Source of the DNA: Corynebacterium durum
Lineage (GTDB): Bacteria; Actinomycetota; Actinomycetes; Mycobacteriales; Mycobacteriaceae
Reading direction: 5' to 3'
NCBI RefSeq assembly: GCF_030408675.1
Contig: NZ_CP047200.1
Location: 2,294,001 to 2,358,000 of the forward strand
DNA: 64,000 nucleotides
Position numbers and translations under genes: made by a program. Below are positions 1 to 64,000 of the stretch, piece after piece; the stretch's first letter is position 1, and every line of letters begins with the position of its first letter. The notes beneath the pieces were generated by a model. It saw nothing but the letters and a program-made list of their open reading frames with translations, had not been told where the DNA came from and searched no databases.

Positions 1-726
1 ACGGCCGCGCATGCATGGACGTTGGTGCACGTCAACGAGGACGGCACCCCGAACGAGGAGACGGCGTTCCGCGCGCAGGTGGAGTCCCTCGGGATTTCTA
101 CAACCCTGCTGGTGGATACATATGACATCACCAAGGGCGTGGAGACGGCCATTAAGGTGGCAGGACCCGAGCTTGGGGGCGTGCGCATCGACTCGGGCGA
201 TTTGGGCGTGCTGACCAGGCAGGTTCGCAAACAGCTTGATGATTTGGGCGCGCACAACACCAAGATTGTGGTGTCGTCTGATCTGGATGAATTTGCCATC
301 GCCGGTTTGCGTGGCGACCCGGTCGATGTGTTCGGTGTGGGCACGTCACTGGTCACCGGTTCTGGCGCACCGACGGCGGGCATGGTGTATAAGCTGGTGG
401 AGGTGGAAGGCCGCCCAGTGGCTAAGCGCTCCCGCAACAAGGCCAGCTACGGCGGCGCAAAGCGCGCTGTGCGTACCAGCCGCAACACTGGCACCGCCGT
501 GGAAGAGGTCGTATACCCCTTTGCCAACGATATCCCCACCATCGGCACGTTGACGGCCACCGAATTGACGGTGCCGCTCATGCGCAATGGCTCCGTACTG
601 GAGGGCCTGCCCAGCTTGCAGGAATCCCGCGAGTATCTGGCCGCCCAGCTGGTCACCCTGCCTTGGGAAGGACTGGCACTCTCCCGTGACGAGCCTGCAC
701 TAGCCACACGCTTTATTGGGTTTTAG
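1..726 (+). CDS. pncB: Nicotinate phosphoribosyltransferase, C-terminal part (5' end outside window)
   Basis: This is the 3' part of a nicotinate phosphoribosyltransferase, the first enzyme of the Preiss-Handler route, which makes nicotinate mononucleotide from nicotinate and PRPP. The reading frame is open from base 1, so the start lies upstream of the window; the internal ATGs near 11 and 22 are not the start. Family signatures visible are VRIDSGDLG (about residues 58-66 of the visible part), the phosphate-binding stretch VFGVGTSLVTG, and AKRSRNKASYGG. The protein ends with RFIGF just before the DinG-like helicase gene, leaving only 15 bases between them. nadE, the last step of NAD synthesis, is about 19 kb away in the same window. 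The family call is firm. Confidence 0.93.
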   Translation, partial: TAAHAWTLVHVNEDGTPNEETAFRAQVESLGISTTLLVDTYDITKGVETAIKVAGPELGGVRIDSGDLGVLTRQVRKQLDDLGAHNTKIVVSSDLDEFAIAGLRGDPVDVFGVGTSLVTGSGAPTAGMVYKLVEVEGRPVAKRSRNKASYGGAKRAVRTSRNTGTAVEEVVYPFANDIPTIGTLTATELTVPLMRNGSVLEGLPSLQESREYLAAQLVTLPWEGLALSRDEPALATRFIGF

Positions 727-741
727 GCGGTTATCGCAGCG

Positions 742-2724
742 TTGAGCTCATCCCAATCCACCCGCCCACTCAGTGCACTTCCCACTACCGCCGAGCTCCT
801 GGAAGCCGCCGTCGCAGCCCTCGGCGGCAGCCCCCGCACGGGCCAGCAGCGTATGGCGGAGGCAGTGACCCGCGCCCTGGATGTTCAGCGACACCTGGCC
901 GTGCAGGCCGGAACTGGCACCGGCAAGTCCCTGGCGTACCTGGTCCCCGCTATTCGGCACGCCCAGGCCACCGGCACCACGGTTGTGGTGTCCACCGCCA
1001 CCATCGCCTTGCAAACCCAGCTGGTGGAACGCGACCTCCCACGGCTTGCCGAGGCCCTGGAACCCCTGCTGGAGCGCGCCCCCACCTTCGCCATTCTCAA
1101 AGGCCGGTCCAACTACCTGTGCCTCAACAAACTCGCCCGCGACGAGGACCCCGATGCTCTCATCGAAGAGGAAGACCTCTCCTGGGTAGGCAAACAGGTC
1201 GCGCGCCTAGCAGACTGGGCGAATGACACCGACACCGGCGACCGCGATACCCTCAACCCGGGCGTGCCGGATCTCGCGTGGCGGCAGGTCAGCGTCACCT
1301 CTCGGGAATGCCTGGGGTCTTCCCGCTGCCCGCAGGGTGAGGATTGCTTCGCTGAACAGGCCCGCCGCAAAGCCCAGAAGGTGGATGTGGTGGTCACCAA
1401 CCACGCCATGCTCGCCATTGACGCCCTTTCCGAGGTGAGTATCCTCCCGGAGCATGACGTGGTGATCATCGACGAGGCCCACGAACTCGACGGCCGCATC
1501 ACCGCCGTCGCCACCGCCGACCTGTCCGTCACCGCCCTCACCCTGGCTGCCAAGCGCGCCGGGAAGCTGGGCGGCACCAAGGATCACGACGTGAAGGTGA
1601 CCGACCTTGCCAAGGAACTCGACGACGCCCTGGGTACCTGCAACGACGGCCGCTGGACAACCCTCCCCGAGCAGGTGCAACCCCCGCTGCGCGCACTTAC
1701 CGACGCCCTGACGTCCCTGCGGTTCGCCATTGCCACCGCCCCGGATGGCGAGGGAACCAATGATCCCGAGAAGAACGCGGAACGCACTTCCCTCTCGGCA
1801 CACCTGCAGGAACTGCACGATTCGATTATTCGCATGCTGGAAGTGTTCGCGGAGGATGATCCCGCCAAACAGCGGGATGTCGTGTGGCTGACCCGTGATG
1901 ACCGTCGCGGGGACTCCCTCAAGGTGGCGCCACTGTCAGTGGCTGGGCTGCTGCACAGCCAACTGTTTCTCGACAACACGGTAGTGTTGGCCAGCGCGAC
2001 CCTTACCATTGGCGGCAATTTCAACGCCATGGCCGCCAGCTGGGGCTTGCCGAAAGGCAGCTGGGACAGCCTGGATGCGGGCACCCCGTTTGACCCGGCG
2101 AAGTCGGGGATTTTGTATTCCACCCGCCACCTTCCCCAGCCGGGGCGGGATGGTCTGTCGGAGGAGTTCTTGGACGAACTGGCCAGCTTGATCACTGCCG
2201 CCGGTGGACGCACGCTGGGGTTGTTTTCCTCCCGACGCGCGGCGGTGCAGGCCACGGAGGCGATGCGGGCGCGGTTGCCTTTTGATATTTTCTGCCAGGG
2301 TGATGATTCGACTGGGGTGTTGGTGGACAAGTTTGCCAAGGATGAGAATTCCTGTCTGTTTGGCACGTTGTCGCTGTGGCAGGGCGTGGATGTACCGGGG
2401 AGTTCGTGTTCCCTTGTGGTGATCGACCGGATTCCTTTTCCGCGCCCTGATGATCCGTTGCTGCAAGCCCGGAAGGAGGCTGCCGACGCGGAGGGCCGGA
2501 ATGGTTTCATGGAGGTTGCCGCCACACATGCGGCGTTGTTGATGGCGCAGGGCGCAGGGCGTTTGCTGCGGCATGTGACGGATCGTGGTGTGGTGGCTGT
2601 GTTGGATAGCCGTTTTGCTACGAAACGTTATGGTGGTTTTTTGCGCAGTTCTATGCCAGCATTGTGGCCAACAAGCGATATCGCTGTTGTGACGGCGGCG
2701 TTACGTAGATTGGTTGCTAGCTAA
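742..2724 (+). CDS. dinG: DinG-family ATP-dependent DNA helicase (XPD-like, Fe-S)
   Basis: A 660-residue superfamily 2 helicase of the DinG/XPD type, expected to unwind DNA 5' to 3' during repair. The Walker A motif GTGTGKS is at residues 57-63 and a DEAH box occurs in IIDEAHEL. Between them lie four cysteines (in LCLNK, ECLGSSRC and EDCF), the expected spacing for the 4Fe-4S cluster of this family. The C-terminal helicase half contains SATLTIGG, GLFSSRRAA, LWQGVDVPG and QGAGRLLR. The start is a TTG at 742 with no strong ribosome binding site, so the exact start is uncertain. The gene follows pncB closely and may be co-transcribed with it. Confidence 0.9.
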   Translation: MSSSQSTRPLSALPTTAELLEAAVAALGGSPRTGQQRMAEAVTRALDVQRHLAVQAGTGTGKSLAYLVPAIRHAQATGTTVVVSTATIALQTQLVERDLPRLAEALEPLLERAPTFAILKGRSNYLCLNKLARDEDPDALIEEEDLSWVGKQVARLADWANDTDTGDRDTLNPGVPDLAWRQVSVTSRECLGSSRCPQGEDCFAEQARRKAQKVDVVVTNHAMLAIDALSEVSILPEHDVVIIDEAHELDGRITAVATADLSVTALTLAAKRAGKLGGTKDHDVKVTDLAKELDDALGTCNDGRWTTLPEQVQPPLRALTDALTSLRFAIATAPDGEGTNDPEKNAERTSLSAHLQELHDSIIRMLEVFAEDDPAKQRDVVWLTRDDRRGDSLKVAPLSVAGLLHSQLFLDNTVVLASATLTIGGNFNAMAASWGLPKGSWDSLDAGTPFDPAKSGILYSTRHLPQPGRDGLSEEFLDELASLITAAGGRTLGLFSSRRAAVQATEAMRARLPFDIFCQGDDSTGVLVDKFAKDENSCLFGTLSLWQGVDVPGSSCSLVVIDRIPFPRPDDPLLQARKEAADAEGRNGFMEVAATHAALLMAQGAGRLLRHVTDRGVVAVLDSRFATKRYGGFLRSSMPALWPTSDIAVVTAALRRLVAS

Positions 2725-2765
2725 ATTGATACCGACCGATATTCTAGCCGCAAGTGAGAAGCTCA

Positions 2766-2783
2766 CGCCCCCTTTTGGGGGTG
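2766..2783 (+). terminator. Hairpin after the DinG-like gene
   Basis: CGCCCCC and GGGGGTG pair around a TTTT loop, 42 bases after the helicase stop codon. There is no T run after it, so termination is only a possibility. The rest of 2725-2897 shows nothing else I can name. Confidence 0.35.
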
Positions 2784-2897
2784 CCGAAAATGTGGCATAA
2801 AACCTTTTTGTACACTAATTTCCCGGTCATTCCCTGGTGATTTATTTATCCCCACCAAGGTCTGTTTTTGCCCGGTTTTCTGTTGTACGGTGAGCCA

Positions 2898-3536
2898 ATG
2901 AGTGATTTTTCCTGGCCAATACCGTTCACACCGCTATCCAATGAGAGAGTTGCGCTCCGCGCCTTGCGCATAGAAGACGCAGATGCTGTTTATGAGGCAG
3001 CCATAGATCCGCAAATGCAGCGTTTTACTCCCATTCCCCTTGAATACAGCCGTTCCATGGCAGTGGAGTTCATTAACAAGCACAGCAGGCCACAATCAAG
3101 CCTGGTCTGGGCGATTGAGCTTGCCGACAACCCAGGCCGTTACGCCGGGAATATTATGCTGAAGCTGCAGTCGGAAAAGAACCGCAACGTGCTTGCCGAT
3201 TACAACACAGCCCCCTGGGCGCGGCGGCGCGGCACCATGACACAAGCGCTGCAACTTGTGCTGGATCACGCATTTAACAACTATATTCACCGGGTTGAAC
3301 TTCGCGCCACCCTGGATAACACACCATCGCGCACTGTCGCGGAAAGAAATGGCTTCGTATTTGAAGGCGTGGCCCGTGATAGCGAATATATTCGTGGCGA
3401 TTTTCACGATGTTGTGGTGTACGCCAAGATCGCCAGTGACCACCAGCTAATGCCACCGAAGGCTTACAATTCCCCGCAATTGAAATCTGCATTCACTCAG
3501 GGTTCCCCGGTGCCTGTACGGAATTTCCGTTTTTAA
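2898..3536 (+). CDS. GNAT N-acetyltransferase, RimJ/RimL type
   Basis: A 212-residue acetyltransferase of the RimJ/RimL branch, which transfers acetyl groups from acetyl-CoA to protein N-termini or small amines; the substrate is unknown. It shows ERVALRALRIEDADAVYEA near the N-terminus, a run resembling the acetyl-CoA site (APWARRRGTMTQAL) and the typical ending ELRATLDNTPSRTVAERNGF followed by FEGVARDSEYIRG. The ATG at 2898 is preferred over the upstream TTG at 2868, because the extra ten residues do not look conserved. Its end overlaps the convergent YwiC-like gene by four bases. Confidence 0.82.
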   Translation: MSDFSWPIPFTPLSNERVALRALRIEDADAVYEAAIDPQMQRFTPIPLEYSRSMAVEFINKHSRPQSSLVWAIELADNPGRYAGNIMLKLQSEKNRNVLADYNTAPWARRRGTMTQALQLVLDHAFNNYIHRVELRATLDNTPSRTVAERNGFVFEGVARDSEYIRGDFHDVVVYAKIASDHQLMPPKAYNSPQLKSAFTQGSPVPVRNFRF

Positions 3537-4336
3537 TTGTTCAACAATGCCACAATGACGACGGCAAGTGTTGACGCGCCTTCCCACAGGCCCACAACCT
3601 TAGGTGTCCATTTTTTGCCGCGATGCGCCACCGACCACGGCATCCACCATGCCCTGACAGCGAGCACCGCGAAGACCACAACGCTCCACCACGACGCGTA
3701 CCCAACAGCCGATAGGGCTGCAGCAACCGCCGTAACGACGCAGTGGTAGACCACCGAGCCGACAAACCACACATGGTCACCGCGCTCACGAATCAACGTT
3801 TTCACGTAGGGAATCGTCCCCACAAAATACAACGCCACCAACGCCGTGATCGTCCACAGGCGCGCATCTAGGGTCGCCCCCACTACGCTGGACACCAGCG
3901 GAACCATCACGCAACTCGCCAGCACCGTCGCCTCCCCGGACAGCAGCGACCGTGGCCTGCGCCGATACATCTCCCACACAGCAACCCCCACCAGCGGAGC
4001 AAACACCACGCCCCACAGCACCACAGCCGGGTGCATCGCCACGACGATTATCGACGCCGCGGCAGACACACCGCCGTAAGTGGCAAGGGGACGTCGAAAA
4101 GCGGCCTTACGCGGACCCCTAGCCTTCACCCACAGCCCCAGGGCGAAGAACGCAAAATAGCCGGTCATCCACGCAACGGCCAGCGGAAGATGAATCCACG
4201 ACGGGCCAGCCAGACCCACGCCCAGCAGCAGTGGAACCGTCACCATTACCCACGCACCATGCTGGTCGGGAACCCAACCAGTGTTTTTGCGCTTCTTCCG
4301 AGGCTTCTTCTGAGTCTTGGGCGCTTCCGTCGTCAT
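3533..4336 (-). CDS. YwiC-like family membrane protein
   Basis: A 267-residue integral membrane protein of the YwiC-like family, whose biochemical function is not established. A basic, lysine-rich N-terminus (TQKKPRKKRKN) is followed by GWVPDQHGAWVM, the conserved opening of this family, and then about seven to eight hydrophobic segments ending in LWEGASTLAVVIVALLNN. The GAWVM block and overall length match the family well. It is convergent with the GNAT gene. One exact copy of the dispersed 11-mer TTATCGACGCC lies inside it at 4048-4058. Confidence 0.8.
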   Translation of the reverse strand: MTTEAPKTQKKPRKKRKNTGWVPDQHGAWVMVTVPLLLGVGLAGPSWIHLPLAVAWMTGYFAFFALGLWVKARGPRKAAFRRPLATYGGVSAAASIIVVAMHPAVVLWGVVFAPLVGVAVWEMYRRRPRSLLSGEATVLASCVMVPLVSSVVGATLDARLWTITALVALYFVGTIPYVKTLIRERGDHVWFVGSVVYHCVVTAVAAALSAVGYASWWSVVVFAVLAVRAWWMPWSVAHRGKKWTPKVVGLWEGASTLAVVIVALLNN

Positions 4337-4426
4337 TGTCGCTCCTCACATCACATGAAAAACCGGCCAGAGTAGCGTGTTACCCGTAGCCGGTTTCAGT
4401 GTAGTCGCAGTAGCGTTAGGGCTGCC

Positions 4427-5155
4427 TTAGGTCCCCGCCGGAATCACACCCAACGCGATGGGGCGTCGCACACACATCAGGTACGCCACCATCATGATGA
4501 CTTGGATGACAGGAAAGACCAGTAACAAGGCAAAATAGGTAAAGTTAGCAACACAATACACGACGGCGACGAGCAACCACAGGCCAATGGACTTCCCTGG
4601 ATTATCCACAAACGCCTGCCAGCCACGAACAAACGCTTCCGCTATCGTGCTGCCAGGCTCAGCTGCTGCGAACGGGACGTACATGAGCAGCACCATAACG
4701 ATCAGGCCGGGGATCACGAACATCACCAAACCCACGCCAACAATCACAACCACAGACAGCAGAGTGAAAAACGGGGTGAGCAGGCCACGCAGGGCGAAAA
4801 ACGACCCAATGGTGATCACCTCGCCCTGACACTGTCGGTACGCATTGCGCACGGAATTCAGCCAAAAAACCAGGGCTGCAGCCGCGCTAGCGCACAGCAG
4901 GAGGAAAAAGATCCAGGCAAAAGCCGAGCCAAGTATCGTGCCTTCTTGTATGCGGACGTCAAAAAAGTCCTCAGCAGCTACAACACCGAACATTGGAATC
5001 AGGGTGATGAAGGGAACCAGCGATAAAAACAGCACCGCTCCCATGGCCGTCGCCCACGGAATCCACTGCTGACCAACATGCCTTACCCCGATACTGATGG
5101 CATCAGCGACATTCAGTGTCGACGTTCCCGCTACTGCTGATTCCATGGTTGCCAA
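4427..5155 (-). CDS. Multi-pass membrane protein, paralogue 3 of a tandem set
   Basis: A 242-residue hydrophobic protein with about six membrane segments. It opens with the motif shared by its two upstream neighbours, STLNVADAISIGVRHVGQQWIPW, which reads as LN-x-x-D-x-I-S followed by a QW-[IV]-PW helix start. The middle holds NSVRNAYRQCQGE and FFALRGL, also shared with the paralogues, and then FVRGWQAFVDNPGKSIGLW. I cannot assign a function. Its start overlaps the end of the upstream gene by about 25 bases, which suggests translational coupling; ATG 5146 is an alternative start. All three genes run on the minus strand. Confidence 0.72.
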   Translation of the reverse strand: MATMESAVAGTSTLNVADAISIGVRHVGQQWIPWATAMGAVLFLSLVPFITLIPMFGVVAAEDFFDVRIQEGTILGSAFAWIFFLLLCASAAAALVFWLNSVRNAYRQCQGEVITIGSFFALRGLLTPFFTLLSVVVIVGVGLVMFVIPGLIVMVLLMYVPFAAAEPGSTIAEAFVRGWQAFVDNPGKSIGLWLLVAVVYCVANFTYFALLLVFPVIQVIMMVAYLMCVRRPIALGVIPAGT

Positions 5156-6306
5156 CCGGTCCCAGGTTGACCTCCACCTTGATCGTTGCCGCCCTGCTGG
5201 ACACCGTAACCATAGCCCTGGTTCGGGGGCTGCTGTCCGCCTTGCTGCGCGTTTCCACCAGGCTGCGGGTAGCCGGTCTGGCCATATCCTGTTTGACCAT
5301 AGCCTGCTTGGTTATAACCTGGCTGGCCATACCCAGGCTGGCTGTATCCGCTCTGGGTACCACCAGTTGGGTCGTACCAAGGCTGTGTGCCGGGAGCTTG
5401 CATAGTGGGAGCTTGTGAACCAGGAGCGCCCGGGCCATATCCACCTGCGTGTGTGTCCTGACTGCCCACGCCCTGTGGCAAGACGATGGGCATTTGTTTG
5501 CACATACGGTAGGCGACTGCAAGGACAATCATCTGAAGAGGTGCAGTCACTAGCGTGCCTAACACCAACGCGCCACCCAAGAGGTTGATGAGGTAACACA
5601 CAACTACCAGCAGGATCGATTGTCCCATATTGTTCTTAAACGCCCTGAAACCGTCACCAAAAATCTCGCCAATACTGGCGTTAGGGTTGGCAAAGGCAGC
5701 AACCATCACGTACATCCACATGATGACCAAGACAATGGCCCCTAATCCGAACGTAAGCAGCGCCACTGGCAGAATGGCAATACCCATCACAATCTGCACG
5801 AGGAAGGGTTTGCCCAGACCTGAGATCCTAAAGAAATCGGTGGTTTTGATCACTTCGCCCTGGGTCATGCGGAGGGCATTGCGGTAGGAGTTCAGTGTGA
5901 AGATCACGAGCAGCACCATGCCCACGACCATGATGAGCATGAAAGCTATAGAGATCCCACCCAGGGCGAATGGGTTGAAGGCAGGCTCGGTGGTGGTGTT
6001 GTTGTAGCTGTTATAGCTGTCGTAGCTGTCATAACGTGAGTATGAAGAGCTGGTTGCGGATTCCTCCATTGAGATGATCCACCCCAACAGTGCGAAGTAC
6101 ATGATGAAAAAAGGAACACCAAAAGCAATAGCAACGATCACCGAGGACAGCACCCACGGCACCCACTGCCTAGTAAAGTGATTCCATGCAATGCTCAGTG
6201 CATCCGACATGTTCAGCGTTTCGATGCCCATCTGACCAGACTGCTGCTGGCCAAACGCCTGTTGCCCATAGGGCTGAGGATAAGATTGAGGATTATTCAC
6301 AGTCAT
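5131..6306 (-). CDS. Membrane protein with Gly/Tyr/Gln-rich C-terminal tail, paralogue 2
   Basis: A 391-residue protein with the same membrane core as its neighbours: ETLNMSDALSIAWNHFTRQW, then NSYRNALRMTQGEVIKTTDFF, then FRAFKNNMGQSILL. It has two additions. The N-terminus carries a short PQ/GQ-rich run (about residues 5-25). The last roughly 100 residues are a low-complexity tail of repeats such as GYGQ, PGYNQ and TGYGQ, rich in Gly, Tyr, Gln and Pro, probably cytoplasmic and disordered. A Ser/Tyr/Asn-rich loop (SRYDSYDSYNSYNN) follows the first membrane segment. Function unknown. Similar tails in other proteins drive self-association; that it does so here is inference. Confidence 0.75.
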   Translation of the reverse strand: MTVNNPQSYPQPYGQQAFGQQQSGQMGIETLNMSDALSIAWNHFTRQWVPWVLSSVIVAIAFGVPFFIMYFALLGWIISMEESATSSSYSRYDSYDSYNSYNNTTTEPAFNPFALGGISIAFMLIMVVGMVLLVIFTLNSYRNALRMTQGEVIKTTDFFRISGLGKPFLVQIVMGIAILPVALLTFGLGAIVLVIMWMYVMVAAFANPNASIGEIFGDGFRAFKNNMGQSILLVVVCYLINLLGGALVLGTLVTAPLQMIVLAVAYRMCKQMPIVLPQGVGSQDTHAGGYGPGAPGSQAPTMQAPGTQPWYDPTGGTQSGYSQPGYGQPGYNQAGYGQTGYGQTGYPQPGGNAQQGGQQPPNQGYGYGVQQGGNDQGGGQPGTGWQPWNQQ

Positions 6307-6319
6307 ATAACCTTAGACG

Positions 6320-7027
6320 CTAATTCGCTACGACAAGGTTACGCCCTGTCACCATGAGGTAGCCAACAACCAATGCGATGTTTGCTAGGGGAATCGTCAC
6401 CAGGTTACCTATGCCCAATACCAGAGAACCTGCAAGGCCAATCAGACCAAGGAGCACAGCAAGGAGAATTGATTGCCCAATGTTGTTTTTGAACGCCGCG
6501 AACCCCTCAGAAAATGCCCTACCCACGGTAGAGTTATTGATGACAGCCGCTACAGGAACATACATCAGCGCAAACATGGCGATGATACCAGGGATGACGA
6601 ATAGCAACATACCTATATAGATAATGATTCCACAGAGAATACTCACAATAAGCGGAGTCGCCAGACCTGAGAACTTGAAGAAATCCCCCACCGCAATGGT
6701 CTCGCCTTGGGTTACGCGGAAGGCATTTCGATAGCTATTAATCGAGTAGACAACGGCAACAACCCACATAAGGATGTAGAAGATCGCCATTGCCACAAGG
6801 CCCACACCGCTGGGTTCCGTCGTTTGCGTCGTGCTGAATGTCGTGGTCTCGGTCTTTGTCGTAGCCGTTGCCAAAACAATCACCATCATCACGGCGAAAA
6901 GCACAAAGATGGACGCCATCAGAGCAAGCATTGACAGCACCCACGGCACCCACTGGCGTGAGAAGTGCCGCCATGCAACACTTATCACATCTGAAGCATT
7001 TAGCGTTGGAAAACTTTGAGGGTTCAT
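6320..7027 (-). CDS. Multi-pass membrane protein, paralogue 1 of a tandem set
   Basis: A 235-residue protein and the first gene of the three-paralogue cluster. It opens with TLNASDVISVAWRHFSRQWVPW, then has about six membrane segments, with NSYRNAFRVTQGE and FAAFKNNIGQSILL shared with paralogue 2. A Thr-rich loop (KTETTTFSTTQTTEP) follows the first membrane segment, in the same place as the loop of paralogue 2. The next gene starts only 13 bases downstream, so the three genes are probably one operon starting from the AT-rich region at 7028-7190. No recognised function. Confidence 0.72.
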   Translation of the reverse strand: MNPQSFPTLNASDVISVAWRHFSRQWVPWVLSMLALMASIFVLFAVMMVIVLATATTKTETTTFSTTQTTEPSGVGLVAMAIFYILMWVVAVVYSINSYRNAFRVTQGETIAVGDFFKFSGLATPLIVSILCGIIIYIGMLLFVIPGIIAMFALMYVPVAAVINNSTVGRAFSEGFAAFKNNIGQSILLAVLLGLIGLAGSLVLGIGNLVTIPLANIALVVGYLMVTGRNLVVAN

Positions 7028-7193
7028 AAATTTTAACTTATAACACTATGACACTTTTTTACTAAAAATCAGCGATTCCCACAGCGCTCCCCAACCCTCT
7101 ATTTAGGCAGTTTCAAAGCTAAAACAGCAGGTCAAAAACCGCGCTGCTTATATGACCACACACCGCAATTAATTTGCTGCACAATAGCTATAT

Positions 7194-7928
7194 TTATGGA
7201 GTGGGAACAGCAACCACTGTCAACGACCCCGGATCAACCTCTGTATACCCGGCATCACGGACTGGCACAGCGTCAGCACGCGCACACTGCTTGTCAAACT
7301 CCTCCGCAGAAATCTCACGAACCTGCAGGTCAAACCCGCGCTCAGCCCACTGCAACACCCACTCGGGCGGCATCGCCGCAGCCAGCAGCATCGCACCATG
7401 CCCCACCTGCGCCGCCGCCTTCCCCAGCGTCATACCCAGGTCGCGCTGCGCAAATACTGTAGGTACGTCCAGCCGCAGCGGACCCGGGGCGTCGTCAGGC
7501 AGGTCCGTGCCACCGATCTGCAGTCGGGACACCAGCGGATGCGTATCGACGACCGCCGTGGGCACGCATGCACGCGCCTTCGCCGTCCCGCTTTCCACCG
7601 TCACCCCCGGCACGTCATGCACATTATCCCAGGCGGTATTGCGGGCACGGCGAGCGATTTTGCGGATCCGCGCACCATACCAGCTTTGTAACGCCTCAGC
7701 GTAGGCAGTGTCGCCGCCCGCACGGTCGTCTAAACAGCACGCCACCGTGGCCTTGGCGGCAGCCTCTAGCAGGTCCGTTTTCGCCGGTGGATTCACCTTG
7801 GGAATGTTCAGGATGATCGGCATGGACTGCACAGTTGACGGGTCATCCGGGTTTTCCCCGTCACGATCGTCTGCCATGCAGCGTTGCAGGCGCTCGTGGG
7901 CTTTCAGCAGCAACGTGGGATCCATCAC
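7194..7928 (-). CDS. Peptidyl-tRNA hydrolase PTH2-like protein
   Basis: A 244-residue protein whose C-terminal half looks like the PTH2 fold, which in archaea and eukaryotes releases peptides from stalled peptidyl-tRNA. The clearest signature is RDLGMTLGKAAAQVGHGAML (about residues 160-180), similar to the PTH2 motif in which a Lys, a Gln and a His follow the first strand. The ending DAGYTEVDPGSLTVVAV matches the usual last strand. The N-terminal 100 residues are less conserved. The start codon overlaps the serB stop in an ATGA arrangement, so the two are translationally coupled. The activity is not proven in corynebacteria. Confidence 0.68.
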   Translation of the reverse strand: MMDPTLLLKAHERLQRCMADDRDGENPDDPSTVQSMPIILNIPKVNPPAKTDLLEAAAKATVACCLDDRAGGDTAYAEALQSWYGARIRKIARRARNTAWDNVHDVPGVTVESGTAKARACVPTAVVDTHPLVSRLQIGGTDLPDDAPGPLRLDVPTVFAQRDLGMTLGKAAAQVGHGAMLLAAAMPPEWVLQWAERGFDLQVREISAEEFDKQCARADAVPVRDAGYTEVDPGSLTVVAVPTP

Positions 7929-9208
7929 TGCTCCAGGGGGACGCGGCGGAACGACCCATCGTCCAGGTCCGCCTCGTCAATCTCATCGCGGGAAATACCC
8001 AGGATGTATAGCACTTCGTCCAAGAAAGGATGGTTCACCGAGGCGTCCGCGACCTCCTGAAGCGCAGGCTTGGCGTTAAACGCGATACCCAGCCCCGCCG
8101 CAGAAAGCATGTCAATGTCATTGGCACCATCGCCCACGGCCACGGTCTGATGCAGCTGCATGCCGGAATCCTCAGCAAACTCCGTCAAAAACTCTGCCTT
8201 CGCCGCGCGGTCCACCACCTTGCCGATCACCCGGCCAGTGAGTTTCCCGTCCACAATTTCCAGCGTGTTGGCGCGAGTGTAATCCAATTCCAGCTCCTGC
8301 GACAATCCCTCTAGGACCTGGATAAAACCCCCAGATACCACTGCCGTCTTATACCCCATACGCTTCAACGTACGGATGGTGGTGCGTGCGCCGGGAGTCA
8401 GCTGAATGGCATTAGCAACCTGGTCAATCACGGACACGTCCAAGCCTTTCAGTGTGGCCACACGCTCCCGCAACGACTGCTCAAAATCCAGTTCGCCACG
8501 CATAGCACGTTCGGTCACCGCAGCCACCTCGGCTTCTTTGCCCGCGTAGGAGGCGAGCATTTCAATCACTTCACCAGTGATCAACGTGGAATCGCAGTCA
8601 AAGCAGATCAGGCGCTTTGAGCGGCGCACCAGCCCCGCGCGCTCAATCGCAATATCCACCCCAATCTCACGGGTGAGTTCCGCCAATGCTTTACGCAGCG
8701 CCACACCACCGCCCGGTTTGGGGTCAGCAACGGTAACTTTCAGTTCCAGGCCGGTCACTGGATAGTCGGCAATACCACGGATGGTGTCAATGTTGGCACC
8801 GTAGTCGGCCAGTGTTTGACCGATACGGGAGATGTGTGAGGCAGTGACTGGGGCACCGAGAACAACCACCGCGTGCGTCGATAAGGGGCGTGCAAAGTGC
8901 AGGTCACCTTTAAGTTCCACAGTGACTTTCTGACCGTATGCTTTGAGGGTTTCGGTCAGCCCTTCGGTGAGGGTGTCAGCGCGGTCGGCATTGATGCCCA
9001 CCAGGGCCGCAAGATTGAGTCGCCCCCTAAACAGTGACTGTTCCACGTCCAAAAGCTGGACGCGGTACGCGGATAACACGCGGAAGAATGCGCCGGAGAC
9101 GCCTGGGCGGTCCGCACCCGCCACTGTGATCACCGCTGGGCTAAGGCCCGGGGTGAGGTTTACCGTAATGTCGTGCATGGTGTCGGTCGTTTCGGTCACG
9201 AGCGTCAT
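7925..9208 (-). CDS. serB: Phosphoserine phosphatase
   Basis: A 427-residue phosphoserine phosphatase, the last step of serine synthesis. The N-terminal half holds ACT-like regulatory domains (VITVAGADRPGVSGAFFRVL at about 26-45, and a second near 113-160). The HAD catalytic domain begins with CFDCDSTLITGE, with nucleophile Asp204 and general acid Asp206, and continues with VVSGGF and the metal-binding VAVGDGANDIDML. Length fits the actinobacterial two-ACT SerB form. The first ATG at 9208 is used; ATG 9178 is an alternative. It lies downstream of the ctaD terminator and upstream of the PTH2-like gene. Confidence 0.93.
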   Translation of the reverse strand: MTLVTETTDTMHDITVNLTPGLSPAVITVAGADRPGVSGAFFRVLSAYRVQLLDVEQSLFRGRLNLAALVGINADRADTLTEGLTETLKAYGQKVTVELKGDLHFARPLSTHAVVVLGAPVTASHISRIGQTLADYGANIDTIRGIADYPVTGLELKVTVADPKPGGGVALRKALAELTREIGVDIAIERAGLVRRSKRLICFDCDSTLITGEVIEMLASYAGKEAEVAAVTERAMRGELDFEQSLRERVATLKGLDVSVIDQVANAIQLTPGARTTIRTLKRMGYKTAVVSGGFIQVLEGLSQELELDYTRANTLEIVDGKLTGRVIGKVVDRAAKAEFLTEFAEDSGMQLHQTVAVGDGANDIDMLSAAGLGIAFNAKPALQEVADASVNHPFLDEVLYILGISRDEIDEADLDDGSFRRVPLEQ

Positions 9209-9235
9209 TGTCTCACGATCATCACGGCAGATACG

Positions 9236-9274
9236 ACATCACCCCCGGTCGGACCAACCAACCGGGGGTGATGT
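9236..9274 (-). terminator. Strong hairpin terminator between ctaD and serB
   Basis: A perfect 14-bp inverted repeat (ACATCACCCCCGGT and its complement, 9236-9249 and 9261-9274) with an 11-base loop lies just after the ctaD stop codon. It would end the ctaD transcript ahead of serB. The T run after it is poor. Confidence 0.7.
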
Positions 9275-9311
9275 GTGCGTAGCAAGAGCAGGCAAACCCT
9301 TGTGGGCGAAC

Positions 9312-11006
9312 CTAGTGCCTGCCGACGTGCGCCTCAGCGCGCATGCGCTCCACCATGTGCGGATAGTGCAGCTCGAAGGCGGGGCGCTCGGAACGGATAC
9401 GCGGCAGCGACACGAAGTTGTGGCGCGGCGGCGGGCAGGATGTTGCCCATTCCAAGGAGTTGCCGTAGCCCCACGGATCGTCCACAGTGACGACCTCGCC
9501 GTAGCGCCAAGACTTGAAGATATTCCAGATGAACGGGATCACAGACGCGCCCAGAATGAAGGCGGCGATAGTGGAAATCTGGTTGAACAGGGTGAACCCA
9601 TCGGATTCAAGGTAGTCGGCATAACGACGCGGCATACCCATGTTACCCAGCCAGTGCTGGATCAGGAAGGTGCCGTGGAAGCCCAGGAAGGTCATCCAGA
9701 AGTGGATCTTGCCCAGGCGCTCGTCCAGCATACGGCCCGTCATCTTCGGGAACCAGAAGTACACGCCACCGTAGGAGGCGAACACGATGGTGCCAAACAG
9801 GGTGTAGTGGAAGTGAGCAACAATGAAGTAGGTGTCAGAGATGTGGAAGTCCAGCGGCGGGGAGGCCATCATGACGCCGGTCAGGCCACCGAACAGGAAG
9901 GACACCATGAAACCGAAGGCGAAAATCATGGGGGTTTCCCATGTGAGGTGTCCGCGCCACATCGTGCCCAGCCAGTTGAAGAACTTCACGCCGGTGGGAA
10001 CCGAAATCAGGAACGTCATGAAGGAGAAGAACGGCAGCAGGATAGCGCCGGTGACGAACATGTGGTGCGCCCACACTGCCATCGACAGCGTAGCGATGGA
10101 CAGCGTTGCAAACACCAGGCCCGCGTAGCCGAACATCGGCTTACGGGAGAACACGGGGACGATCTCAGACACAATGCCGAAGAACGGCAGAGCCAGGACA
10201 TACACCTCGGGGTGCCCAAAGAACCAGAACAGGTGCTGCCACAGGACGGCACCACCGTTGGCGGGGTCGTAAATGTGGCCGCCCAGCTTGCGGTCGTACA
10301 GCACTCCCAAAGCGGCGGCGGTGAGCATCGGGAAGATCAGCAGCGCCAAGATAGAGGTAACAAAGATGTTCCAGGTGAAGATCGGCAGGCGGAACATGGT
10401 CATGCCCGGCGCGCGCAGGCACAGGATGGTCGTGATCATGTTGATGGCGGAGACGATGGTACCGATACCACCGACACCCACGCCGAGAATCCACATGTCA
10501 GAGCCAACGCCTGGGGAGTGGATGGAGTCCGAGAGCGGCGAGTACATGGTCCAGCCGAAGTCGGCGGCACCACCAGGGGTGAAGAAGCCCGACAGCATCA
10601 AAATGCCGCCCACGGCGGTGAGCCAGAAGCCAAATGCGTTCAGCCGGGGGAAGGCAACGTCGGGTGCGCCGATCTGCAACGGCATGACGTAGTTAGCAAA
10701 GCCCCATACCACGGGAGTGCCGTACAGCAGCAGCATCACGGTGCCGTGCATGGTAAATAGCTGGTTGAACTGCTCGTTGGACAGGTACTGCAAGCCGGGG
10801 CTGAACAGTTCGGCGCGGATGAGTAGGGCCATGAAGCCACCAAGGAAGAAGAAGCAGAAGGCCATAATGATGTACATCAGGCCCAGCATCTTATGGTCAG
10901 TTGTGGTGAGCATTTTCCAGGCCAGGCTACCCTTGCGGCCTGACCCGGTAGGTGCAGGCCGTGCAGGTGCGACCTCGTGGTCGCCCTTAGGCACTACAGC
11001 TGTCAT
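9312..11006 (-). CDS. ctaD: Cytochrome c oxidase subunit I (aa3)
   Basis: A 564-residue haem-copper oxidase subunit I, the catalytic core of the corynebacterial bcc-aa3 respiratory supercomplex in the cytoplasmic membrane. About twelve membrane segments are present. Copper and haem ligands sit in [26 protein letters not shown] and [15 protein letters not shown], and the K- and D-channel neighbourhoods look intact. The tyrosine cross-linked to a histidine is in the HPEVY motif. A good ribosome binding site (AGGAGG) precedes the ATG at 11006. The gene stands alone, as is usual in corynebacteria, where the other oxidase subunits are encoded elsewhere. Confidence 0.96.
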
Positions 11007-11422
11007 AGGTTCCTCCTGACTACGCGATAACGCTGCACATGCACAGACACTGTGTGCGCAGAGTTACCCAAGTTTTATGCTGTATTGATGTTAGTGGAAC
11101 CGTACTGCGTTTTTCCATCTTTACGGCAGGAAAGCCCACCTTCTACATTGTTGTTTTTTCGTAACGAATGCCCGCCACTAGCCGTTCTTGGGGGTGTTGC
11201 ACACGATTGAGCTTCATATTTCCTCCCTATCTGTGACAGGAAACACTTTCGAGGCTGGCACTGCAGGGGTGAGAAGATGATCATTCCACTAATCCCGCTC
11301 CCCCCACACGGGTTAAACCCAAGGTTGACCCCTGCGCACCGTTACTAGCACCCCTCCCCTGAAAAGCGCGAAGCGACAGGGCGCAGGGCACGAGATGTGC
11401 GGATGAAGATTCCAGGGTCACC
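11007..11422. other. Long intergenic region upstream of ctaD
   Basis: A 416-base stretch without a convincing gene. On the minus strand it holds the ctaD ribosome binding site (AGGAGG at about 11008-11015) and AT-rich stretches suitable for promoters near 11070-11170. A 69-codon minus-strand frame at 11075-11284 has no recognisable features and is probably chance. I found no clear terminator for the ctaD-side end of this region. Confidence 0.5.
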
Positions 11423-12067
11423 CTAGTTGGCTACGTAAACGTGGCGGCGGTTAAGGTCGTTACGCTCCACAATATCAAGGAGCGCAGTAGCCATATCTGG
11501 GGCAGTGATCATCCACCCGCGAGGTACGGGCGCTGAGGCGCTCAGGCGGTACCGATTTTTCGCTTTTCCAGGCCGAACGGGCTGAATTCGAGGTGCCCTT
11601 ATTGCGGTCCACCTAGCATCACTTTCCCAGAGCACAATATCCATGCGCCGCATGTCGTCATAAGTAGCACCGAGAAAGTGCTGCAGTAGGGGCAGAACAA
11701 TCCATAGTTTTAACAGCCCTTGGTGCGCCCAGTGTTCAGCCACTTCAGATGAAATGACAACCAGCCGTTCAACACCATGGTGCCCCATTGCTGCAAGAAG
11801 ATTCTTAGTGCCAGCGGAGTACAGCTGCGTGGGAGTGTTAGCTGTTCCAACACCAACGGTGCTCACAACCGCATCGACCCCTTCAAGCCAGGGAGTTAAC
11901 GCATCGACATCAAGAATGTCCACTGCGGCCTTTGTTAGTCGCTCGTGGCTTATCTCCAGTTTTTCTGGAGTTCTAGCCACAGCAATCACATCATGACCAC
12001 GTGATAGCGCTTGCTCAACAACCGAACGCCCGACAGTCCCCGTAGCGCCAGGTACAAGAATCTTCAT
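11423..12067 (-). CDS. NAD(P)-binding SDR/NmrA-like protein
   Basis: A 214-residue short-chain oxidoreductase-like protein of the atypical NAD(P)H-binding group. The dinucleotide-binding motif GATGTVGRSVVEQAL (residues 7-21) is near-perfect, and VVSTVGVG and ERLVVISSEVAEHW lie where the second and third Rossmann strands are expected. No YxxxK catalytic pair is evident, so it may be a sensor or an epimerase-like enzyme rather than a classical dehydrogenase. Substrate unknown. It follows nrdF on the same strand with only 14 bases between them and may be co-transcribed. Confidence 0.78.
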   Translation of the reverse strand: MKILVPGATGTVGRSVVEQALSRGHDVIAVARTPEKLEISHERLTKAAVDILDVDALTPWLEGVDAVVSTVGVGTANTPTQLYSAGTKNLLAAMGHHGVERLVVISSEVAEHWAHQGLLKLWIVLPLLQHFLGATYDDMRRMDIVLWESDARWTAIRAPRIQPVRPGKAKNRYRLSASAPVPRGWMITAPDMATALLDIVERNDLNRRHVYVAN

Positions 12068-12081
12068 CTGTATTTACTTCC

Positions 12082-13152
<1,071 letters not shown>

Positions 13153-13214
13153 TTACCGTGATATTCAACACACCCCTCCGTCTACTGCCGCTGCTTCCCG
13201 CCATTCTCCTCAAT

Positions 13215-13229
13215 GCTTATCGACGCCCC
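13215..13229 (+). repeat. Dispersed motif GCTTATCGACGCCCC, intergenic copy
   Basis: One full-length copy of the recurring 15-mer, lying between nrdF and ftn. The exact core TTATCGACGCC recurs at least eleven times in the window (see findings). Confidence 0.6.
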
Positions 13230-13398
13230 GCCTTCCGCAGCTATGTCCATAACCTAAACCTGTTACAAGCAGTTTATTTAGACGCTCATCGCATTAATCA
13301 CGCAGAGACGCGTTCTACGGATGAGCAATGTTCATTTTGTCAAGTAACGCAAGCCAAACCATACCGAAAAATACGACCAAAATGGCCCCTACCAGCGA

Positions 13399-13436
13399 GT
13401 TAGGCAAGCATAAGTCGATTGATGGCATTGTAGACT
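13399..13436 (+). promoter_or_regulatory. ftn promoter with a weak DtxR-like site
   Basis: TAGACT at 13431-13436 resembles a -10 box and would start transcription close to the second ATG (13444), suggesting a leaderless message. The stretch at 13399-13417, GTTAGGCAAGCATAAGTCG, partly resembles the DtxR box (TTAGG, AGC and TAA match). DtxR control of ferritin is known in Corynebacterium glutamicum; the match here is modest. Confidence 0.35.
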
Positions 13437-13437
13437 C

Positions 13438-13947
13438 ATGGCTATGAAACTCAGTGACACACTCGCAGAAGCGTTCAACCAGCAAGTAACCGCAGAACTC
13501 GAAGCCTCCCTGGTCTACCTCCAGCTCTCCTACATTCTCGACGACCTCGGGCTGGTGGGCATGCGCGACTGGATGAAAACCCAGTCCGAAGAGGAACTGA
13601 CCCACGCACAGCAGTTCGCTGATCACATGCTGGACCGCGATGCCACTCCCCAGATTGGCACCATCAACTCCCCCGCACTGAAGGTCACCAACGCCATCGA
13701 AGCTTTCGAGGCCTCCCTGGCTCACGAGCAGAAGATCTCCGGCATGATCCGCGACCTGGCTGCCACCGCCCAGAACGAGAGCGACTTTGATTCCCGCCCG
13801 CTTCTGGACACCTTCCTCCAAGAGCAGATCGAGGAAGAATCCACCGTCAAGGAAATTCTTGACCGTCTGCGCATGGTCGCAAACGATGGCTCCGGCCTGC
13901 TCCGCATGGACGCAGAACTCGGCGCACGCGAGGATTCCGACGACTAA
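13438..13947 (+). CDS. ftn: Ferritin
   Basis: A 169-residue ferritin, expected to form a 24-subunit cage that oxidises and stores iron. It starts with the helix LAEAFNQQVTAELEASLVYLQLSYILDD, which carries the first ferroxidase Glu, and continues with the second helix motif EEELTHAQQFADHML, providing the Glu-x-x-His pair. Later helices contain EAFEASLAHEQKISGMI and FLQEQIEEESTVKEIL. The frame opens at 13438; a leaderless start at 13444 is possible given the -10 box just upstream. A strong terminator follows directly. Confidence 0.93.
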   Translation: MAMKLSDTLAEAFNQQVTAELEASLVYLQLSYILDDLGLVGMRDWMKTQSEEELTHAQQFADHMLDRDATPQIGTINSPALKVTNAIEAFEASLAHEQKISGMIRDLAATAQNESDFDSRPLLDTFLQEQIEEESTVKEILDRLRMVANDGSGLLRMDAELGAREDSDD

Positions 13948-13972
13948 TTTGTCCCCCTTTATCTAATCCGAT

Positions 13973-14491
13973 CTAACCCGGCTTATCAGCGTAAGCCGGG
14001 TTTTTGCCTATCCAGGCCAGTACTGCGTCCACAACATGCTGGATGACGGCCGTATTCTCCACTACTATCCCCCGCTCATCCGCCTCTAATGGTTCGAGTG
14101 CATCTAGTTGAGAATCCAACAAGAGCGGGGGCATGAAATGCCCGATACGCGCTTCCATTCGGCTCGCGATGAGCGCGCGCGGCGCAACAAGATGAATAAA
14201 CACCACATCCCCCTGCGCACGGCGCAGAATATCGCGATAACTGCGCTTGAGAGCAGAGCAAGCCACCACAGAGCTGCCCGCTGCATCCATCCACCGTGCC
14301 AAGGATTCGAGCCACGGCACACGGTCCGCATCAGTCAGCGGCACACATGCAGCCATTTTGGTTATGTTAGTTTCCGGGTGAAGATCATCTGCGTCTACAG
14401 CTGCTAGATCTAAATGCGCGCCCAACCGCGCCGCAACAGCACTTTTCCCGCTGCCCGATACCCCCATGACCACATAATGCACTGGTTTCAT
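13973..14491 (-). CDS. gntK: Gluconokinase
   Basis: A 172-residue gluconate kinase that phosphorylates gluconate to 6-phosphogluconate for the pentose phosphate pathway. The P-loop GVSGSGKS is near the N-terminus, followed by DADDLHPETNITKMAACVPLTDADRVPWL, the substrate-binding block typical of thermoresistant-type gluconokinases, and by CSALKRSYRDILR. The ATG at 14491 is preferred over 14509, because AAAGGGTGGC precedes it directly. It is divergent from the GntR-type regulator, which probably controls it. Its stop codon lies inside the ftn terminator, so the two convergent genes share that hairpin. Confidence 0.92.
   Translation of the reverse strand: MKPVHYVVMGVSGSGKSAVAARLGAHLDLAAVDADDLHPETNITKMAACVPLTDADRVPWLESLARWMDAAGSSVVACSALKRSYRDILRRAQGDVVFIHLVAPRALIASRMEARIGHFMPPLLLDSQLDALEPLEADERGIVVENTAVIQHVVDAVLAWIGKNPAYADKPG
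13975..14005 (+). terminator. ftn terminator
   Basis: A perfect 11-bp stem (AACCCGGCTTA, 13975-13985, with 13992-14002), a six-base loop and a T5 run on the plus strand. It overlaps the last codons of the convergent gntK. Confidence 0.88.
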
Positions 14492-14536
14492 GCCACCCTT
14501 TCTCGGCACGACACATACCTATTTTAAATGATATAC

Positions 14537-14700
14537 ATCACACTTTTTACTAGGTGTGATCTTTTTTAGGACACTCGCTACCCCAGAGCTTCAGAAAAGC
14601 TGCAGGTCAACGACATGGGCACCCCCACTTTTCCATAACTACTGTTCAAGACTGCGACACTTTCCTTACACAATACTGAGAATTAGGGTAAAGATATGCT
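14537..14700 (+). promoter_or_regulatory. gntK-gntR divergent control region
   Basis: An inverted repeat ATCACAC / GTGTGAT (14537-14543 and 14554-14560) lies between the divergent genes and could be an operator; a T6 run follows it, so a weak terminator is an alternative. TATGCT at 14695-14700 resembles a -10 box for the regulator. The same 14-mer TATGCTAGAAATAG recurs at 25400 upstream of the Fe-S flavoprotein. Confidence 0.35.
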
Positions 14701-15478
14701 AGAAATAGCAGTGAGCACTTCCAACCGTACATCTGGATCGCAAGGAACTACAGTGACCTACACTCCGACTTCCCCCACCCCGCTTCTCGACCCAGTCCTG
14801 AAGGAACTCGGCACCGAGATCATCAGCGGGAAAATTCCCGCAGGGCAACGTTTCACCCTGCAGGACCTGTGTACCCGGTTTGGAATCTCACGCACCGTTG
14901 CCCGCGAAGTAATGCGAGCCCTTGAACAACTTAACCTTGTTCATGCTTCCCGACGCGTTGGCATCACAGTGCTGGAGAAGAAAGACTGGGCTGTATTCGA
15001 TAAATCCGTCATCGCGTGGCGCCTAGAGACGCCCCAAGAACGCGATCTCCAGCTCCATTCACTCACCCAACTACGCATAGCCGTCGAACCCATCGCAGCC
15101 CGCGCAGCCGCCAACAACGCCAACCCTGAGGAACGCACACGGCTCGTGGAACTCTCCACCCTGATTTGCGACCTCGGCCGCAGTGGCATGGGCAACTCCC
15201 CCGACTTCCTCGACGCCGACATCGAATTCCACACCCTCATCTTGACCTCATCTCGCAACGAGATGTTCGCATCCCTCGCCTCCACCGTGGCAACGGTGCT
15301 GACCGGACGCGCGCAATTGGGACTGCAACCCAACCATCCCGCTGACGAAGCGCTCGACCACCACGAACGCCTGGCAGCCGCCATCGCTTCTGGTGAAAGC
15401 CTCGCCGCCGAGGACTACGCTCGCATGCTTGTCAGCGAAGCCCGCGAAAGCCTCGCAGTACTCACTCCCGCCTCCTAG
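14696..15478 (+). CDS. gntR: GntR/FadR-family transcriptional regulator (gluconate type)
   Basis: A 260-residue regulator with a winged helix-turn-helix of the GntR family at about residues 30-100 (LGTEIISGKIPAGQRFTLQDL, ISRTVAREVMRALEQLNLV) and a FadR-type all-helical effector domain with LRIAVEPIAARAAA and DIEFHTLILTSSRNEMF, whose Asp and His residues usually bind a metal and ligand. Its place opposite gntK suggests that it represses gluconate uptake and use and is released by gluconate, as known for GntR1/GntR2 of C. glutamicum. Start ATG 14696 is listed; GTG 14711 is a good alternative if the TATGCT at 14695 is the -10 box. Confidence 0.85.
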   Translation: MLEIAVSTSNRTSGSQGTTVTYTPTSPTPLLDPVLKELGTEIISGKIPAGQRFTLQDLCTRFGISRTVAREVMRALEQLNLVHASRRVGITVLEKKDWAVFDKSVIAWRLETPQERDLQLHSLTQLRIAVEPIAARAAANNANPEERTRLVELSTLICDLGRSGMGNSPDFLDADIEFHTLILTSSRNEMFASLASTVATVLTGRAQLGLQPNHPADEALDHHERLAAAIASGESLAAEDYARMLVSEARESLAVLTPAS

Positions 15479-15487
15479 AGTCGACCA

Positions 15488-15533
15488 ATAGTGCTGGCTC
15501 ACCACAAGCGACAGTGTGGTGAGCCAGCACTAT
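15488..15533. terminator. Bidirectional terminator between gntR and nrdE
   Basis: A perfect 18-bp inverted repeat (15488-15505 and 15516-15533) with a ten-base loop lies between two convergent genes and can serve both. Short T-rich flanks follow on the plus strand. Confidence 0.88.
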
Positions 15534-15566
15534 ACATTTTCCAGCCGCACCCCAGACCCCCAAAAC

Positions 15567-17690
15567 CTACAATGTGCAGCTCACACAGCCTTCTACCTCA
15601 GTCCCCTCCAGGGCAGTTTGCCGGAGGCGGATGTAGTAGATGGTTTTGATGCCTTTGCGCCAGGCGTAGATTTGAGCGCGGTTGATGTCGCGAGTGGTGG
15701 CGGTGTCTTTGAAGAACAGGGTGAGGGATAGCCCCTGGTCAACGTAGCGGGTGGCCACGGCGTAGGTGTCAATGATTTTCTCGTACCCGATGTCGTAGGC
15801 ATCTTGGTAATAGTCGAGATTGTCGTTGGTCATGTAGGGTGCCGGGTAGTAGACGCGCCCGATTTTGCCTTCCTTGCGGATTTCTATCCGGGAGGCGATG
15901 GGGTGGATGGATGAGGTCGAATTGTTGATGTAGGAGATCGACCCGGTTGGTGGCACCGCCTGAAGGTAGCGGTTAAACATGCCATGTTTGGCCACCTTTT
16001 CTTTGAGTTCTGCCCATTCTTCTGCGGTGGGCGTGTGGATACTGGACCGCGCGAAGATTTCTTTGACCTTGTCGGTGCGGGGCACAAACTCGGCGGGGTC
16101 GTAACGGTCGAAGAATGTCCCGTTGGCATAGTCGGAGTCTTCGAATCCTTCGAAAACAGCGCCGCGTTCCTGGGCGATTGCGCAGGATGCTTTGATGCAT
16201 TCGTACATGACGGCCGCAAAGTAGGCGTTGGTGAAGTCGAGTCCTTCTTCTGATCCGTAGTGGATGTGTTCGCGCCCGAAGAATCCGTGCAGGTTCATTT
16301 GGCCGAGCCCGATGGCGTGCGCGGCGTCGTTACCCTTGCGGATGGAGGGCACGGAGTCGAGCGAGGTTTGTTCGGATACGGCGGTGAGCCCGCGGATGGA
16401 GGTTTCGATGGTGCGGGAGAAGTCTGGGGAGTCGACGGCTTTGGCGATGTTGAGGGAGCCGAGGTTGCAGGAGATGTCTTCACCGACTTTGGCGTAGGTG
16501 AGGTCCGCGTTGAATTCCGAGGGGGTGGAGATTTGCAGGATCTCGGAGCAAAGGTTGGAGTGGGTGATGCGGCCTGCGATGGGGTTGGCTTTGTTCACCG
16601 TGTCTTCAAACATGATGTAGGGGTAGCCGGATTCAAATTGGATCTCGGCGAGGGTTTGGAAGAATTGGCGCGCGTTGATTTTGGTTTTGCGGATGCGGTC
16701 GTCTTCCACCATCTCGTTGTAGTGTTCGGTGACGGAGACGTCGGCGAAGGGTTTGCCGTAGACGCGTTCGACATCGTAGGGGGAGAACAGGTACATGTCG
16801 TCGTTGCGTTTGGCCAGTTCGAAGGTGATGTCGGGAATAACTACGCCCAACGACAGGGTTTTGATGCGGATTTTTTCGTCCGCGTTTTCGCGCTTGGTGT
16901 CCAGGAACTTCATGATGTCCGGGTGGTGGGCGCTGAGGTAGACGGCTCCCGCACCCTGGCGCGCGCCGAGTTGGTTGGCGTAGGAGAAGGAGTCTTCGAG
17001 GAGCTTCATCACGGGGATGACGCCGGACGACTGGTTTTCAATGCGCTTGATGGGCGCTCCGGCTTCGCGGAGGTTGCTGAGCAGCAGAGCCACACCGCCG
17101 CCACGTTTGGAAAGCTGTAGCGCGGAGTTGATGGCGCGCCCGATGGATTCCATGTTGTCTTCAATGCGCAGCAGGAAGCAGGAGACGGGTTCGCCGCGCT
17201 GGGCTTTGCCGGAGTTGAGGAAGGTGGGAGTGGCGGGCTGGAAGCGTCCGCTCATGATTTCGTCGACAAGGCTCTCGGCAAGCTTGGTGTCACCCGCCGC
17301 GAGCGTGAGGGCAACCATGCAGACGCGATCTTCGTAGCGTTCGAGGTAGCGTCGGCCGTCGAAGGTTTGCAGGGTGTACGAGGTGTAGTACTTGTAGGCC
17401 CCAAGGAAGGTGGGGAACCGGAATTTCTTGGCGTAGGCGCGCTTGAACAGAGATTTGATGAAGTCGAAGGAGTACTGGTCAACAACCTCTTGTTCGTAGT
17501 AGTTGTTGCTCAGCAGGTAGTGGAATTTTTCCTCCAGGTCGTGGAAGAACACGGTGTTTTGGTTGACGTGCTGGAGGAAGAATTGGTTGGCCGCTTGACG
17601 ATCCTTATCAAATTGGATGTTGCCGTTGTCATCCCACAGGTTTAACAGGGCATTCAGTGCGTGGTAGTCCAGTTCTTCACGCTCTGCCAT
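15567..17690 (-). CDS. nrdE: Class Ib ribonucleotide reductase, alpha subunit
   Basis: NrdE is the catalytic subunit that reduces ribonucleoside diphosphates, using the radical made by NrdF and electrons from NrdH. The family core begins at [18 protein letters not shown]. Also visible are [25 protein letters not shown] substrate-site text, [31 protein letters not shown], and the C-terminal redox pair in EGCVSCTL. The frame is open back to 17780, but that stretch overlaps nrdI and is not like the family, so ATG 17690 (or TTG 17702, with AAAGG nine bases upstream) is preferred. It is the last gene of nrdHIE. Confidence 0.94.
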
Positions 17691-17736
17691 GGTCTCGCTC
17701 AACGTCTGCAGCCTTTCCAATAGAAGTATGTGTGCG

Positions 17737-18210
17737 CTATCCGCGCGTATCGACGCCCGCGTCTCCCGCGGCGTCGTCATGTGGGTTACGGTTTAATCCT
17801 AGTTTTTCTGCGTTGTCCAGCAGTCCGGCGCGCAGGATGCGCACGTCTTCGTCGGTTCCGAGCAGTTCAAAACGGTACACGTACGGGACTCCCGTTTTGG
17901 CGGCTATCACGTCGCCTGCTTTGCCGTAGTCGGTACCAAAGTTGGTGTTCCCCGAGGACACGACCGCGCGGATGAGGCTGCGGTTGTGTTCATTGTTGAG
18001 GAAACGAATAACTTGCCCTGGTACCGGACGGGGTTCGTTGCCGGATATGGAGGCCCCTCCCCCGTAGGTGGGACAGACCAGCACGTAGGGTTCATCCACG
18101 ACGAGCGGAGGATCGTTCCGATGCAGCGGAATGCGCGCGGAGGGCAGTCCCAGCTTGGTCACAAAGCGATGGGTGTTTCCCGTTGCCGAGGAAAAATACA
18201 CCACAAGCAT
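17737..18210 (-). CDS. nrdI: Flavodoxin-like NrdI
   Basis: A 157-residue NrdI flavoprotein, which generates the oxidant needed to build the manganese-tyrosyl radical in NrdF. The FMN-binding phosphate loop [11 protein letters not shown] is at the N-terminus, followed by CPTYGGG and [15 protein letters not shown], both diagnostic of NrdI. The ATG at 18210 starts MLVVYFSS; the longer frame to 18255 runs through the upstream hairpin and is rejected. A degenerate copy of the dispersed motif (GTATCGACGCC) lies at its 3' end. nrdE begins about 46 bases downstream. Confidence 0.93.
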
Positions 18211-18240
18211 CTTGTATCGTCCGTTCGTCTGTGTGGCATG

Positions 18241-18276
18241 AAAAAAGCCGCCCACGTATGCAACGGTATGGGCGAC
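18241..18276 (-). terminator. Intra-operon terminator between nrdH and nrdI
   Basis: On the minus strand GTCGCCCAT pairs with GTGGGCGGC (nine pairs, two of them G-U) and is followed by T6. The wobbles pair only in RNA from the minus strand. Partial termination here would make more NrdH message than NrdI/NrdE message. Confidence 0.7.
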
Positions 18277-18317
18277 TGGAAACGCCTCCTTGACGGGGCA
18301 TCGTGAAGCCGCGTTAG

Positions 18318-18551
18318 TTAGGCAACAGCCGCAACGAGGCTGCGGATGCGCTCGGGGCGGAAGCCGGACCAGTGCTCGCCGTTGGCTTCAACAACGGGCG
18401 CCTGGAGGTATCCGAGGGCCAGAACATAGTCGCGGGCTTCATCGTCCATGCTGATGTCTACGAGGGTGTAGTCCAAGCCAGCACGGTCCAGGGCCTTTTT
18501 GGTTGCGGTGCACTGCATGCAGGCGGGCTTGCTGTAGACGGTGATAGCCAT
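18318..18551 (-). CDS. nrdH: Glutaredoxin-like NrdH
   Basis: A 77-residue redoxin that supplies electrons to NrdE. The active-site pair is CMQC (Cys11 and Cys14), and the C-terminal [12 protein letters not shown] is the NrdH signature that distinguishes it from true glutaredoxins. It is the first gene of nrdHIE. GAGGGA precedes the ATG at 18551. Its leader contains a perfect 11-bp hairpin and, further up, two NrdR boxes, so expression is probably repressed by NrdR when dATP is abundant. Confidence 0.95.
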
Positions 18552-18597
18552 GTTCTTCCCTCATCTGTTTGCGGTTTGCTCTTCTTGCGTGTTGCCC

Positions 18598-18624
18598 CCA
18601 GTGGCCGCTCCTGGCGGCCACTGG
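18598..18624 (-). promoter_or_regulatory. Perfect hairpin in the nrdH leader
   Basis: CCAGTGGCCGC (18598-18608) and its exact complement (18614-18624) form an 11-bp stem with a five-base loop between the NrdR boxes and the nrdH start. There is no T run, so it is more likely an RNA stability or translation element, or a protein site, than a terminator. Confidence 0.5.
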
Positions 18625-18637
18625 ATCACATGAAGAA

Positions 18638-18685
18638 ACACTATACTTTGTGCCTATCTAATTCAACTAGCACTACATATAGTAG
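18638..18685 (-). promoter_or_regulatory. Tandem NrdR boxes upstream of nrdHIE
   Basis: Two 16-bp matches to the NrdR box: ACACTATACTTTGTGC at 18638-18653 and GCACTACATATAGTAG at 18670-18685. Their starts are 32 bases apart, about three helix turns, which is the known spacing for NrdR boxes. NrdR itself is not in the window. Confidence 0.75.
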
Positions 18686-19084
18686 TTACATCGTGAGTAT
18701 TCCCAGCAAACCGCGCAATCTGGCCACTATATCTAGCCTGGTTTTGCGTGCGATGTGATTACAACGATGAAATTTGCCCGCTTCACACCCCCTAATATCC
18801 CTGCTCGCCCACATTGCGCCCCTCACCCCGCTGCGCGGTCAAAATGTGTCGTTTGACACATATTTGATGACAAGTGCGCAGGTCGCCAAACCCTCAACCC
18901 GTACTTCACCCCAAAAAAGCACACTCGCAGCGCCATGCGCTCCGAAGAAGTTCCACACGTGTAATTCAAAAGAATCCACTTTTGTCAAATCGCATTCAAG
19001 CAGCTGCTACACCCATCCTGAGCAGCGCTTTCTTCACCTAAAGAGCACCTAAAACCACCCGAAGAAAACCCCCACAGCCGCAAC
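18686..19084. other. Intergenic region between nrdH promoter and rpmJ
   Basis: About 400 bases with no convincing gene; a 92-codon plus frame (18774-19052) has no recognisable features. An inverted repeat ATGTGTC-GTTT-GACACAT lies at 18844-18861 and could be an operator or chance. Confidence 0.4.
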
Positions 19085-19113
19085 AAAAAACCGCCCACCA
19101 TGACGGCGAGCGG
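19085..19113 (-). terminator. rpmJ terminator
   Basis: On the minus strand CCGCTCGCC pairs with GGTGGGCGG (two G-U pairs) around a five-base loop and is followed by T6, 18 bases after the L36 stop codon. Confidence 0.75.
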
Positions 19114-19131
19114 CTTCCAACTCCCGGTGGT

Positions 19132-19254
19132 TTAGCCCTGACGAGCCTTGAACCGGGGCTCCTTCTTGTTGATCACGTAGACCTTGCCACGACGACGCAC
19201 GATCTGGGCGCCCGGCTTATTCTTCAGCGACCGAAGGGACTTACGGACCTTCAT
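19132..19254 (-). CDS. rpmJ: 50S ribosomal protein L36, cysteine-free form
   Basis: A 40-residue ribosomal protein, [20 protein letters not shown] at its start and ending [12 protein letters not shown]. It lacks the zinc-binding Cys and His residues of the common 37-residue L36 and so is the zinc-independent (YkgO-like) variant. In other bacteria this form often replaces the zinc form when zinc is scarce, under Zur control; I could not find a clear Zur box upstream. AAAGGAG lies at a good distance before the ATG. It is a lone gene with its own terminator, away from the ribosomal protein operons. Confidence 0.92.
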
Positions 19255-19426
19255 CGGGCGCTCCTTTCTCTCATGCGCGTACAGCGGCGCACATCACCAC
19301 ACGCCGCGTGTAATTTTTCGCTTACAGTTCCTTAACGCATAGCCCAGCTATGACACGAGGGACCATGTTATCGTATCGACCCCGTTTTAACAAACCAGAT
19401 TGTCGCACTCCATTACCATAATTGTC

Positions 19427-20272
19427 ATGGATAAACAGCACAGCACGGACCTCCGCACCCACATCCAGAGCAGCCTCAACGTCTCCCCCACCATCAATCC
19501 GCAGCACGAGATAACCACGCGTGTGGACTTCCTCGCGGACTACCTGCTCCACACCGGACTCAAGGGATATGTGCTGGGCATTTCCGGCGGCCAAGACTCC
19601 ACCCTTGCGGGCCGCCTCGCACAACTCGCCGTAGAAAAAGTACGCGCACAACAGGTCGACGCAGAGTTCTGGGCCGTGCGCCTCCCCTATGGAACCCAAG
19701 TAGACGAAGACGACGCCCAAACCGCGCTCCGCTTCATCCAGCCCGACCGCAGCATCGTTATTAACATCAAGGAAGCCACTGATGCCATCGACGACGCCGT
19801 TGCCGCTGCGCTCGGGCGTGACGACCTCACCGATTTCAACCGCGGGAATGTCAAGGCCCGCCAGCGCATGATCGCGCAGTACGCCGTCGCCGGTGAGTAC
19901 GGCCTGGCGGTCATTGGTACCGACCACGCGGCAGAAAACATCACCGGCTTTTTCACCAAGTTCGGCGACGGCGGTGCCGACATCCTGCCGCTCGCGGGCC
20001 TAACCAAAAGCCAGGGGGCTGCACTACTCAGCGAACTCGGCGCACCCGAATCCACCTGGGCGAAGGTGCCCACCGCCGACCTTGAGGACACGCGGCCGTC
20101 GTTACCCGACGAAGAAGCCCTGGGCGTCAGCTACACCGACATCGACACCTACCTGGAAACCGACCAACCGCTTACCGACGCCGCCCGCACCCGCCTCGAA
20201 CACCTGTGGCGGGTCGGTGAACACAAACGCCACCTGCCCATCACGCCCTTCGACACGTGGTGGCGCGCTTAA
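19427..20272 (+). CDS. nadE: NH3-dependent NAD synthetase
   Basis: A 281-residue NAD synthetase that amidates nicotinate adenine dinucleotide to NAD using ATP and ammonia. The ATP pyrophosphatase loop SGGQDS is in [43 protein letters not shown] and PLAGLTKSQ are all family motifs, and the ending [12 protein letters not shown] is typical. No glutaminase domain is present, so it is the ammonia-dependent form. ATG 19427 is chosen; TACCAT seven bases upstream fits a -10 box for a leaderless message. It complements pncB at the start of the window. Confidence 0.94.
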
Positions 20273-20535
20273 CGACGCCGCGACCCCGTAATAAAGCCAT
20301 ACACCGTCAGCACCACCAACGCTCCACCCACAGCGCTGGCCCACGTGCTGAGATCAAAGAACCCCTGGTTGAGGTCCACATTGAAAAACATCGAGCCGAG
20401 GTAGCCGCCAACCATCGAGCCGATAATGCCCAACAGCATGGTGAGAATGATCCCACCGCGCTGTTCCCCAGGCATCACCATCTTTGCAATCGCACCAGAC
20501 AGAAAACCAAGCAACATCCAAGCGGGGATACTCAT
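20269..20535 (-). CDS. GlsB/YeaQ/YmgE family small membrane protein
   Basis: An 88-residue membrane protein of the transglycosylase-associated (YeaQ/YmgE) family, associated with stress response but of unknown function. It has three hydrophobic segments: [32 protein letters not shown] and [14 protein letters not shown]. The GxxxG-rich first segment and the MPG turn are hallmarks. Its stop overlaps the nadE stop by four bases on the opposite strand. Confidence 0.85.
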
Positions 20536-20586
20536 GCCCCCACTATAAACGCAGAAGCGACATCAGCGCCGAGTACAGTAACAACA

Positions 20587-21159
20587 ATGAAACACCACCT
20601 TACTGAAGACACCATGCTCAACGACCTCGGCGTGCTCCTCCACCGCGTCCGCGCTGCCTACGACATTCCCGCCCACGGAGTGCACGCCGGGGACATCGGC
20701 GGCTGGGTGGATTCCCCCGACCGGCTTACCCTCAACGGCTGGATTACTGACGACGCCCAAGCCTACGATGACGCCACCATCACCGGTGCTGCACTGGTCA
20801 GTGAAAACGCCCGAATTTACGAATCCGCCACCGTCGACGAAACCGCCCGCGTCAGCGGCAATGCCGCAATCTGCGGTCACGCCTGCGTTGGATACGGCGC
20901 TCACGTTCACGGCGACATCACCATCGACGGCCGCGCCTGGATCGAAGACGCTGACCTCTCCCACCCCTCCCACTTCCTTATTGTCACCCCACTTGGGCGT
21001 GCTGGTGAGAACGCCCAGCTCACCCGTTGCCCCGATGGCTCCTACACCGTCACCCACGGCGACTGGATCGGCTCACTCGATGACTTCGCTGCCGCTTTTG
21101 AGGGTGCCGAGTACGCGCTGTTCGTGGACCTCGCTCGCGCGCATATTGACGGTGCGTGA
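20587..21159 (+). CDS. Hexapeptide-repeat (left-handed beta-helix) YdcK-like protein
   Basis: A 190-residue protein made largely of imperfect hexapeptide repeats (GWVDSPDRLTLNGWITDDAQ, ATITGAALVSENARIYESA, TVDETARVSGNAAICGHA), which predict a left-handed beta-helix. Such helices occur in acyltransferases and in structural proteins; the YdcK family is close but its function is unknown. No catalytic histidine is obvious. ATG 20587 is used; the frame is open far upstream through the convergent small membrane gene, which is chance. The C-terminal part (FLIVTPLGRAGENAQLTRCP) is a globular tail. Confidence 0.68.
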   Translation: MKHHLTEDTMLNDLGVLLHRVRAAYDIPAHGVHAGDIGGWVDSPDRLTLNGWITDDAQAYDDATITGAALVSENARIYESATVDETARVSGNAAICGHACVGYGAHVHGDITIDGRAWIEDADLSHPSHFLIVTPLGRAGENAQLTRCPDGSYTVTHGDWIGSLDDFAAAFEGAEYALFVDLARAHIDGA

Positions 21160-21163
21160 GCTC

Positions 21164-22570
21164 TTAGCTTGGCAGACGCAGTGTCATCAGTGCAGAGATA
21201 CCCACCGCTGCGGCACCGAAGAAGATGGCGGGAATCGCGGCGTCGGTAAACGCGGTCGGGGTGAGCTGGCCGTCGTAGACAAGGAAAATGGCGGTGAGTC
21301 CGGCAACACCAAACACAACGCCCACCTCGCGAATGGTGGCGTTCGTACCAGAGGCGGTCGCTTGCTCTTCAGAGGCCATGCCGACGAGTACCGCGTTGAC
21401 AATCGGAGAGAAGACTAGCCCCATGCCCACACCAGCGATAATCATGGCCGGGATCATGCTGCGATAAGACATGTCGGGGGCGAGTATGGCTGCGATCCAT
21501 GTTAGTCCGCTAGCGAGAAGAATAAGTCCTACGAAAATAACGGGACGGTTGCCGATACGCCCAGCAAGCCATCCTGAGATGGGTGCAACAAAAAGTGGAG
21601 CGAGCGTCCACGGCATTGTCTTCACCCCAGCTTCGAGCGGATTGTTACCTAGCACAACTTGCAAGAATTGAGAGAGGAGGAATACCGCACCAAAGGTTCC
21701 AAAAGTGAATAAGAAACTCACCGCATTCGCAATGCTGAAACTGCTGTTTTTAAACATACTCAGAGGTAGAACTGGGTGCGACGTGCGTGTCTCCCAGATG
21801 AGAAACGCTAGGAGAAAGACGGAGCCACTAATGATGCTGGCAAGGATCTCAGTACTGGTCCAGCCTTTGTCGTTACCGCGGGAAATGCCGTATGTAAGAG
21901 CAAAAACACCAATGACGGCGAGTATGACACCAAGCAAGTCAAGTTTCTGCGCCTTGCCATAGCTTTCCGGGATTACCCAGTAAATTAGCGCGAGACAGGC
22001 AATTCCTACGGGGACATTGATCCAGAAGGCTGCTTCCCAGTTCACACCCTCAACAACAATCCCACCGATGAGCGGGCCAAGAGCAACCCCCAAACCGGAA
22101 ATACCTCCCCAGATTCCGATGACCGCTGGACGAAGACGCTCCGGAACCGAGGTGCTGAGCAATGTGAGAGAAAGCGGGAAAAGGGCTGCCGCGCCCACAC
22201 CTTGGAGTGTTCGCGCAGCGATGAGCATCCAGGGCTCAGTGCTGAGTCCACACAGCAGAGAGGCGACGGTAAACAATGTGAGTCCCCCGGCAAAAATGCA
22301 ACGCCTGCCACAACGATCGGCCACCCCAGATGACGTCAGGACCAGGGATGCGAAGGCGAGGGTGTAGGCATTGACAAACCAGCTGAGCTGCTCGAATGTT
22401 GCCCCGAGTTCCCGGCCTATGACGGGAAGGGCGTTGGTGACAATGAGGTTGTCAAGCGATGCCATGAACATAGGCAGCGAGACTGTGAGGATGATGAGCC
22501 AGACAGGACGGGCAGGCTGCGGCACTGCTGCGACGTGCACTTCTGTGTTGGGGGCGTTAAGGGTTTCCAC
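21164..22570 (-). CDS. MFS drug/solute exporter, 14-TM DHA2 type
   Basis: A 468-residue major facilitator with about 14 membrane segments, resembling EmrB/QacA-type proton-driven exporters. Motif A appears as GVADRCGRRCIFAGG after helix 2, motif C-like text as GLGVALGPLIGGIVV, and LDNLIVTNALPVIGRELG in helix 1 is the DHA2 signature. The start is GTG 22570 with AAGGAG nine bases upstream. The divergent TetR gene and a perfect 24-bp palindrome between them indicate repression relieved by a transported compound. The substrate is unknown. Confidence 0.87.
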   Translation of the reverse strand: METLNAPNTEVHVAAVPQPARPVWLIILTVSLPMFMASLDNLIVTNALPVIGRELGATFEQLSWFVNAYTLAFASLVLTSSGVADRCGRRCIFAGGLTLFTVASLLCGLSTEPWMLIAARTLQGVGAAALFPLSLTLLSTSVPERLRPAVIGIWGGISGLGVALGPLIGGIVVEGVNWEAAFWINVPVGIACLALIYWVIPESYGKAQKLDLLGVILAVIGVFALTYGISRGNDKGWTSTEILASIISGSVFLLAFLIWETRTSHPVLPLSMFKNSSFSIANAVSFLFTFGTFGAVFLLSQFLQVVLGNNPLEAGVKTMPWTLAPLFVAPISGWLAGRIGNRPVIFVGLILLASGLTWIAAILAPDMSYRSMIPAMIIAGVGMGLVFSPIVNAVLVGMASEEQATASGTNATIREVGVVFGVAGLTAIFLVYDGQLTPTAFTDAAIPAIFFGAAAVGISALMTLRLPS

Positions 22571-22605
22571 GGGTTACTTCTCCTTGGGATTCCTACCGTC
22601 TGAAC

Positions 22606-22629
22606 GGTTGTAATCAATTGATTACAACC
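22606..22629. promoter_or_regulatory. TetR-type operator, perfect 24-bp palindrome
   Basis: GGTTGTAATCAA (22606-22617) is followed directly by its exact reverse complement (22618-22629). It lies 36 bases upstream of the exporter start and would overlap its -35 region. The divergent TetR regulator is the likely ligand-controlled binder. Confidence 0.8.
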
Positions 22630-22707
22630 AGACCTTAGCGTGTGCGCTCGGATGCGTCAACAACAACGCCACCGCAGCTAAAACGCAGGTAATGCTACTG
22701 TGGCAGC

Positions 22708-23349
22708 GTGGCCCCGAAAGACGCATCGCAAGAAATCCCCACCAGAACAGAACGCCTTCCCGCAGCTGAGCGCCGCGAAAACATGCTCATTGCCGCCAGC
22801 AACGTGTTTGGCAACCTTGGCTACGCAGGTGCAACCACCGATGCCATAGCCAAAGCTGCCGGAGTGAGCCAAGCCTACGTGGTACGAACCTTTGGATCGA
22901 AAGAAAACCTGTTTGCCGAGGCGTCGGAACGCGCAATCAACCTCATCAAAGACACCTTCATTCGAGCAGCACAGAAGACAAAAGGGTCCGATACTAAAGC
23001 AAGCATGGGGCACGCCTACATTGAGCTCATGGCCGACCGCTCTAATCTACTGATCGTCATGCACCTGTTCACTATGGGGCAGCATCCCCGCTTTGGCCCC
23101 ATTGCGCGTACCGGGTTTCTTGAGATTTATCGCGTAATCAACGATGCGTTGAACATGGGAACGGAAGCCGCAAAGGACTTCCTCGCGCTGGGGATGCTCA
23201 TCAACGTACTGCTCGGCATCCGACTGGTGGAAGTAAGCAGCGCCAGTGAACTCAAAAGCGAAGACGAAGTGTACAAACTCATCCACGGCATTTTCCAAGA
23301 AGACACCGAAGCAGTTTTTGGCTGCCTTCGCCCAGACAACGAGAGCTAG
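22708..23349 (+). CDS. TetR-family transcriptional repressor
   Basis: A 213-residue TetR regulator. The N-terminal helix-turn-helix is typical: NMLIAASNVFGNLGYAGATT, DAIAKAAGVSQAYVVRTFGS, then KENLFAEASERA. The C-terminal ligand domain is divergent, as expected. The start is GTG 22708; Met27 at the head of the first helix is not the likely start because the preceding basic tail is common in this family. It is divergent from the MFS exporter, with the palindromic operator in the 137-base gap, so it probably represses that gene. Confidence 0.88.
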   Translation: MAPKDASQEIPTRTERLPAAERRENMLIAASNVFGNLGYAGATTDAIAKAAGVSQAYVVRTFGSKENLFAEASERAINLIKDTFIRAAQKTKGSDTKASMGHAYIELMADRSNLLIVMHLFTMGQHPRFGPIARTGFLEIYRVINDALNMGTEAAKDFLALGMLINVLLGIRLVEVSSASELKSEDEVYKLIHGIFQEDTEAVFGCLRPDNES

Positions 23350-23411
23350 CAGACCTGAATCCGGCACCACCACAGTCTTGAACAACGTTAGTGCAAACAT
23401 TTGCATGGAAG

Positions 23412-23466
23412 TTTGCTTATGCCCAGGCACAAAAATGGGGCATTTTCGAGCTTGAGCGTAAGCAGA
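23412..23466. repeat. Dispersed palindromic repeat, copy 1
   Basis: A degenerate hairpin with 26-base arms around a GGG loop, 63 bases after the TetR stop. It aligns over 55 bases with 58011-58065, with 43 identities by my count, including the block TTTTCGAGCTTGA. Confidence 0.7.
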
Positions 23467-23553
23467 TTTTACAGGGGATCACAATGACACCGTTCAAGCC
23501 TTGACGCGACGAGGTTGCGGCCTATCAAACTGCCATCCCAGGCCATCATTAGT

Positions 23554-23619
23554 GCAAAGTATGTATACGCTCCGGTCAGAAAACCCTGGTTTCATACCTG
23601 ACGATATACAAACTTTGCA
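23554..23619. repeat. Long imperfect inverted repeat
   Basis: TGCAAAGTATGTATA (23554-23568) matches the complement of 23605-23619 with one mismatch, and inner blocks (GTCAG / CTGAC, AAACC / GGTTT) extend the pairing. The left arm is preceded by TTAGTGCAAA, which also occurs at 23388-23397. The gap 23350-23673 holds this, copy 1 of the dispersed repeat, and no gene. Confidence 0.55.
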
Positions 23620-23673
23620 TCGCCCTTTGTGCCCAGACAGCAGTGGACCTTAGTTAACTGTCCCGCCATCCCC

Positions 23674-24279
23674 CTACATCGCTTCCCGAATCATCGCGTA
23701 GGAGAGCGTTTCTGGCAGCGTCGACACCTCGGCAACCACGCTAAAGCCGTAGCGCTCGTAAAGTCGGCGGCTGGCATCGGTGGTTGCTTCGAGGAAAACG
23801 GGGGCGGGCTGGACGTCGATAAGCGCGAGGCGGCGCCGCAGCAGCGCAGAGCCGATGCCTTGCCCACGCACGTCCGGCGAGGTGGCGATGTCGTGGAGGT
23901 ACCAGTGCGGGCCGTCGGGTTGATGCAGGTCAACGGCTTTCTGGTGCTTGGCCCCGCGGAGTTCGGCGGGCAGACGGCCTCGAACCAGGCCGCGCAGGGT
24001 TTCCTTCCAGCCGTATTCGTCGTCGATATCGAGCATGTCGGGGGTTTCAAAAGTGAGCGCCCCGAGTACACGGCCGTCTGCGGAGCCATCAAGGACCACG
24101 TCCACGCTGTCACTCCCCCGCAGGCCGACTCCCCATTCACATTCGGCTTTGATCACGTGCCTGCGTATGCGGGGGCTGGGGGCAATGGCTTTCCACACAG
24201 GGTCGTCCATGAAGGCATCGGCAAAGAGTTCCGACACCTGCGGAATATGCTCATCTGTTGCTGTAACAATATGCACCAT
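23674..24279 (-). CDS. GNAT N-acetyltransferase
   Basis: A 201-residue acetyltransferase. The acetyl-CoA binding motif is clear: LHDIATSPDVRGQGIGSALL (V-x-x-x-x-R-G-x-G-x-G/A), followed by FLEATTDASRRLYERYGF, the last motif of the fold. The ATG at 24279 begins MVHIVTATDEHIPQVSELFA, a normal GNAT start; the longer frame to 24318 is not supported. Substrate unknown. A very long plus-strand frame (from 23629) crosses this gene and is a shadow. A near copy of the dispersed motif lies inside at 23814-23824. Confidence 0.84.
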   Translation of the reverse strand: MVHIVTATDEHIPQVSELFADAFMDDPVWKAIAPSPRIRRHVIKAECEWGVGLRGSDSVDVVLDGSADGRVLGALTFETPDMLDIDDEYGWKETLRGLVRGRLPAELRGAKHQKAVDLHQPDGPHWYLHDIATSPDVRGQGIGSALLRRRLALIDVQPAPVFLEATTDASRRLYERYGFSVVAEVSTLPETLSYAMIREAM

Positions 24280-24382
24280 TATTTCGCCAGCCGTTCCCAC
24301 AACACCCCACGATGCCATGCTTTCCGACTTGTCATACCTATCTACCCTAAAAGAAAAACCGGTACAGCACCGCTATTACACC

Positions 24383-24396
24383 CTTATCGACGCCCC
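24383..24396 (+). repeat. Dispersed motif CTTATCGACGCCCC, intergenic copy
   Basis: An exact-core copy 55 bases upstream of the SDR start codon, in the divergent gap between the GNAT and SDR genes. Confidence 0.6.
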
Positions 24397-24450
24397 GGAA
24401 CAGCGCAGGTACGTACGCTGGAGGATACACATACTGAAGGAGCAACAGCC

Positions 24451-25314
24451 ATGCCCACCACACTTGTCGCCGGGGCAACCGGATACCTCGGACGCTATAT
24501 TGTTGCAGAACTCCACCGCCGCGGGCACACGGTTCGCGCCATTGTCCGCGACCGCGGCCGCGCAGCCGTCGAAGGTGCCTACGGCACACCGAGCCTTGAC
24601 GGTCTTGTCGACGACTGGACCGTAGGAAACGTCACCGACGCGACATTCACTCAGGACGTGGCGGCGGGAGTGGATCATGTGGTGTCAGCACTGGGAGTGA
24701 CACGCCAAAAAGCAGACCCGTGGAGCATCGACAATCGCGCCAACCAGAGCATCCTCGCCTCCGCGCTGAGGCATGGTGCCAGCTCCTTCACCTACATCAA
24801 TGCGCTTGGTGCCGAGACCTGCCCCGCCGAACTCACCCGCGCCAAAACGGCCTTCGCGTGGGCACTGGAGTCTGCGGACATCAGGTCTACTGTGATCAAC
24901 CCGTCCGCCTATTTCTCTGACGCGGCGGAACTGCTCACTATGGCCAAGCGTGGTTTAGTCCCCCTCTTCAAGCCGGACATACGCCTCAACCCCATTCATG
25001 GTGCCGACCTCGCAACGTACACCGTAGACCAGCTGGAACAGGGAAACACCGGATCCTTCGACATCGGCGGACCGGATATTTTTACCTGGAAGGAACTGGC
25101 CACCACAGCATTTCAGGCGGTGGGTAAGAAACCGCGCATTGTGAAAGTACCCGGTTGGACACTGCCGCCAGTCTTGGGTTTTGTCGGGCTATTCAACTCG
25201 CGACTCGCCGACACCATCCGCTTTGCCACCTGGAGTATGCAGCATGATTGCGTTGCACCCACAACGGGTAACCACCATATTGCGGACTTTTATAGGGAGT
25301 ATGCGGGAAGGTAG
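24451..25314 (+). CDS. NAD(P)-binding epimerase/SDR-like protein
   Basis: A 287-residue atypical SDR of the NmrA/UbiA-associated type. The Rossmann motif LVAGATGYLGRYIVAELHRR is at residues 5-24, then VRAIVRDRGRA, then VDHVVSALGVTRQKADPW. FTYINALGAETC and NPIHGADLA fit the substrate side. The C-terminal part contains NIGG-like text (FDIGGPDIFTWKELA), often seen in complex I assembly-like or quinone-related SDRs. AAGGAG lies eight bases before the ATG at 24451. Function is not assignable more closely. Confidence 0.82.
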   Translation: MPTTLVAGATGYLGRYIVAELHRRGHTVRAIVRDRGRAAVEGAYGTPSLDGLVDDWTVGNVTDATFTQDVAAGVDHVVSALGVTRQKADPWSIDNRANQSILASALRHGASSFTYINALGAETCPAELTRAKTAFAWALESADIRSTVINPSAYFSDAAELLTMAKRGLVPLFKPDIRLNPIHGADLATYTVDQLEQGNTGSFDIGGPDIFTWKELATTAFQAVGKKPRIVKVPGWTLPPVLGFVGLFNSRLADTIRFATWSMQHDCVAPTTGNHHIADFYREYAGR

Positions 25315-25398
25315 ACGAGAACCCAACCCCCACCTCGGGGGTGAAGTTCCACACGCACCATGAACTCACTACACCATCTGAACCGAATTCTCCAGGTA

Positions 25399-25428
25399 TT
25401 ATGCTAGAAATAGGTTAACCTAACCTCA
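25399..25428 (+). promoter_or_regulatory. DtxR-like box over a promoter
   Basis: ATAGGTTAACCTAACCTCA at 25410-25428 matches 16 of 19 positions of the DtxR consensus TTAGGTTAGCCTAACCTAA. TATGCT at 25400-25405 is a likely -10 box, so the site would cover the transcription start. It lies about 120 bases upstream of the Fe-S flavoprotein gene. Confidence 0.65.
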
Positions 25429-25550
25429 TCAAAAACCACATTTTTCACCCCTTAACGTGCAGCACGTCCCCATACGGCACCCCCGTTAGGCGAGTACCGT
25501 GGAGTTAGCCCTCCACAACTATTTCTGACTCATCCGAACGGAGTACTGCC

Positions 25551-28400
25551 ATGTCCGTCACCACATCCCGATCCATCTTGTCCGAAGGCAACGCAGCCGC
25601 GTTGGCTGCCCTGCGCGCCGCATTAGGCGGCGATTCTTCCGTAAGCACCCGCGAATTGGACCGCATGGCCCTAGCTGTGGATGCCTCCCACTACCTGCAC
25701 GCCCCGGATGCGGTGATGCGTGCGAAGTCCCCGACTGACGTGGGCGTCGCTATGCGCGTCGCTGCCGAAATGGGCTGGCCACTGACGTTCCGCGGCGGCG
25801 GCACGAGCCTGTCTGGTCAGGCGCTGTCGGAGGGTTTGACGGTGGATGTCCGCAGGCATTTCCGCGGCATGGAGATTCTGGATGGCGGCCTGCGTGTACG
25901 CGTCCAACCGGGGCTGACCATTGCACAGGTCAATGGGGCGCTGGCGCGTCATGGCAGGAAGCTGGGGCCGGACCCGGCGTCGTCAATTGCCTGCACCATC
26001 GGCGGCATGATCGCCAACAATTCCTCGGGCATGACCTGCGGAACCACGGCGAACGCCTACCGAACCATCGATTCCATGACCATCGCCCTCCCCAGCGGAA
26101 CAGTGGTGGATACGGCGTCGCCGCAGGCAGACGACATTCTGCGCACCCACGAGCCCGCGCTGGTGGAGGTGCTGGAGCGGCTGCGCGACACGCTGCGCGG
26201 CGACAAGTACCGCGCGGACATTGAACGCCGCTACGCCATCAAGAACACCATGGGCTATGGCATCAATTCCTTCCTTGATTTCGATACGCCCGCCAAGATT
26301 CTTGAGCACCTGATGATCGGCTCGGAAGGCACCCTGGGGTTCGTCGCGGAGGCCGTGTTCAACACCGTGCCCGTACCCAAGCGCACCGCCACCGGACTGC
26401 TCATGTTTGATTCACTCGATGCCGCCACTGAGGCCCTGCCCAAGCTCGTCTACTCAGGTGCCGATGTGGTGGAGCTTATCGACGCCGCCTCCATCCGCGC
26501 CATGGGTCCCGATGCCTCCTCCGTGCTCCCGAAGGGCTTCAACGTGGATCAGCATGCTTCGCTACTGGTGGAGTACCAGGCTATGGATGATGAGGGCATC
26601 GCCGAGCACATCGCCACTGGTGAGGCCACATTTGAACAACTTGATGGCCTCTCCACTCCCCCGGAAATGACCAACGAGGCATCCCGGCGCGCCCAAATGT
26701 GGGTGATGCGCAACGGCCTGTACACAAAGATCATGCGCAACCGCCCGAAAGGCACGATGGCGCTGTTGGAGGACATTGCTGTGCCCATGGAGCAGCTCGG
26801 CGGTGTGTGTACTGAGCTACAGGTGCTGTTTGATAAGCACAACTATGATGGCGCGGTGATTTTCGGGCACGCGAAGAACGGCAATATTCACTTCCTGGTC
26901 ACGGAGGATTTTGCTGGCCCTGAGTCCTTGAACCGTTACGACCAGTTCACCGAGGACATGGTGGAGTTGGTGCTGCGCGAGCAGGGCACGTTGAAGGCTG
27001 AGCACGGCACTGGACGTATCATGTCCCCATTTGTGCACCGTCAATATGGTGATGATCTGTATCAGGCCATGGTGGACGTGAAGAACGCCTGCGATCCGAA
27101 GCGGATTCTCAATCCTGGCACGATCATCACTGACGATCCGCAGCTGCATCTCAAGCACATCAAGCCCACCGACCCGGTCCGTCAGATCATCGATGACTGC
27201 GTGGAATGTGGCTACTGCGAGCCCGTGTGCCCATCCCAGCACCTGACCACGACGCCCCGCCAACGCATTGTGATCCAGCGCGCCATCGCTGCCTGTGAGG
27301 CCACCGGTGCCTATGACCTGGCAGAACGCCTGAAAGAGCAGGAGGTGTACGATGTCGTCCAAACCTGCGCCGTGGATGGTATGTGTCTGACGGCCTGCCC
27401 CGTGAAAATCAACACTGGTGATCTGATTCGCGCAAAGCGGCGGGAAACCCAGAACGAGACTCTGGACAAGGGCTGGAAAGTTGCGGCAGAGCACTGGGAC
27501 ATGGTGCTGCGTGGGGCGTCGTTAGGCATGACCACGACCCATGCGTTGCCGACAACACCGCTGCGTGGGGCTCTGGGGTTGGCACGTAAAGCCCTGAGCG
27601 AAGACATCGTGCCTACCCTGACCAGTGAGCTTCCCGGCGGCGGCAAGGTGCGCAAGCCGCAAACGGTGCCCAACCCGGATGCCATTTTCATGCCCGCGTG
27701 TGTGGGCACCATGTTTGGCACCGAGCATGCTTGCGGCACCGGCGTGGGCGGCGCGGTGCGGGAACTCGCGGCCTACGCGGGCCTGCGACTCAGCACGCCG
27801 GCGGGTGTTCAGGAACTCTGCTGTGGTACCCCCTGGAAGTCGAAGGGTCTGGCCAAGGGCTATGAGGTAATGAAGGACAAGCTCACCTCCTGGATTGTCC
27901 AACACACCCACCACGGGCGGATTCCACTGGTGTGCGACAACGTGTCCTGCACGGAAGGCATTATTGTGGCGTTGAAGAACGCCGGGGTTGAGGGCATTAC
28001 CGTCATGGATGCCACGGAATGGGTGGCCACCTATGTCGCGCCGGTGCTTCCGCCGCTGGCCAAGGCTCACAAAGCGGCGGTGCACCCGACCTGTTCCTCC
28101 ACGCACCTGGGCGTCAACGATGCGCTCATGATGCTGGCCGGACTGGTCGCGGACGAGGCCATCATTCCCGACGGCTGGCGCTGCTGCGCCTTTGCCGGTG
28201 ACCGCGGCCTGCTCCACGAGGAACTCACCGCCACCGCTACCCACGACGAGGCACGCTCCGTCAAGCACCTTGATGCCGACTTGTTCCTGTCCTGCAACCG
28301 CACCTGCGAACTCGGCATGACCCGCACCACGGGACACACCTATGTGCATGTGTTGGAGGAGCTTGCGGCGCGCGTCGCTGATCGGGCGGGAACGCGCTGA
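25551..28400 (+). CDS. FAD-linked oxidase with Fe-S and CCG domains (D-2-hydroxyacid dehydrogenase type)
   Basis: A 949-residue fusion enzyme, membrane-associated in related cases, that oxidises D-lactate or D-2-hydroxyglutarate-like acids and passes electrons to the quinone pool. Order of domains: FAD-binding PCMH fold (FRGGGTSLSGQALSEG, GPDPASSIACTIGGMIANNSSG), GlcD-type C-terminal oxidase domain (FGHAKNGNIHF, AEHGTGRIMSPF), two 4Fe-4S sites (CVECGYCEPVCP and CAVDGMCLTACP), and two CCG domains (CCGTPWKSKG, CCAFAGDRG). CGGAG precedes the ATG. A DtxR-like box upstream suggests iron-dependent repression or activation. The substrate is inferred from the family only. Confidence 0.88.
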   Translation: MSVTTSRSILSEGNAAALAALRAALGGDSSVSTRELDRMALAVDASHYLHAPDAVMRAKSPTDVGVAMRVAAEMGWPLTFRGGGTSLSGQALSEGLTVDVRRHFRGMEILDGGLRVRVQPGLTIAQVNGALARHGRKLGPDPASSIACTIGGMIANNSSGMTCGTTANAYRTIDSMTIALPSGTVVDTASPQADDILRTHEPALVEVLERLRDTLRGDKYRADIERRYAIKNTMGYGINSFLDFDTPAKILEHLMIGSEGTLGFVAEAVFNTVPVPKRTATGLLMFDSLDAATEALPKLVYSGADVVELIDAASIRAMGPDASSVLPKGFNVDQHASLLVEYQAMDDEGIAEHIATGEATFEQLDGLSTPPEMTNEASRRAQMWVMRNGLYTKIMRNRPKGTMALLEDIAVPMEQLGGVCTELQVLFDKHNYDGAVIFGHAKNGNIHFLVTEDFAGPESLNRYDQFTEDMVELVLREQGTLKAEHGTGRIMSPFVHRQYGDDLYQAMVDVKNACDPKRILNPGTIITDDPQLHLKHIKPTDPVRQIIDDCVECGYCEPVCPSQHLTTTPRQRIVIQRAIAACEATGAYDLAERLKEQEVYDVVQTCAVDGMCLTACPVKINTGDLIRAKRRETQNETLDKGWKVAAEHWDMVLRGASLGMTTTHALPTTPLRGALGLARKALSEDIVPTLTSELPGGGKVRKPQTVPNPDAIFMPACVGTMFGTEHACGTGVGGAVRELAAYAGLRLSTPAGVQELCCGTPWKSKGLAKGYEVMKDKLTSWIVQHTHHGRIPLVCDNVSCTEGIIVALKNAGVEGITVMDATEWVATYVAPVLPPLAKAHKAAVHPTCSSTHLGVNDALMMLAGLVADEAIIPDGWRCCAFAGDRGLLHEELTATATHDEARSVKHLDADLFLSCNRTCELGMTRTTGHTYVHVLEELAARVADRAGTR

Positions 28401-28426
28401 CCGCAGCACCGACCTGGCTGAGTGTT

Positions 28427-29290
28427 CTACCCAGCGAGGTCGGTGAGTACCCGTACGACCGACGCCCCGTAACCCCCACCAAATAAAATCGCGTGGACCA
28501 GCAGGGGCGGCAACTGGTACCAGGGCACCCGCTCGTGCCATCCGTCAGCCAGCGGATAGGTGTTGTTGTAGGCGATGAACGCATCCTTACCGAACCCGCC
28601 AAACAAGAGCATCATGGCCAGATCCACTTCGCGATGTGCATAGTACGCCGCCGGATCAATCAACCAGTTCCGCCCCTCCACATCCACCAGACGATTCCCA
28701 CCCCACAGATCACCATGCACCAATGCTGGTGGCTCATCGGGCCCACACAAATCCACTGCTTTGGGCAGAAGCTCGTCAAAAAGACGCTGCACCCCACTCG
28801 GAACAGCACCCATCGCCGTGGCCTGCGTAATGAGCGGCTGGACACGCCTATACACATAAAAGTCCGGCCACGACTGCGTCGGCGTTAGATCGACCTCCAC
28901 CGAGCCAAGAAAACCCGAGTCATCCCCATCAATCCCGCCGAAATGCGGCTGCGGAACCTGGTGTAGTTCCGCCAAACTGGTGCCAAGGTCGGCTTCCGAG
29001 GTGAACGTGCGGCCGCCCTCCTCAATCCACTCCAACATCAACCCGCGTGACGACGCCCTGACAACCTCCGGCACACCCAATGTTTCCGGCACTGTATCCC
29101 GCAGGGCTTTCAAGCCACGCGCCTCCCGCTCAAACATCTGCTTTTTGGGTTTCTGATGTGCTTTTAGGAAATATGATGTATCTGGAGTATCAACGCGAAA
29201 AGCCTGGGAAATATCACCGCCCGAAAGAGGTGTTACACCGGTGATAGTGAGGCCGTCAGTTAGTTCCGCCGGGAGTTGTGAGTAGTGCAT
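28427..29290 (-). CDS. Fructosamine kinase family protein
   Basis: A 287-residue kinase of the fructosamine-3-kinase family, which phosphorylates sugar adducts on amines and so helps remove glycation. The N-lobe shows GGDISQAFRV and YFLKAHQK with the ATP-binding lysine. The catalytic loop is LVHGDLWGGNRLVD, and the metal-binding segment is LIDPAAYYAHREVDLAMM. ATG 29290 is the only sensible start. It is convergent with the flavoprotein gene, and only 26 bases separate them; a weak inverted repeat (28407-28415 with 28437-28445) spans the junction. Confidence 0.85.
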   Translation of the reverse strand: MHYSQLPAELTDGLTITGVTPLSGGDISQAFRVDTPDTSYFLKAHQKPKKQMFEREARGLKALRDTVPETLGVPEVVRASSRGLMLEWIEEGGRTFTSEADLGTSLAELHQVPQPHFGGIDGDDSGFLGSVEVDLTPTQSWPDFYVYRRVQPLITQATAMGAVPSGVQRLFDELLPKAVDLCGPDEPPALVHGDLWGGNRLVDVEGRNWLIDPAAYYAHREVDLAMMLLFGGFGKDAFIAYNNTYPLADGWHERVPWYQLPPLLVHAILFGGGYGASVVRVLTDLAG

Positions 29291-29308
29291 AAAGCCCAGA
29301 CTACCTGG

Positions 29309-29632
29309 TTATTTACTCTTACGCGGCCACCCATACACCGCCACAATGAATAGGAAAAGTGCGGCGCCGGAGTTCACGTAGATAAACGAACCCCAGTTAT
29401 AGGTATCATCCACGCCCAGCAGATCCCGTACCCAGAAGTAAGCGGCAGCGCCTATGGCCAGCGTCAACCATCGCAACACCAAACTACGCAGGCTAATGTC
29501 AATAACAATCGGCCTGTCATTGAAGGTGAAACGTATTTCTTTCTTGTCCGACACGGTAATATTCCTTATTCCCTTGGCGGGCAAAGAACAGATCGTCACA
29601 AGCAGTAATATCACACTGACTATCGTTAGCAT
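29309..29632 (-). CDS. Small membrane protein of unknown function
   Basis: A 107-residue protein with an N-terminal hydrophobic segment (TIVSVILLLVTIC), a polar middle that reads like a short beta-rich domain (KKEIRFTFNDRPIVIDIS), and two more hydrophobic segments towards the C-terminus, ending YGWPRKSK. I do not recognise the family. TATAAC lies just upstream of the ATG, which suggests a leaderless transcript. It lies upstream of the fructosamine kinase gene on the same strand with an 18-base gap, so the two may be co-transcribed. Confidence 0.6.
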   Translation of the reverse strand: MLTIVSVILLLVTICSLPAKGIRNITVSDKKEIRFTFNDRPIVIDISLRSLVLRWLTLAIGAAAYFWVRDLLGVDDTYNWGSFIYVNSGAALFLFIVAVYGWPRKSK

Positions 29633-29688
29633 TTGTTATATGAATATTTCCCTTCATTTTTATTATTTTGCTAGTAATATTTTTCAGT

Positions 29689-30594
29689 ATGCCAAAATTT
29701 TCTCAACGTATAAGTAGTGCATGTGCCACAATGATCCTGACCGCAGGGGCGCTAGCCATAACAGCGACAGCTCCCGCCGTGGCCGCTCCCGTCGACAATC
29801 CCACCATTGACCCGGTGGGATACAACATCGTCAACGGTGTGCAAGACCAAGAGCATCCGATTACTGTCGCCGATATCACCAAAGACACCGGCAGCAGCAG
29901 CACACCCTCATCCCTGGGTACGCACCCCATCCTGGAGCAGGACAACGTTGAAGAAAAAATCATTGAGGGCGATTCCCGTACCCAAGTCACCACGACCACC
30001 GAAGCACCATTCCGTTGGGTGGGGCTCATCACCTACACCACGCAAGCTGGTGGAACTGGTCGATGCACAGGTTCACTTGTCGCCGCCGATACCGTGGTCA
30101 CCGCAGGACATTGCCTCAATAAAAACGGCAGCAACATCACCTTCACACCGGGCCAAAACGGCGCAGACAAGCGCTTTCGCACGGCCAAAGCAAGACAAGT
30201 CTGGTACGACAAAACTGGCAGTGCCGCTGGCCACGATTGGGGTGTAATCAAACTGGAAACACCCATTGGTTCCGACGTCGGCTGGTTTGGCATGCGCACG
30301 CCCGAACCTGGATCCCTCAACGGCAGCTTTGCCACCGTCATCGGATATCCCGGCGACAAACCATTCGGCACCATGTGGAAGGGTCGCAACAAGATCCTGA
30401 AAGCCAACAAACTACAGGCGCATTACTCCGCCGATACCTCCGACGGCGAGTCTGGCGCATCCATAGTTGACGACACCGCCATCATCTACGGCATCCACAC
30501 CAGCGGCACCAACCAACAAAACTGGGGAACACTACTCACCGGTGAGTTGTTCAACACGATCGTGAACATTTCCAAACGGGAGGTGGAGGGCTAA
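29689..30594 (+). CDS. Secreted trypsin/V8-like serine protease
   Basis: A 301-residue secreted protease. A signal peptide covers about residues 1-33 (basic MPKFSQR, hydrophobic MILTAGALAITA, cleavage near AVAAP). A propeptide-like region follows. The catalytic triad is visible: His in VVTAGHC, Asp in HDWGVIKL, and Ser in DGESGAS, the V8/glutamyl-endopeptidase form of the S1 family. The disulphide-forming Cys pair in RCTGS and GHC is present. The ATG at 29689 is chosen because it opens the signal peptide. It probably acts outside the cell; its target is unknown. Confidence 0.87.
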   Translation: MPKFSQRISSACATMILTAGALAITATAPAVAAPVDNPTIDPVGYNIVNGVQDQEHPITVADITKDTGSSSTPSSLGTHPILEQDNVEEKIIEGDSRTQVTTTTEAPFRWVGLITYTTQAGGTGRCTGSLVAADTVVTAGHCLNKNGSNITFTPGQNGADKRFRTAKARQVWYDKTGSAAGHDWGVIKLETPIGSDVGWFGMRTPEPGSLNGSFATVIGYPGDKPFGTMWKGRNKILKANKLQAHYSADTSDGESGASIVDDTAIIYGIHTSGTNQQNWGTLLTGELFNTIVNISKREVEG

Positions 30595-30618
30595 GAGATG
30601 CCTACCACCTGGTGCGCT

Positions 30619-30632
30619 GGGCGTCGATAAGC
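30619..30632 (-). repeat. Dispersed motif GGGCGTCGATAAGC, intergenic copy
   Basis: An exact-core copy, read on the minus strand, 25 bases after the stop codon of the protease gene. Confidence 0.6.
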
Positions 30633-30648
30633 GCTTATTCAAACGATC

Positions 30649-30687
30649 TTGAGTACAAATTTTTATTTGTGCTAGGGTGAGGTCACC
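30649..30687 (+). promoter_or_regulatory. Promoter and putative ArsR operator
   Basis: TTGAGT (30649-30654) and TAGGGT (30673-30678) are 18 bases apart, a fair -35/-10 pair. The spacer is filled by the palindrome ACAAAT-TTTT-ATTTGT (30655-30670), a common position for ArsR-family repressor sites. GGTGAGGTCACC at 30676-30687 is a second near-palindrome. Confidence 0.5.
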
Positions 30688-30707
30688 AGTGATTAAAGAG
30701 GTGACAT

Positions 30708-31034
30708 GTGGAAGCAGCAGGGAATATCGACGCCGCATTGCGTGCGCTGGCTGACCAAAACCGTCGGGCAATCTTGCGGGTGATTCGTTCGGGGCCACAG
30801 CCCGTCGGCGCGGTGGCGGAAACGGTTGGACTATCGCAGCAAACGACATCGCACCACCTACGCACCCTTCACAAGGCAGGTCTGGCGGCCCTCAGTACAG
30901 ACCGTACGCGTCATTTGTATGCGGTCAACACCGATGGACTTGCTGCGGTGCGCTCCTACCTTGACGAATTCTGGCCTGACAAGCTCGCTGCCCTGAAATC
31001 TGTCATCGAGCAGCGGGAGGCGAAGGATGGCTGA
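30708..31034 (+). CDS. ArsR-family transcriptional regulator
   Basis: A 108-residue winged-helix regulator. The fold is clear: ALRALADQNRRAILRVIRSG, AVAETVGLSQQTTSHHLRTL, HKAGLAALSTDRTRHLYAVN. No metal-binding cysteine pair is seen, so it is more like the AHSA1-linked ArsR proteins than a metal sensor. GTG 30708 is the start, with AGAGG upstream. Its end overlaps the next gene by eight bases. It is the first gene of a four-gene operon and probably represses it through the palindrome in its promoter. Confidence 0.87.
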   Translation: MEAAGNIDAALRALADQNRRAILRVIRSGPQPVGAVAETVGLSQQTTSHHLRTLHKAGLAALSTDRTRHLYAVNTDGLAAVRSYLDEFWPDKLAALKSVIEQREAKDG

Positions 31035-31461
31035 GTTCCAGGACTTCATCGACATCGCCGCGCCACCCGAGACCGTATTCGACTACCTGACCACCAACGA
31101 CGGAATGACGGCGTGGATGGGGCAATACGCTGACCTCGACCCGACACCAGGTGGACAGTTTGCCGTTGACATCACTGGCCACCCCGTGCGAGGCGAATAC
31201 CTGGTGGTCGAGCCCTACAGACGTGTGGTGTTCACATGGGGTTTTACAGGCAGCGACCACTTGCCTGCCGGAGCATCCACGGTCGAATTTCTCTTGACTC
31301 CCATCAACGGCGGCACCCGTGTTGAGCTGCGCCACTTCAACCTTCCAGAAACCGAAGTCGCAGGCCACAAGCACGGTTGGACTCATTTCCTACCTCGTTT
31401 GAAAACTGCGGGCGCAGGGCACGACGCCGGACCAGATCACTGGGAACCCCTCCCCGACTGA
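31027..31461 (+). CDS. SRPBCC/AHSA1-domain protein
   Basis: A 144-residue START-like protein. DFIDIAAPPETVFDYLTTNDGMTAW, LDPTPGGQFAVDI, GEYLVVEPYRRVVFTWGF and GGTRVELRHFNLP follow the AHSA1 pattern of a hydrophobic ligand-binding pocket. Such proteins commonly sit next to an ArsR regulator, as here. The ligand is unknown. The start overlaps the end of the regulator gene, suggesting coupled translation. Confidence 0.82.
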   Translation: MAEFQDFIDIAAPPETVFDYLTTNDGMTAWMGQYADLDPTPGGQFAVDITGHPVRGEYLVVEPYRRVVFTWGFTGSDHLPAGASTVEFLLTPINGGTRVELRHFNLPETEVAGHKHGWTHFLPRLKTAGAGHDAGPDHWEPLPD

Positions 31462-31475
31462 AAGGAATCGGTTCC

Positions 31476-31826
31476 ATGACCGCCTACGAGATCGTGAAAA
31501 ACTACCACCAGGCGTGGACGACAGGTGACATTGAGTTGGCAATGTCCTACATCGCCGACAACATGACATGCCGGGCGCCCGGTGTTGACCTGACTACCAA
31601 GCAGGATTATCGGGACTTCATTGCAGGATTCGCCCCACGTCTCACCGGGATCGGCGAGATCGCGGAGTTCGCTGACGGCGACAAGGTTGCGTTGTTTTAC
31701 TACCCAAAGACCGCCGTCACGGATACCGCCCCCGCTGCGGAACTCTTCACGGTGCACAACGGCGTGATCACTGAAAGCGTCTTAATTTTCGACCGGCTCT
31801 CCTATGCGCCGCAGAAAAAAGGCTAA
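31476..31826 (+). CDS. SnoaL/NTF2-like protein
   Basis: A 116-residue NTF2-like protein. YEIVKNYHQAWTTGDIELAM is the classic first helix of the SnoaL fold, and MSYIADNMTCRAPG and the later FTVHNGVITESVLIFDR complete the cone-shaped barrel. Enzymes and non-catalytic binders share this fold, so no activity is claimed. The ATG at 31476 has AAAGGA upstream. It lies 14 bases after the AHSA1-like gene in the ArsR operon. Confidence 0.72.
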   Translation: MTAYEIVKNYHQAWTTGDIELAMSYIADNMTCRAPGVDLTTKQDYRDFIAGFAPRLTGIGEIAEFADGDKVALFYYPKTAVTDTAPAAELFTVHNGVITESVLIFDRLSYAPQKKG

Positions 31827-31830
31827 ACCC

Positions 31831-32190
31831 ATGACAGCCATGACACCTGAACAGCAGGCACTTATTCAGCGCATTCAGTCGTTGATGACTGACCAGTCAG
31901 ATGTGAGAGAGGTTTCGATGTTCGGCGGGCGCGCGATCATGGTCAACGACAAGATGATCGTCAGCGCAGGAAAAGCCGGTGACCTCCTAGTTCGCGTTGA
32001 CGCAGACCAGCATGACGCGCTCCTTTCAGAACCCGGTGCTGCTCAAGCCGAAATGGGTGCGGGGCGACGCATGGGGCCAGGTTGGATTACTGTCAGCTCC
32101 GAAGCTATCGCTGACGATGAATGCCTGAGTTTCTGGGTCGACGCGGCCATGAGCTACAACAAGGCCGTCACCCGCGCCAACCAGAACTAA
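31831..32190 (+). CDS. TfoX N-terminal domain protein
   Basis: A 119-residue protein with the TfoX N-terminal domain: VREVSMFGGRAIMVNDKMIVSA, then AGDLLVRVDADQHDALL and MGPGWITVSSEAI. The domain takes its name from a competence regulator, but stand-alone copies in actinobacteria have no proven role. ATG 31831 is used; the preceding frame (from 31804) overlaps the SnoaL-like gene. It is the last gene of the ArsR operon and is followed at once by a strong terminator. Confidence 0.8.
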   Translation: MTAMTPEQQALIQRIQSLMTDQSDVREVSMFGGRAIMVNDKMIVSAGKAGDLLVRVDADQHDALLSEPGAAQAEMGAGRRMGPGWITVSSEAIADDECLSFWVDAAMSYNKAVTRANQN

Positions 32191-32229
32191 AAAACCCGGT
32201 CACAGCATCTCTACTGTGACCGGGTTTTT
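32190..32229 (+). terminator. Terminator of the ArsR operon
   Basis: A perfect 16-bp stem (32190-32205 with 32214-32229), eight-base loop, ending in T5. Its A-rich left side allows use from both strands. Confidence 0.9.
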
Positions 32230-32234
32230 ATCTG

Positions 32235-32307
32235 TGGAGCTAACGGGACTCGAACCCGTGACCCCCACACTGCCAGTGTGGTGCGCTACCAGCTGCGCCA
32301 TAGCCCC
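32235..32307 (-). tRNA. tRNA-Ala (GGC)
   Basis: A 73-base cloverleaf on the minus strand. Acceptor GGGGCTA pairs with TAGCTCC, discriminator A, no encoded CCA. The anticodon loop CTGGCAG gives anticodon GGC. T-arm GGGTTCGAGTCCC-type is intact. Confidence 0.93.
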
Positions 32308-32408
32308 TTGGTGGACTCCTCAAATGTACACGCTGCACTCATGTTGCCACAAATCAGCAGGCAAAAGACATAATACGCCATGTCGAGGAGTCGCTACAGA
32401 ACTCAGTG

Positions 32409-33176
32409 TTAGCTTCCTGTTACTTGAGCAACCCAGGCGTCGCTGACTTGCTGGCTGCTGTCCACAACAGAGACATCTTGGCCGTCCTTGTTAATCACGC
32501 GGGGCGAGGAAACGCCACGGCCGAGCCCTTCCAGCTTGGAGGTGTTGGTGTCCTTCATCTTCAGGAAAGCATCTTTTTCTTTCTCATCCTTGATGGCTTT
32601 GGTGACATCCTCGGAGGCACCAAGTGTTTCAGCGGCTTTGGCGAACTGCTCGTTGTCCCACTTGTTGTACACGTCTTTCTGGTTGTTCATCAGCATGGCG
32701 CGGAAGTTCCAGTAGAGGTTTGCATCGCCGCTCTTGGCTACGGCGAGCGCCGCAGTGCCCGCGCGAGTGGAATGGCCTTTGTCGGTGTCTTGGCCGCGGT
32801 CCAGGAAGTTGAGGGTGCGGACGTTCACCACGAGCTTGCCTTGATCGATCGCGTCTTTCATGGCATCGTCGCTGGCGATGGCCAGTTCAGAGCAGTGGGG
32901 GCAAGAGAAGTCTTCGTAGAGGTCTACTGTGGGCGTCTCAGCGGTTGCGGAGGCGCTTTTCAGCGTCACAGCGTCATCGGCAAAGGTTTCAGTGAAGGAG
33001 ACGTTTTGCTTCTCCCACTGTGCTGCGATGTCGTTAGAACCACCCCCACCGCCGTGTGACTTTTGGCCGTTGATCACAATGTAGCCCACCACAACGGCAG
33101 CAATGACGATCACGGCGAGCAGCGCCCAGAGGAACCCGTTGCTGCTTTCGTTGGGGGACTTGATTTTGGAACTCAT
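32409..33176 (-). CDS. Membrane-anchored DsbA-like thiol oxidoreductase
   Basis: A 255-residue thioredoxin-fold protein anchored by one N-terminal membrane helix (GFLWALLAVIVIAAVVVGYI, about residues 14-33), followed by a Gly-rich linker. The active site is CPHC (Cys92 and Cys95) in YEDFSCPHC, and the cis-Pro loop appears in GVSSPRVIN. It is expected to form disulphide bonds in exported proteins. The next gene upstream encodes a MauE-like membrane protein with a conserved cysteine motif, which could be its redox partner. Confidence 0.85.
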   Translation of the reverse strand: MSSKIKSPNESSNGFLWALLAVIVIAAVVVGYIVINGQKSHGGGGGSNDIAAQWEKQNVSFTETFADDAVTLKSASATAETPTVDLYEDFSCPHCSELAIASDDAMKDAIDQGKLVVNVRTLNFLDRGQDTDKGHSTRAGTAALAVAKSGDANLYWNFRAMLMNNQKDVYNKWDNEQFAKAAETLGASEDVTKAIKDEKEKDAFLKMKDTNTSKLEGLGRGVSSPRVINKDGQDVSVVDSSQQVSDAWVAQVTGS

Positions 33177-33325
33177 GAATTTAATCCTCGTGAAACAACT
33201 AGAGAAGGAAAGCGCAGGGCGCTCACAAACTCTTACGAACTTAACTCCGTAAGAGTTTATGCGCCATGCGCCTTAAATGCACTGTCAGTGATTGTTCGCG
33301 GCTACTACATAGCTGCTATGTATAG

Positions 33326-33856
33326 CTACACGTAAAGGGCCCATTTCTTGAAAGGCCACTTCACTACCCACACCGCTCCCGCAGCAAATACCAGGTCGCG
33401 GAGTATTTCTGACAAGTATGTCCATGCTGTGACGTTGGCGTTGTAGCCACCTCCGCCGAAGCATCCGCAATCGATGGTCAACCCCCGTGCCCACGCGGAG
33501 ATGATGCCTGCGATGAACACAGCGAAGATGACACCAGATACCGCAGCTGTGGCCCGGAGGAAAATGCCCGCGAGCAGCATGACCCCGAGCGCGATTTCGA
33601 TGACAGGCAGTGCGGTGCCGATGAGGTCTGAGACGTCTCTGCTGAATAGCTCGTACGCGGCCACGGATTGTTTGGTGGTCACGGGGTCGGCCAGTTTCTG
33701 CCAACCGCTGACAAGCCAGACGACAGCGAGTCCGAATCGGGCGATGAACCCGATGGCGGTGGTGACCATCGCCGTCTTGTTATTCTTACCCGACTCAGCG
33801 TGCGCGGAATCGGCACCGCCCGCGTCGGCGTTGTTGGGAGTTAACGTCGTAGACAC
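33326..33856 (-). CDS. MauE/DoxX-like membrane protein
   Basis: A 176-residue protein with about four membrane segments and the signature ARFGLAVVWLVSGWQKLADP of the MauE/DoxX group. The loop DCGCFGGGG carries two cysteines that in this group accept or give electrons in disulphide relay. GTG 33856 is the likely start (SVSTTLTPNN-type polar N-terminus); the longer TTG frame to 33913 is not supported. It lies upstream of the DsbA-like gene on the same strand, 149 bases apart, and together they may form an oxidative folding pair. Confidence 0.72.
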   Translation of the reverse strand: MSTTLTPNNADAGGADSAHAESGKNNKTAMVTTAIGFIARFGLAVVWLVSGWQKLADPVTTKQSVAAYELFSRDVSDLIGTALPVIEIALGVMLLAGIFLRATAAVSGVIFAVFIAGIISAWARGLTIDCGCFGGGGYNANVTAWTYLSEILRDLVFAAGAVWVVKWPFKKWALYV

Positions 33857-33927
33857 AGCACCCAACTTTAGTGGGTTTGGTCGGAAATGACTACCACGCA
33901 GCACGCCACCCAAACGTCACAGACACA

Positions 33928-35586
33928 TTACCCACCGAGCACGTCGTCTACGAGCTCGGCGGCCTCAGACTGCACTTTCGCCAGGTGTTCCTCACCGAGG
34001 AAGGACTCAGCGTAGATCTTGTATTTGTCCTCGGTACCGGACGGCCGCGCAGCAAACCACGCGTTTTCGGTGCAGACTTTGAGTCCGCCGATGGGTGCGC
34101 CGTTTCCTGGAGCGTGGGTGAGCTTCGCGGTGATCTCTTCCCCGGCCAACGTGGTTGCCGTAACCTGTTCGGGTGACAAGGCTTTCAACACGGCCTTTTG
34201 CTCGCGCGTGGCGTTGGCATCGGTGCGGGCATAGACGGGCGCACCGTATTGTTCCGCAAGCTCGGCGTAACGCTGCGATGGGGTTTTTCCGGTCACTGCG
34301 GTGATTTCAGAGGCCAGCAGGTCAAGGATGATGCCGTCTTTGTCGGTGGACCACACTGTCCCGTCGTGCCGGAGGAAGGAGGCACCGGCGGATTCCTCGC
34401 CACCGAAGCCGATGGTGCCGTCGATAAGCCCTGGCACAAACCACTTGAAGCCAACAGGAACTTCCTCAAGGCGACGTCCCAGTGCGCCCACCACGCGGTC
34501 GATCATGGAGGAAGAAACCAAGGTTTTACCCACAGCAGTCTCGGGCGACCAGCCGGGGCGATTGCCAAACAAATACTCAATGGCCACAGCCAGGTAGTGG
34601 TTGGGGTTCATCAGGCCAAAGTCGGGGGTGACAATGCCATGGCGGTCGGCATCGGCGTCGTTACCAGTTGCGATGTCGAACTTGGAGCGGTTGTGCACCA
34701 GGGACGCCATGGAGTTGGGCGAGGAGCAGTCCATGCGGATCTTGCCATCGGTGTCTAATGTCATGAAACGCCAGGTTGCGTCCACCTTGGGGTTGACCAC
34801 AGTGAGGTTGAGTCGGTGGGCGTCGGCAATCGCACCCCAGTAATCTACGGATGCGCCGCCCATAGGGTCGGCACCGATGCTCAGTCCAGAGCTGCGGATT
34901 GCCTCAATGTTCACCACATTGGGCAGGTCGGCAATGTAGGTGTCCAGGTAGTTGTAAGGGGTGCAGCGGGAATCCAGTACGCCGGAAACGGGTACGCGTT
35001 TCACCCCGGTCAATCCTGCGCGCAGCAGTTCGTTGGCGCGGTTCGCAATCCAATCGGTGGCATCGGTGTCGGCCGGGCCGCCGTTGGGTGGATTGTATTT
35101 AAAGCCGCCGTCGCGGGGTGGGTTATGGGAAGGAGTGATGACAATGCCGTCGGCACGTTTCGGGTCGGTGCCGGTGACACCACCAGGGAGTTTGGCGTTA
35201 TGAGCAAGGATGGCGTGCGACACTGCCGGGGTTGGGGTGTAGCGCCCGCGGTCGTCGACAAGCACAGCAACATCGTTAGCCAGCAGCACCTCAAGCGCAG
35301 ATACCATCGCGGGTTCGGAAAGCGCATGGGTGTCGCGGCCGATGAAGATGGGGCCGTTGATGCCTTGCTGCGTGCGGTAATCCACAATCGCTTGGGTGGT
35401 GGCGTGAATGTGGTTTTCATTGAACGCGGAATCAAGGGAGGAACCGCGGTGCCCGGATGTTCCAAAAGCGACCTGCTGGTCGGGGTTTTCTACATCGGGA
35501 ATGCGTGTGTAATAGGCGGTGACCACCTCGGCGATGTCGATGAGGTCCCGATCTTCCGCCACAAGACCTGCACGTTCATGTGCCAT
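33928..35586 (-). CDS. pgm: Phosphoglucomutase (alpha-D-glucose specific)
   Basis: A 552-residue phosphoglucomutase interconverting glucose 1-phosphate and glucose 6-phosphate for glycogen and cell wall sugar supply. The active-site phosphoserine is in [12 protein letters not shown], the magnesium loop is DADADRHG, the sugar-binding loop is [11 protein letters not shown], and the phosphate-binding loop is [10 protein letters not shown]. Length and the opening [19 protein letters not shown] fit the bacterial Pgm family. Note GGAGAC upstream of the ATG at 35586. A second, different phosphohexomutase lies at 58695. Confidence 0.95.
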
Positions 35587-35719
35587 AATTGTCTCCTTAA
35601 CAAAACTCGAACTATAAATGACGCTAGTTAACGTCTATCTTGCTCTGATTTTCGCCTGCCCGCACGATACGTGACGCATCTCCCTCCCCAACAGCACGTT
35701 TTCCACTACATTCCAAAGA

Positions 35720-36082
35720 ATGGGCATCATTCCACCTAGCATTCGCGACATCCTTACCGTTGGCATCGGTGCCGCGCTCGGGGCGGTCACACGCTTCCTG
35801 ATCACGAGCACCATACCGGTGGGCGGCCTCTGGTCGCTCTTAGCCATCAACATCGCAGGCTGCTTCCTCATGGGACTCATCCGTCCAGGGTTGTTCTGGG
35901 GCACAGGTTTCCTCGGTGGGTTCACCAGCTTCAGCACCTACATGCTGTTCGCCCATCACCTGTTTATCGACGCCCCTCCCCTCCAGGCCGCAACCTACCT
36001 TCTTGTCACCAGTGCTTCCTGCATTGGCGCCTGGATACTTGGCGATTGGATCCATTCTTTGAGACCAGAGGCTGCGGCATGA
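35720..36082 (+). CDS. crcB: Fluoride exporter subunit CrcB/Fluc (1)
   Basis: A 120-residue Fluc channel subunit with four hydrophobic segments. Family marks are GAALGAVTRFLI, the pore Asn in INIAGCFLMG, and GFLGGFTSFSTYM with its conserved Phe and Ser/Thr. These channels let fluoride leave the cell as antiparallel dimers. It overlaps the next crcB gene through an ATGA, so the two subunits are probably made in equal amounts and form a heterodimer. An exact copy of the dispersed 11-mer lies in its coding region at 35964-35974. Confidence 0.88.
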   Translation: MGIIPPSIRDILTVGIGAALGAVTRFLITSTIPVGGLWSLLAINIAGCFLMGLIRPGLFWGTGFLGGFTSFSTYMLFAHHLFIDAPPLQAATYLLVTSASCIGAWILGDWIHSLRPEAAA

Positions 36083-36375
36083 CGACCATCCTTCAAATAG
36101 CTTTTGGAGGATTCCTCGGAGGCAGCCTCCGCTACCTCCTCTGTCGGCTCCCCCACGGACTTCTCCTCGCCAACACCATCGCCTGTTTCCTCCTCGGGCT
36201 ATCCCAGCACAGTCCCTTCCTTGCCGTCGGCATCGCCGGAGCCCTTTCCACGTGGTCAAGCCTTGCCGCACATCTCGGACCGCTCCTTCGCACCTCCCGA
36301 GCACGGTTTGTCCGAAGTATCTGCGCCACCACGCTGTGCGGATATGCCGCGATTCTTATCGGCTTATCCGTATAG
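36079..36375 (+). CDS. crcB: Fluoride exporter subunit CrcB/Fluc (2)
   Basis: A 98-residue second Fluc subunit, shorter than usual. It has FGGFLGGSLRYLL, the pore Asn in LANTIACFLLG, and GIAGALSTWSSLAAH in place of the usual TTFS-type stretch, where the Ser/Thr pattern is kept but the Phe is replaced by Trp. The start ATG at 36079 overlaps the stop of the first subunit. Paired short crcB genes usually encode the two halves of a heterodimeric channel. Confidence 0.82.
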   Translation: MTTILQIAFGGFLGGSLRYLLCRLPHGLLLANTIACFLLGLSQHSPFLAVGIAGALSTWSSLAAHLGPLLRTSRARFVRSICATTLCGYAAILIGLSV

Positions 36376-36383
36376 TTCAGGTC

Positions 36384-36860
36384 ATGGATCTTAAAGACTT
36401 CCAATATTCAGAATCAATACTTATCGACGCCCCCGCACACCACGTCTACGATCTTGTCACCGATGTCACCCGCACCGGCGAATGGAGCCCCATCGTAGAA
36501 ACCTGCTGGTGGAAAGAACCTTCCGACCACGCCGAAGTTGGGGCGTGGTTCATTGGACGCAACGTCACTCCCGAACGCACATGGGAAACCGAATCCCTCG
36601 TCACCGAAGCCCAGCGACCCATCGCATTCCAATGGGCCGTCAACGGTGGCGTTGTCCGCTGGGGATACACCATCGCCCCCACCGATACCGGGTGTGAGCT
36701 CACCGAAACCTGGGAGTTGACCCAGCAAGGACTCGACTTTTTCCGCGAAAAATACGGCGACGACGCTGAAAATCAACTCGCCGACCGCCGAGCAGCGGCA
36801 CTAGCAGGTATTCCCGCTACTTTGGTTCGTATCAAAGAAATTGCCGAAACCGCCGCGTAA
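36384..36860 (+). CDS. SRPBCC (polyketide cyclase/START-like) protein
   Basis: A 158-residue START-like protein: ESILIDAPAHHVYDLVTDVT, GEWSPIVETCWW, RTWETESLVTEAQRPIAFQW, GCELTETWEL. It probably binds a hydrophobic ligand in a helix-grip pocket; no enzyme activity is claimed. ATG 36384 fits the family start. An exact copy of the dispersed 11-mer is in its first codons (36421-36431). It is convergent with the rRNA operon and ends 11 bases before the rRNA terminator. Confidence 0.78.
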   Translation: MDLKDFQYSESILIDAPAHHVYDLVTDVTRTGEWSPIVETCWWKEPSDHAEVGAWFIGRNVTPERTWETESLVTEAQRPIAFQWAVNGGVVRWGYTIAPTDTGCELTETWELTQQGLDFFREKYGDDAENQLADRRAAALAGIPATLVRIKEIAETAA

Positions 36861-36870
36861 CAACAAAAAA

Positions 36871-36922
36871 GGGGTGGGTGGGGTGCCGGTGCCACACAGG
36901 CACACACAACACCCCACCCACC
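36871..36922 (-). terminator. rRNA operon terminator
   Basis: A perfect 13-bp G/C-rich stem (36873-36885 with 36910-36922) and an inner short stem, followed on the minus strand by T6. It lies just after the 5S gene. Confidence 0.88.
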
Positions 36923-36940
36923 ATCATTTGGAGTTATTAA

Positions 36941-37059
36941 TGCTGGCAGTAACCTACTCTCCCACACCCTCCCAGGTGCAGTACCATCAGCGCCCACAGA
37001 CTTAGCAACCGGGTTCGAAAAGGACAACCGGGCGTGACCCTGCGACTATCACCACCAAC
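36941..37059 (-). rRNA. rrf: 5S ribosomal RNA
   Basis: About 119 bases on the minus strand. GGGTCACGCCCGGTT, TTTTCGAACCCGG, GGTACTGCACC and GGGAGAGTAGG are the usual 5S blocks, and the ends pair (GTTGGTGGT with ACTGCCAGC). Ends are estimated to within a few bases. Confidence 0.9.
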
Positions 37060-37247
37060 ACACCCAACACAACTGGTGTTGTGCCAGACACTGCACAGCA
37101 AACACGAAACCACACACCACCAACAGCAGCACACACAAACCCACACAAGGCCCATGCTTTCCTGTTCACTATATTTTCTTCATGCCATGTAACACGCATG
37201 CGTTTTCCACAATCCTGTGGCACACCACCACCTACTATCTATGGGGT

Positions 37248-40369
<3,122 letters not shown>

Positions 40370-40448
40370 ACCACCCATCCGGCGGTGCGCCACACGAAAA
40401 ACACACACAAAACAACACAAGAAATTAAACAGAAAAATGATTTCGCGT

Positions 40449-40471
40449 CCACTATACAGTTCTCACACAAC
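40449..40471 (-). promoter_or_regulatory. boxA-like antitermination element in the 16S-23S spacer
   Basis: The minus strand reads GTTGTGTGAGAACTGTATAG, resembling the conserved TGAGAACTCAATAG element of actinobacterial rRNA leaders. The 16S-23S spacer (about 237 bases) contains no tRNA gene. Confidence 0.65.
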
Positions 40472-40605
40472 ACCACCCCACCACCAGCAACCATCATGAT
40501 CACCAGCAGACAAGGACGTAAAATTCCACACATTTATTATGTGGGACACCCAACAGCCACACCAAGCACCACACCCCCTATTGGATACACACCACATATT
40601 CTCCC

Positions 40606-42152
<1,547 letters not shown>

Positions 42153-42470
42153 AACACACACAAACAAATGCGTGTGTCGTGCACAAAAACAAAACAAAAA
42201 CAAAATAAATAGTGTTTCAAGCGTGTATCTCTTCAACAAGAGCAACACACCCCCACCACCACAGGGTCGGGGTGTGCGACACCCACACAACAACACTAGT
42301 GTGTGGGTGTGTGTAGTACTTGGTACGCTATTGAGTTCTCACACAACAAAAAAATAAGCATCCGCCAACCCCTGGAGCACACGCGTGTGTGCTGGGGTTT
42401 TGCTTCGGCGACCTGATATAAGTTACCCACCGTGTCAGGGTTTGGCAAACCCCCAGCACAACACAGGTTT
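42153..42470 (-). promoter_or_regulatory. rRNA leader and promoter region, with murA 3' hairpins
   Basis: A 318-base gap. The minus strand holds the boxA-like element GTTGTGTGAGAACTCAATAG at 42327-42347. Near the murA end are two hairpins, GGGTTT / AAACCC at 42438-42452 and a longer one at 42367-42399, probably murA terminators. Promoter hexamers were not resolved; repeats of GTGTGTG are frequent here. Confidence 0.6.
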
Positions 42471-43736
42471 TTACTCGACTACGCGCTCCACTTTAGCGCC
42501 GAGTGCGTTAAGGTTTTCCACAAAGTTCGGGTAGCCACGGTCGATGTGGTAGACATCGCGGACCTCGGTCACGCCGTCGGCACGCAAGGCCGCGAGCACA
42601 AGGCCAGCACCCGCGCGAATGTCGGAACTCCACACGGTGGTGGAGGAAAGCTGCTCTTTGCCTCTCATCACCACATGATGCCCATCAACATGAGCGTCGG
42701 CACCGAGGCGGAGCATTTCGTCAACAAAGCGGAAGCGCGACTCGAAGACGTTTTCCGTGATCACGCTCATTCCCTCGGCGACTGCGGCAAGGCCAATGGC
42801 CATGGGCTGTAGGTCGGTGGGGAATCCTGGGAACGGTAGGGTTTGGAAATCCACGGCACGCGGGCGGCCGTCCATACGCACGCGGAAACCGTTTTCGTAG
42901 GTTTCAATGATGGCACCTGCAAGCTTGAGTTTCTCCAACGGAAGGTGCAGGTGGCGGGGCGGGATACCGCCGACGGTGATGTCGCCACGGGTGATGGCGG
43001 CGGCGTATGCCCAGGTGCCTGCGACGATGCGGTCGCCCACGACATCGTGAGTTGTAGGGTTGAGCCGTTCCACGCCGGTGATGGTGAGCGTGTTGGAACC
43101 CGCGCCTTCAATGCGTGCGCCCATGGAGATGAGCATTTCGCAGAGGTCCACAATCTCCGGTTCGCGGGCGGCGTTGTCCAGAATGGTCACGCCATTGGCA
43201 AGTACTGCGGCGGTGAGGATATTTTCGGTGGCCCCCACAGACGGGAAGTCCAGGACAATGTGGGCGCCCTTGAGCTGGTCCGTTTCGGCGACCACGCAAC
43301 CGTGCTCAATGTAAGTTTTCGCCCCAAGCTTTTCCAGACCAGTTTGGTGCATGTCCAGGGGCCGCGAGCCGATGGCATCGCCACCTGGCAACGCCACCAC
43401 CGCACGCCCGCAGCGCGCGGTGAGGGGACCCAAGACACACACGGAGGCTCGGAACTGCCGCACGGCCTCAAAGTCCGCATCGGATTTCAGGTCGCTTGGC
43501 GTGGTGATATACACGGATTGCCCGCTGATCATGACGGAACAGCCGAGACCTTCCAAGACATCCTTCATGTACGGGACGTCGAGAATTTCAGGGCAGTTAT
43601 TCAGAACCGTTGTGCCTTCAGCCAGAAGGGCCGCGCCCATGAGTTTCAGCACACTGTTTTTAGCACCACTGACCTTCACCGCTCCCCGAAGCTGGGCCCC
43701 GCCTGTTACCAAAAATTTGTCTTTTTTTTCACTCAC
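42471..43736 (-). CDS. murA: UDP-N-acetylglucosamine 1-carboxyvinyltransferase
   Basis: A 421-residue MurA, the first committed enzyme of peptidoglycan precursor synthesis, moving enolpyruvate from PEP to UDP-GlcNAc. Family marks are [19 protein letters not shown] with the key Lys, [17 protein letters not shown], and [14 protein letters not shown]. The residue equal to the fosfomycin-sensitive Cys115 of E. coli is Asp120 here (GGDAIGSRP), as in mycobacteria, which implies intrinsic fosfomycin resistance. The gene is divergent from pduO and lies upstream of the rRNA operon. Confidence 0.94.
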
Positions 43737-43774
43737 AAGCTTATAGCCTATGCGGTTTCGTCTAGGTTGGTGGT

Positions 43775-44383
43775 ATGGCAGTGCATCTTACCAAGATTTA
43801 TACCCGTACCGGCGACGATGGAACCACCGGTTTGTCCAATTTCGACCGCGTCCCCAAAGACGATTCACGATTGGTGGCCTATGCGGATTGTGACGAGGCC
43901 AACTGCGCCATCGGCCAGGTTTTAGCGCTGGGCAACCCAGGTTCGGAAATGAAAAACACGCTTATGCGCGTGCAAAACGAACTGTTTGACGCTGGCGCAG
44001 ACCTTGCGACCCCCATTGAAGAAAACCCCAAGTATCCCCCACTCCGCATCGATCAAAGCTACATCGACCGTCTAGAGCACGACTGCGACCATTACAACAC
44101 CAACTTAGAGCCGCTGAACTCGTTCATCCTCCCCGGAGGCACCCCCGCGGCAGCCCTTCTGCACACCGCCCGCACCATTGTGCGGCGCGCCGAACGCGCG
44201 GCATGGGCTGCGGTGCGCGAGCACCCGGACACCACCTCAAAACTACCGGCCAAGTACCTGAACCGCCTCAGCGACTTGATGTTCATCCTGGCCCGGGTAG
44301 CCAACGATGGCGACGACGTCCCGTGGGTCCCCGGCGGCGAGCGTAACGACGCCCCAAGGGCCAAGCCCACCAACAAGGGTTAA
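43775..44383 (+). CDS. pduO: PduO-type cob(I)alamin adenosyltransferase
   Basis: A 202-residue adenosyltransferase that converts cob(I)alamin and ATP to adenosylcobalamin. The ATP-binding block [17 protein letters not shown] is at residues 5-21, with [15 protein letters not shown] next, and the C-terminal [13 protein letters not shown] and [14 protein letters not shown] are the remaining family motifs. The ATG is at 43775. Adenosylcobalamin is the ligand expected to switch off the cobalt transporter riboswitch some 4 kb away. Confidence 0.93.
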
Positions 44384-44396
44384 GCCTCGCTACCAG

Positions 44397-45236
44397 CTAC
44401 GGCAGGGCACCGATCCGGCGTGCAGCATTAACAGCCTCGTAGCGTGTGTGCGCGCCGAGTTTACGCATGACCGAACGCAGGTAACTCTTCACGGTCTCTG
44501 CGCCAATGCCCATCTCTTCCGCAGCCTCCACGTTGGTATGACCCAATGCAACACAGGCCAGCACATCCAGTTCGCGAGCAGATAGCTTAGTAGTCTGCTT
44601 CACGCGAACTGGAGTAACCATCTGGTCGCAGAGTTCCTCAAGCTCGCGGCGTAGCTCCTCGTCACCAACGCGGTTAGCCAGCATGCGCAGCTTCGAATGA
44701 GTCGAGCGCACTTGCTCCCATTCGGCACCGTTCATCACGCGTCCGGGTTTACCTAGACCCCCGCGGCCGTCGCCACGCCGGAACGCGGCGTTAATGGCCA
44801 AGTCCTGTTCGAGGGTGCGGGCGGTCATGGTGACTTCCTCAATAACCTTGTCACCCAGGCGCACCGGGGAATGAACCCCCACGTACAGCACGCCACGGAT
44901 TTCCCGGTGCACAATCACCGGAACAGCAACGATGGAGTAGAGACCCTCGTCTTGAATAATGTTGTCGTATTCGTGGGAGATGACATTAGCCCGCGTGTAG
45001 TCGCTCACGCCGACGGGTCGGCGCGTGGTCACAACCCTGCCACCGACTCCACAGCCCGAGTCGATGATGAGGTTTTGCAGAGCAGGAGTCCGCAGTCCTA
45101 CCCACGCACTAATTTGCAGACGATTATCCGGCAGCACAGCAGCGAACATCGTAACGGGAATGCCCGTCGCAGTCTTCAATGACGTTAGTGCGGCGCGAAT
45201 CGCGTCCTCATCGTCCTTGATGCGTTGGGAATCCAA
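44397..45236 (-). CDS. ramA: LuxR-type regulator of acetate metabolism RamA
   Basis: A 279-residue regulator with an N-terminal GAF-like domain (AVLPDNRLQISAWVGLRTP, SIVAVPVIVHREIRGVLYVG) and a C-terminal LuxR helix-turn-helix (LSARELDVLACVALGHTNVE, ETVKSYLRSVMRKLGAHTR). It is very close to C. glutamicum RamA, which activates acetate and other carbon genes and binds G- or C-stretch sites, including its own promoter. TTG 45236 is preferred because AGGAGG lies eight bases upstream and gives the conserved start DSQRIKDDEDAIR; the longer GTG frame to 45260 is not needed. Confidence 0.93.
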   Translation of the reverse strand: MDSQRIKDDEDAIRAALTSLKTATGIPVTMFAAVLPDNRLQISAWVGLRTPALQNLIIDSGCGVGGRVVTTRRPVGVSDYTRANVISHEYDNIIQDEGLYSIVAVPVIVHREIRGVLYVGVHSPVRLGDKVIEEVTMTARTLEQDLAINAAFRRGDGRGGLGKPGRVMNGAEWEQVRSTHSKLRMLANRVGDEELRRELEELCDQMVTPVRVKQTTKLSARELDVLACVALGHTNVEAAEEMGIGAETVKSYLRSVMRKLGAHTRYEAVNAARRIGALP

Positions 45237-45320
45237 CCTCAAAACCTCCTGCACAACCACCCGACTTGGTACACCCGCCGGATTTTAACTTCCTATGTAA
45301 AGTGAAGTATATCCTCCCGA

Positions 45321-45518
45321 CGGGGGGTACGCATACCGATTTTTGGGAGTCTTTTTTTACATAAATCCACAAACGTACGCCCTATTAAGGGGTAGGTAGC
45401 CTTATTGATTACCCCCGACGATCTACCCCCACGAGACGCCAATATCGTACTCATTTTCATTATCACGAAGTGTCACTGAGGGGGTGATTTTTCAGCACAC
45501 GCTCCATCGGTTCACCCC
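45321..45518 (-). promoter_or_regulatory. Cluster of RamA-type G/C stretches upstream of ramA
   Basis: CGGGGGGT (45321-45328), AGGGGT (45388-45393), ACCCCCG (45411-45417), ACCCCCA (45425-45431) and AGGGGGT (45479-45485) fit the loose RamA pattern of a G4-6 or C4-5 run with set flanks. They lie in the ramA leader and promoter and fit known RamA autoregulation. The rest of 45237-45818 has no gene I can support. Confidence 0.5.
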
Positions 45519-45818
45519 TCACACACCCCCAATTTTTCCACGTCACAGCACCCAGGTTCCAGCTGCTGCACATCTGCATTTTTTAGCATGTAACTGCACA
45601 ACGGCATATAAAAGATGCATTATTGGCATCATAATTTTCTTCTACAAACACATATAGGCGAATGAACAGTCTATTTGGGTTCCCACATCCAGCGCCAGAG
45701 CAGACTCCCCCTAATTGGGTTAGTAAAGTAGCGAAGATCACTTTTCTTACCCCTTCTTGCCCCCTCCACACCCTGACAATAAGGCTCTTCTTAGCGTTTT
45801 CGGGTAAAATCATCTGTG

Positions 45819-45923
45819 CAACTGGCCCGGCCACTTTCGTGAGCGATGGTGGGCGGCGCAAGAGGGAATCCAGTGAGACTCTGGAACTGTCCCGCAACGG
45901 TAAAGTCCGACACCTGCCGGTTG
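45819..45923 (+). ncRNA. Orphan cobalamin riboswitch aptamer (plus strand)
   Basis: A compact B12 aptamer. Conserved pieces in order: AGAGGGAATCCAGTGAGACT, CTGGAACTGTCCCGCAACGG, AGTCCGACACCTGCC. Ends CAACTGG and CCGGTTG form P1 (one wobble). TAAAAT at 45805-45810 is a possible -10 box. No sizeable plus-strand gene follows before cysK, 3.2 kb away; the next coding sequence in its path is cbiO, on the opposite strand. It therefore does not control a downstream operon in the usual way. Confidence 0.82.
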
Positions 45924-46030
45924 TGCTACATCAATAACTCGGCAACGAAGCGTGACACCAAGGGCGGCACCCCTTAGACGATCACCTAGCGGACACATCG
46001 ATTCATTGCTGTTTTGTGAGGTAGCCCGTA

Positions 46031-46166
46031 CATGCCCGTGGACAGGCATATTTCGGAATACGCACACGTGAATAGTCAATCTCAGGTTCCTCCTCGCACC
46101 TCCCGTGTAACCAGCCTGAATTGCTACCTCACCTTCCGAAAACTCCCTGTTCGCGGGCATGTTTTT
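46031..46166 (+). ncRNA. Structured RNA after the orphan riboswitch, with terminator-like end
   Basis: The 28-base arms at 46031-46058 and 46134-46161 pair at about 25 positions in plus-strand RNA, two through G-U wobbles, and T5 (46162-46166) follows. The pairs work only in RNA of the plus strand, which suggests selection for this transcript. A 46-codon frame (46032-46172) with GAGG upstream runs through it; its peptide is not recognised. The RNA stops ten bases short of the cbiO stop codon. Confidence 0.6.
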
Positions 46167-46175
46167 GGATAAGGG

Positions 46176-46976
46176 TCACAGCACATCCTCTGGACGTTTA
46201 ACGGTCCGACCAAGTGCTACGGACACGACAGGTGCCCACGGCAATTCAAGTCGCGCTTTACGCAACAGCTCTGTATCAGAAAGAATGTGGTCGCAGCTGC
46301 CCACAGTGAGTCGGCCGTCCAGCAGCACCACAACGTCAGTGGCAAACTCATAGGCCAGATTGACATCATGTGTTGACAGCACCACGGCCGCCTCCAAGCC
46401 TTCAATGGTGCGAAGCAGCTTCCTGCTCCCAGCGGGGTCGAGTCCAGCCGTAGGTTCGTCAAGCATCAAAACGTTAGGCTGCATGGCCAGTGCACCAGCA
46501 AGCGCGACACGTTTGCGCTGGCCATAGGACAATTGGTGCGGAACTTTCTCCGCCAATTCACTCACTTCGGCGGCCATCATTGCTTGATCAACGCGGGACT
46601 CCACCTCCTCCGGAGTCAACCCCTGGTTCAGGGGACCAAAGGAAATGTCTTCACGCACAGACATAGCAAAAATCTGATCATCTGGTTCTTGAAGCACAAG
46701 CTGCACATGCGCACGGGCAAAGTCACGTGCCTGTTTCTTGCGGCGAGCACGGGTGATCGGAGTGCCAGCAATCACTAGTTCACCGCTTGTCGGGGTCCAT
46801 GCGCCGCTGAGCAGGCGGAATAGTGTGGATTTACCACTGCCATTTTCACCCAGCACGGCGATCCGGGCACCTTCCTGGACGCTCAGGCTCACCTGATGCA
46901 GGATCTCGGGGCCGGTGTCGTGGCTGAACGACGCTTCCTTCAATTCAACAAGAGTAGCCATCTCACTTCGCTTCAT
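46176..46976 (-). CDS. cbiO: Cobalt ECF transporter ATPase
   Basis: A 266-residue ABC ATPase of the energy-coupling factor cobalt importer. It has Walker A GENGSGKS, the Q-loop in VQLVLQEPDDQIF, the signature LSYGQRKRVALAGAL, Walker B LMLDEPTAGLD and the H-switch STHDVN. ATG 46976 overlaps the cbiQ stop as ATGA; ATG 46961 is an alternative. It is the last gene of cbiMNQO. Its 3' end faces the orphan cobalamin riboswitch RNA. Confidence 0.92.
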   Translation of the reverse strand: MKRSEMATLVELKEASFSHDTGPEILHQVSLSVQEGARIAVLGENGSGKSTLFRLLSGAWTPTSGELVIAGTPITRARRKKQARDFARAHVQLVLQEPDDQIFAMSVREDISFGPLNQGLTPEEVESRVDQAMMAAEVSELAEKVPHQLSYGQRKRVALAGALAMQPNVLMLDEPTAGLDPAGSRKLLRTIEGLEAAVVLSTHDVNLAYEFATDVVVLLDGRLTVGSCDHILSDTELLRKARLELPWAPVVSVALGRTVKRPEDVL

Positions 46977-47701
46977 AAGACAATCGAACTTGCAATAATG
47001 GCGCTGAGTAGCAGCACGTACCCTCCCGCGTACCACCAGCGCACCGGCCGGATGACACGGAGAGTGTTGTACATCGTCGCGGGGTCACCCCGCAGTTCGA
47101 CCCCCTCCCCCAGCCGCCGCGCCCGAGTAAAGGCCACCACAAACAGCGATGACGCTAACCCAGCGGACGATCGAATCCACCGACTCATGGAACTATGCCC
47201 CAGACGCTGAGCCTGCGCCTCCCACATGCTGCGCGAGGTAACAATCAGGGTGGAAATCATCCGATAGGTCAGCGCCGTGACGTAAACAGTTGAGGTGGGG
47301 AAACGCACCGAGTGCATCCACCCAAACAACTCCGCCATGGGAGTGGTCAGGGCGAACAGCATGGTCGCCATCATTCCCACGATGCATCGCGCAAGAACTG
47401 TGGCGGCAGTGATGGGGCCGGCGTCGATAAGCACAATGCCTTGAGGGGTGATGGCGAAGATCAGCGGCCCCAGGCCCAACGCTACAAACGATGCGGGGGC
47501 GGCGACGAGCGCGGAGTAGAGCCGCCACGGAACCCCCGCACGCCACGCTGCCACTAACAGAACCGTGGCGATGGAGGGCAAGGCCGGAATCGGCGGGAGA
47601 GAAATGGCGCAAAAGAGCAGGCCAATGAGCAACAGTGCCTTCTCACCAACGTTATGAGTTGCCCATCGGCTCGTTGCCGCCGCGCGTTCCAGGGCGTTCA
47701 T
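46973..47701 (-). CDS. cbiQ: Cobalt ECF transporter transmembrane protein
   Basis: A 242-residue T-component with about five to six membrane segments. The coupling-helix signatures expected to touch CbiO appear as SMWEAQAQRLGHS and FTRARRLGEGVELRGD (the two Ala-Arg-Gly-like motifs). It transmits ATP hydrolysis to the substrate-binding CbiM/CbiN. The gene overlaps cbiN by one base and cbiO by four. A copy of the dispersed 11-mer lies in the coding region at 47420-47430. Confidence 0.88.
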   Translation of the reverse strand: MNALERAAATSRWATHNVGEKALLLIGLLFCAISLPPIPALPSIATVLLVAAWRAGVPWRLYSALVAAPASFVALGLGPLIFAITPQGIVLIDAGPITAATVLARCIVGMMATMLFALTTPMAELFGWMHSVRFPTSTVYVTALTYRMISTLIVTSRSMWEAQAQRLGHSSMSRWIRSSAGLASSLFVVAFTRARRLGEGVELRGDPATMYNTLRVIRPVRWWYAGGYVLLLSAIIASSIVL

Positions 47702-48030
47702 TAGCCCTGTTCAGAGCCTTTTTCGGAGTCGCGAAGGGCTTTATTCCGACCTCGGTAGGTTCCCAACGCATACCCCAAAAAGCCTGCGCCGAGTGCTGCT
47801 TGCAAGGCGAAGAGGCCGGACTCTACTTCGGGTGGCAGTTCGCCAACCAGTGGTGAGAACCACGGCTTGTAGTCTGGGTTTTGCTCTTGGACAACGGATT
47901 CGGCAGAGCTGTCTGTACCACCGAATTGTTCTTCAGAGTTCGGATCACCGAGGTTAAAGAACATGGGGAAGGCTGCGATGATGATGGCCAGACCGATCAG
48001 CACCCACGTCAGTGTGGTTGACTTTTTCAT
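47701..48030 (-). CDS. cbiN: Cobalt ECF transporter accessory protein CbiN
   Basis: A 109-residue protein with two membrane helices ([20 protein letters not shown] and [16 protein letters not shown]) flanking an outer loop with [23 protein letters not shown], the CbiN signature. It helps CbiM load cobalt. It overlaps cbiM by four bases. Confidence 0.88.
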
Positions 48031-48725
48031 GCTCGTGCTCCTTCCAGTGGGGCTTCCTCAGTGTTGGAGCGTCTGCGCAGGATGCCCAGCGACCGCAGCT
48101 CCTTCGGGGCAATGGTCGTGAGGCTGCGGAAGATCAGGACAGTGAGAATGCCTTCCACAATCGCCAGCGGCACCTGCGTCGGGGCATACAACGCAAGGAA
48201 GGTAGCCACCGCGTTACCGAATCCTGCGCCGTGGTGCGCGGCGGCCAGCTGCAGGGCCGTAACCACGTACGTGGACAGGTCAGCGAAAAACGCTGCGAAG
48301 AAGATGCTGATGCTTGACGATGCCCCCATCTTCCGCAACGCCGTCCACACCCCGAAGCCGACCCATGGGCCAACGATGGCCATAGAGAAGATATTGGCCC
48401 CTAAGGTGGTGATACCACCATGCGCGAGAAGAAGTGCCTGGAAGAGCAGCACAATGCTACCCATGAAGGCCATCACTGGTGGTTTGAACAGCACAGCTCC
48501 CAGGCCGGTTCCTGTGGGATGCGATGACGATCCGGTCACGGACGGGATCTTGATGGCACTGAGCACGAACGTAAATGCACCTGCCGCGCCGAGCAACAGG
48601 CCAGTTTCCGGATTTTCTTTCAATTGCTTCCGCACCGCGTAGGCTCCGTGCGCCACGAACGGCATCGATGCCGCGCCCCACGCAATGCAATGGGCAACAG
48701 GAAGGAAACCTTCTGCAATATGCAT
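48027..48725 (-). CDS. cbiM: Cobalt ECF transporter substrate-binding protein CbiM
   Basis: A 232-residue S-component. It begins [17 protein letters not shown], in which the N-terminal Met and His directly bind the metal, so ATG 48725 must be the start. [17 protein letters not shown] contains the other metal-binding His. About six to seven membrane segments follow. AAAGAGG is just upstream and lies in a short hairpin. It is the first gene of cbiMNQO, preceded by a cobalamin riboswitch, so cobalt uptake should fall when B12 is plentiful. No B12 synthesis genes are in the window. Confidence 0.94.
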
Positions 48726-48786
48726 GAGAGTTTGCCTCTTTCTGTAGTCGGGTCCGTCACCTCGCGGACCTCCTGGTTGTGACTCA

Positions 48787-48953
48787 CCGCAGCCGGTCTC
48801 CTGGCTTTGCTCACTTTCCCCTGGGGGTACTGCACGCCTTCCCATCGGTGCGTCAGGTGACAGTGGCATGCAGGCTGGGGTTTATGAAGTTACATGAACA
48901 TACAGTGGCGAGGGCCGCTGCTGGATTCTCACCAGCATTCCCGTTCACTGCGG
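48787..48953 (-). ncRNA. Cobalamin riboswitch upstream of cbiMNQO
   Basis: On the minus strand: GGGAATGCTGGTGAGAATCC, then CTCGCCACTGTATG, and the hallmark AAGCCAGGAGACCGGCTGCG. Ends CCGCAG and CTGCGG close P1. Downstream, GGTCCG / CGGACC (48751-48770) and a small hairpin over the cbiM ribosome binding site may be the expression platform. Confidence 0.92.
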
Positions 48954-49015
48954 CACTTGCAACATTATCACCCTGGCCTGAATAGCCGTATCATTTCCCC
49001 GACCCAGACACATTT

Positions 49016-49031
49016 TAGACAACTTTGTCTA
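49016..49031 (+). promoter_or_regulatory. McbR operator upstream of cysK
   Basis: TAGACAACTTTGTCTA is an exact match to the known McbR pattern TAGAC-N6-GTCTA. McbR represses sulphur assimilation and methionine/cysteine genes in C. glutamicum. Further TAGAC/GTCTA half-sites lie nearby. Confidence 0.82.
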
Positions 49032-49095
49032 GAGTTCTGTCTATGTTTGGTATAGAGTATCTCCTGTAACCCTGAAACTAACAAAGGAGAACCAC

Positions 49096-50031
49096 GTGGG
49101 TCACATCTACCAGGACATCACCGAAACCATTGGCAACACCCCGCTAGTCCGCCTCAACCGCCTCACAGACGGCCTGCCCGGCGAGGTGCTGGTAAAGCTG
49201 GAGTTCTTTAACCCCGCCAACAGCGTGAAAGACCGTATCGGCCGCGCCATTATCGAAGCCGCAGAAGCCGACGGCACCCTCAAGCCCGGCGGAACCATCG
49301 TGGAGGCAACCTCCGGTAACACCGGCATCGCGCTTGCCCTCGTCGGTGCTGCACGCGGCTACAAGGTGGTGCTCACCATGCCGGAAACCATGTCACTCGA
49401 ACGCCGTGTCACGCTCCGCGCCTACGGTGCAGAAATCGTGCTGACTCCTGGTTCCGCAGGCATGCAGGGTGCTGTGGACAAAGCCAACGAGATTGTCGCC
49501 GAAACCGAAGGTGCCATCCTTGCCCGGCAGTTCTCCAATCCCGCCAACCCCGCAGTGCACCGTGCCACCACCGCCGAAGAAATCTGGAAGGACACAGACG
49601 GCGCAGTGGACATCTTCATTGCAGGCTTTGGTACTGGCGGTACCGTCACCGGTGTGGGCAACGTGCTGAAAGAGCGCAAGCCTTCAGTGGAAATCTACGG
49701 TGTGGAACCAGAAGCATCCGCCCTGCTCACCACCGGCAAGGCTGGCCCCCATAAGATTCAGGGTCTCGGCGCCAACTTCATCCCCGACATCCTGGACCGC
49801 AAAGTACTTGATGATGTCTACACCGTCTCCAACGAAGATGCCATTGAGACCGCCCGCAAACTCGCTTCCGAAGAAGGCATCCTTGGCGGCATCTCCACCG
49901 GTGCCAATGTCTACGCTGCCTTGAGGCTTGCTGCGTTGGAAGAAAACCGCGGCAAAACCATCGTCACCGTTGCCTGCGACTACGGTGAGCGCTACGTCTC
50001 CACCGTACTTTTCGACGACATCCGCAACTAG
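49096..50031 (+). CDS. cysK: Cysteine synthase A (O-acetylserine sulfhydrylase)
   Basis: A 311-residue PLP enzyme that makes cysteine from O-acetylserine and sulphide. The PLP lysine is Lys45 in NPANSVKDR, with [12 protein letters not shown] and GTGGTVTG as cofactor-binding loops. GTG 49096 is the start, with AAAGGAG upstream. The McbR site lies in the promoter, and cysE follows after a terminator, so the two genes of one pathway are adjacent but separately controlled. Confidence 0.96.
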
Positions 50032-50046
50032 ACCACCCAGTCTCCA

Positions 50047-50084
50047 CACCCCTGCGTCATTGCGTGACGCGCGGGGTGTTTTCT
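50047..50084 (+). terminator. cysK terminator
   Basis: CACCCCTGCGTCA (50047-50059) pairs with TGACGCGCGGGGTG (50065-50078), with one bulge, followed by TTTTCT. It overlaps the likely -10 box of cysE (TATAGA at 50084). Confidence 0.8.
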
Positions 50085-50099
50085 ATAGAATTGAACCCC

Positions 50100-50684
50100 A
50101 TGAATCGCATCGTCTCGATGATCCGCGAAGACCTCGCCAACGCCCGCGACCACGACCCCGCAGCCCGTGGCGATATCGAAAACGCCGTCATTTACTCCGG
50201 GCTACACGCCATCTGGGCCTACCGCATCGCCCACGTCCTGTGGAAACGCGGACTGAAACTCCCGGCGCGCATCCTCTCCCAGTTCACGCGCTTTCTCACC
50301 GGCGTGGAAATCCACCCCGGCGCCACCATCGGTCGGCGCTTCTTCATCGACCACGGCATGGGAGTGGTCATTGGCGAAACCGCTGACATCGGCGACGGCG
50401 TGATGCTGTACCACGGGGTAACCCTGGGCGGTCAGGTGCTCACCCAGACAAAACGCCATCCCACCCTGGAAGACAACGTCACCGTGGGCGCTGGGGCGAA
50501 AGTGCTGGGCCCCATCACCATCGGTGAAGGCAGCGCCATTGGCGCCAATGCTGTAGTGACCAAAGACGTACCCGCCAACCACATTGCCGTGGGTATCCCG
50601 GCGAAAAGCCGACCCCGCAAGTCCGAGGAATGCATCAAACTGGTGGACCCGGACGCTTACGTGGTGGCTGACTACTCCATATAG
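50100..50684 (+). CDS. cysE: Serine O-acetyltransferase
   Basis: A 194-residue serine acetyltransferase that makes O-acetylserine for CysK. The left-handed helix repeats are clear ([60 protein letters not shown]), with the catalytic His and Asp in DHGMG. Its C-terminal tail ends ADYSI, with Ile as last residue, which in other species binds CysK. ATG 50100 has TATAGAAT just upstream, so the message is probably leaderless. Confidence 0.95.
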
Positions 50685-50941
50685 CCTGGGTTTTTGGCCA
50701 CGAAGTTGGCCACTGCGGAACAGGTGGGGACAATGCTGAAGCCGCTGCGCAAGGAATCATCCAGTGCTTCCTTGATCAGTGGCTTTGATAGTCCCTGGCC
50801 CTGGAACTCGTCAAAGACCACGGTGTGGTTGAAATCGCGAATGGTGCCTGATTCAACATAATCGGCAAACCCCGCGACCTGCCCATCCACCTCAATGGTG
50901 TAGCGGCTCTCGGCCGGGTTGTGCTGCGTGACAATAGCCAT
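50672..50941 (-). CDS. Small GNAT-like acetyltransferase
   Basis: An 89-residue single-domain GNAT-like protein of the YjdJ/yet smaller type: [38 protein letters not shown] (the acetyl-CoA site), then [26 protein letters not shown] stands eight bases before the ATG at 50941. It is convergent with cysE and overlaps it by 13 bases. The C. glutamicum gene next to cysE is similar by recollection. Substrate unknown. Confidence 0.82.
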
Positions 50942-50984
50942 ACGATCATCTCCTTGACTCATGGAATTTAGGGCATCGTACGCA

Positions 50985-51018
50985 AAAAGCGCCTGCTACA
51001 TGTCTAGCAGACGCTTTT
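50985..51018 (-). terminator. Terminator of the tRNA-Asp/Phe transcript
   Basis: A 14-base stem with one mismatch (50985-50998 with 51005-51018) ending in T5 on the minus strand, just after tRNA-Phe. Confidence 0.82.
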
Positions 51019-51023
51019 AGGTG

Positions 51024-51096
51024 TGCCCAAGACCAGGATCGAACTGGTGACCTTCCACTTTTCAGGCGGATGCTCTACCGACTGAGCTACCTGGGC
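51024..51096 (-). tRNA. tRNA-Phe (GAA)
   Basis: A 73-base cloverleaf on the minus strand. Acceptor GCCCAGG with CTTGGGC, discriminator A, anticodon loop CTGAAAA giving GAA. It follows tRNA-Asp. Confidence 0.93.
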
Positions 51097-51129
51097 AGAG
51101 TTTGTGGTTTTTACTCCATGAAAACTCCG

Positions 51130-51203
51130 CGACCCTGACGGGACTTGAACCCGCGACCTCCGCCGTGACAGGGCGGCGCGCTAACCAACTGCGCCACAGG
51201 GCC
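51130..51203 (-). tRNA. tRNA-Asp (GTC), copy A
   Basis: A 74-base cloverleaf on the minus strand. Acceptor GGCCCTG with CAGGGTC, anticodon loop CTGTCAC giving GTC, discriminator G. It is identical, base for base, to the copy at 55663-55736, including one or two bases on each side. CATAAT seven bases upstream could be its own promoter. Confidence 0.94.
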
Positions 51204-51282
51204 AAAAAGATTATGCCTGGGTTGCCCCATCGCACGAGAAAAAACTTTACACAGGTGATAGGAATACTGGCAAACCGGCATG

Positions 51283-51630
51283 TCAATAGGCCATTTGCAC
51301 GAGCACTGCGGTTGCCAAGTGCACTGATGCAAGCGCCAAAGGTGCTACGACGGCACCGACGACGCGGCGTCGACACCCGATGGCGGCATCCAAGACCTGA
51401 ATGGTACCCGCAACTACAAGCCACGGGACCGCATGCTGAGCGGCGACGATGAGCACATATACCAAGCCTGCGCCGAAAGGAATGGCGCGGGCCGCATACA
51501 TGGCGGCGTAGTAGCGGGACCCCGCATCGGCAGGCGCACCCGATAGGAGCGTGGGCCGAGCCAAGGCCACTATGCCAAAAACAATGGTGACCATTGCCAT
51601 GACGGCATTGATGTCAATGATCCAGTTCAT
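51283..51630 (-). CDS. Small four-helix membrane protein, MarR-linked
   Basis: A 115-residue membrane protein with about four hydrophobic segments (DINAVMAMVTIVFGIVALA, AIPFGAGLVYVLIVAAQHAV, WLVVAGTIQVLDAAIG, VGAVVAPLALASVHLATAVL). It resembles the DUF4267 group in size and plan, but I cannot confirm the family. Its start overlaps the MarR stop by four bases, so it is probably controlled by that regulator. It lies inside the tRNA-Asp-flanked segment. Confidence 0.62.
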   Translation of the reverse strand: MNWIIDINAVMAMVTIVFGIVALARPTLLSGAPADAGSRYYAAMYAARAIPFGAGLVYVLIVAAQHAVPWLVVAGTIQVLDAAIGCRRRVVGAVVAPLALASVHLATAVLVQMAY

Positions 51631-52061
51631 TGGAGGTTACCTTCCATCGTGGTTAAGCACCGACGCAGCACCGCAATATCATGGTCAGATAGCCCGGCCA
51701 CGGCGCGGGCATTCACAGCGGCTGCGGCCTCGCGAGCTTGGCGTATGTCTTGTGTGGCTTCCGGGGCAAGCGAGACGACATGCCGCCGGGCATCTTCTGG
51801 GGATTTTGAGCGCACAATACGGCCCCGCTGCTCCAACCTGCGCAGAAGCTCCGTGAGCGTGGCGACGTCCATGCCGGTGCGTTTGGATATTTCTTTTTGG
51901 GAACTGCCCGGGTGCTCATAAATGTCCTGCAGGACAGCAAACTGCGCGGAGGTCATGCCGCCTGGGATTGTTGCCAACGCCGAGGTAAACGCGGCGTGAA
52001 ATTCACGGGCGAGGCGGTTGACCAGGAAACCCATGGATGTGGGGAGAAAATCAGGGGACAT
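51627..52061 (-). CDS. MarR-family transcriptional regulator
   Basis: A 144-residue MarR regulator with the usual winged helix: GGMTSAQFAVLQDIYEHPGS, ISKRTGMDVATLTELLRRLE, GRIVRSKSPEDARRHVVSLA. The ATG at 52061 is preceded at seven bases by TAGTAT, a likely -10 box, so the message is probably leaderless; the near-palindrome ATTCGTATACTAAT covers that box and is a likely self-operator. It is divergent from an ABC transporter operon. Confidence 0.85.
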   Translation of the reverse strand: MSPDFLPTSMGFLVNRLAREFHAAFTSALATIPGGMTSAQFAVLQDIYEHPGSSQKEISKRTGMDVATLTELLRRLEQRGRIVRSKSPEDARRHVVSLAPEATQDIRQAREAAAAVNARAVAGLSDHDIAVLRRCLTTMEGNLQ

Positions 52062-52062
52062 A

Positions 52063-52076
52063 ATTCGTATACTAAT
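52063..52076. promoter_or_regulatory. MarR promoter and likely operator
   Basis: ATTCGTATACTAAT is a palindrome with one mismatched pair, two bases upstream of the MarR start codon and overlapping the presumed -10 box. Confidence 0.55.
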
Positions 52077-52158
52077 TAATTTGAGGCGGATGGTCTAGGG
52101 GTGGACGAGTGCGCGCACAAAGCACGTGACTCATCACGCTCTGTCAAAAGCCCATATC

Positions 52159-52188
52159 CATGACAAAAGTCATGCCTTGCCCATGACA
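52159..52188 (+). promoter_or_regulatory. CATGACA repeats in the MarR/ABC divergent gap
   Basis: CATGAC-AAAA-GTCATG (52159-52174) is a perfect palindrome, and CATGACA recurs at 52182-52188. These may bind the response regulator encoded downstream or the MarR protein. Confidence 0.45.
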
Positions 52189-52232
52189 ACAGCTACGTGT
52201 CAGGCATAAGCTACCCGACAACACTAAAAAGT

Positions 52233-53135
52233 ATGAATACAGAAGTCATTCACGCACGCGACGTGATCAAGGAGTTCAGGGACCGTTCTAAAGGGACATT
52301 CCGCGCGGTCAACCAGGTGAACCTTGACATTAAGCAGGGAGAAATCATCGCCCTGCTAGGGCCAAACGGTGCCGGGAAATCGACGCTGATAGACATGATC
52401 CTAGGGCTGACCACACCGACAAGCGGGACGATACAAGCCTTTGGGTCGGCACCACGGCAGGCCATCGCGGCGTCGAAAATCGGGGCTGTTTTGCAAACCG
52501 GTGGGCTACTGGGAAACCTCACGGTATGGGAAACGGTGGCTATGATCGCCACCACCTTCCCCAACCCACAGCTGCCGGAAACCGTCCTCCGACGCACCAA
52601 TCTCAGCCACCTCGCCCGGCGGCGCGTGGCTAAATGCTCCGGTGGCGAGCAACAGCGGCTCCGCTTCGCCCTAGCACTACTGCCCGACCCGGACTTCCTC
52701 ATCCTCGATGAACCTACCGCAGGCATGGACGCGGGTGCCCGTCACGCTTTCTGGGAAACTATGCAGGAACAGGCTCAACACGGGAAAACCATTATGTTTG
52801 CCACCCACTACATAGAGGAAGCCCAGAACTTTGCCGAACGGATCGTCATGATGCGCTCCGGGCAGATCGTCGCCGATGACACAACGCATAAAGTTCGGTC
52901 GCGGGCGGGTGGGCGGACAGTATCGGCGACATTCCCGCCGGACTTTCCCACCGACCGTATTCCCGGCGTGGCATCACTAACCACAAACGGGAACCGCACG
53001 CTGTTGAATACCGGAGACTCCGACGCACTCCTGCGGCACCTCATCAACCACACCCCAGCCACAGACATCATGGTCAGCCAATCCTCGCTGGAAGATGTCT
53101 TCCTCAACCTCACATCCACGGAGACCGAGTCATGA
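52233..53135 (+). CDS. ABC exporter ATPase (drug/peptide type)
   Basis: A 300-residue ABC ATPase. Walker A is GPNGAGKST, the Q-loop lies in GAVLQTGGLLGNLT, the signature reads CSGGEQQRLRFALAL, Walker B is FLILDEPTAGMD and the H-loop FATHYIEEA. A C-terminal extension of about 70 residues follows, as in DrrA/CcmA-type exporters. ATG 52233 gives the family start NTEVIHARDVIKEF; the longer frame to 52197 is not favoured. It couples to the permease through an ATGA overlap. Confidence 0.88.
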   Translation: MNTEVIHARDVIKEFRDRSKGTFRAVNQVNLDIKQGEIIALLGPNGAGKSTLIDMILGLTTPTSGTIQAFGSAPRQAIAASKIGAVLQTGGLLGNLTVWETVAMIATTFPNPQLPETVLRRTNLSHLARRRVAKCSGGEQQRLRFALALLPDPDFLILDEPTAGMDAGARHAFWETMQEQAQHGKTIMFATHYIEEAQNFAERIVMMRSGQIVADDTTHKVRSRAGGRTVSATFPPDFPTDRIPGVASLTTNGNRTLLNTGDSDALLRHLINHTPATDIMVSQSSLEDVFLNLTSTETES

Positions 53136-53893
53136 ACACCCTGCGATACATGTCTTTTGACATTCGGCGTGCACTGAAAGAACCCACTGCACTGGCGGTA
53201 TCCATCGCATTGCCCTCCATACTGTTCATCGTGTTTGGAGCCAGCCAAAACGGAACGGACAGACCCATCAACGACGGCAACGTTGCCAGCTACGTGATGA
53301 TTGGGATGGCCGCCTACGGTGCCATCACCGGTGCAGTCGGCACCGTAGGTAGCATGGTTGTTGACGAAATTTCCGGCTGGGGCAGACAACTCGCCCTCAC
53401 CCCACTGCGCGCCTGGCAACGCATCATCGCACAGATAGCCACCACCATGTCGCGGGCCACGCTGGCCGTCATCGGCGTATTCTTGTGCGGCTATTTTGGC
53501 AGCGCCAGCATGCCGATCCGAGAATGGCTGGCGGCGGGTGTGCTCTCCATCATCGCGGTCATTCCCTTTAGCCTGTACGGATTGATCTTTGCCACGGCGT
53601 TCCGCTCCTCAGCAGCGGTGTCCTTGTCCACTCTGTCGGTTGTGCCTATGTCGTTCTTGGGCAATGCCTTCACACCCATGCCCGAATCGTTTATGCCATT
53701 CGCTAGGTTCACTCCGATCTATGGCAGCGTGTCACTTGCTCGCTACCCTATGACCGATGGCATGCAGGCTCTAAGCAGCGCCCCCTACACCGTGGATGAT
53801 CCGCTGTGGTACGCGCTGGTGAACATCGCAGCGTGGACCCTCATTTTTGCGCTCATCTGCACGCTCCTGTGGCGCCGCGACAAGGGCCGGTAG
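53132..53893 (+). CDS. ABC-2 type exporter permease
   Basis: A 253-residue permease with about six membrane helices of the ABC-2 type (SMVVDEISGWGRQLALTPLR is the conserved cytoplasmic loop). Next, SFLGNAFTPMPESFMPFARFTPIYG is the usual late loop. With the ATPase it forms an exporter, probably for an antimicrobial or a lipid-like toxin; the substrate is not known. It is followed by a two-component system, which suggests induction by cell-envelope stress. Confidence 0.85.
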   Translation: MNTLRYMSFDIRRALKEPTALAVSIALPSILFIVFGASQNGTDRPINDGNVASYVMIGMAAYGAITGAVGTVGSMVVDEISGWGRQLALTPLRAWQRIIAQIATTMSRATLAVIGVFLCGYFGSASMPIREWLAAGVLSIIAVIPFSLYGLIFATAFRSSAAVSLSTLSVVPMSFLGNAFTPMPESFMPFARFTPIYGSVSLARYPMTDGMQALSSAPYTVDDPLWYALVNIAAWTLIFALICTLLWRRDKGR

Positions 53894-53933
53894 AGGCCGG
53901 TATGGGCCGCTGAGGTTTCGATAGGCTGAAACC

Positions 53934-54989
53934 ATGTCCACACGCTACGTCCTACAAGCAGGCGTCTGGCTGATTTTCCTCACCTTATTCATCACGGACG
54001 TTTCCAACTCAGACCACAGCGCCGTCATCAAAACCACAAGCTACGCGTTGACGGTGCTGTTCATCGCCGTATACCTGCTAAGCATGATGATGCTCCGGCA
54101 TCCCGCATGGCGGTTACGCATTGATGTTGTGGCCTGGGTGGTGGTACTGCTCGCCATCACCGTCACGATAGGATGGCTGACCAGGCTTCCTTCCACCGCG
54201 ACCTTTGTGCCGTACATCATTGCGGTGATCCTGTATAAACTGGAATGGCGAATGATCATTCCTACGACGATCACCCTGCTCATCGCCTTGCCGCTGCTAA
54301 TCGTAGGATTGATCAACGATGACTATGGCCCCATCACGCTGGCCATTGTGGTCATGGTAATCATTGCGGGGCGCTACGGGGTGGAAGTGGACTTCGTCCG
54401 ACGAGACGTGGAACAGCAGCTTGCCATAGTGCAGGAACGCGAACGCGTGGCCCGCGACGTCCACGACGTGCTGGGGCACTCCCTCACCGTAATCAATCTG
54501 AAATCCGAACTCGCCCGCAAACTCATTGACCACGACCCCGAGCAGGCCCGGCGCGAAATCGAGGCAGTGGCTGAACTCAGTCGTTCCGCGCTTGGCGAAG
54601 CTCGCGCCACCGTCACTCACCTGCGCACACCTGATCTGGCACGCGAACTGGTGTCCGCCGCCGAGGCACTGGCTACCGCATCAATCCGCGCGACGGTTCC
54701 GGCACCTCACCACGCGACACGCATTCCTGACGACACCTCCCGCGTATTTGCCTGGGCCCTAAAGGAGGCCGTGACCAACGTGATCAGGCATTCGGGGGCC
54801 ACGCACTGCGTCGTCGAACTGGCCCCATCTCGCCTTGTTGTGCGTGACGACGGCCGCGGCTTCCGCAGCACTTACCGAGGAAACGGTCTCGGTGGGCTGG
54901 AAGCTCGGGTAGCGGAATCCGGCGGAACCCTGACCATCACCTCCGACTCATCTGGAACCGAACTGAACATCACCATGGACACGCCATGA
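53934..54989 (+). CDS. Sensor histidine kinase, NarL/DesK type
   Basis: A 351-residue membrane sensor with about five to six helices (residues 8-147) and very short outer loops, which points to a sensor of the membrane itself. The phospho-acceptor is His177 in RVARDVHDVLGHSL of the HisKA_3 domain, and the ATP-binding domain shows EAVTNVIRHSGA, DDGRGF and GNGLGGLEARV. The gene overlaps the response regulator by four bases. Its position after the exporter suggests that it controls it. Confidence 0.9.
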   Translation: MSTRYVLQAGVWLIFLTLFITDVSNSDHSAVIKTTSYALTVLFIAVYLLSMMMLRHPAWRLRIDVVAWVVVLLAITVTIGWLTRLPSTATFVPYIIAVILYKLEWRMIIPTTITLLIALPLLIVGLINDDYGPITLAIVVMVIIAGRYGVEVDFVRRDVEQQLAIVQERERVARDVHDVLGHSLTVINLKSELARKLIDHDPEQARREIEAVAELSRSALGEARATVTHLRTPDLARELVSAAEALATASIRATVPAPHHATRIPDDTSRVFAWALKEAVTNVIRHSGATHCVVELAPSRLVVRDDGRGFRSTYRGNGLGGLEARVAESGGTLTITSDSSGTELNITMDTP

Positions 54990-55591
54990 TCACTCTTCTC
55001 ATTGCTGACGATCAAGCCCTTGTTCGGGGCGCACTTGCAGCACTCCTCAACCTCGAAAAAGACCTCCAGGTGGTGGCGGAAGTCGGCTCCGGCACTGAGA
55101 TTGTTGCCGCCGCCCTGAAAGCACATGTTGACGTGGCGCTCATTGATATTGAGATGCCCGGCATGGACGGCATCACTGCCACCCAGGCACTCACTGACGC
55201 CCTCCCCACCTGTGCCACCATCATCGTGACTACCTTTGGACGACCCGGATACCTCAAACGTGCCGTCGCCGCAGGTGCCAAAGGATTCCTAGTGAAAGAC
55301 ACCCCACCACATCTACTTGCTGACGCCATCCGTCGAGTACACAGCGGACTCCGCGCCATTGACCCCGACCTGGCCGAGCAATCACTCTTCATGCCCGACA
55401 ACCCCCTCACAGCACGGGAAATGGACATCTGCCGTGCGGCTCTGAAAGCCAGTTCCATTACCGACATCGCGGCGCAGGTGGGGCTCAGTGCCGGGACGGT
55501 ACGCAACCATCTTTCCGCCATCATCGCCAAAACACAGGCACGTAACCACCACGACGCCGTGTACCTAGCACAGGAAAACGGTTGGTTATGA
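54986..55591 (+). CDS. Response regulator, NarL/FixJ type
   Basis: A 201-residue regulator with a receiver domain (Asp54 in ALIDIEMPGMDG, upstream acidic pair in IADDQ, Lys in FLVKDTPP) and a LuxR-type helix-turn-helix (LTAREMDICRAAL, ITDIAAQVGLSAGTVRNHLS). It is the partner of the kinase just upstream. Likely targets are the exporter genes before it. It is the last gene before the tRNA-Asp/Glu pair. Confidence 0.9.
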   Translation: MITLLIADDQALVRGALAALLNLEKDLQVVAEVGSGTEIVAAALKAHVDVALIDIEMPGMDGITATQALTDALPTCATIIVTTFGRPGYLKRAVAAGAKGFLVKDTPPHLLADAIRRVHSGLRAIDPDLAEQSLFMPDNPLTAREMDICRAALKASSITDIAAQVGLSAGTVRNHLSAIIAKTQARNHHDAVYLAQENGWL

Positions 55592-55607
55592 GGGTCGAAT
55601 GAGTAAC

Positions 55608-55622
55608 GGGGCGTCGACAAGC
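55608..55622 (-). repeat. Dispersed motif, variant copy (GGGGCGTCGACAAGC)
   Basis: A copy with one base changed in the core, 17 bases after the response regulator stop codon and next to the tRNA terminator. Confidence 0.5.
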
Positions 55623-55626
55623 AAAA

Positions 55627-55652
55627 ACCCTTCATGAGAAAACATGAAGGGT
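55627..55652 (-). terminator. Terminator of the tRNA-Glu/Asp transcript
   Basis: ACCCTTCATG (55627-55636) and its complement (55643-55652) form a ten-base stem; the minus strand then reads TTTTTGC. It ends the Glu-Asp tRNA transcript ahead of the island. Confidence 0.85.
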
Positions 55653-55662
55653 ATCTGTAGTG

Positions 55663-55736
55663 CGACCCTGACGGGACTTGAACCCGCGACCTCCGCCGTG
55701 ACAGGGCGGCGCGCTAACCAACTGCGCCACAGGGCC
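55663..55736 (-). tRNA. tRNA-Asp (GTC), copy B
   Basis: A 74-base cloverleaf on the minus strand, identical to copy A at 51130-51203. It follows tRNA-Glu and is followed by a terminator, so the next tRNA of the usual cluster (Phe) is no longer reached. Confidence 0.94.
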
Positions 55737-55767
55737 ATATAAAAACTGGCCTGTTGGCCAGTTCCTG

Positions 55768-55840
<73 letters not shown>

Positions 55841-56019
55841 GCGTCGCTTGTGGCGACTGCAAAGAACTATACGGAACCATCCACAATTGCGCAAATTTAG
55901 CCCTGACGTGCACTTTTATGAACAATGATACCCGTGGGAAATGTGGCACCATTACCGAAACTGGGCTACGGTTAGTAGGGAGAAACCAGCCTCCCGAGAA
56001 AAGAACATGTACAAGATAT

Positions 56020-57978
56020 ATGAGCACCTACAACAGCCAAAGAAACCCAAGTCCGGCCCGTGCCCGACATAGGAAAAAAAGCGAAGGTGCCTCAAACTAC
56101 GAGCTCATCTGGTCTTTTGCCAGACCACATCTCCCTATCCTGCTCGTAGGCGTGTTCTTCGGCCTGGTGGGAACAAGCATGGAACTAGCCATGCCCATGG
56201 CCACCAAATGGGTGCTGGACACTCTTGGTAAAGGACAATCCCTCGGCGGCCCCATCGCCATCCTGCTGGGACTCCTCGCCCTGGCCATTGTGGCGGGTTT
56301 CACCCAGGCCGCCATCCTGGGACGTGTCGCGGAAGGCATTGTGCTCGATGCCAGGATTTCACTGATCAACCGTTTTTTTCGGGCGAAACTCGAACAAATC
56401 CAAAACTTCACGTCGGGTGAGCTGGTCACCCGCGTGACCAGCGACACCGTGCTACTCAGGGAAGCAACAACCTCAAGCTTTCTCAACTTGGTCAACGGCA
56501 CTGTCTCTCTCGTAGGCACCATCGTGCTCATGGCGGTTCTCGACGTCCCGCTCCTGCTCAGCACCCTATCCGCACTGATCATCATCGGCGTGTTCCTTGG
56601 TGCACTCATGCCCCACATCGGTCGCGCACGAAAACGCGCCCAAGGCGCACTCGGCGAAGTCGGCGGCATGTTCGAAGGTGGCATGCGGGCCATCCGCACC
56701 GTCAAATCAAGCGGGGCTGAAGACCGCGAAATCGCCCGCATCTCCGACAAAGCCCAAGAATCCAACCGCTACGCAGTCCGCGCCGTATGGGTCTCCTCCG
56801 CCGTCGGAGTCGTGGCCAGCGGCGGTATCCAACTCGCCCTCATCGCCGTGCTTGGCGTCGGTGCCTGGCGCGTCAGCAACGGATCCATCGAAGTATCCAC
56901 CCTCGTGGCGTTCCTGCTCTACGCTTTCAACATCGTCCAACCCGTATCCAGCCTCACCATGGCTTTCACCGAAATCCAATCCGGCATGGCCGCCGCCGAA
57001 CGCATCCGAGAAACCGAAAAACTCGAACTCGAAGACCTGACCGGTCTCAGTTCCCACCGGCCACGGCCATTCACACGATCGGCGGGACCTGCAGATTCAA
57101 GGTCTACATCGGACCAGCTGGAGTTGGGGCGCGCGGAGCAACTGGAAAGGTCAGCACAGTCTGGACGGCCCGGGCGGTTGGCCGTGCCCGCCGGCCGGCC
57201 CATAGAAACCCACGGCGAACTAGAAAACCCAGCGCAAGACTCCGTGTTCTCCCTGCGCAATGTCACCGCCGGATACGCCAACGCCCAACGACCCGCCCTC
57301 AGAAACATCAGCATGGACGTGCCGCGATCCGGGCACGTCGCACTCGTCGGACCATCCGGCGCAGGCAAAACCACCATCTTCTCCCTGCTGCTCCGCTTCA
57401 TTGACCCCCAACGCGGCACTGTGGAAATGAACGGCATCCCCTACCACGACCTCAGCCTTAACGACGTCCGCTCACACATCGCCTACGTCGAACAAGAAAC
57501 CCCCATCATCAACGGCACCATTCGCGACAACGTGCTGTTCCGAGTAGTGGATGCCAGCGACGATGAAGTCTGGGACGCCCTCCGGGCAGTCCGCCTCGAC
57601 GAAAAAATCAGTGGACTCCCCGAAGGACTCGACACCCCAGTGGGCAGCACCAGCCTCTCCGGCGGGGAACGCCAACGCCTGGCCATCGCCCGCGCCCTCG
57701 TGCGCACTCCCGACGTCCTCCTCCTCGACGAAGCCACAGCCCAACTCGACGGCATCACCGAAGCCGCTATCCAAAACGTGATCTCCAAAGCCGCTTCAAC
57801 CGGCACCGTGATCACCATCGCACACCGACTTTCCACCGTTCTTGATGCCGACCAGATCATTGTGTTAGAAAACGGGCGCATACGAAACCGCGGCACCCAC
57901 CACGACCTGCTCAACAACGACGAGCTCTACCACGAATTCATCACCGCACTGAAGATCAGTGCCGAAGAAGGCCGATGA
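56020..57978 (+). CDS. ABC exporter, fused permease-ATPase
   Basis: A 652-residue half-exporter of the MsbA/MDR type. Six membrane helices lie in residues 20-300, with ARISLINRFFRAKLEQIQNF and SGELVTRVTSDT in the coupling loops. The ATPase domain has GPSGAGKTT, QETPIINGTIRDN, LSGGERQRLAIARAL and VLLLDEATAQLD. Between them is an unusual linker of about 60 residues (DNA near 57040-57230), Ser/Arg/Gly-rich and not like the family. ATG 56020 is chosen over 55918, whose extra residues are not conserved. Substrate unknown. Confidence 0.85.
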   Translation: MSTYNSQRNPSPARARHRKKSEGASNYELIWSFARPHLPILLVGVFFGLVGTSMELAMPMATKWVLDTLGKGQSLGGPIAILLGLLALAIVAGFTQAAILGRVAEGIVLDARISLINRFFRAKLEQIQNFTSGELVTRVTSDTVLLREATTSSFLNLVNGTVSLVGTIVLMAVLDVPLLLSTLSALIIIGVFLGALMPHIGRARKRAQGALGEVGGMFEGGMRAIRTVKSSGAEDREIARISDKAQESNRYAVRAVWVSSAVGVVASGGIQLALIAVLGVGAWRVSNGSIEVSTLVAFLLYAFNIVQPVSSLTMAFTEIQSGMAAAERIRETEKLELEDLTGLSSHRPRPFTRSAGPADSRSTSDQLELGRAEQLERSAQSGRPGRLAVPAGRPIETHGELENPAQDSVFSLRNVTAGYANAQRPALRNISMDVPRSGHVALVGPSGAGKTTIFSLLLRFIDPQRGTVEMNGIPYHDLSLNDVRSHIAYVEQETPIINGTIRDNVLFRVVDASDDEVWDALRAVRLDEKISGLPEGLDTPVGSTSLSGGERQRLAIARALVRTPDVLLLDEATAQLDGITEAAIQNVISKAASTGTVITIAHRLSTVLDADQIIVLENGRIRNRGTHHDLLNNDELYHEFITALKISAEEGR

Positions 57979-58007
57979 TTTTTTGAGGGATGGTTGGCGT
58001 GACTGGG

Positions 58008-58068
58008 AAATGTGCTTATGTTCAAGCACGAAAATGGAGTGTTTTCGAGCTTGAAGATAAGCACATTT
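58008..58068. repeat. Dispersed palindromic repeat, copy 2
   Basis: Arms 58008-58034 and 58042-58068 (27 bases, two mismatches) around a seven-base loop, 30 bases after the ABC exporter stop. It matches copy 1 at 23412-23466. The plus strand reads in one frame as CAYVQARKWSVFELEDKH and copy 1 as FAYAQAQKWGIFELERKQ, a curious likeness. Confidence 0.78.
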
Positions 58069-58118
58069 TCGTCTCACACAGCAGAGCGATCGGAAGATAC
58101 CAGCAAGAAAGAGCGTTG

Positions 58119-58670
58119 ATGTCCGCTACCCCTTGGAACCACAACATCGCCTATCACCCGTGGGTCATGCGGCACGCGCATGGCGACGTTCTTGATGTTG
58201 GCTGCGGCGACGGGCTGCTTGTTCGAAAACTATCTGCAACCTGCGCATCCGTGACGGGAATAGATCCGAATGTTACCGCCACGCTGCCCACCATCCAGAG
58301 CGCAACCTTCGACGACTTTTCGCCTGATCAGCTCTTTGACACCATCATCTTTGTCGCCTCACTGCACCACATGGACACGCGCTGCGCGCTCATTAAAGCA
58401 AAAAATATGCTGCGTCCCGGCGGTCAGATTCTTGTGGTTGGGTTGGCCCGCAACAGTTCTCTCATGGATTGGGCCATCTCAGGGGCGCTGCTCCCAGTGG
58501 TGAAAATAAGCTCCTACCTGCACAAAGAAACACACGACCCCGACATGCGCACAGCCGCGCCCACGCTCAACCTGCGCGACATCCGCAACATCGCCAACGA
58601 TGTACTGCCCGGCGCGCATATCCGCCGCGCCCTGTACTACCGTTACCTGCTGCGTTGGACCAAGTACTGA
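58119..58670 (+). CDS. SAM-dependent methyltransferase
   Basis: A 183-residue class I methyltransferase. Motif I is VLDVGCGDGLLVRKL, the acidic motif II follows as VTGIDPN, and FDTIIFVASLHHMD and LRPGGQILVVGL are motifs of the small-molecule methyltransferase fold. ATG 58119 has AAGAAAGAG before it; the frame runs on upstream through the repeat, which is chance. The substrate is unknown. Confidence 0.84.
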   Translation: MSATPWNHNIAYHPWVMRHAHGDVLDVGCGDGLLVRKLSATCASVTGIDPNVTATLPTIQSATFDDFSPDQLFDTIIFVASLHHMDTRCALIKAKNMLRPGGQILVVGLARNSSLMDWAISGALLPVVKISSYLHKETHDPDMRTAAPTLNLRDIRNIANDVLPGAHIRRALYYRYLLRWTKY

Positions 58671-58671
58671 C

Positions 58672-58686
58672 GGGGCGTCGATAAGC
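58672..58686 (-). repeat. Dispersed motif GGGGCGTCGATAAGC, intergenic copy
   Basis: A full-length copy that starts two bases after the methyltransferase stop codon and ends eight bases before the next start codon. Confidence 0.65.
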
Positions 58687-58694
58687 TGGAGGTC

Positions 58695-60332
58695 ATGAGC
58701 ATCACCGATGTGGCACGTGACTGGGCCGCCCATGACCCCGACCCGGAGACCGCAGCCTATGTGCTGGGCCTCCTTGAGGACCCGGCACGCGCAGCCGAAC
58801 TGCAAAGCCGCTTCTCTGGGCCACTCACCTTCGGCACCGCTGGATTGCGCGGCGAGGTGGGGGCTGGGGAAAGCAGAATGAACAGGGCCGTCGTTACGCG
58901 TGCCACCTACGGGCTCATGGACTGGTTGGGGCGGCAGGTGGAGGCGCCCCGCGTGGTTATTGGTTGCGATGCCCGCCATGGCTCCAGCGACTTCTATACC
59001 ACCGCCGCCGAGGTCATTTCCGCAGCTGGCAGCACCGCACTCCTCCTCCCGCCCTGCTTACCGACGCCCGTCACCGCCTTCGCCGTCCGCGCACTTCATG
59101 CCGATGCCGGGATCATGATCACCGCATCCCACAACCCGCGCACCGACAATGGATACAAGGTGTACCTGGGTGGACGCGTCGCCACTGGGGTCGCTGATGG
59201 AGTGCAAATCGTGCCGCCTGCCGATGCCGAAATCATGGCGTGCATTACTCAGGCTTCCCCTGCTGACCAGATCACACGTAACGCGTCGCGGGTAGAAAAG
59301 GTAGATGTGCTGCCTGCGTATCTTGAGAAGGTTACTCGGCTGGGTAGTTCGCCGCGTGACGTGCGCATTGTTCTCACCGCAATGCACGGCGTTGGCGGTG
59401 AGGTGGCGCGGCAGGCCCTGAACCTTGCGGGATTTAACGACATCCATGTGGTGGAAGAGCAATTCGCGCCCAACCCGGACTTCCCCACCGTTGCATTCCC
59501 CAACCCGGAGGAACCCGGCGCGCTTGACCTCGCCATAGCGCTGGCCAGTGACGTGAATGCCGACCTGATCCTCGCCCTTGACCCCGATGCCGACCGCTGC
59601 GCCGTGGCCATTCCCACTGGTCAGGGGAATTGGCGGCAGCTTTCTGGGGATGAGACCGGGTGCTTGTTGGGGGATTATGTTGCTGGCCGGATTGGAGGTG
59701 GTGGCGTTGGGGTCGGCGTGCTGGCCAGCTCCATTGTCTCCTCCCGCCTGCTCGGGGCCATCGCCGCAGACCACGGGCTGGAACACCGCACCACGCTCAC
59801 GGGATTCAAATGGATTGCGCGAGTACCTGACCTGGTGTTTGGTTACGAGGAAGCCATCGGGTACTGCTGCGACCCAGCACATGTGCGCGACAAAGACGGC
59901 ATCACCGCCGCCGTCACCATGGCGCTACTGGCTGATAGCTTGCGTATCGACGGCCGCACCATCCAGGATGTGCTGGACAGCTTCGCCGACCGCTTCGGCC
60001 TGCACGCCACCGCCCCAGTGACGTTTCGGGTTGAGGATGTAGGTCTCATCTCTGCGGCGATGCAACAGTTACGCTCGACGGCTCCCACTGAACTTGCTGG
60101 TTCAGAGGTTGTGTCAGTTATTGACCTGGGGGAAGGCTACAACGGGCTTCCACCCACCGACGGACTCATACTGCTCACCGCAGCCAACGACCGCGTGATC
60201 ATCCGCCCCTCCGGCACCGAACCGAAACTCAAATGCTACCTAGAAGTCATCCTCCCAGGCGGCACCTGGGAGGAAGCACGCAAGCGGCTCGACGCGATTG
60301 GCGAGGAGCTACGTCGGGTTATTGGGTTGTAG
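58695..60332 (+). CDS. Phosphoglucomutase/phosphomannomutase family protein
   Basis: A 545-residue alpha-D-phosphohexomutase, different from the pgm at 33928. The catalytic serine is in MITASHNPRTDNGYKVYLGG, the metal loop is ALDPDADRCAVA, the sugar loop is FGYEEAIGYCCDP and the phosphate loop is RPSGTEPKLKCYLE. The pattern is closest to phospho-sugar mutases of the PgmB/ManB kind; the preferred sugar is not clear. GGAGG lies just before the ATG at 58695. Confidence 0.88.
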   Translation: MSITDVARDWAAHDPDPETAAYVLGLLEDPARAAELQSRFSGPLTFGTAGLRGEVGAGESRMNRAVVTRATYGLMDWLGRQVEAPRVVIGCDARHGSSDFYTTAAEVISAAGSTALLLPPCLPTPVTAFAVRALHADAGIMITASHNPRTDNGYKVYLGGRVATGVADGVQIVPPADAEIMACITQASPADQITRNASRVEKVDVLPAYLEKVTRLGSSPRDVRIVLTAMHGVGGEVARQALNLAGFNDIHVVEEQFAPNPDFPTVAFPNPEEPGALDLAIALASDVNADLILALDPDADRCAVAIPTGQGNWRQLSGDETGCLLGDYVAGRIGGGGVGVGVLASSIVSSRLLGAIAADHGLEHRTTLTGFKWIARVPDLVFGYEEAIGYCCDPAHVRDKDGITAAVTMALLADSLRIDGRTIQDVLDSFADRFGLHATAPVTFRVEDVGLISAAMQQLRSTAPTELAGSEVVSVIDLGEGYNGLPPTDGLILLTAANDRVIIRPSGTEPKLKCYLEVILPGGTWEEARKRLDAIGEELRRVIGL

Positions 60333-60405
60333 AGGGGTTATGGTGTTCTGCAAACCTGAATTTACCCAGGTGAACGACACAAAGGGCGTCGCTAAGCAGC
60401 ATGCT

Positions 60406-60851
60406 TCACAGTTCCCGGCGTGCGATATAGGCATCGCCGATGGGAAAACCGTGCCGTGCATAAAAACGCTGGGCGTCGATATCCGGGGCATCAATTCCAA
60501 TAGTTAACTCACCCGCACCACGAGCCTTTGCCTCGCTGATTACGTGGCGCAAAAATGGCTGCCGTAGCCGTTATCGCGCCACTCTGGCACGGTGTATAGC
60601 TCTTCTAATGTGGCGATGAGGCTGTTTGCCCATACGTCGGGACGCAGCGTAACCAGGCCAAACGCGACGATAGGGTCACCGGCCACAACCACATATGCAA
60701 GGTCACTGGATAAAAGCTCATGAAGACGACGAGTAAGAAACTCCACGCCTGGGGAAGGCTCGTCATATTCGCAGTTAAAAGCGTCCAGAAGCTGGGCAAT
60801 ATTGCCCACATCACGCACCGCGGCAAGTCTTGTGTTTGGTAACGACCCCAT
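60406..60851 (-). pseudogene. GNAT acetyltransferase with a frameshift
   Basis: The first 103 codons read as a GNAT protein (NIAQLLDAFNCEYDEPSPGV, YVVVAGDPIVAFGLVTLRPD, EELYTVPEWRDNGYGSHF) and then stop at a TAA. Reading one base on, the family continues in the other frame: LRHVISEAKARGAGELTIGI, DAPDIDAQRFYARHGFPIG, ending at 60406. The shift is at a run of five A/T bases (60551-60555); a sixth would restore a full-length protein of about 148 residues. It is either a real pseudogene, a phase-variable gene, or a sequencing error. Confidence 0.8.
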
Positions 60852-60897
60852 AGCTCAACTCATACACAACCTCCAGTTTTTATGCCAGAATGACCGC

Positions 60898-61743
60898 ATG
60901 AACACAAGGCGAGCATTTGCGCAGGTAGACGTTTTCAGCACGGAACCGTTCATGGGAAATCCGGTGGCAGTTATCCTCGATTCCGACGGTTTAACCGGCG
61001 AGCAGATGCAGCGTATTGCGCGCTGGACAAACCTGTCTGAAACCACGTTCATTACGCCCGCTACCTCGCCTGAGTCCGACTACGCACTGCGTATTTTCAC
61101 GCCGAATAGTGAAATTCCTTTTGCCGGGCACCCCACGCTCGGTTCGGCACACGCGTGGCATGAACAGCACCCTGAGCACACCGCTGATCGCATTATTCAG
61201 CAGTGCGGTGCTGGGCTTGTGGAGATCCGCACAATCAACGGCCAGTACTTTTTCAAGGCCCCTGACACTATCCGCAGTGGCCCGCTATCCGACGCCGAAC
61301 TCGATCACCTCACTGCAGGGCTCGGCATTACTCGCAAGGATGTTGTCGCGCACCAGTGGGTGGACAACGGTCCAGGTTGGGCGGGCATTCAGCTCGCCAG
61401 CGCCGCGCAGGTCACCGCTCTTGAACCCAACTTCAATCTACTTAACGACGCCCTGGTAGGCATTGTGGGTCCGCACCCCACCGGCAGCCCCCATACTTTT
61501 GAGGTACGCGCTTTCGCCCCCGGAATTGGGGTACCGGAAGATCCGATCACCGGTAGCCTCAACGCTTCGCTTGCGCAGTGGTTAATCCGGGAAGGCACTG
61601 CACCCAGCACATATACCGCGACCCAGGGCGGCAATCTTCACCGCGCCGGGGTGGTCACTATTACCACTGACGATGAGGGCGCGGTGTGGGTTGGGGGTGC
61701 TACCACCACGATTGTGAGCGGTGAGATCGTCCCCCTAATGTGA
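60898..61743 (+). CDS. PhzF-family isomerase
   Basis: A 281-residue PhzF/DapF-fold protein. The catalytic Glu lies in LSETTFI, and the family marks FTPNSEIPFAGHPTLGSAHA, RAFAPGIGVPEDPITGSLNA and QGGNLHRAG are all present. Only a few PhzF relatives have known substrates; most are isomerases of aromatic or hydroxylated acids, and phenazine synthesis is unlikely here. ATG 60898 has a possible -10 box a few bases upstream. Confidence 0.9.
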   Translation: MNTRRAFAQVDVFSTEPFMGNPVAVILDSDGLTGEQMQRIARWTNLSETTFITPATSPESDYALRIFTPNSEIPFAGHPTLGSAHAWHEQHPEHTADRIIQQCGAGLVEIRTINGQYFFKAPDTIRSGPLSDAELDHLTAGLGITRKDVVAHQWVDNGPGWAGIQLASAAQVTALEPNFNLLNDALVGIVGPHPTGSPHTFEVRAFAPGIGVPEDPITGSLNASLAQWLIREGTAPSTYTATQGGNLHRAGVVTITTDDEGAVWVGGATTTIVSGEIVPLM

Positions 61744-61825
61744 CTGCACCGATAAACAAGTATTGCTCCACGCGCCACTGCTGATTCATTCTGATTAAGG
61801 ACATTAGAAGAAGGCAGTAACAATA

Positions 61826-62539
61826 ATGGCACAACCACACAAAGCAAAGGTTAGCTACGGGATTGACGGACCGATCGTACCCGCAGCGTTCAGCATCGGG
61901 GCCGTCATATTCATCATCTGCGGCCTGATATGGTCACCGTGGTTTTACATTGGCGCAGTCTTATCTGCCGTCCAGGCGGGATTCTATTTACACGCCACAT
62001 TTCGCGGAAAATTCGTGGTGTGGGATCGCGTATTGAACGACATTCCTTTTCAAGGAAACGAAAAGATCTTGGACATGGGATGCGGTCACGGTACCGTCCT
62101 TATCGCCGCAGCACAACGCATTCCCCATGGCACAGCAATTGGCATTGACCTGTGGCGTTCCATTGATCAATCAGGAAACTCCATGGATGCGACACTGCAT
62201 AACGCGGAAATCGAGGGAGTTGCCGATAGGGTCACATTGGAAACCGCCGATATGACAGCTCTCCCCTTCCCCGACAATTCCTTTGATGTGGTTGTCTCCA
62301 GCCTGGCCATTCACAATATCCACTCTGTTGAAGGCCGCAAAAAGGCAGTTCACGAGGCATATCGCGTGGCCAAGCCAGGTGGCCACATCATTATTGCCGA
62401 CCCATTTAAAGCCAAAGAATACGGCCCAGCACTCACAGAAGCCGGCGCCACCGATACTCACACCCGTTCAGTCGGATGGGAGATGTGGTGGTCCGGCCCT
62501 TGGTCGGCGACCTATTTTGTTACCGCAACAAAGAGTTAA
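61826..62539 (+). CDS. Membrane-anchored SAM-dependent methyltransferase
   Basis: A 237-residue methyltransferase with two N-terminal membrane segments (residues 19-60), then motif I ILDMGCGHGTVLIAAAQ, motif II GTAIGIDLW, and FDVVVSSLAIHNIHSVEGR. The membrane anchor suggests a lipid or membrane-bound substrate such as a quinone; this is inference. ATG 61826 gives AQPHKAKVSYGIDG; AGAAGAAGG lies upstream. Confidence 0.82.
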   Translation: MAQPHKAKVSYGIDGPIVPAAFSIGAVIFIICGLIWSPWFYIGAVLSAVQAGFYLHATFRGKFVVWDRVLNDIPFQGNEKILDMGCGHGTVLIAAAQRIPHGTAIGIDLWRSIDQSGNSMDATLHNAEIEGVADRVTLETADMTALPFPDNSFDVVVSSLAIHNIHSVEGRKKAVHEAYRVAKPGGHIIIADPFKAKEYGPALTEAGATDTHTRSVGWEMWWSGPWSATYFVTATKS

Positions 62540-62546
62540 CGGTGAG

Positions 62547-62581
62547 TTATCGACGCCGCGTTCCCCGCGCGGCGTCGATAA
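62547..62581. terminator. Hairpin built from two copies of the dispersed motif
   Basis: TTATCGACGCCGCG (62547-62560) and its exact complement (62568-62581) make a 14-bp stem with a seven-base loop between two convergent genes. Each arm contains the 11-mer. T runs are poor, so intrinsic termination is only possible. Confidence 0.6.
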
Positions 62582-62590
62582 GCGTGCTGA

Positions 62591-63130
62591 TTAGAGTTCT
62601 TTGCCTGGGTACACGCAGGGGCCTGCGCCCAGCGAGTCGGTACTAATCAGCGGCGAGTAATTGTACTGTTCGACTCGCGTACTGACCAGGGCGAGTGGGT
62701 GGCGCTGTGGGGCAACACCCTTGAAAGTCACTTTTTCATCCTTGTTCACCCAGCGGTCCACCACAACAAGTGGCTTCTCTTGGAGGTTGTACATGTCATG
62801 CAGGGCCACATGATAGAACGCTGGTTCTGGCGCCGTGAATTCGACAGTGAGCATGACATCGCGGCCTTCACATTTTGTTGTCGCCTTGTAGCCTTTGCCC
62901 AATACGGCCTCGGACTGTTTGTTGGCGTCAGGAGCTGGAGGCGTGGGGGCTTCAGACGTGGGTTTTTCTGCAGGTTTTTCCGAGGGCTTGGGAGCCTCAG
63001 GCTTGGAGGGCTTTGAGAAGCTGGAGCTGAGGTCTGATGACTGGGCAACGACAGGGGTTGTGAAGCCAACAGTTGCGGCGACGCCAGCGAGAAGTGCGCA
63101 GGTCATACGCATAGAAAGTCGTGTAGACAT
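62591..63130 (-). CDS. Secreted protein with Pro-rich linker, unknown function
   Basis: A 179-residue exported protein. A signal peptide covers about residues 1-29 (MSTRLSMRMTCALLAGVAATVG, cleavage near VVAQ). A low-complexity Pro/Lys/Glu-rich linker (about residues 38-70) follows, then a compact domain with two Cys (in TTKCEGRD and AGPCVYPG), suggesting one disulphide. FYHVALHDMYNLQEKPLVVV has no family I recognise. ATG 63130 is used. Confidence 0.7.
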   Translation of the reverse strand: MSTRLSMRMTCALLAGVAATVGFTTPVVAQSSDLSSSFSKPSKPEAPKPSEKPAEKPTSEAPTPPAPDANKQSEAVLGKGYKATTKCEGRDVMLTVEFTAPEPAFYHVALHDMYNLQEKPLVVVDRWVNKDEKVTFKGVAPQRHPLALVSTRVEQYNYSPLISTDSLGAGPCVYPGKEL

Positions 63131-63458
63131 TGATGATTCCTTCTGTTTGAGAAACTAAGAATCATCATAGCCGTAGATGTTATTTTTATAAAACTAGCAT
63201 GAGTCTAGATTCAACCCACGCCGCAGTACGCTTTCGCCGTATTATGTTTTCCCAGCTTATCCACAGTATCCCTACGGTACGCACCATGCCTGGTGTGTGT
63301 AGCCCAGAGTCAGCTCAAGGCGAACCCCACTGACCATTTGGTTTGAACCACCGACCCCTTGGCCAATGTCGCGCCACCTTTTGGAATGCTCGCACACCCC
63401 TCATACGTCAGGCTGCAGAAGTGATAATAGCAAGCATGATGCGTTGGGACAAGGGGGT
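63131..63458. other. Intergenic region with one DnaA-like box
   Basis: A 328-base gap with no gene I can support. TTATCCACA at 63257-63265 is an exact match to the classic DnaA box; one box alone is not an origin. Nothing else stood out. Confidence 0.4.
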
Positions 63459-64000
63459 ATGAGGACTGATAGCGTTAGGTTCATGTGGGCTGCCTACAGC
63501 GCTTTCTACCCTCCAGAACTACGAGCGCAGATAACTGCGCCAGAGCACACGTGGTGGCCCTGGCGCGGAAACCATGTGCATGTTGCATGTACCCACAACG
63601 CTGATGCCCACGCGCGCATCCTCGTTATTCACGGTGCAGGTGGACACAGCGGTGCGCTATGGCCTATCGCCAGCCTCATCGCAGCACAAGAAATCGATGT
63701 TTCCGCCATTGATTTGCCGCTTTACGGCCTCACAAAAACACCACATCCACAGGACATTCGTTACCAAGACTGGGTGAATGTGCTGGTTGACTACATTGAT
63801 GCGCATTCTGACAACCGCCCGCTCATTCTCGTCGGGGCAAGCATCGGCGGCCTACTTGCCAGCGAGGTAGCTGCACAATCCAGGCATGTTCACGCTGTTG
63901 TAGCCACGTGCCTTCTCAATCCCCGGACATGGCAAGCCCAAGCGCATATGACCACATTTGGTCCTTTCGGGGTGCTTTCCGGACTAGTGGCACCACTCGC
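63459..64000 (+). CDS. Alpha/beta hydrolase, N-terminal part (3' end outside window)
   Basis: The first 180 residues of an alpha/beta hydrolase run off the end of the window. The oxyanion region is ILVIHGAGGHSGALWPIASL, the nucleophile elbow is LVGASIGGLLASE with the catalytic Ser, and IDLPLYGLTKTPHP lies between them. ATG 63459 is used; ATG 63483 is an alternative. Substrate unknown. The acid and His of the triad lie outside the window. Confidence 0.82.
   Translation, partial: MRTDSVRFMWAAYSAFYPPELRAQITAPEHTWWPWRGNHVHVACTHNADAHARILVIHGAGGHSGALWPIASLIAAQEIDVSAIDLPLYGLTKTPHPQDIRYQDWVNVLVDYIDAHSDNRPLILVGASIGGLLASEVAAQSRHVHAVVATCLLNPRTWQAQAHMTTFGPFGVLSGLVAPL

Follow-up and report, generated by a model that had tools for sequence, protein, structure and literature searches.

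The plus strand next to the 3' end of the cobalt-transporter operon cbiMNQO in Corynebacterium durum carries a cobalamin riboswitch that no recognised gene follows. The same arrangement, an aptamer divergently oriented to ramA and lacking a recognised downstream gene, occurs in at least 16 of 242 genomes of the genus, spread over two clades (A and B). The unit comprises a -10-like box, the aptamer and, mostly, a long hairpin. Judged from sequence comparison, the explanation with somewhat better than even prospects is that a cobalamin riboswitch leader has lost its gene and persists as a free-standing noncoding RNA.

The window (the whole stretch of 64,000 nucleotides that was analysed) matches the RF00174 covariance model at 45806-45935 on the plus strand, scoring 57.5 bits where the gathering cut-off is 31.5; the E-value is 1.2e-11 for the whole window and 1.9e-13 for 45261-46300. 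A sequence-only reading had drawn a compact B12 aptamer at 45819-45923, and the model thus bears it out. The RNA is predicted to be B12-responsive, and probably so. On the minus strand the model finds the riboswitch of the cbiMNQO operon (48774-48967, 67.3 bits); both strands therefore hold an aptamer and, as that reading had proposed, two B12 switches in opposite orientation flank the operon. Across the window genome there are three RF00174 matches at E <= 0.001, the third (C1:1117457) preceding an ABC permease gene which is taken here to be fecCD. Besides the aptamer, Rfam gives a single match in 45261-46300 at E <= 10, to a snoRNA model (E 2.9), and it is regarded as chance.

On one side of the aptamer lies the divergent ramA-like regulator gene (44397-45257, minus strand), whose product has GAF and LuxR-type HTH domains (Pfam) and which is the constant neighbour by synteny. 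Its name is given on a presumed resemblance to the C. glutamicum gene; the labels cysK, cysE, murA and enoyl-CoA hydratase are assumed in the same manner. On the other side lies the convergent cbiO (46176-46961, minus strand), the last cbiMNQO gene, identified by its ABC_tran domain and its CbiQ, CbiN and CbiM neighbours. Pfam domains around the locus comprise CbiQ, CbiN, CbiM, the ABC ATPase, a cobalamin adenosyltransferase and the GAF-LuxR regulator. By the ORF list and Pfam, no plus-strand gene follows until cysK at 49096, 3.2 kb away and beyond four minus-strand genes, in agreement with the gap seen earlier. The same-strand downstream gene of matching function that is typical of a cis-acting riboswitch leader is thus missing here.

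A putative -10 box for the promoter of the RNA, TAAAAT (TANNNT), is found at 45805-45810 (plus strand), 13 bases before the P1 strand. TANNNT stands 13 or 14 nt before the P1-strand GCAAC in 13 of the 13 gene-less aptamer loci where a script located GCAAC; the background rate of TANNNT nearby is about 1% per position. In G165, G205 and G182, which gave no scripted GCAAC match at P1, the spacing agrees by eye. A simple sigma-70 scan of 45261-46300 found no promoter.

Downstream of the aptamer, sequence and folds give a long hairpin of 17 pairs (46030-46046 with 46146-46162) and a further 8 pairs (46051-46058 with 46134-46141). Its 5' arm, 46030-46046 on the plus strand, bears the motif GCCCGYGGAYAGG; its 3' arm, 46146-46162, runs into TTTTT (46162-46166, plus strand), a putative terminator end. 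The arms that had been read as 46031-46058 and 46134-46161, with their T5, are hence re-found within one or two bases. The fold of 45936-46175 reaches -80.1 kcal/mol (z -3.08; 1 of 200 shuffles equally good), and the complementarity of the distal arm in the window is matched by none of 300 shuffles. The long hairpin is not on the list of a terminator scan restricted to loops of 3-8. Motif and distal arm are present in 15 of the 16 gene-less loci, with G171 as the exception, and in all 15 motif-bearing loci only 0 to 12 of 300 shuffles are as complementary. The end of the arm has 4 to 9 T per 12 bases in 13 of these 15, a count that has no chance control; the exceptions are G205, with a distal arm that is far off and 3 T, and G166, with 0.

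Covariation is consistent with this pairing. Among 14 distinct sequences of the long hairpin, standard pairs make up 88.4% (81.2 in shuffles), a figure that is inflated because the distal arms were picked by complementarity. Changes on both sides affect 7 of 16 pairs (3 of 500 shuffles as high), and the cell count is 18, where shuffles average 7.7 (0 of 500), although kinship among sequences can push scores above such shuffles even where there is no structure. A local hairpin, AUGCC-CGYGGAYA-GGCAU (46032-46049, plus strand), is the alternative to the long one, and the two are mutually exclusive; pair counts on 15 distinct sequences give 10 double-change cells vs 4.1 in shuffles (0 of 500), and an ordinary number of double-change pairs (two; 307 of 500 shuffles). 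Closer to the aptamer, at 45960-45975 (plus strand), the small, presumably P13-like hairpin AAGGG-CGGCAC-CCCTT has a covarying stem, with a score of 0.560 vs 0.205 (0 of 500 shuffles) and again an ordinary number of double-change pairs (296 of 500). Its CGGCAC loop is common to eight of the nine clade A loci (all but G166); by eye, the complementarity of this loop to L5 extends to 2 to 4 bases only and is without covariation.

The long hairpin alone does not seem to account for the preservation of the motif, since A13 of GCCCGYGGAYAGG is invariant though it is paired in just four of the 15 long hairpins. Inside, the long hairpin varies in sequence and length (spans of 96 to 315 nt), and no unpaired seed common to clades A and B was seen in it. 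Automatic folding of a 330-nt stretch of G149 forms the local hairpin and not the long one. In the clade B loci L005, L006, L008-L011 and L075, the interior holds an inner hairpin with a constant loop, GAAATGCGACAG, around which the stem varies in an apparently compensatory way, as judged by eye.

A third partner for the motif is conceivable. In 16 of 20 leaders (a set without G171), GCCCGYGGAYAGG could join the aptamer core CUGUCCCGC in an identical duplex of 8 pairs and one bulge, and in the other four it could form a weaker one. The motif-core pairing is still conjectural, because the minimum-energy fold of the nascent RNA chooses it in 0 of 20 leaders and because the core is invariant. Mutually exclusive hairpins and a possible motif-core pairing together make up a candidate switch.

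Five gene-bearing leaders were subjected to a gapless arm test, in which 5 (G079), 16 (G193), 18 (G038), 94 (G226) and 146 (G183) of 300 shuffles were as good. This weaker pairing suggests that the long hairpin may be mainly a trait of the gene-less form. The gene-bearing G038 leader folds into a long bulged hairpin.

The gene-bearing leaders bear on the probable origin of the RNA. The same post-aptamer motif, or a variant of it, precedes full-length metE in G193 (790 codons), G194 and G183; in G226, a motif-bearing aptamer precedes a metE that runs into the contig end. In G038, a related leader is followed by the N-terminal half of metE only (378 codons, PF08267 alone), and in G079, which has a weaker motif, the half gene is divided over two frames. 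The G038 gene (L016:1848-2984; the same gene in L076) is in itself a riboswitch-linked MetE of 378 aa with PF08267 only, PF01717 being found elsewhere in that genome. Beyond the aptamer, ramA and then an enoyl-CoA hydratase gene follow in G038, G079, G183 and G194; in G193, the hydratase gene was seen on that side, too, and on the aptamer contig of G226 ramA was not seen. As related clade B leaders precede metE or half of it, a metE leader is the probable origin of the RNA, on the evidence of these comparisons.

A tree of MurA, RamA, CysK and CysE, with a midpoint root, some low inner supports and G149 placed from one gene, joins nine species with gene-less loci and five lacking the aptamer in clade A (support 0.948). 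The gene-less loci of clade A are those of G000 (the window), G237 (Corynebacterium sp. S30M_Sa_49), G182, G149, G165, G225 (Corynebacterium sp. 13CS0277), G166, G171 and G205 (C. mendelii). Those of clade B (G001, G055, G236, G033, G068, G098 and G101) are nested among G038, G226 and G193; G079, G183 and G194 are outside the tree.

One explanation of this pattern is that of a passive relic: metE was lost, and in the leader that it left behind promoter, aptamer and terminator are recognisable but functionless. Clade B offers a graded series that fits it, from full metE (G193, G194, G183) through half (G038) and split half (G079) to none (the nested part), and PF01717 finds no match in the window genome. 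The sequence-only reading had itself named the leftover of a deleted B12-controlled gene as an alternative, and as regards origin the leaders before metE and half metE support it. Comparison with relatives for a gene after the aptamer thus yielded metE or its half in clade B, but no metE at any of the 14 loci read in clade A. As an account of the present state, a leftover does not easily explain why nine clade A species, all with the gene-less form, retain the box, the aptamer and covarying hairpins, with compensatory changes in the paired arms. Moreover, none of the five aptamer-less relatives (G123, G172, G119, G206 and G040) shows a decayed remnant; in their ramA-cbiO gaps, RF00174 has no match even at E <= 1. 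A functionless relic is accordingly considered unlikely, if still worth keeping in mind. Remnants of metE in the gaps were sought by tblastn and rejected, the matches, in G205 and G171, being short and weak (E 0.5 to 0.97).

The methionine synthases of the carriers were surveyed in 14 of the 16 genomes (all but G068 and G101). PF01717, the MetE C-terminal domain, is absent from seven of them (G000, G237, G182, G165, G225, G171 and G236); G166 has a fragment of 33 positions, and the remaining six have matches, that of G001 in pieces. MetH (PF02965) is matched in 14 of 14. Among RNA-less species, G040 and G119 have MetE and no MetH match, and G123 has MetH and no MetE match. As a trans target, metH was tried and dropped, for the energies of motif duplexes were scattered over places in the 13 motif-bearing species. 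Upstream of metH, all 14 loci read (L240-L253) have ACTAAGSTGTCT or a looser form of it, about 20 bases before the ATG; the looser form is TACTACTCTGTCT in G205 and G171. By its sequence and position, ACTAAGSTGTCT looks like either the -10 box of a transcript without a leader or the site of a regulator.

The wider distribution was assessed by several searches. A DNA search of 151 genomes of the genus, the window's included, gave matches in 20, and beyond the window these are confined to 38 to 47 aptamer bases. RF00174, with stricter filters, matched in at least 74 of 242 genomes; locus counts are lower bounds, because the surroundings of only part of the matches were read. The gene-less ramA loci score 47.3 to 74.5 bits, 16 of 16 above the cut-off. 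Among 80 named ramA loci, the unit as defined by pattern was present in three, several contigs stopping shortly past ramA. A motif pattern search of the genus gave 22 matches vs 3 for the reversed control, half of them (11) of the GGAYA form (10 at loci of this kind, one elsewhere, in G244) and 11 of the GGAYT form; the pattern misses the gene-less clade B loci, G205 and G182, and the count is no full census. Family-wide, nine exact motif matches were found in 301 genomes besides the window and G165, so that occurrence outside the genus is at chance level (8 genomes match the reversed control). Among the loci fetched, the strict motif GCCCGYGGAYAGG occurs only at ramA-linked leaders and related metE leaders, and not after other aptamers.

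Neighbouring genes bear on the proposal, made from the sequence, that the RNA might tune cbiMNQO. In such a scheme, B12-controlled read-through into the convergent cbiO would lower cobalt uptake by antisense action or transcriptional interference. cbiO does face the RNA in 12 of the 16 loci (the window, G165, G225, G205, G171 and the seven of clade B), and in the window the T run stops ten bases ahead of the cbiO stop at 46176. Antisense-facing cobalamin riboswitches are also a described class, with 190 in Table 1 of PMC9943018. Against this, cbiO lies outside the RNA as drawn, and the RNA is retained where it faces cysE (G166) and where no cbi gene adjoins (G182, G237 and G149). Between the RNA and cysK, G182 and G237 have no cbi gene; G149 has an opposite-strand integrase-core gene, then cysK, and no cbi gene within 14 kb. 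Since the unit is kept beside ramA whatever gene faces it, antisense control of cbiO is not its conserved role, and this part of the sequence-only reading is not upheld; even as a local effect, it is judged rather improbable. In G166 (L083), an inversion has turned the block cbiMNQO-cysK-cysE around with respect to ramA and the RNA.

As ramA is the sole neighbour common to all 16 loci, a cis effect on this divergent gene, for example by divergent promoter coupling, might be envisaged. Such an effect would need no conserved B12 aptamer, the -10-like box is about 540 bases from the ramA start in the window, and at least five species retain ramA and cbi genes while the aptamer is absent; this explanation is given very little weight. 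G123 and G172, which retain the neighbourhood and not the RNA, imply that the RNA is dispensable. Plus-strand blastn of the window against the other clade A loci (E <= 1e-3) gives matches that are restricted to the neighbourhood of the aptamer and of the 5' arm. In the G237/G149 pair, the ramA-proximal part of the gap is 81% alike over 470 bases and the RNA part 70% over 504, so that conservation there extends beyond the RNA; comparison with G182 gives 74 to 75% over about 440 ramA-proximal bases and 72 to 83% for shorter pieces of the RNA. These 440 to 470 bases upstream of ramA (L110, L007 and L109; 74 to 81% identity among G237, G149 and G182) are a possible complex ramA control region.

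The aptamer could in principle also be the leader of an unannotated small protein. The window has an open frame of 46 codons (46032-46172, plus strand) with GAGGT, a plausible ribosome site, ahead of it, and the matching frame in G149 is open for 80 codons. It shuts after 27 codons in G237 and, by eye, after 8 (G165) or 15 (G182); the clade B loci lack a start codon at that place, and the window ORF has no Pfam match. Nor did Pfam match any of four plus-strand gap ORFs of 117 to 201 codons, a set that does not comprise those of G171. The ORF was rejected as not conserved: in comparisons between species, pairs within clade B excepted, ORF matches coincide with the aptamer or with paired arms, with further matches in the hairpin interior and beyond in the close pair G237/G149. 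A coding function is hence scarcely credible. G171, in which the motif is absent, has a gap of 1.6 kb past the aptamer core with ORFs of up to 163 (plus) and 194 (minus) codons.

For the free-standing RNA, the following mode of action is put forward. The RNA would be transcribed from the box near 45805 and end at the T run near 46166. Binding of cobalamin may decide which partner GCCCGYGGAYAGG takes, be it the local hairpin, the aptamer core CUGUCCCGC or the distal arm; B12 would thereby set the length, shape or stability of a noncoding RNA of about 350 nt, which could act on an RNA or protein partner away from cbiO. In C. mendelii, of which CCM 8862 is a cultured carrier strain, the predicted RNA is longer. 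More specifically, and tentatively, a metE leader may have parted with its gene, in clade B at least by steps that living species still show, and become a trans-acting B12-responsive RNA that is kept where metE is not found and MetH serves. A passive relic or a local antisense effect is less likely.

The nearest precedent is EutX/Rli55 of Enterococcus and Listeria, described in PMC5821096 as an AdoCbl aptamer that forms a noncoding RNA with a downstream structure; here, too, a B12 aptamer is followed by a downstream structure and seems not to be an mRNA leader. Unlike the present RNA, with its CGGCAC and 8-base loops, EutX/Rli55 has a dual hairpin that sequesters EutV. Dual hexaloop hairpins of the ANTAR-binding kind were not recognised here. 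The CGGCAC hexaloop lacks the A1/G4 pattern of ANTAR-binding loops. An ANTAR search of the window's own genome gave no match, yet control genomes were equally without one.

AspocR is an antisense-acting cobalamin riboswitch of Listeria. Riboswitches of this type, as surveyed in PMC9943018, resemble the present one in that the aptamer points against the 3' end of a gene. In contrast to them, the RNA appears to end before the facing gene, and the latter is inconstant, being cbiO in 12 loci, cysE in one and without cbi genes in three of 16. With an ordinary metE cobalamin riboswitch, the RNA shares the aptamer family and, in clade B, related leaders that precede metE; it differs in that no recognised gene follows the aptamer in 16 species. 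Cobalamin riboswitches of Corynebacterium are counted in passages of PMC11774034, of its preprint PMC11071462 and of PMC9600381, and two of C. diphtheriae are listed in a portion of PMC5784534. The laboratory species C. glutamicum is reported to have none, in PMC11774034 and in its preprint, the latter naming strain ATCC 31269. No description of a gene-less one beside ramA was found in the excerpts of open-licence literature covered, these four included, and the main text of PMC9943018, as far as accessible, has no word beginning with corynebacteri or cbio.

Stand-alone riboswitch RNAs are seldom documented, and how such RNAs arise is an open question. For annotation, some caution follows: proximity to cobalt genes may lead to a riboswitch being counted as their controller. 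Since full, half, split and absent genes stand beside related leaders in one genus, the change from a cis-acting leader to a free RNA would be testable in Corynebacterium.
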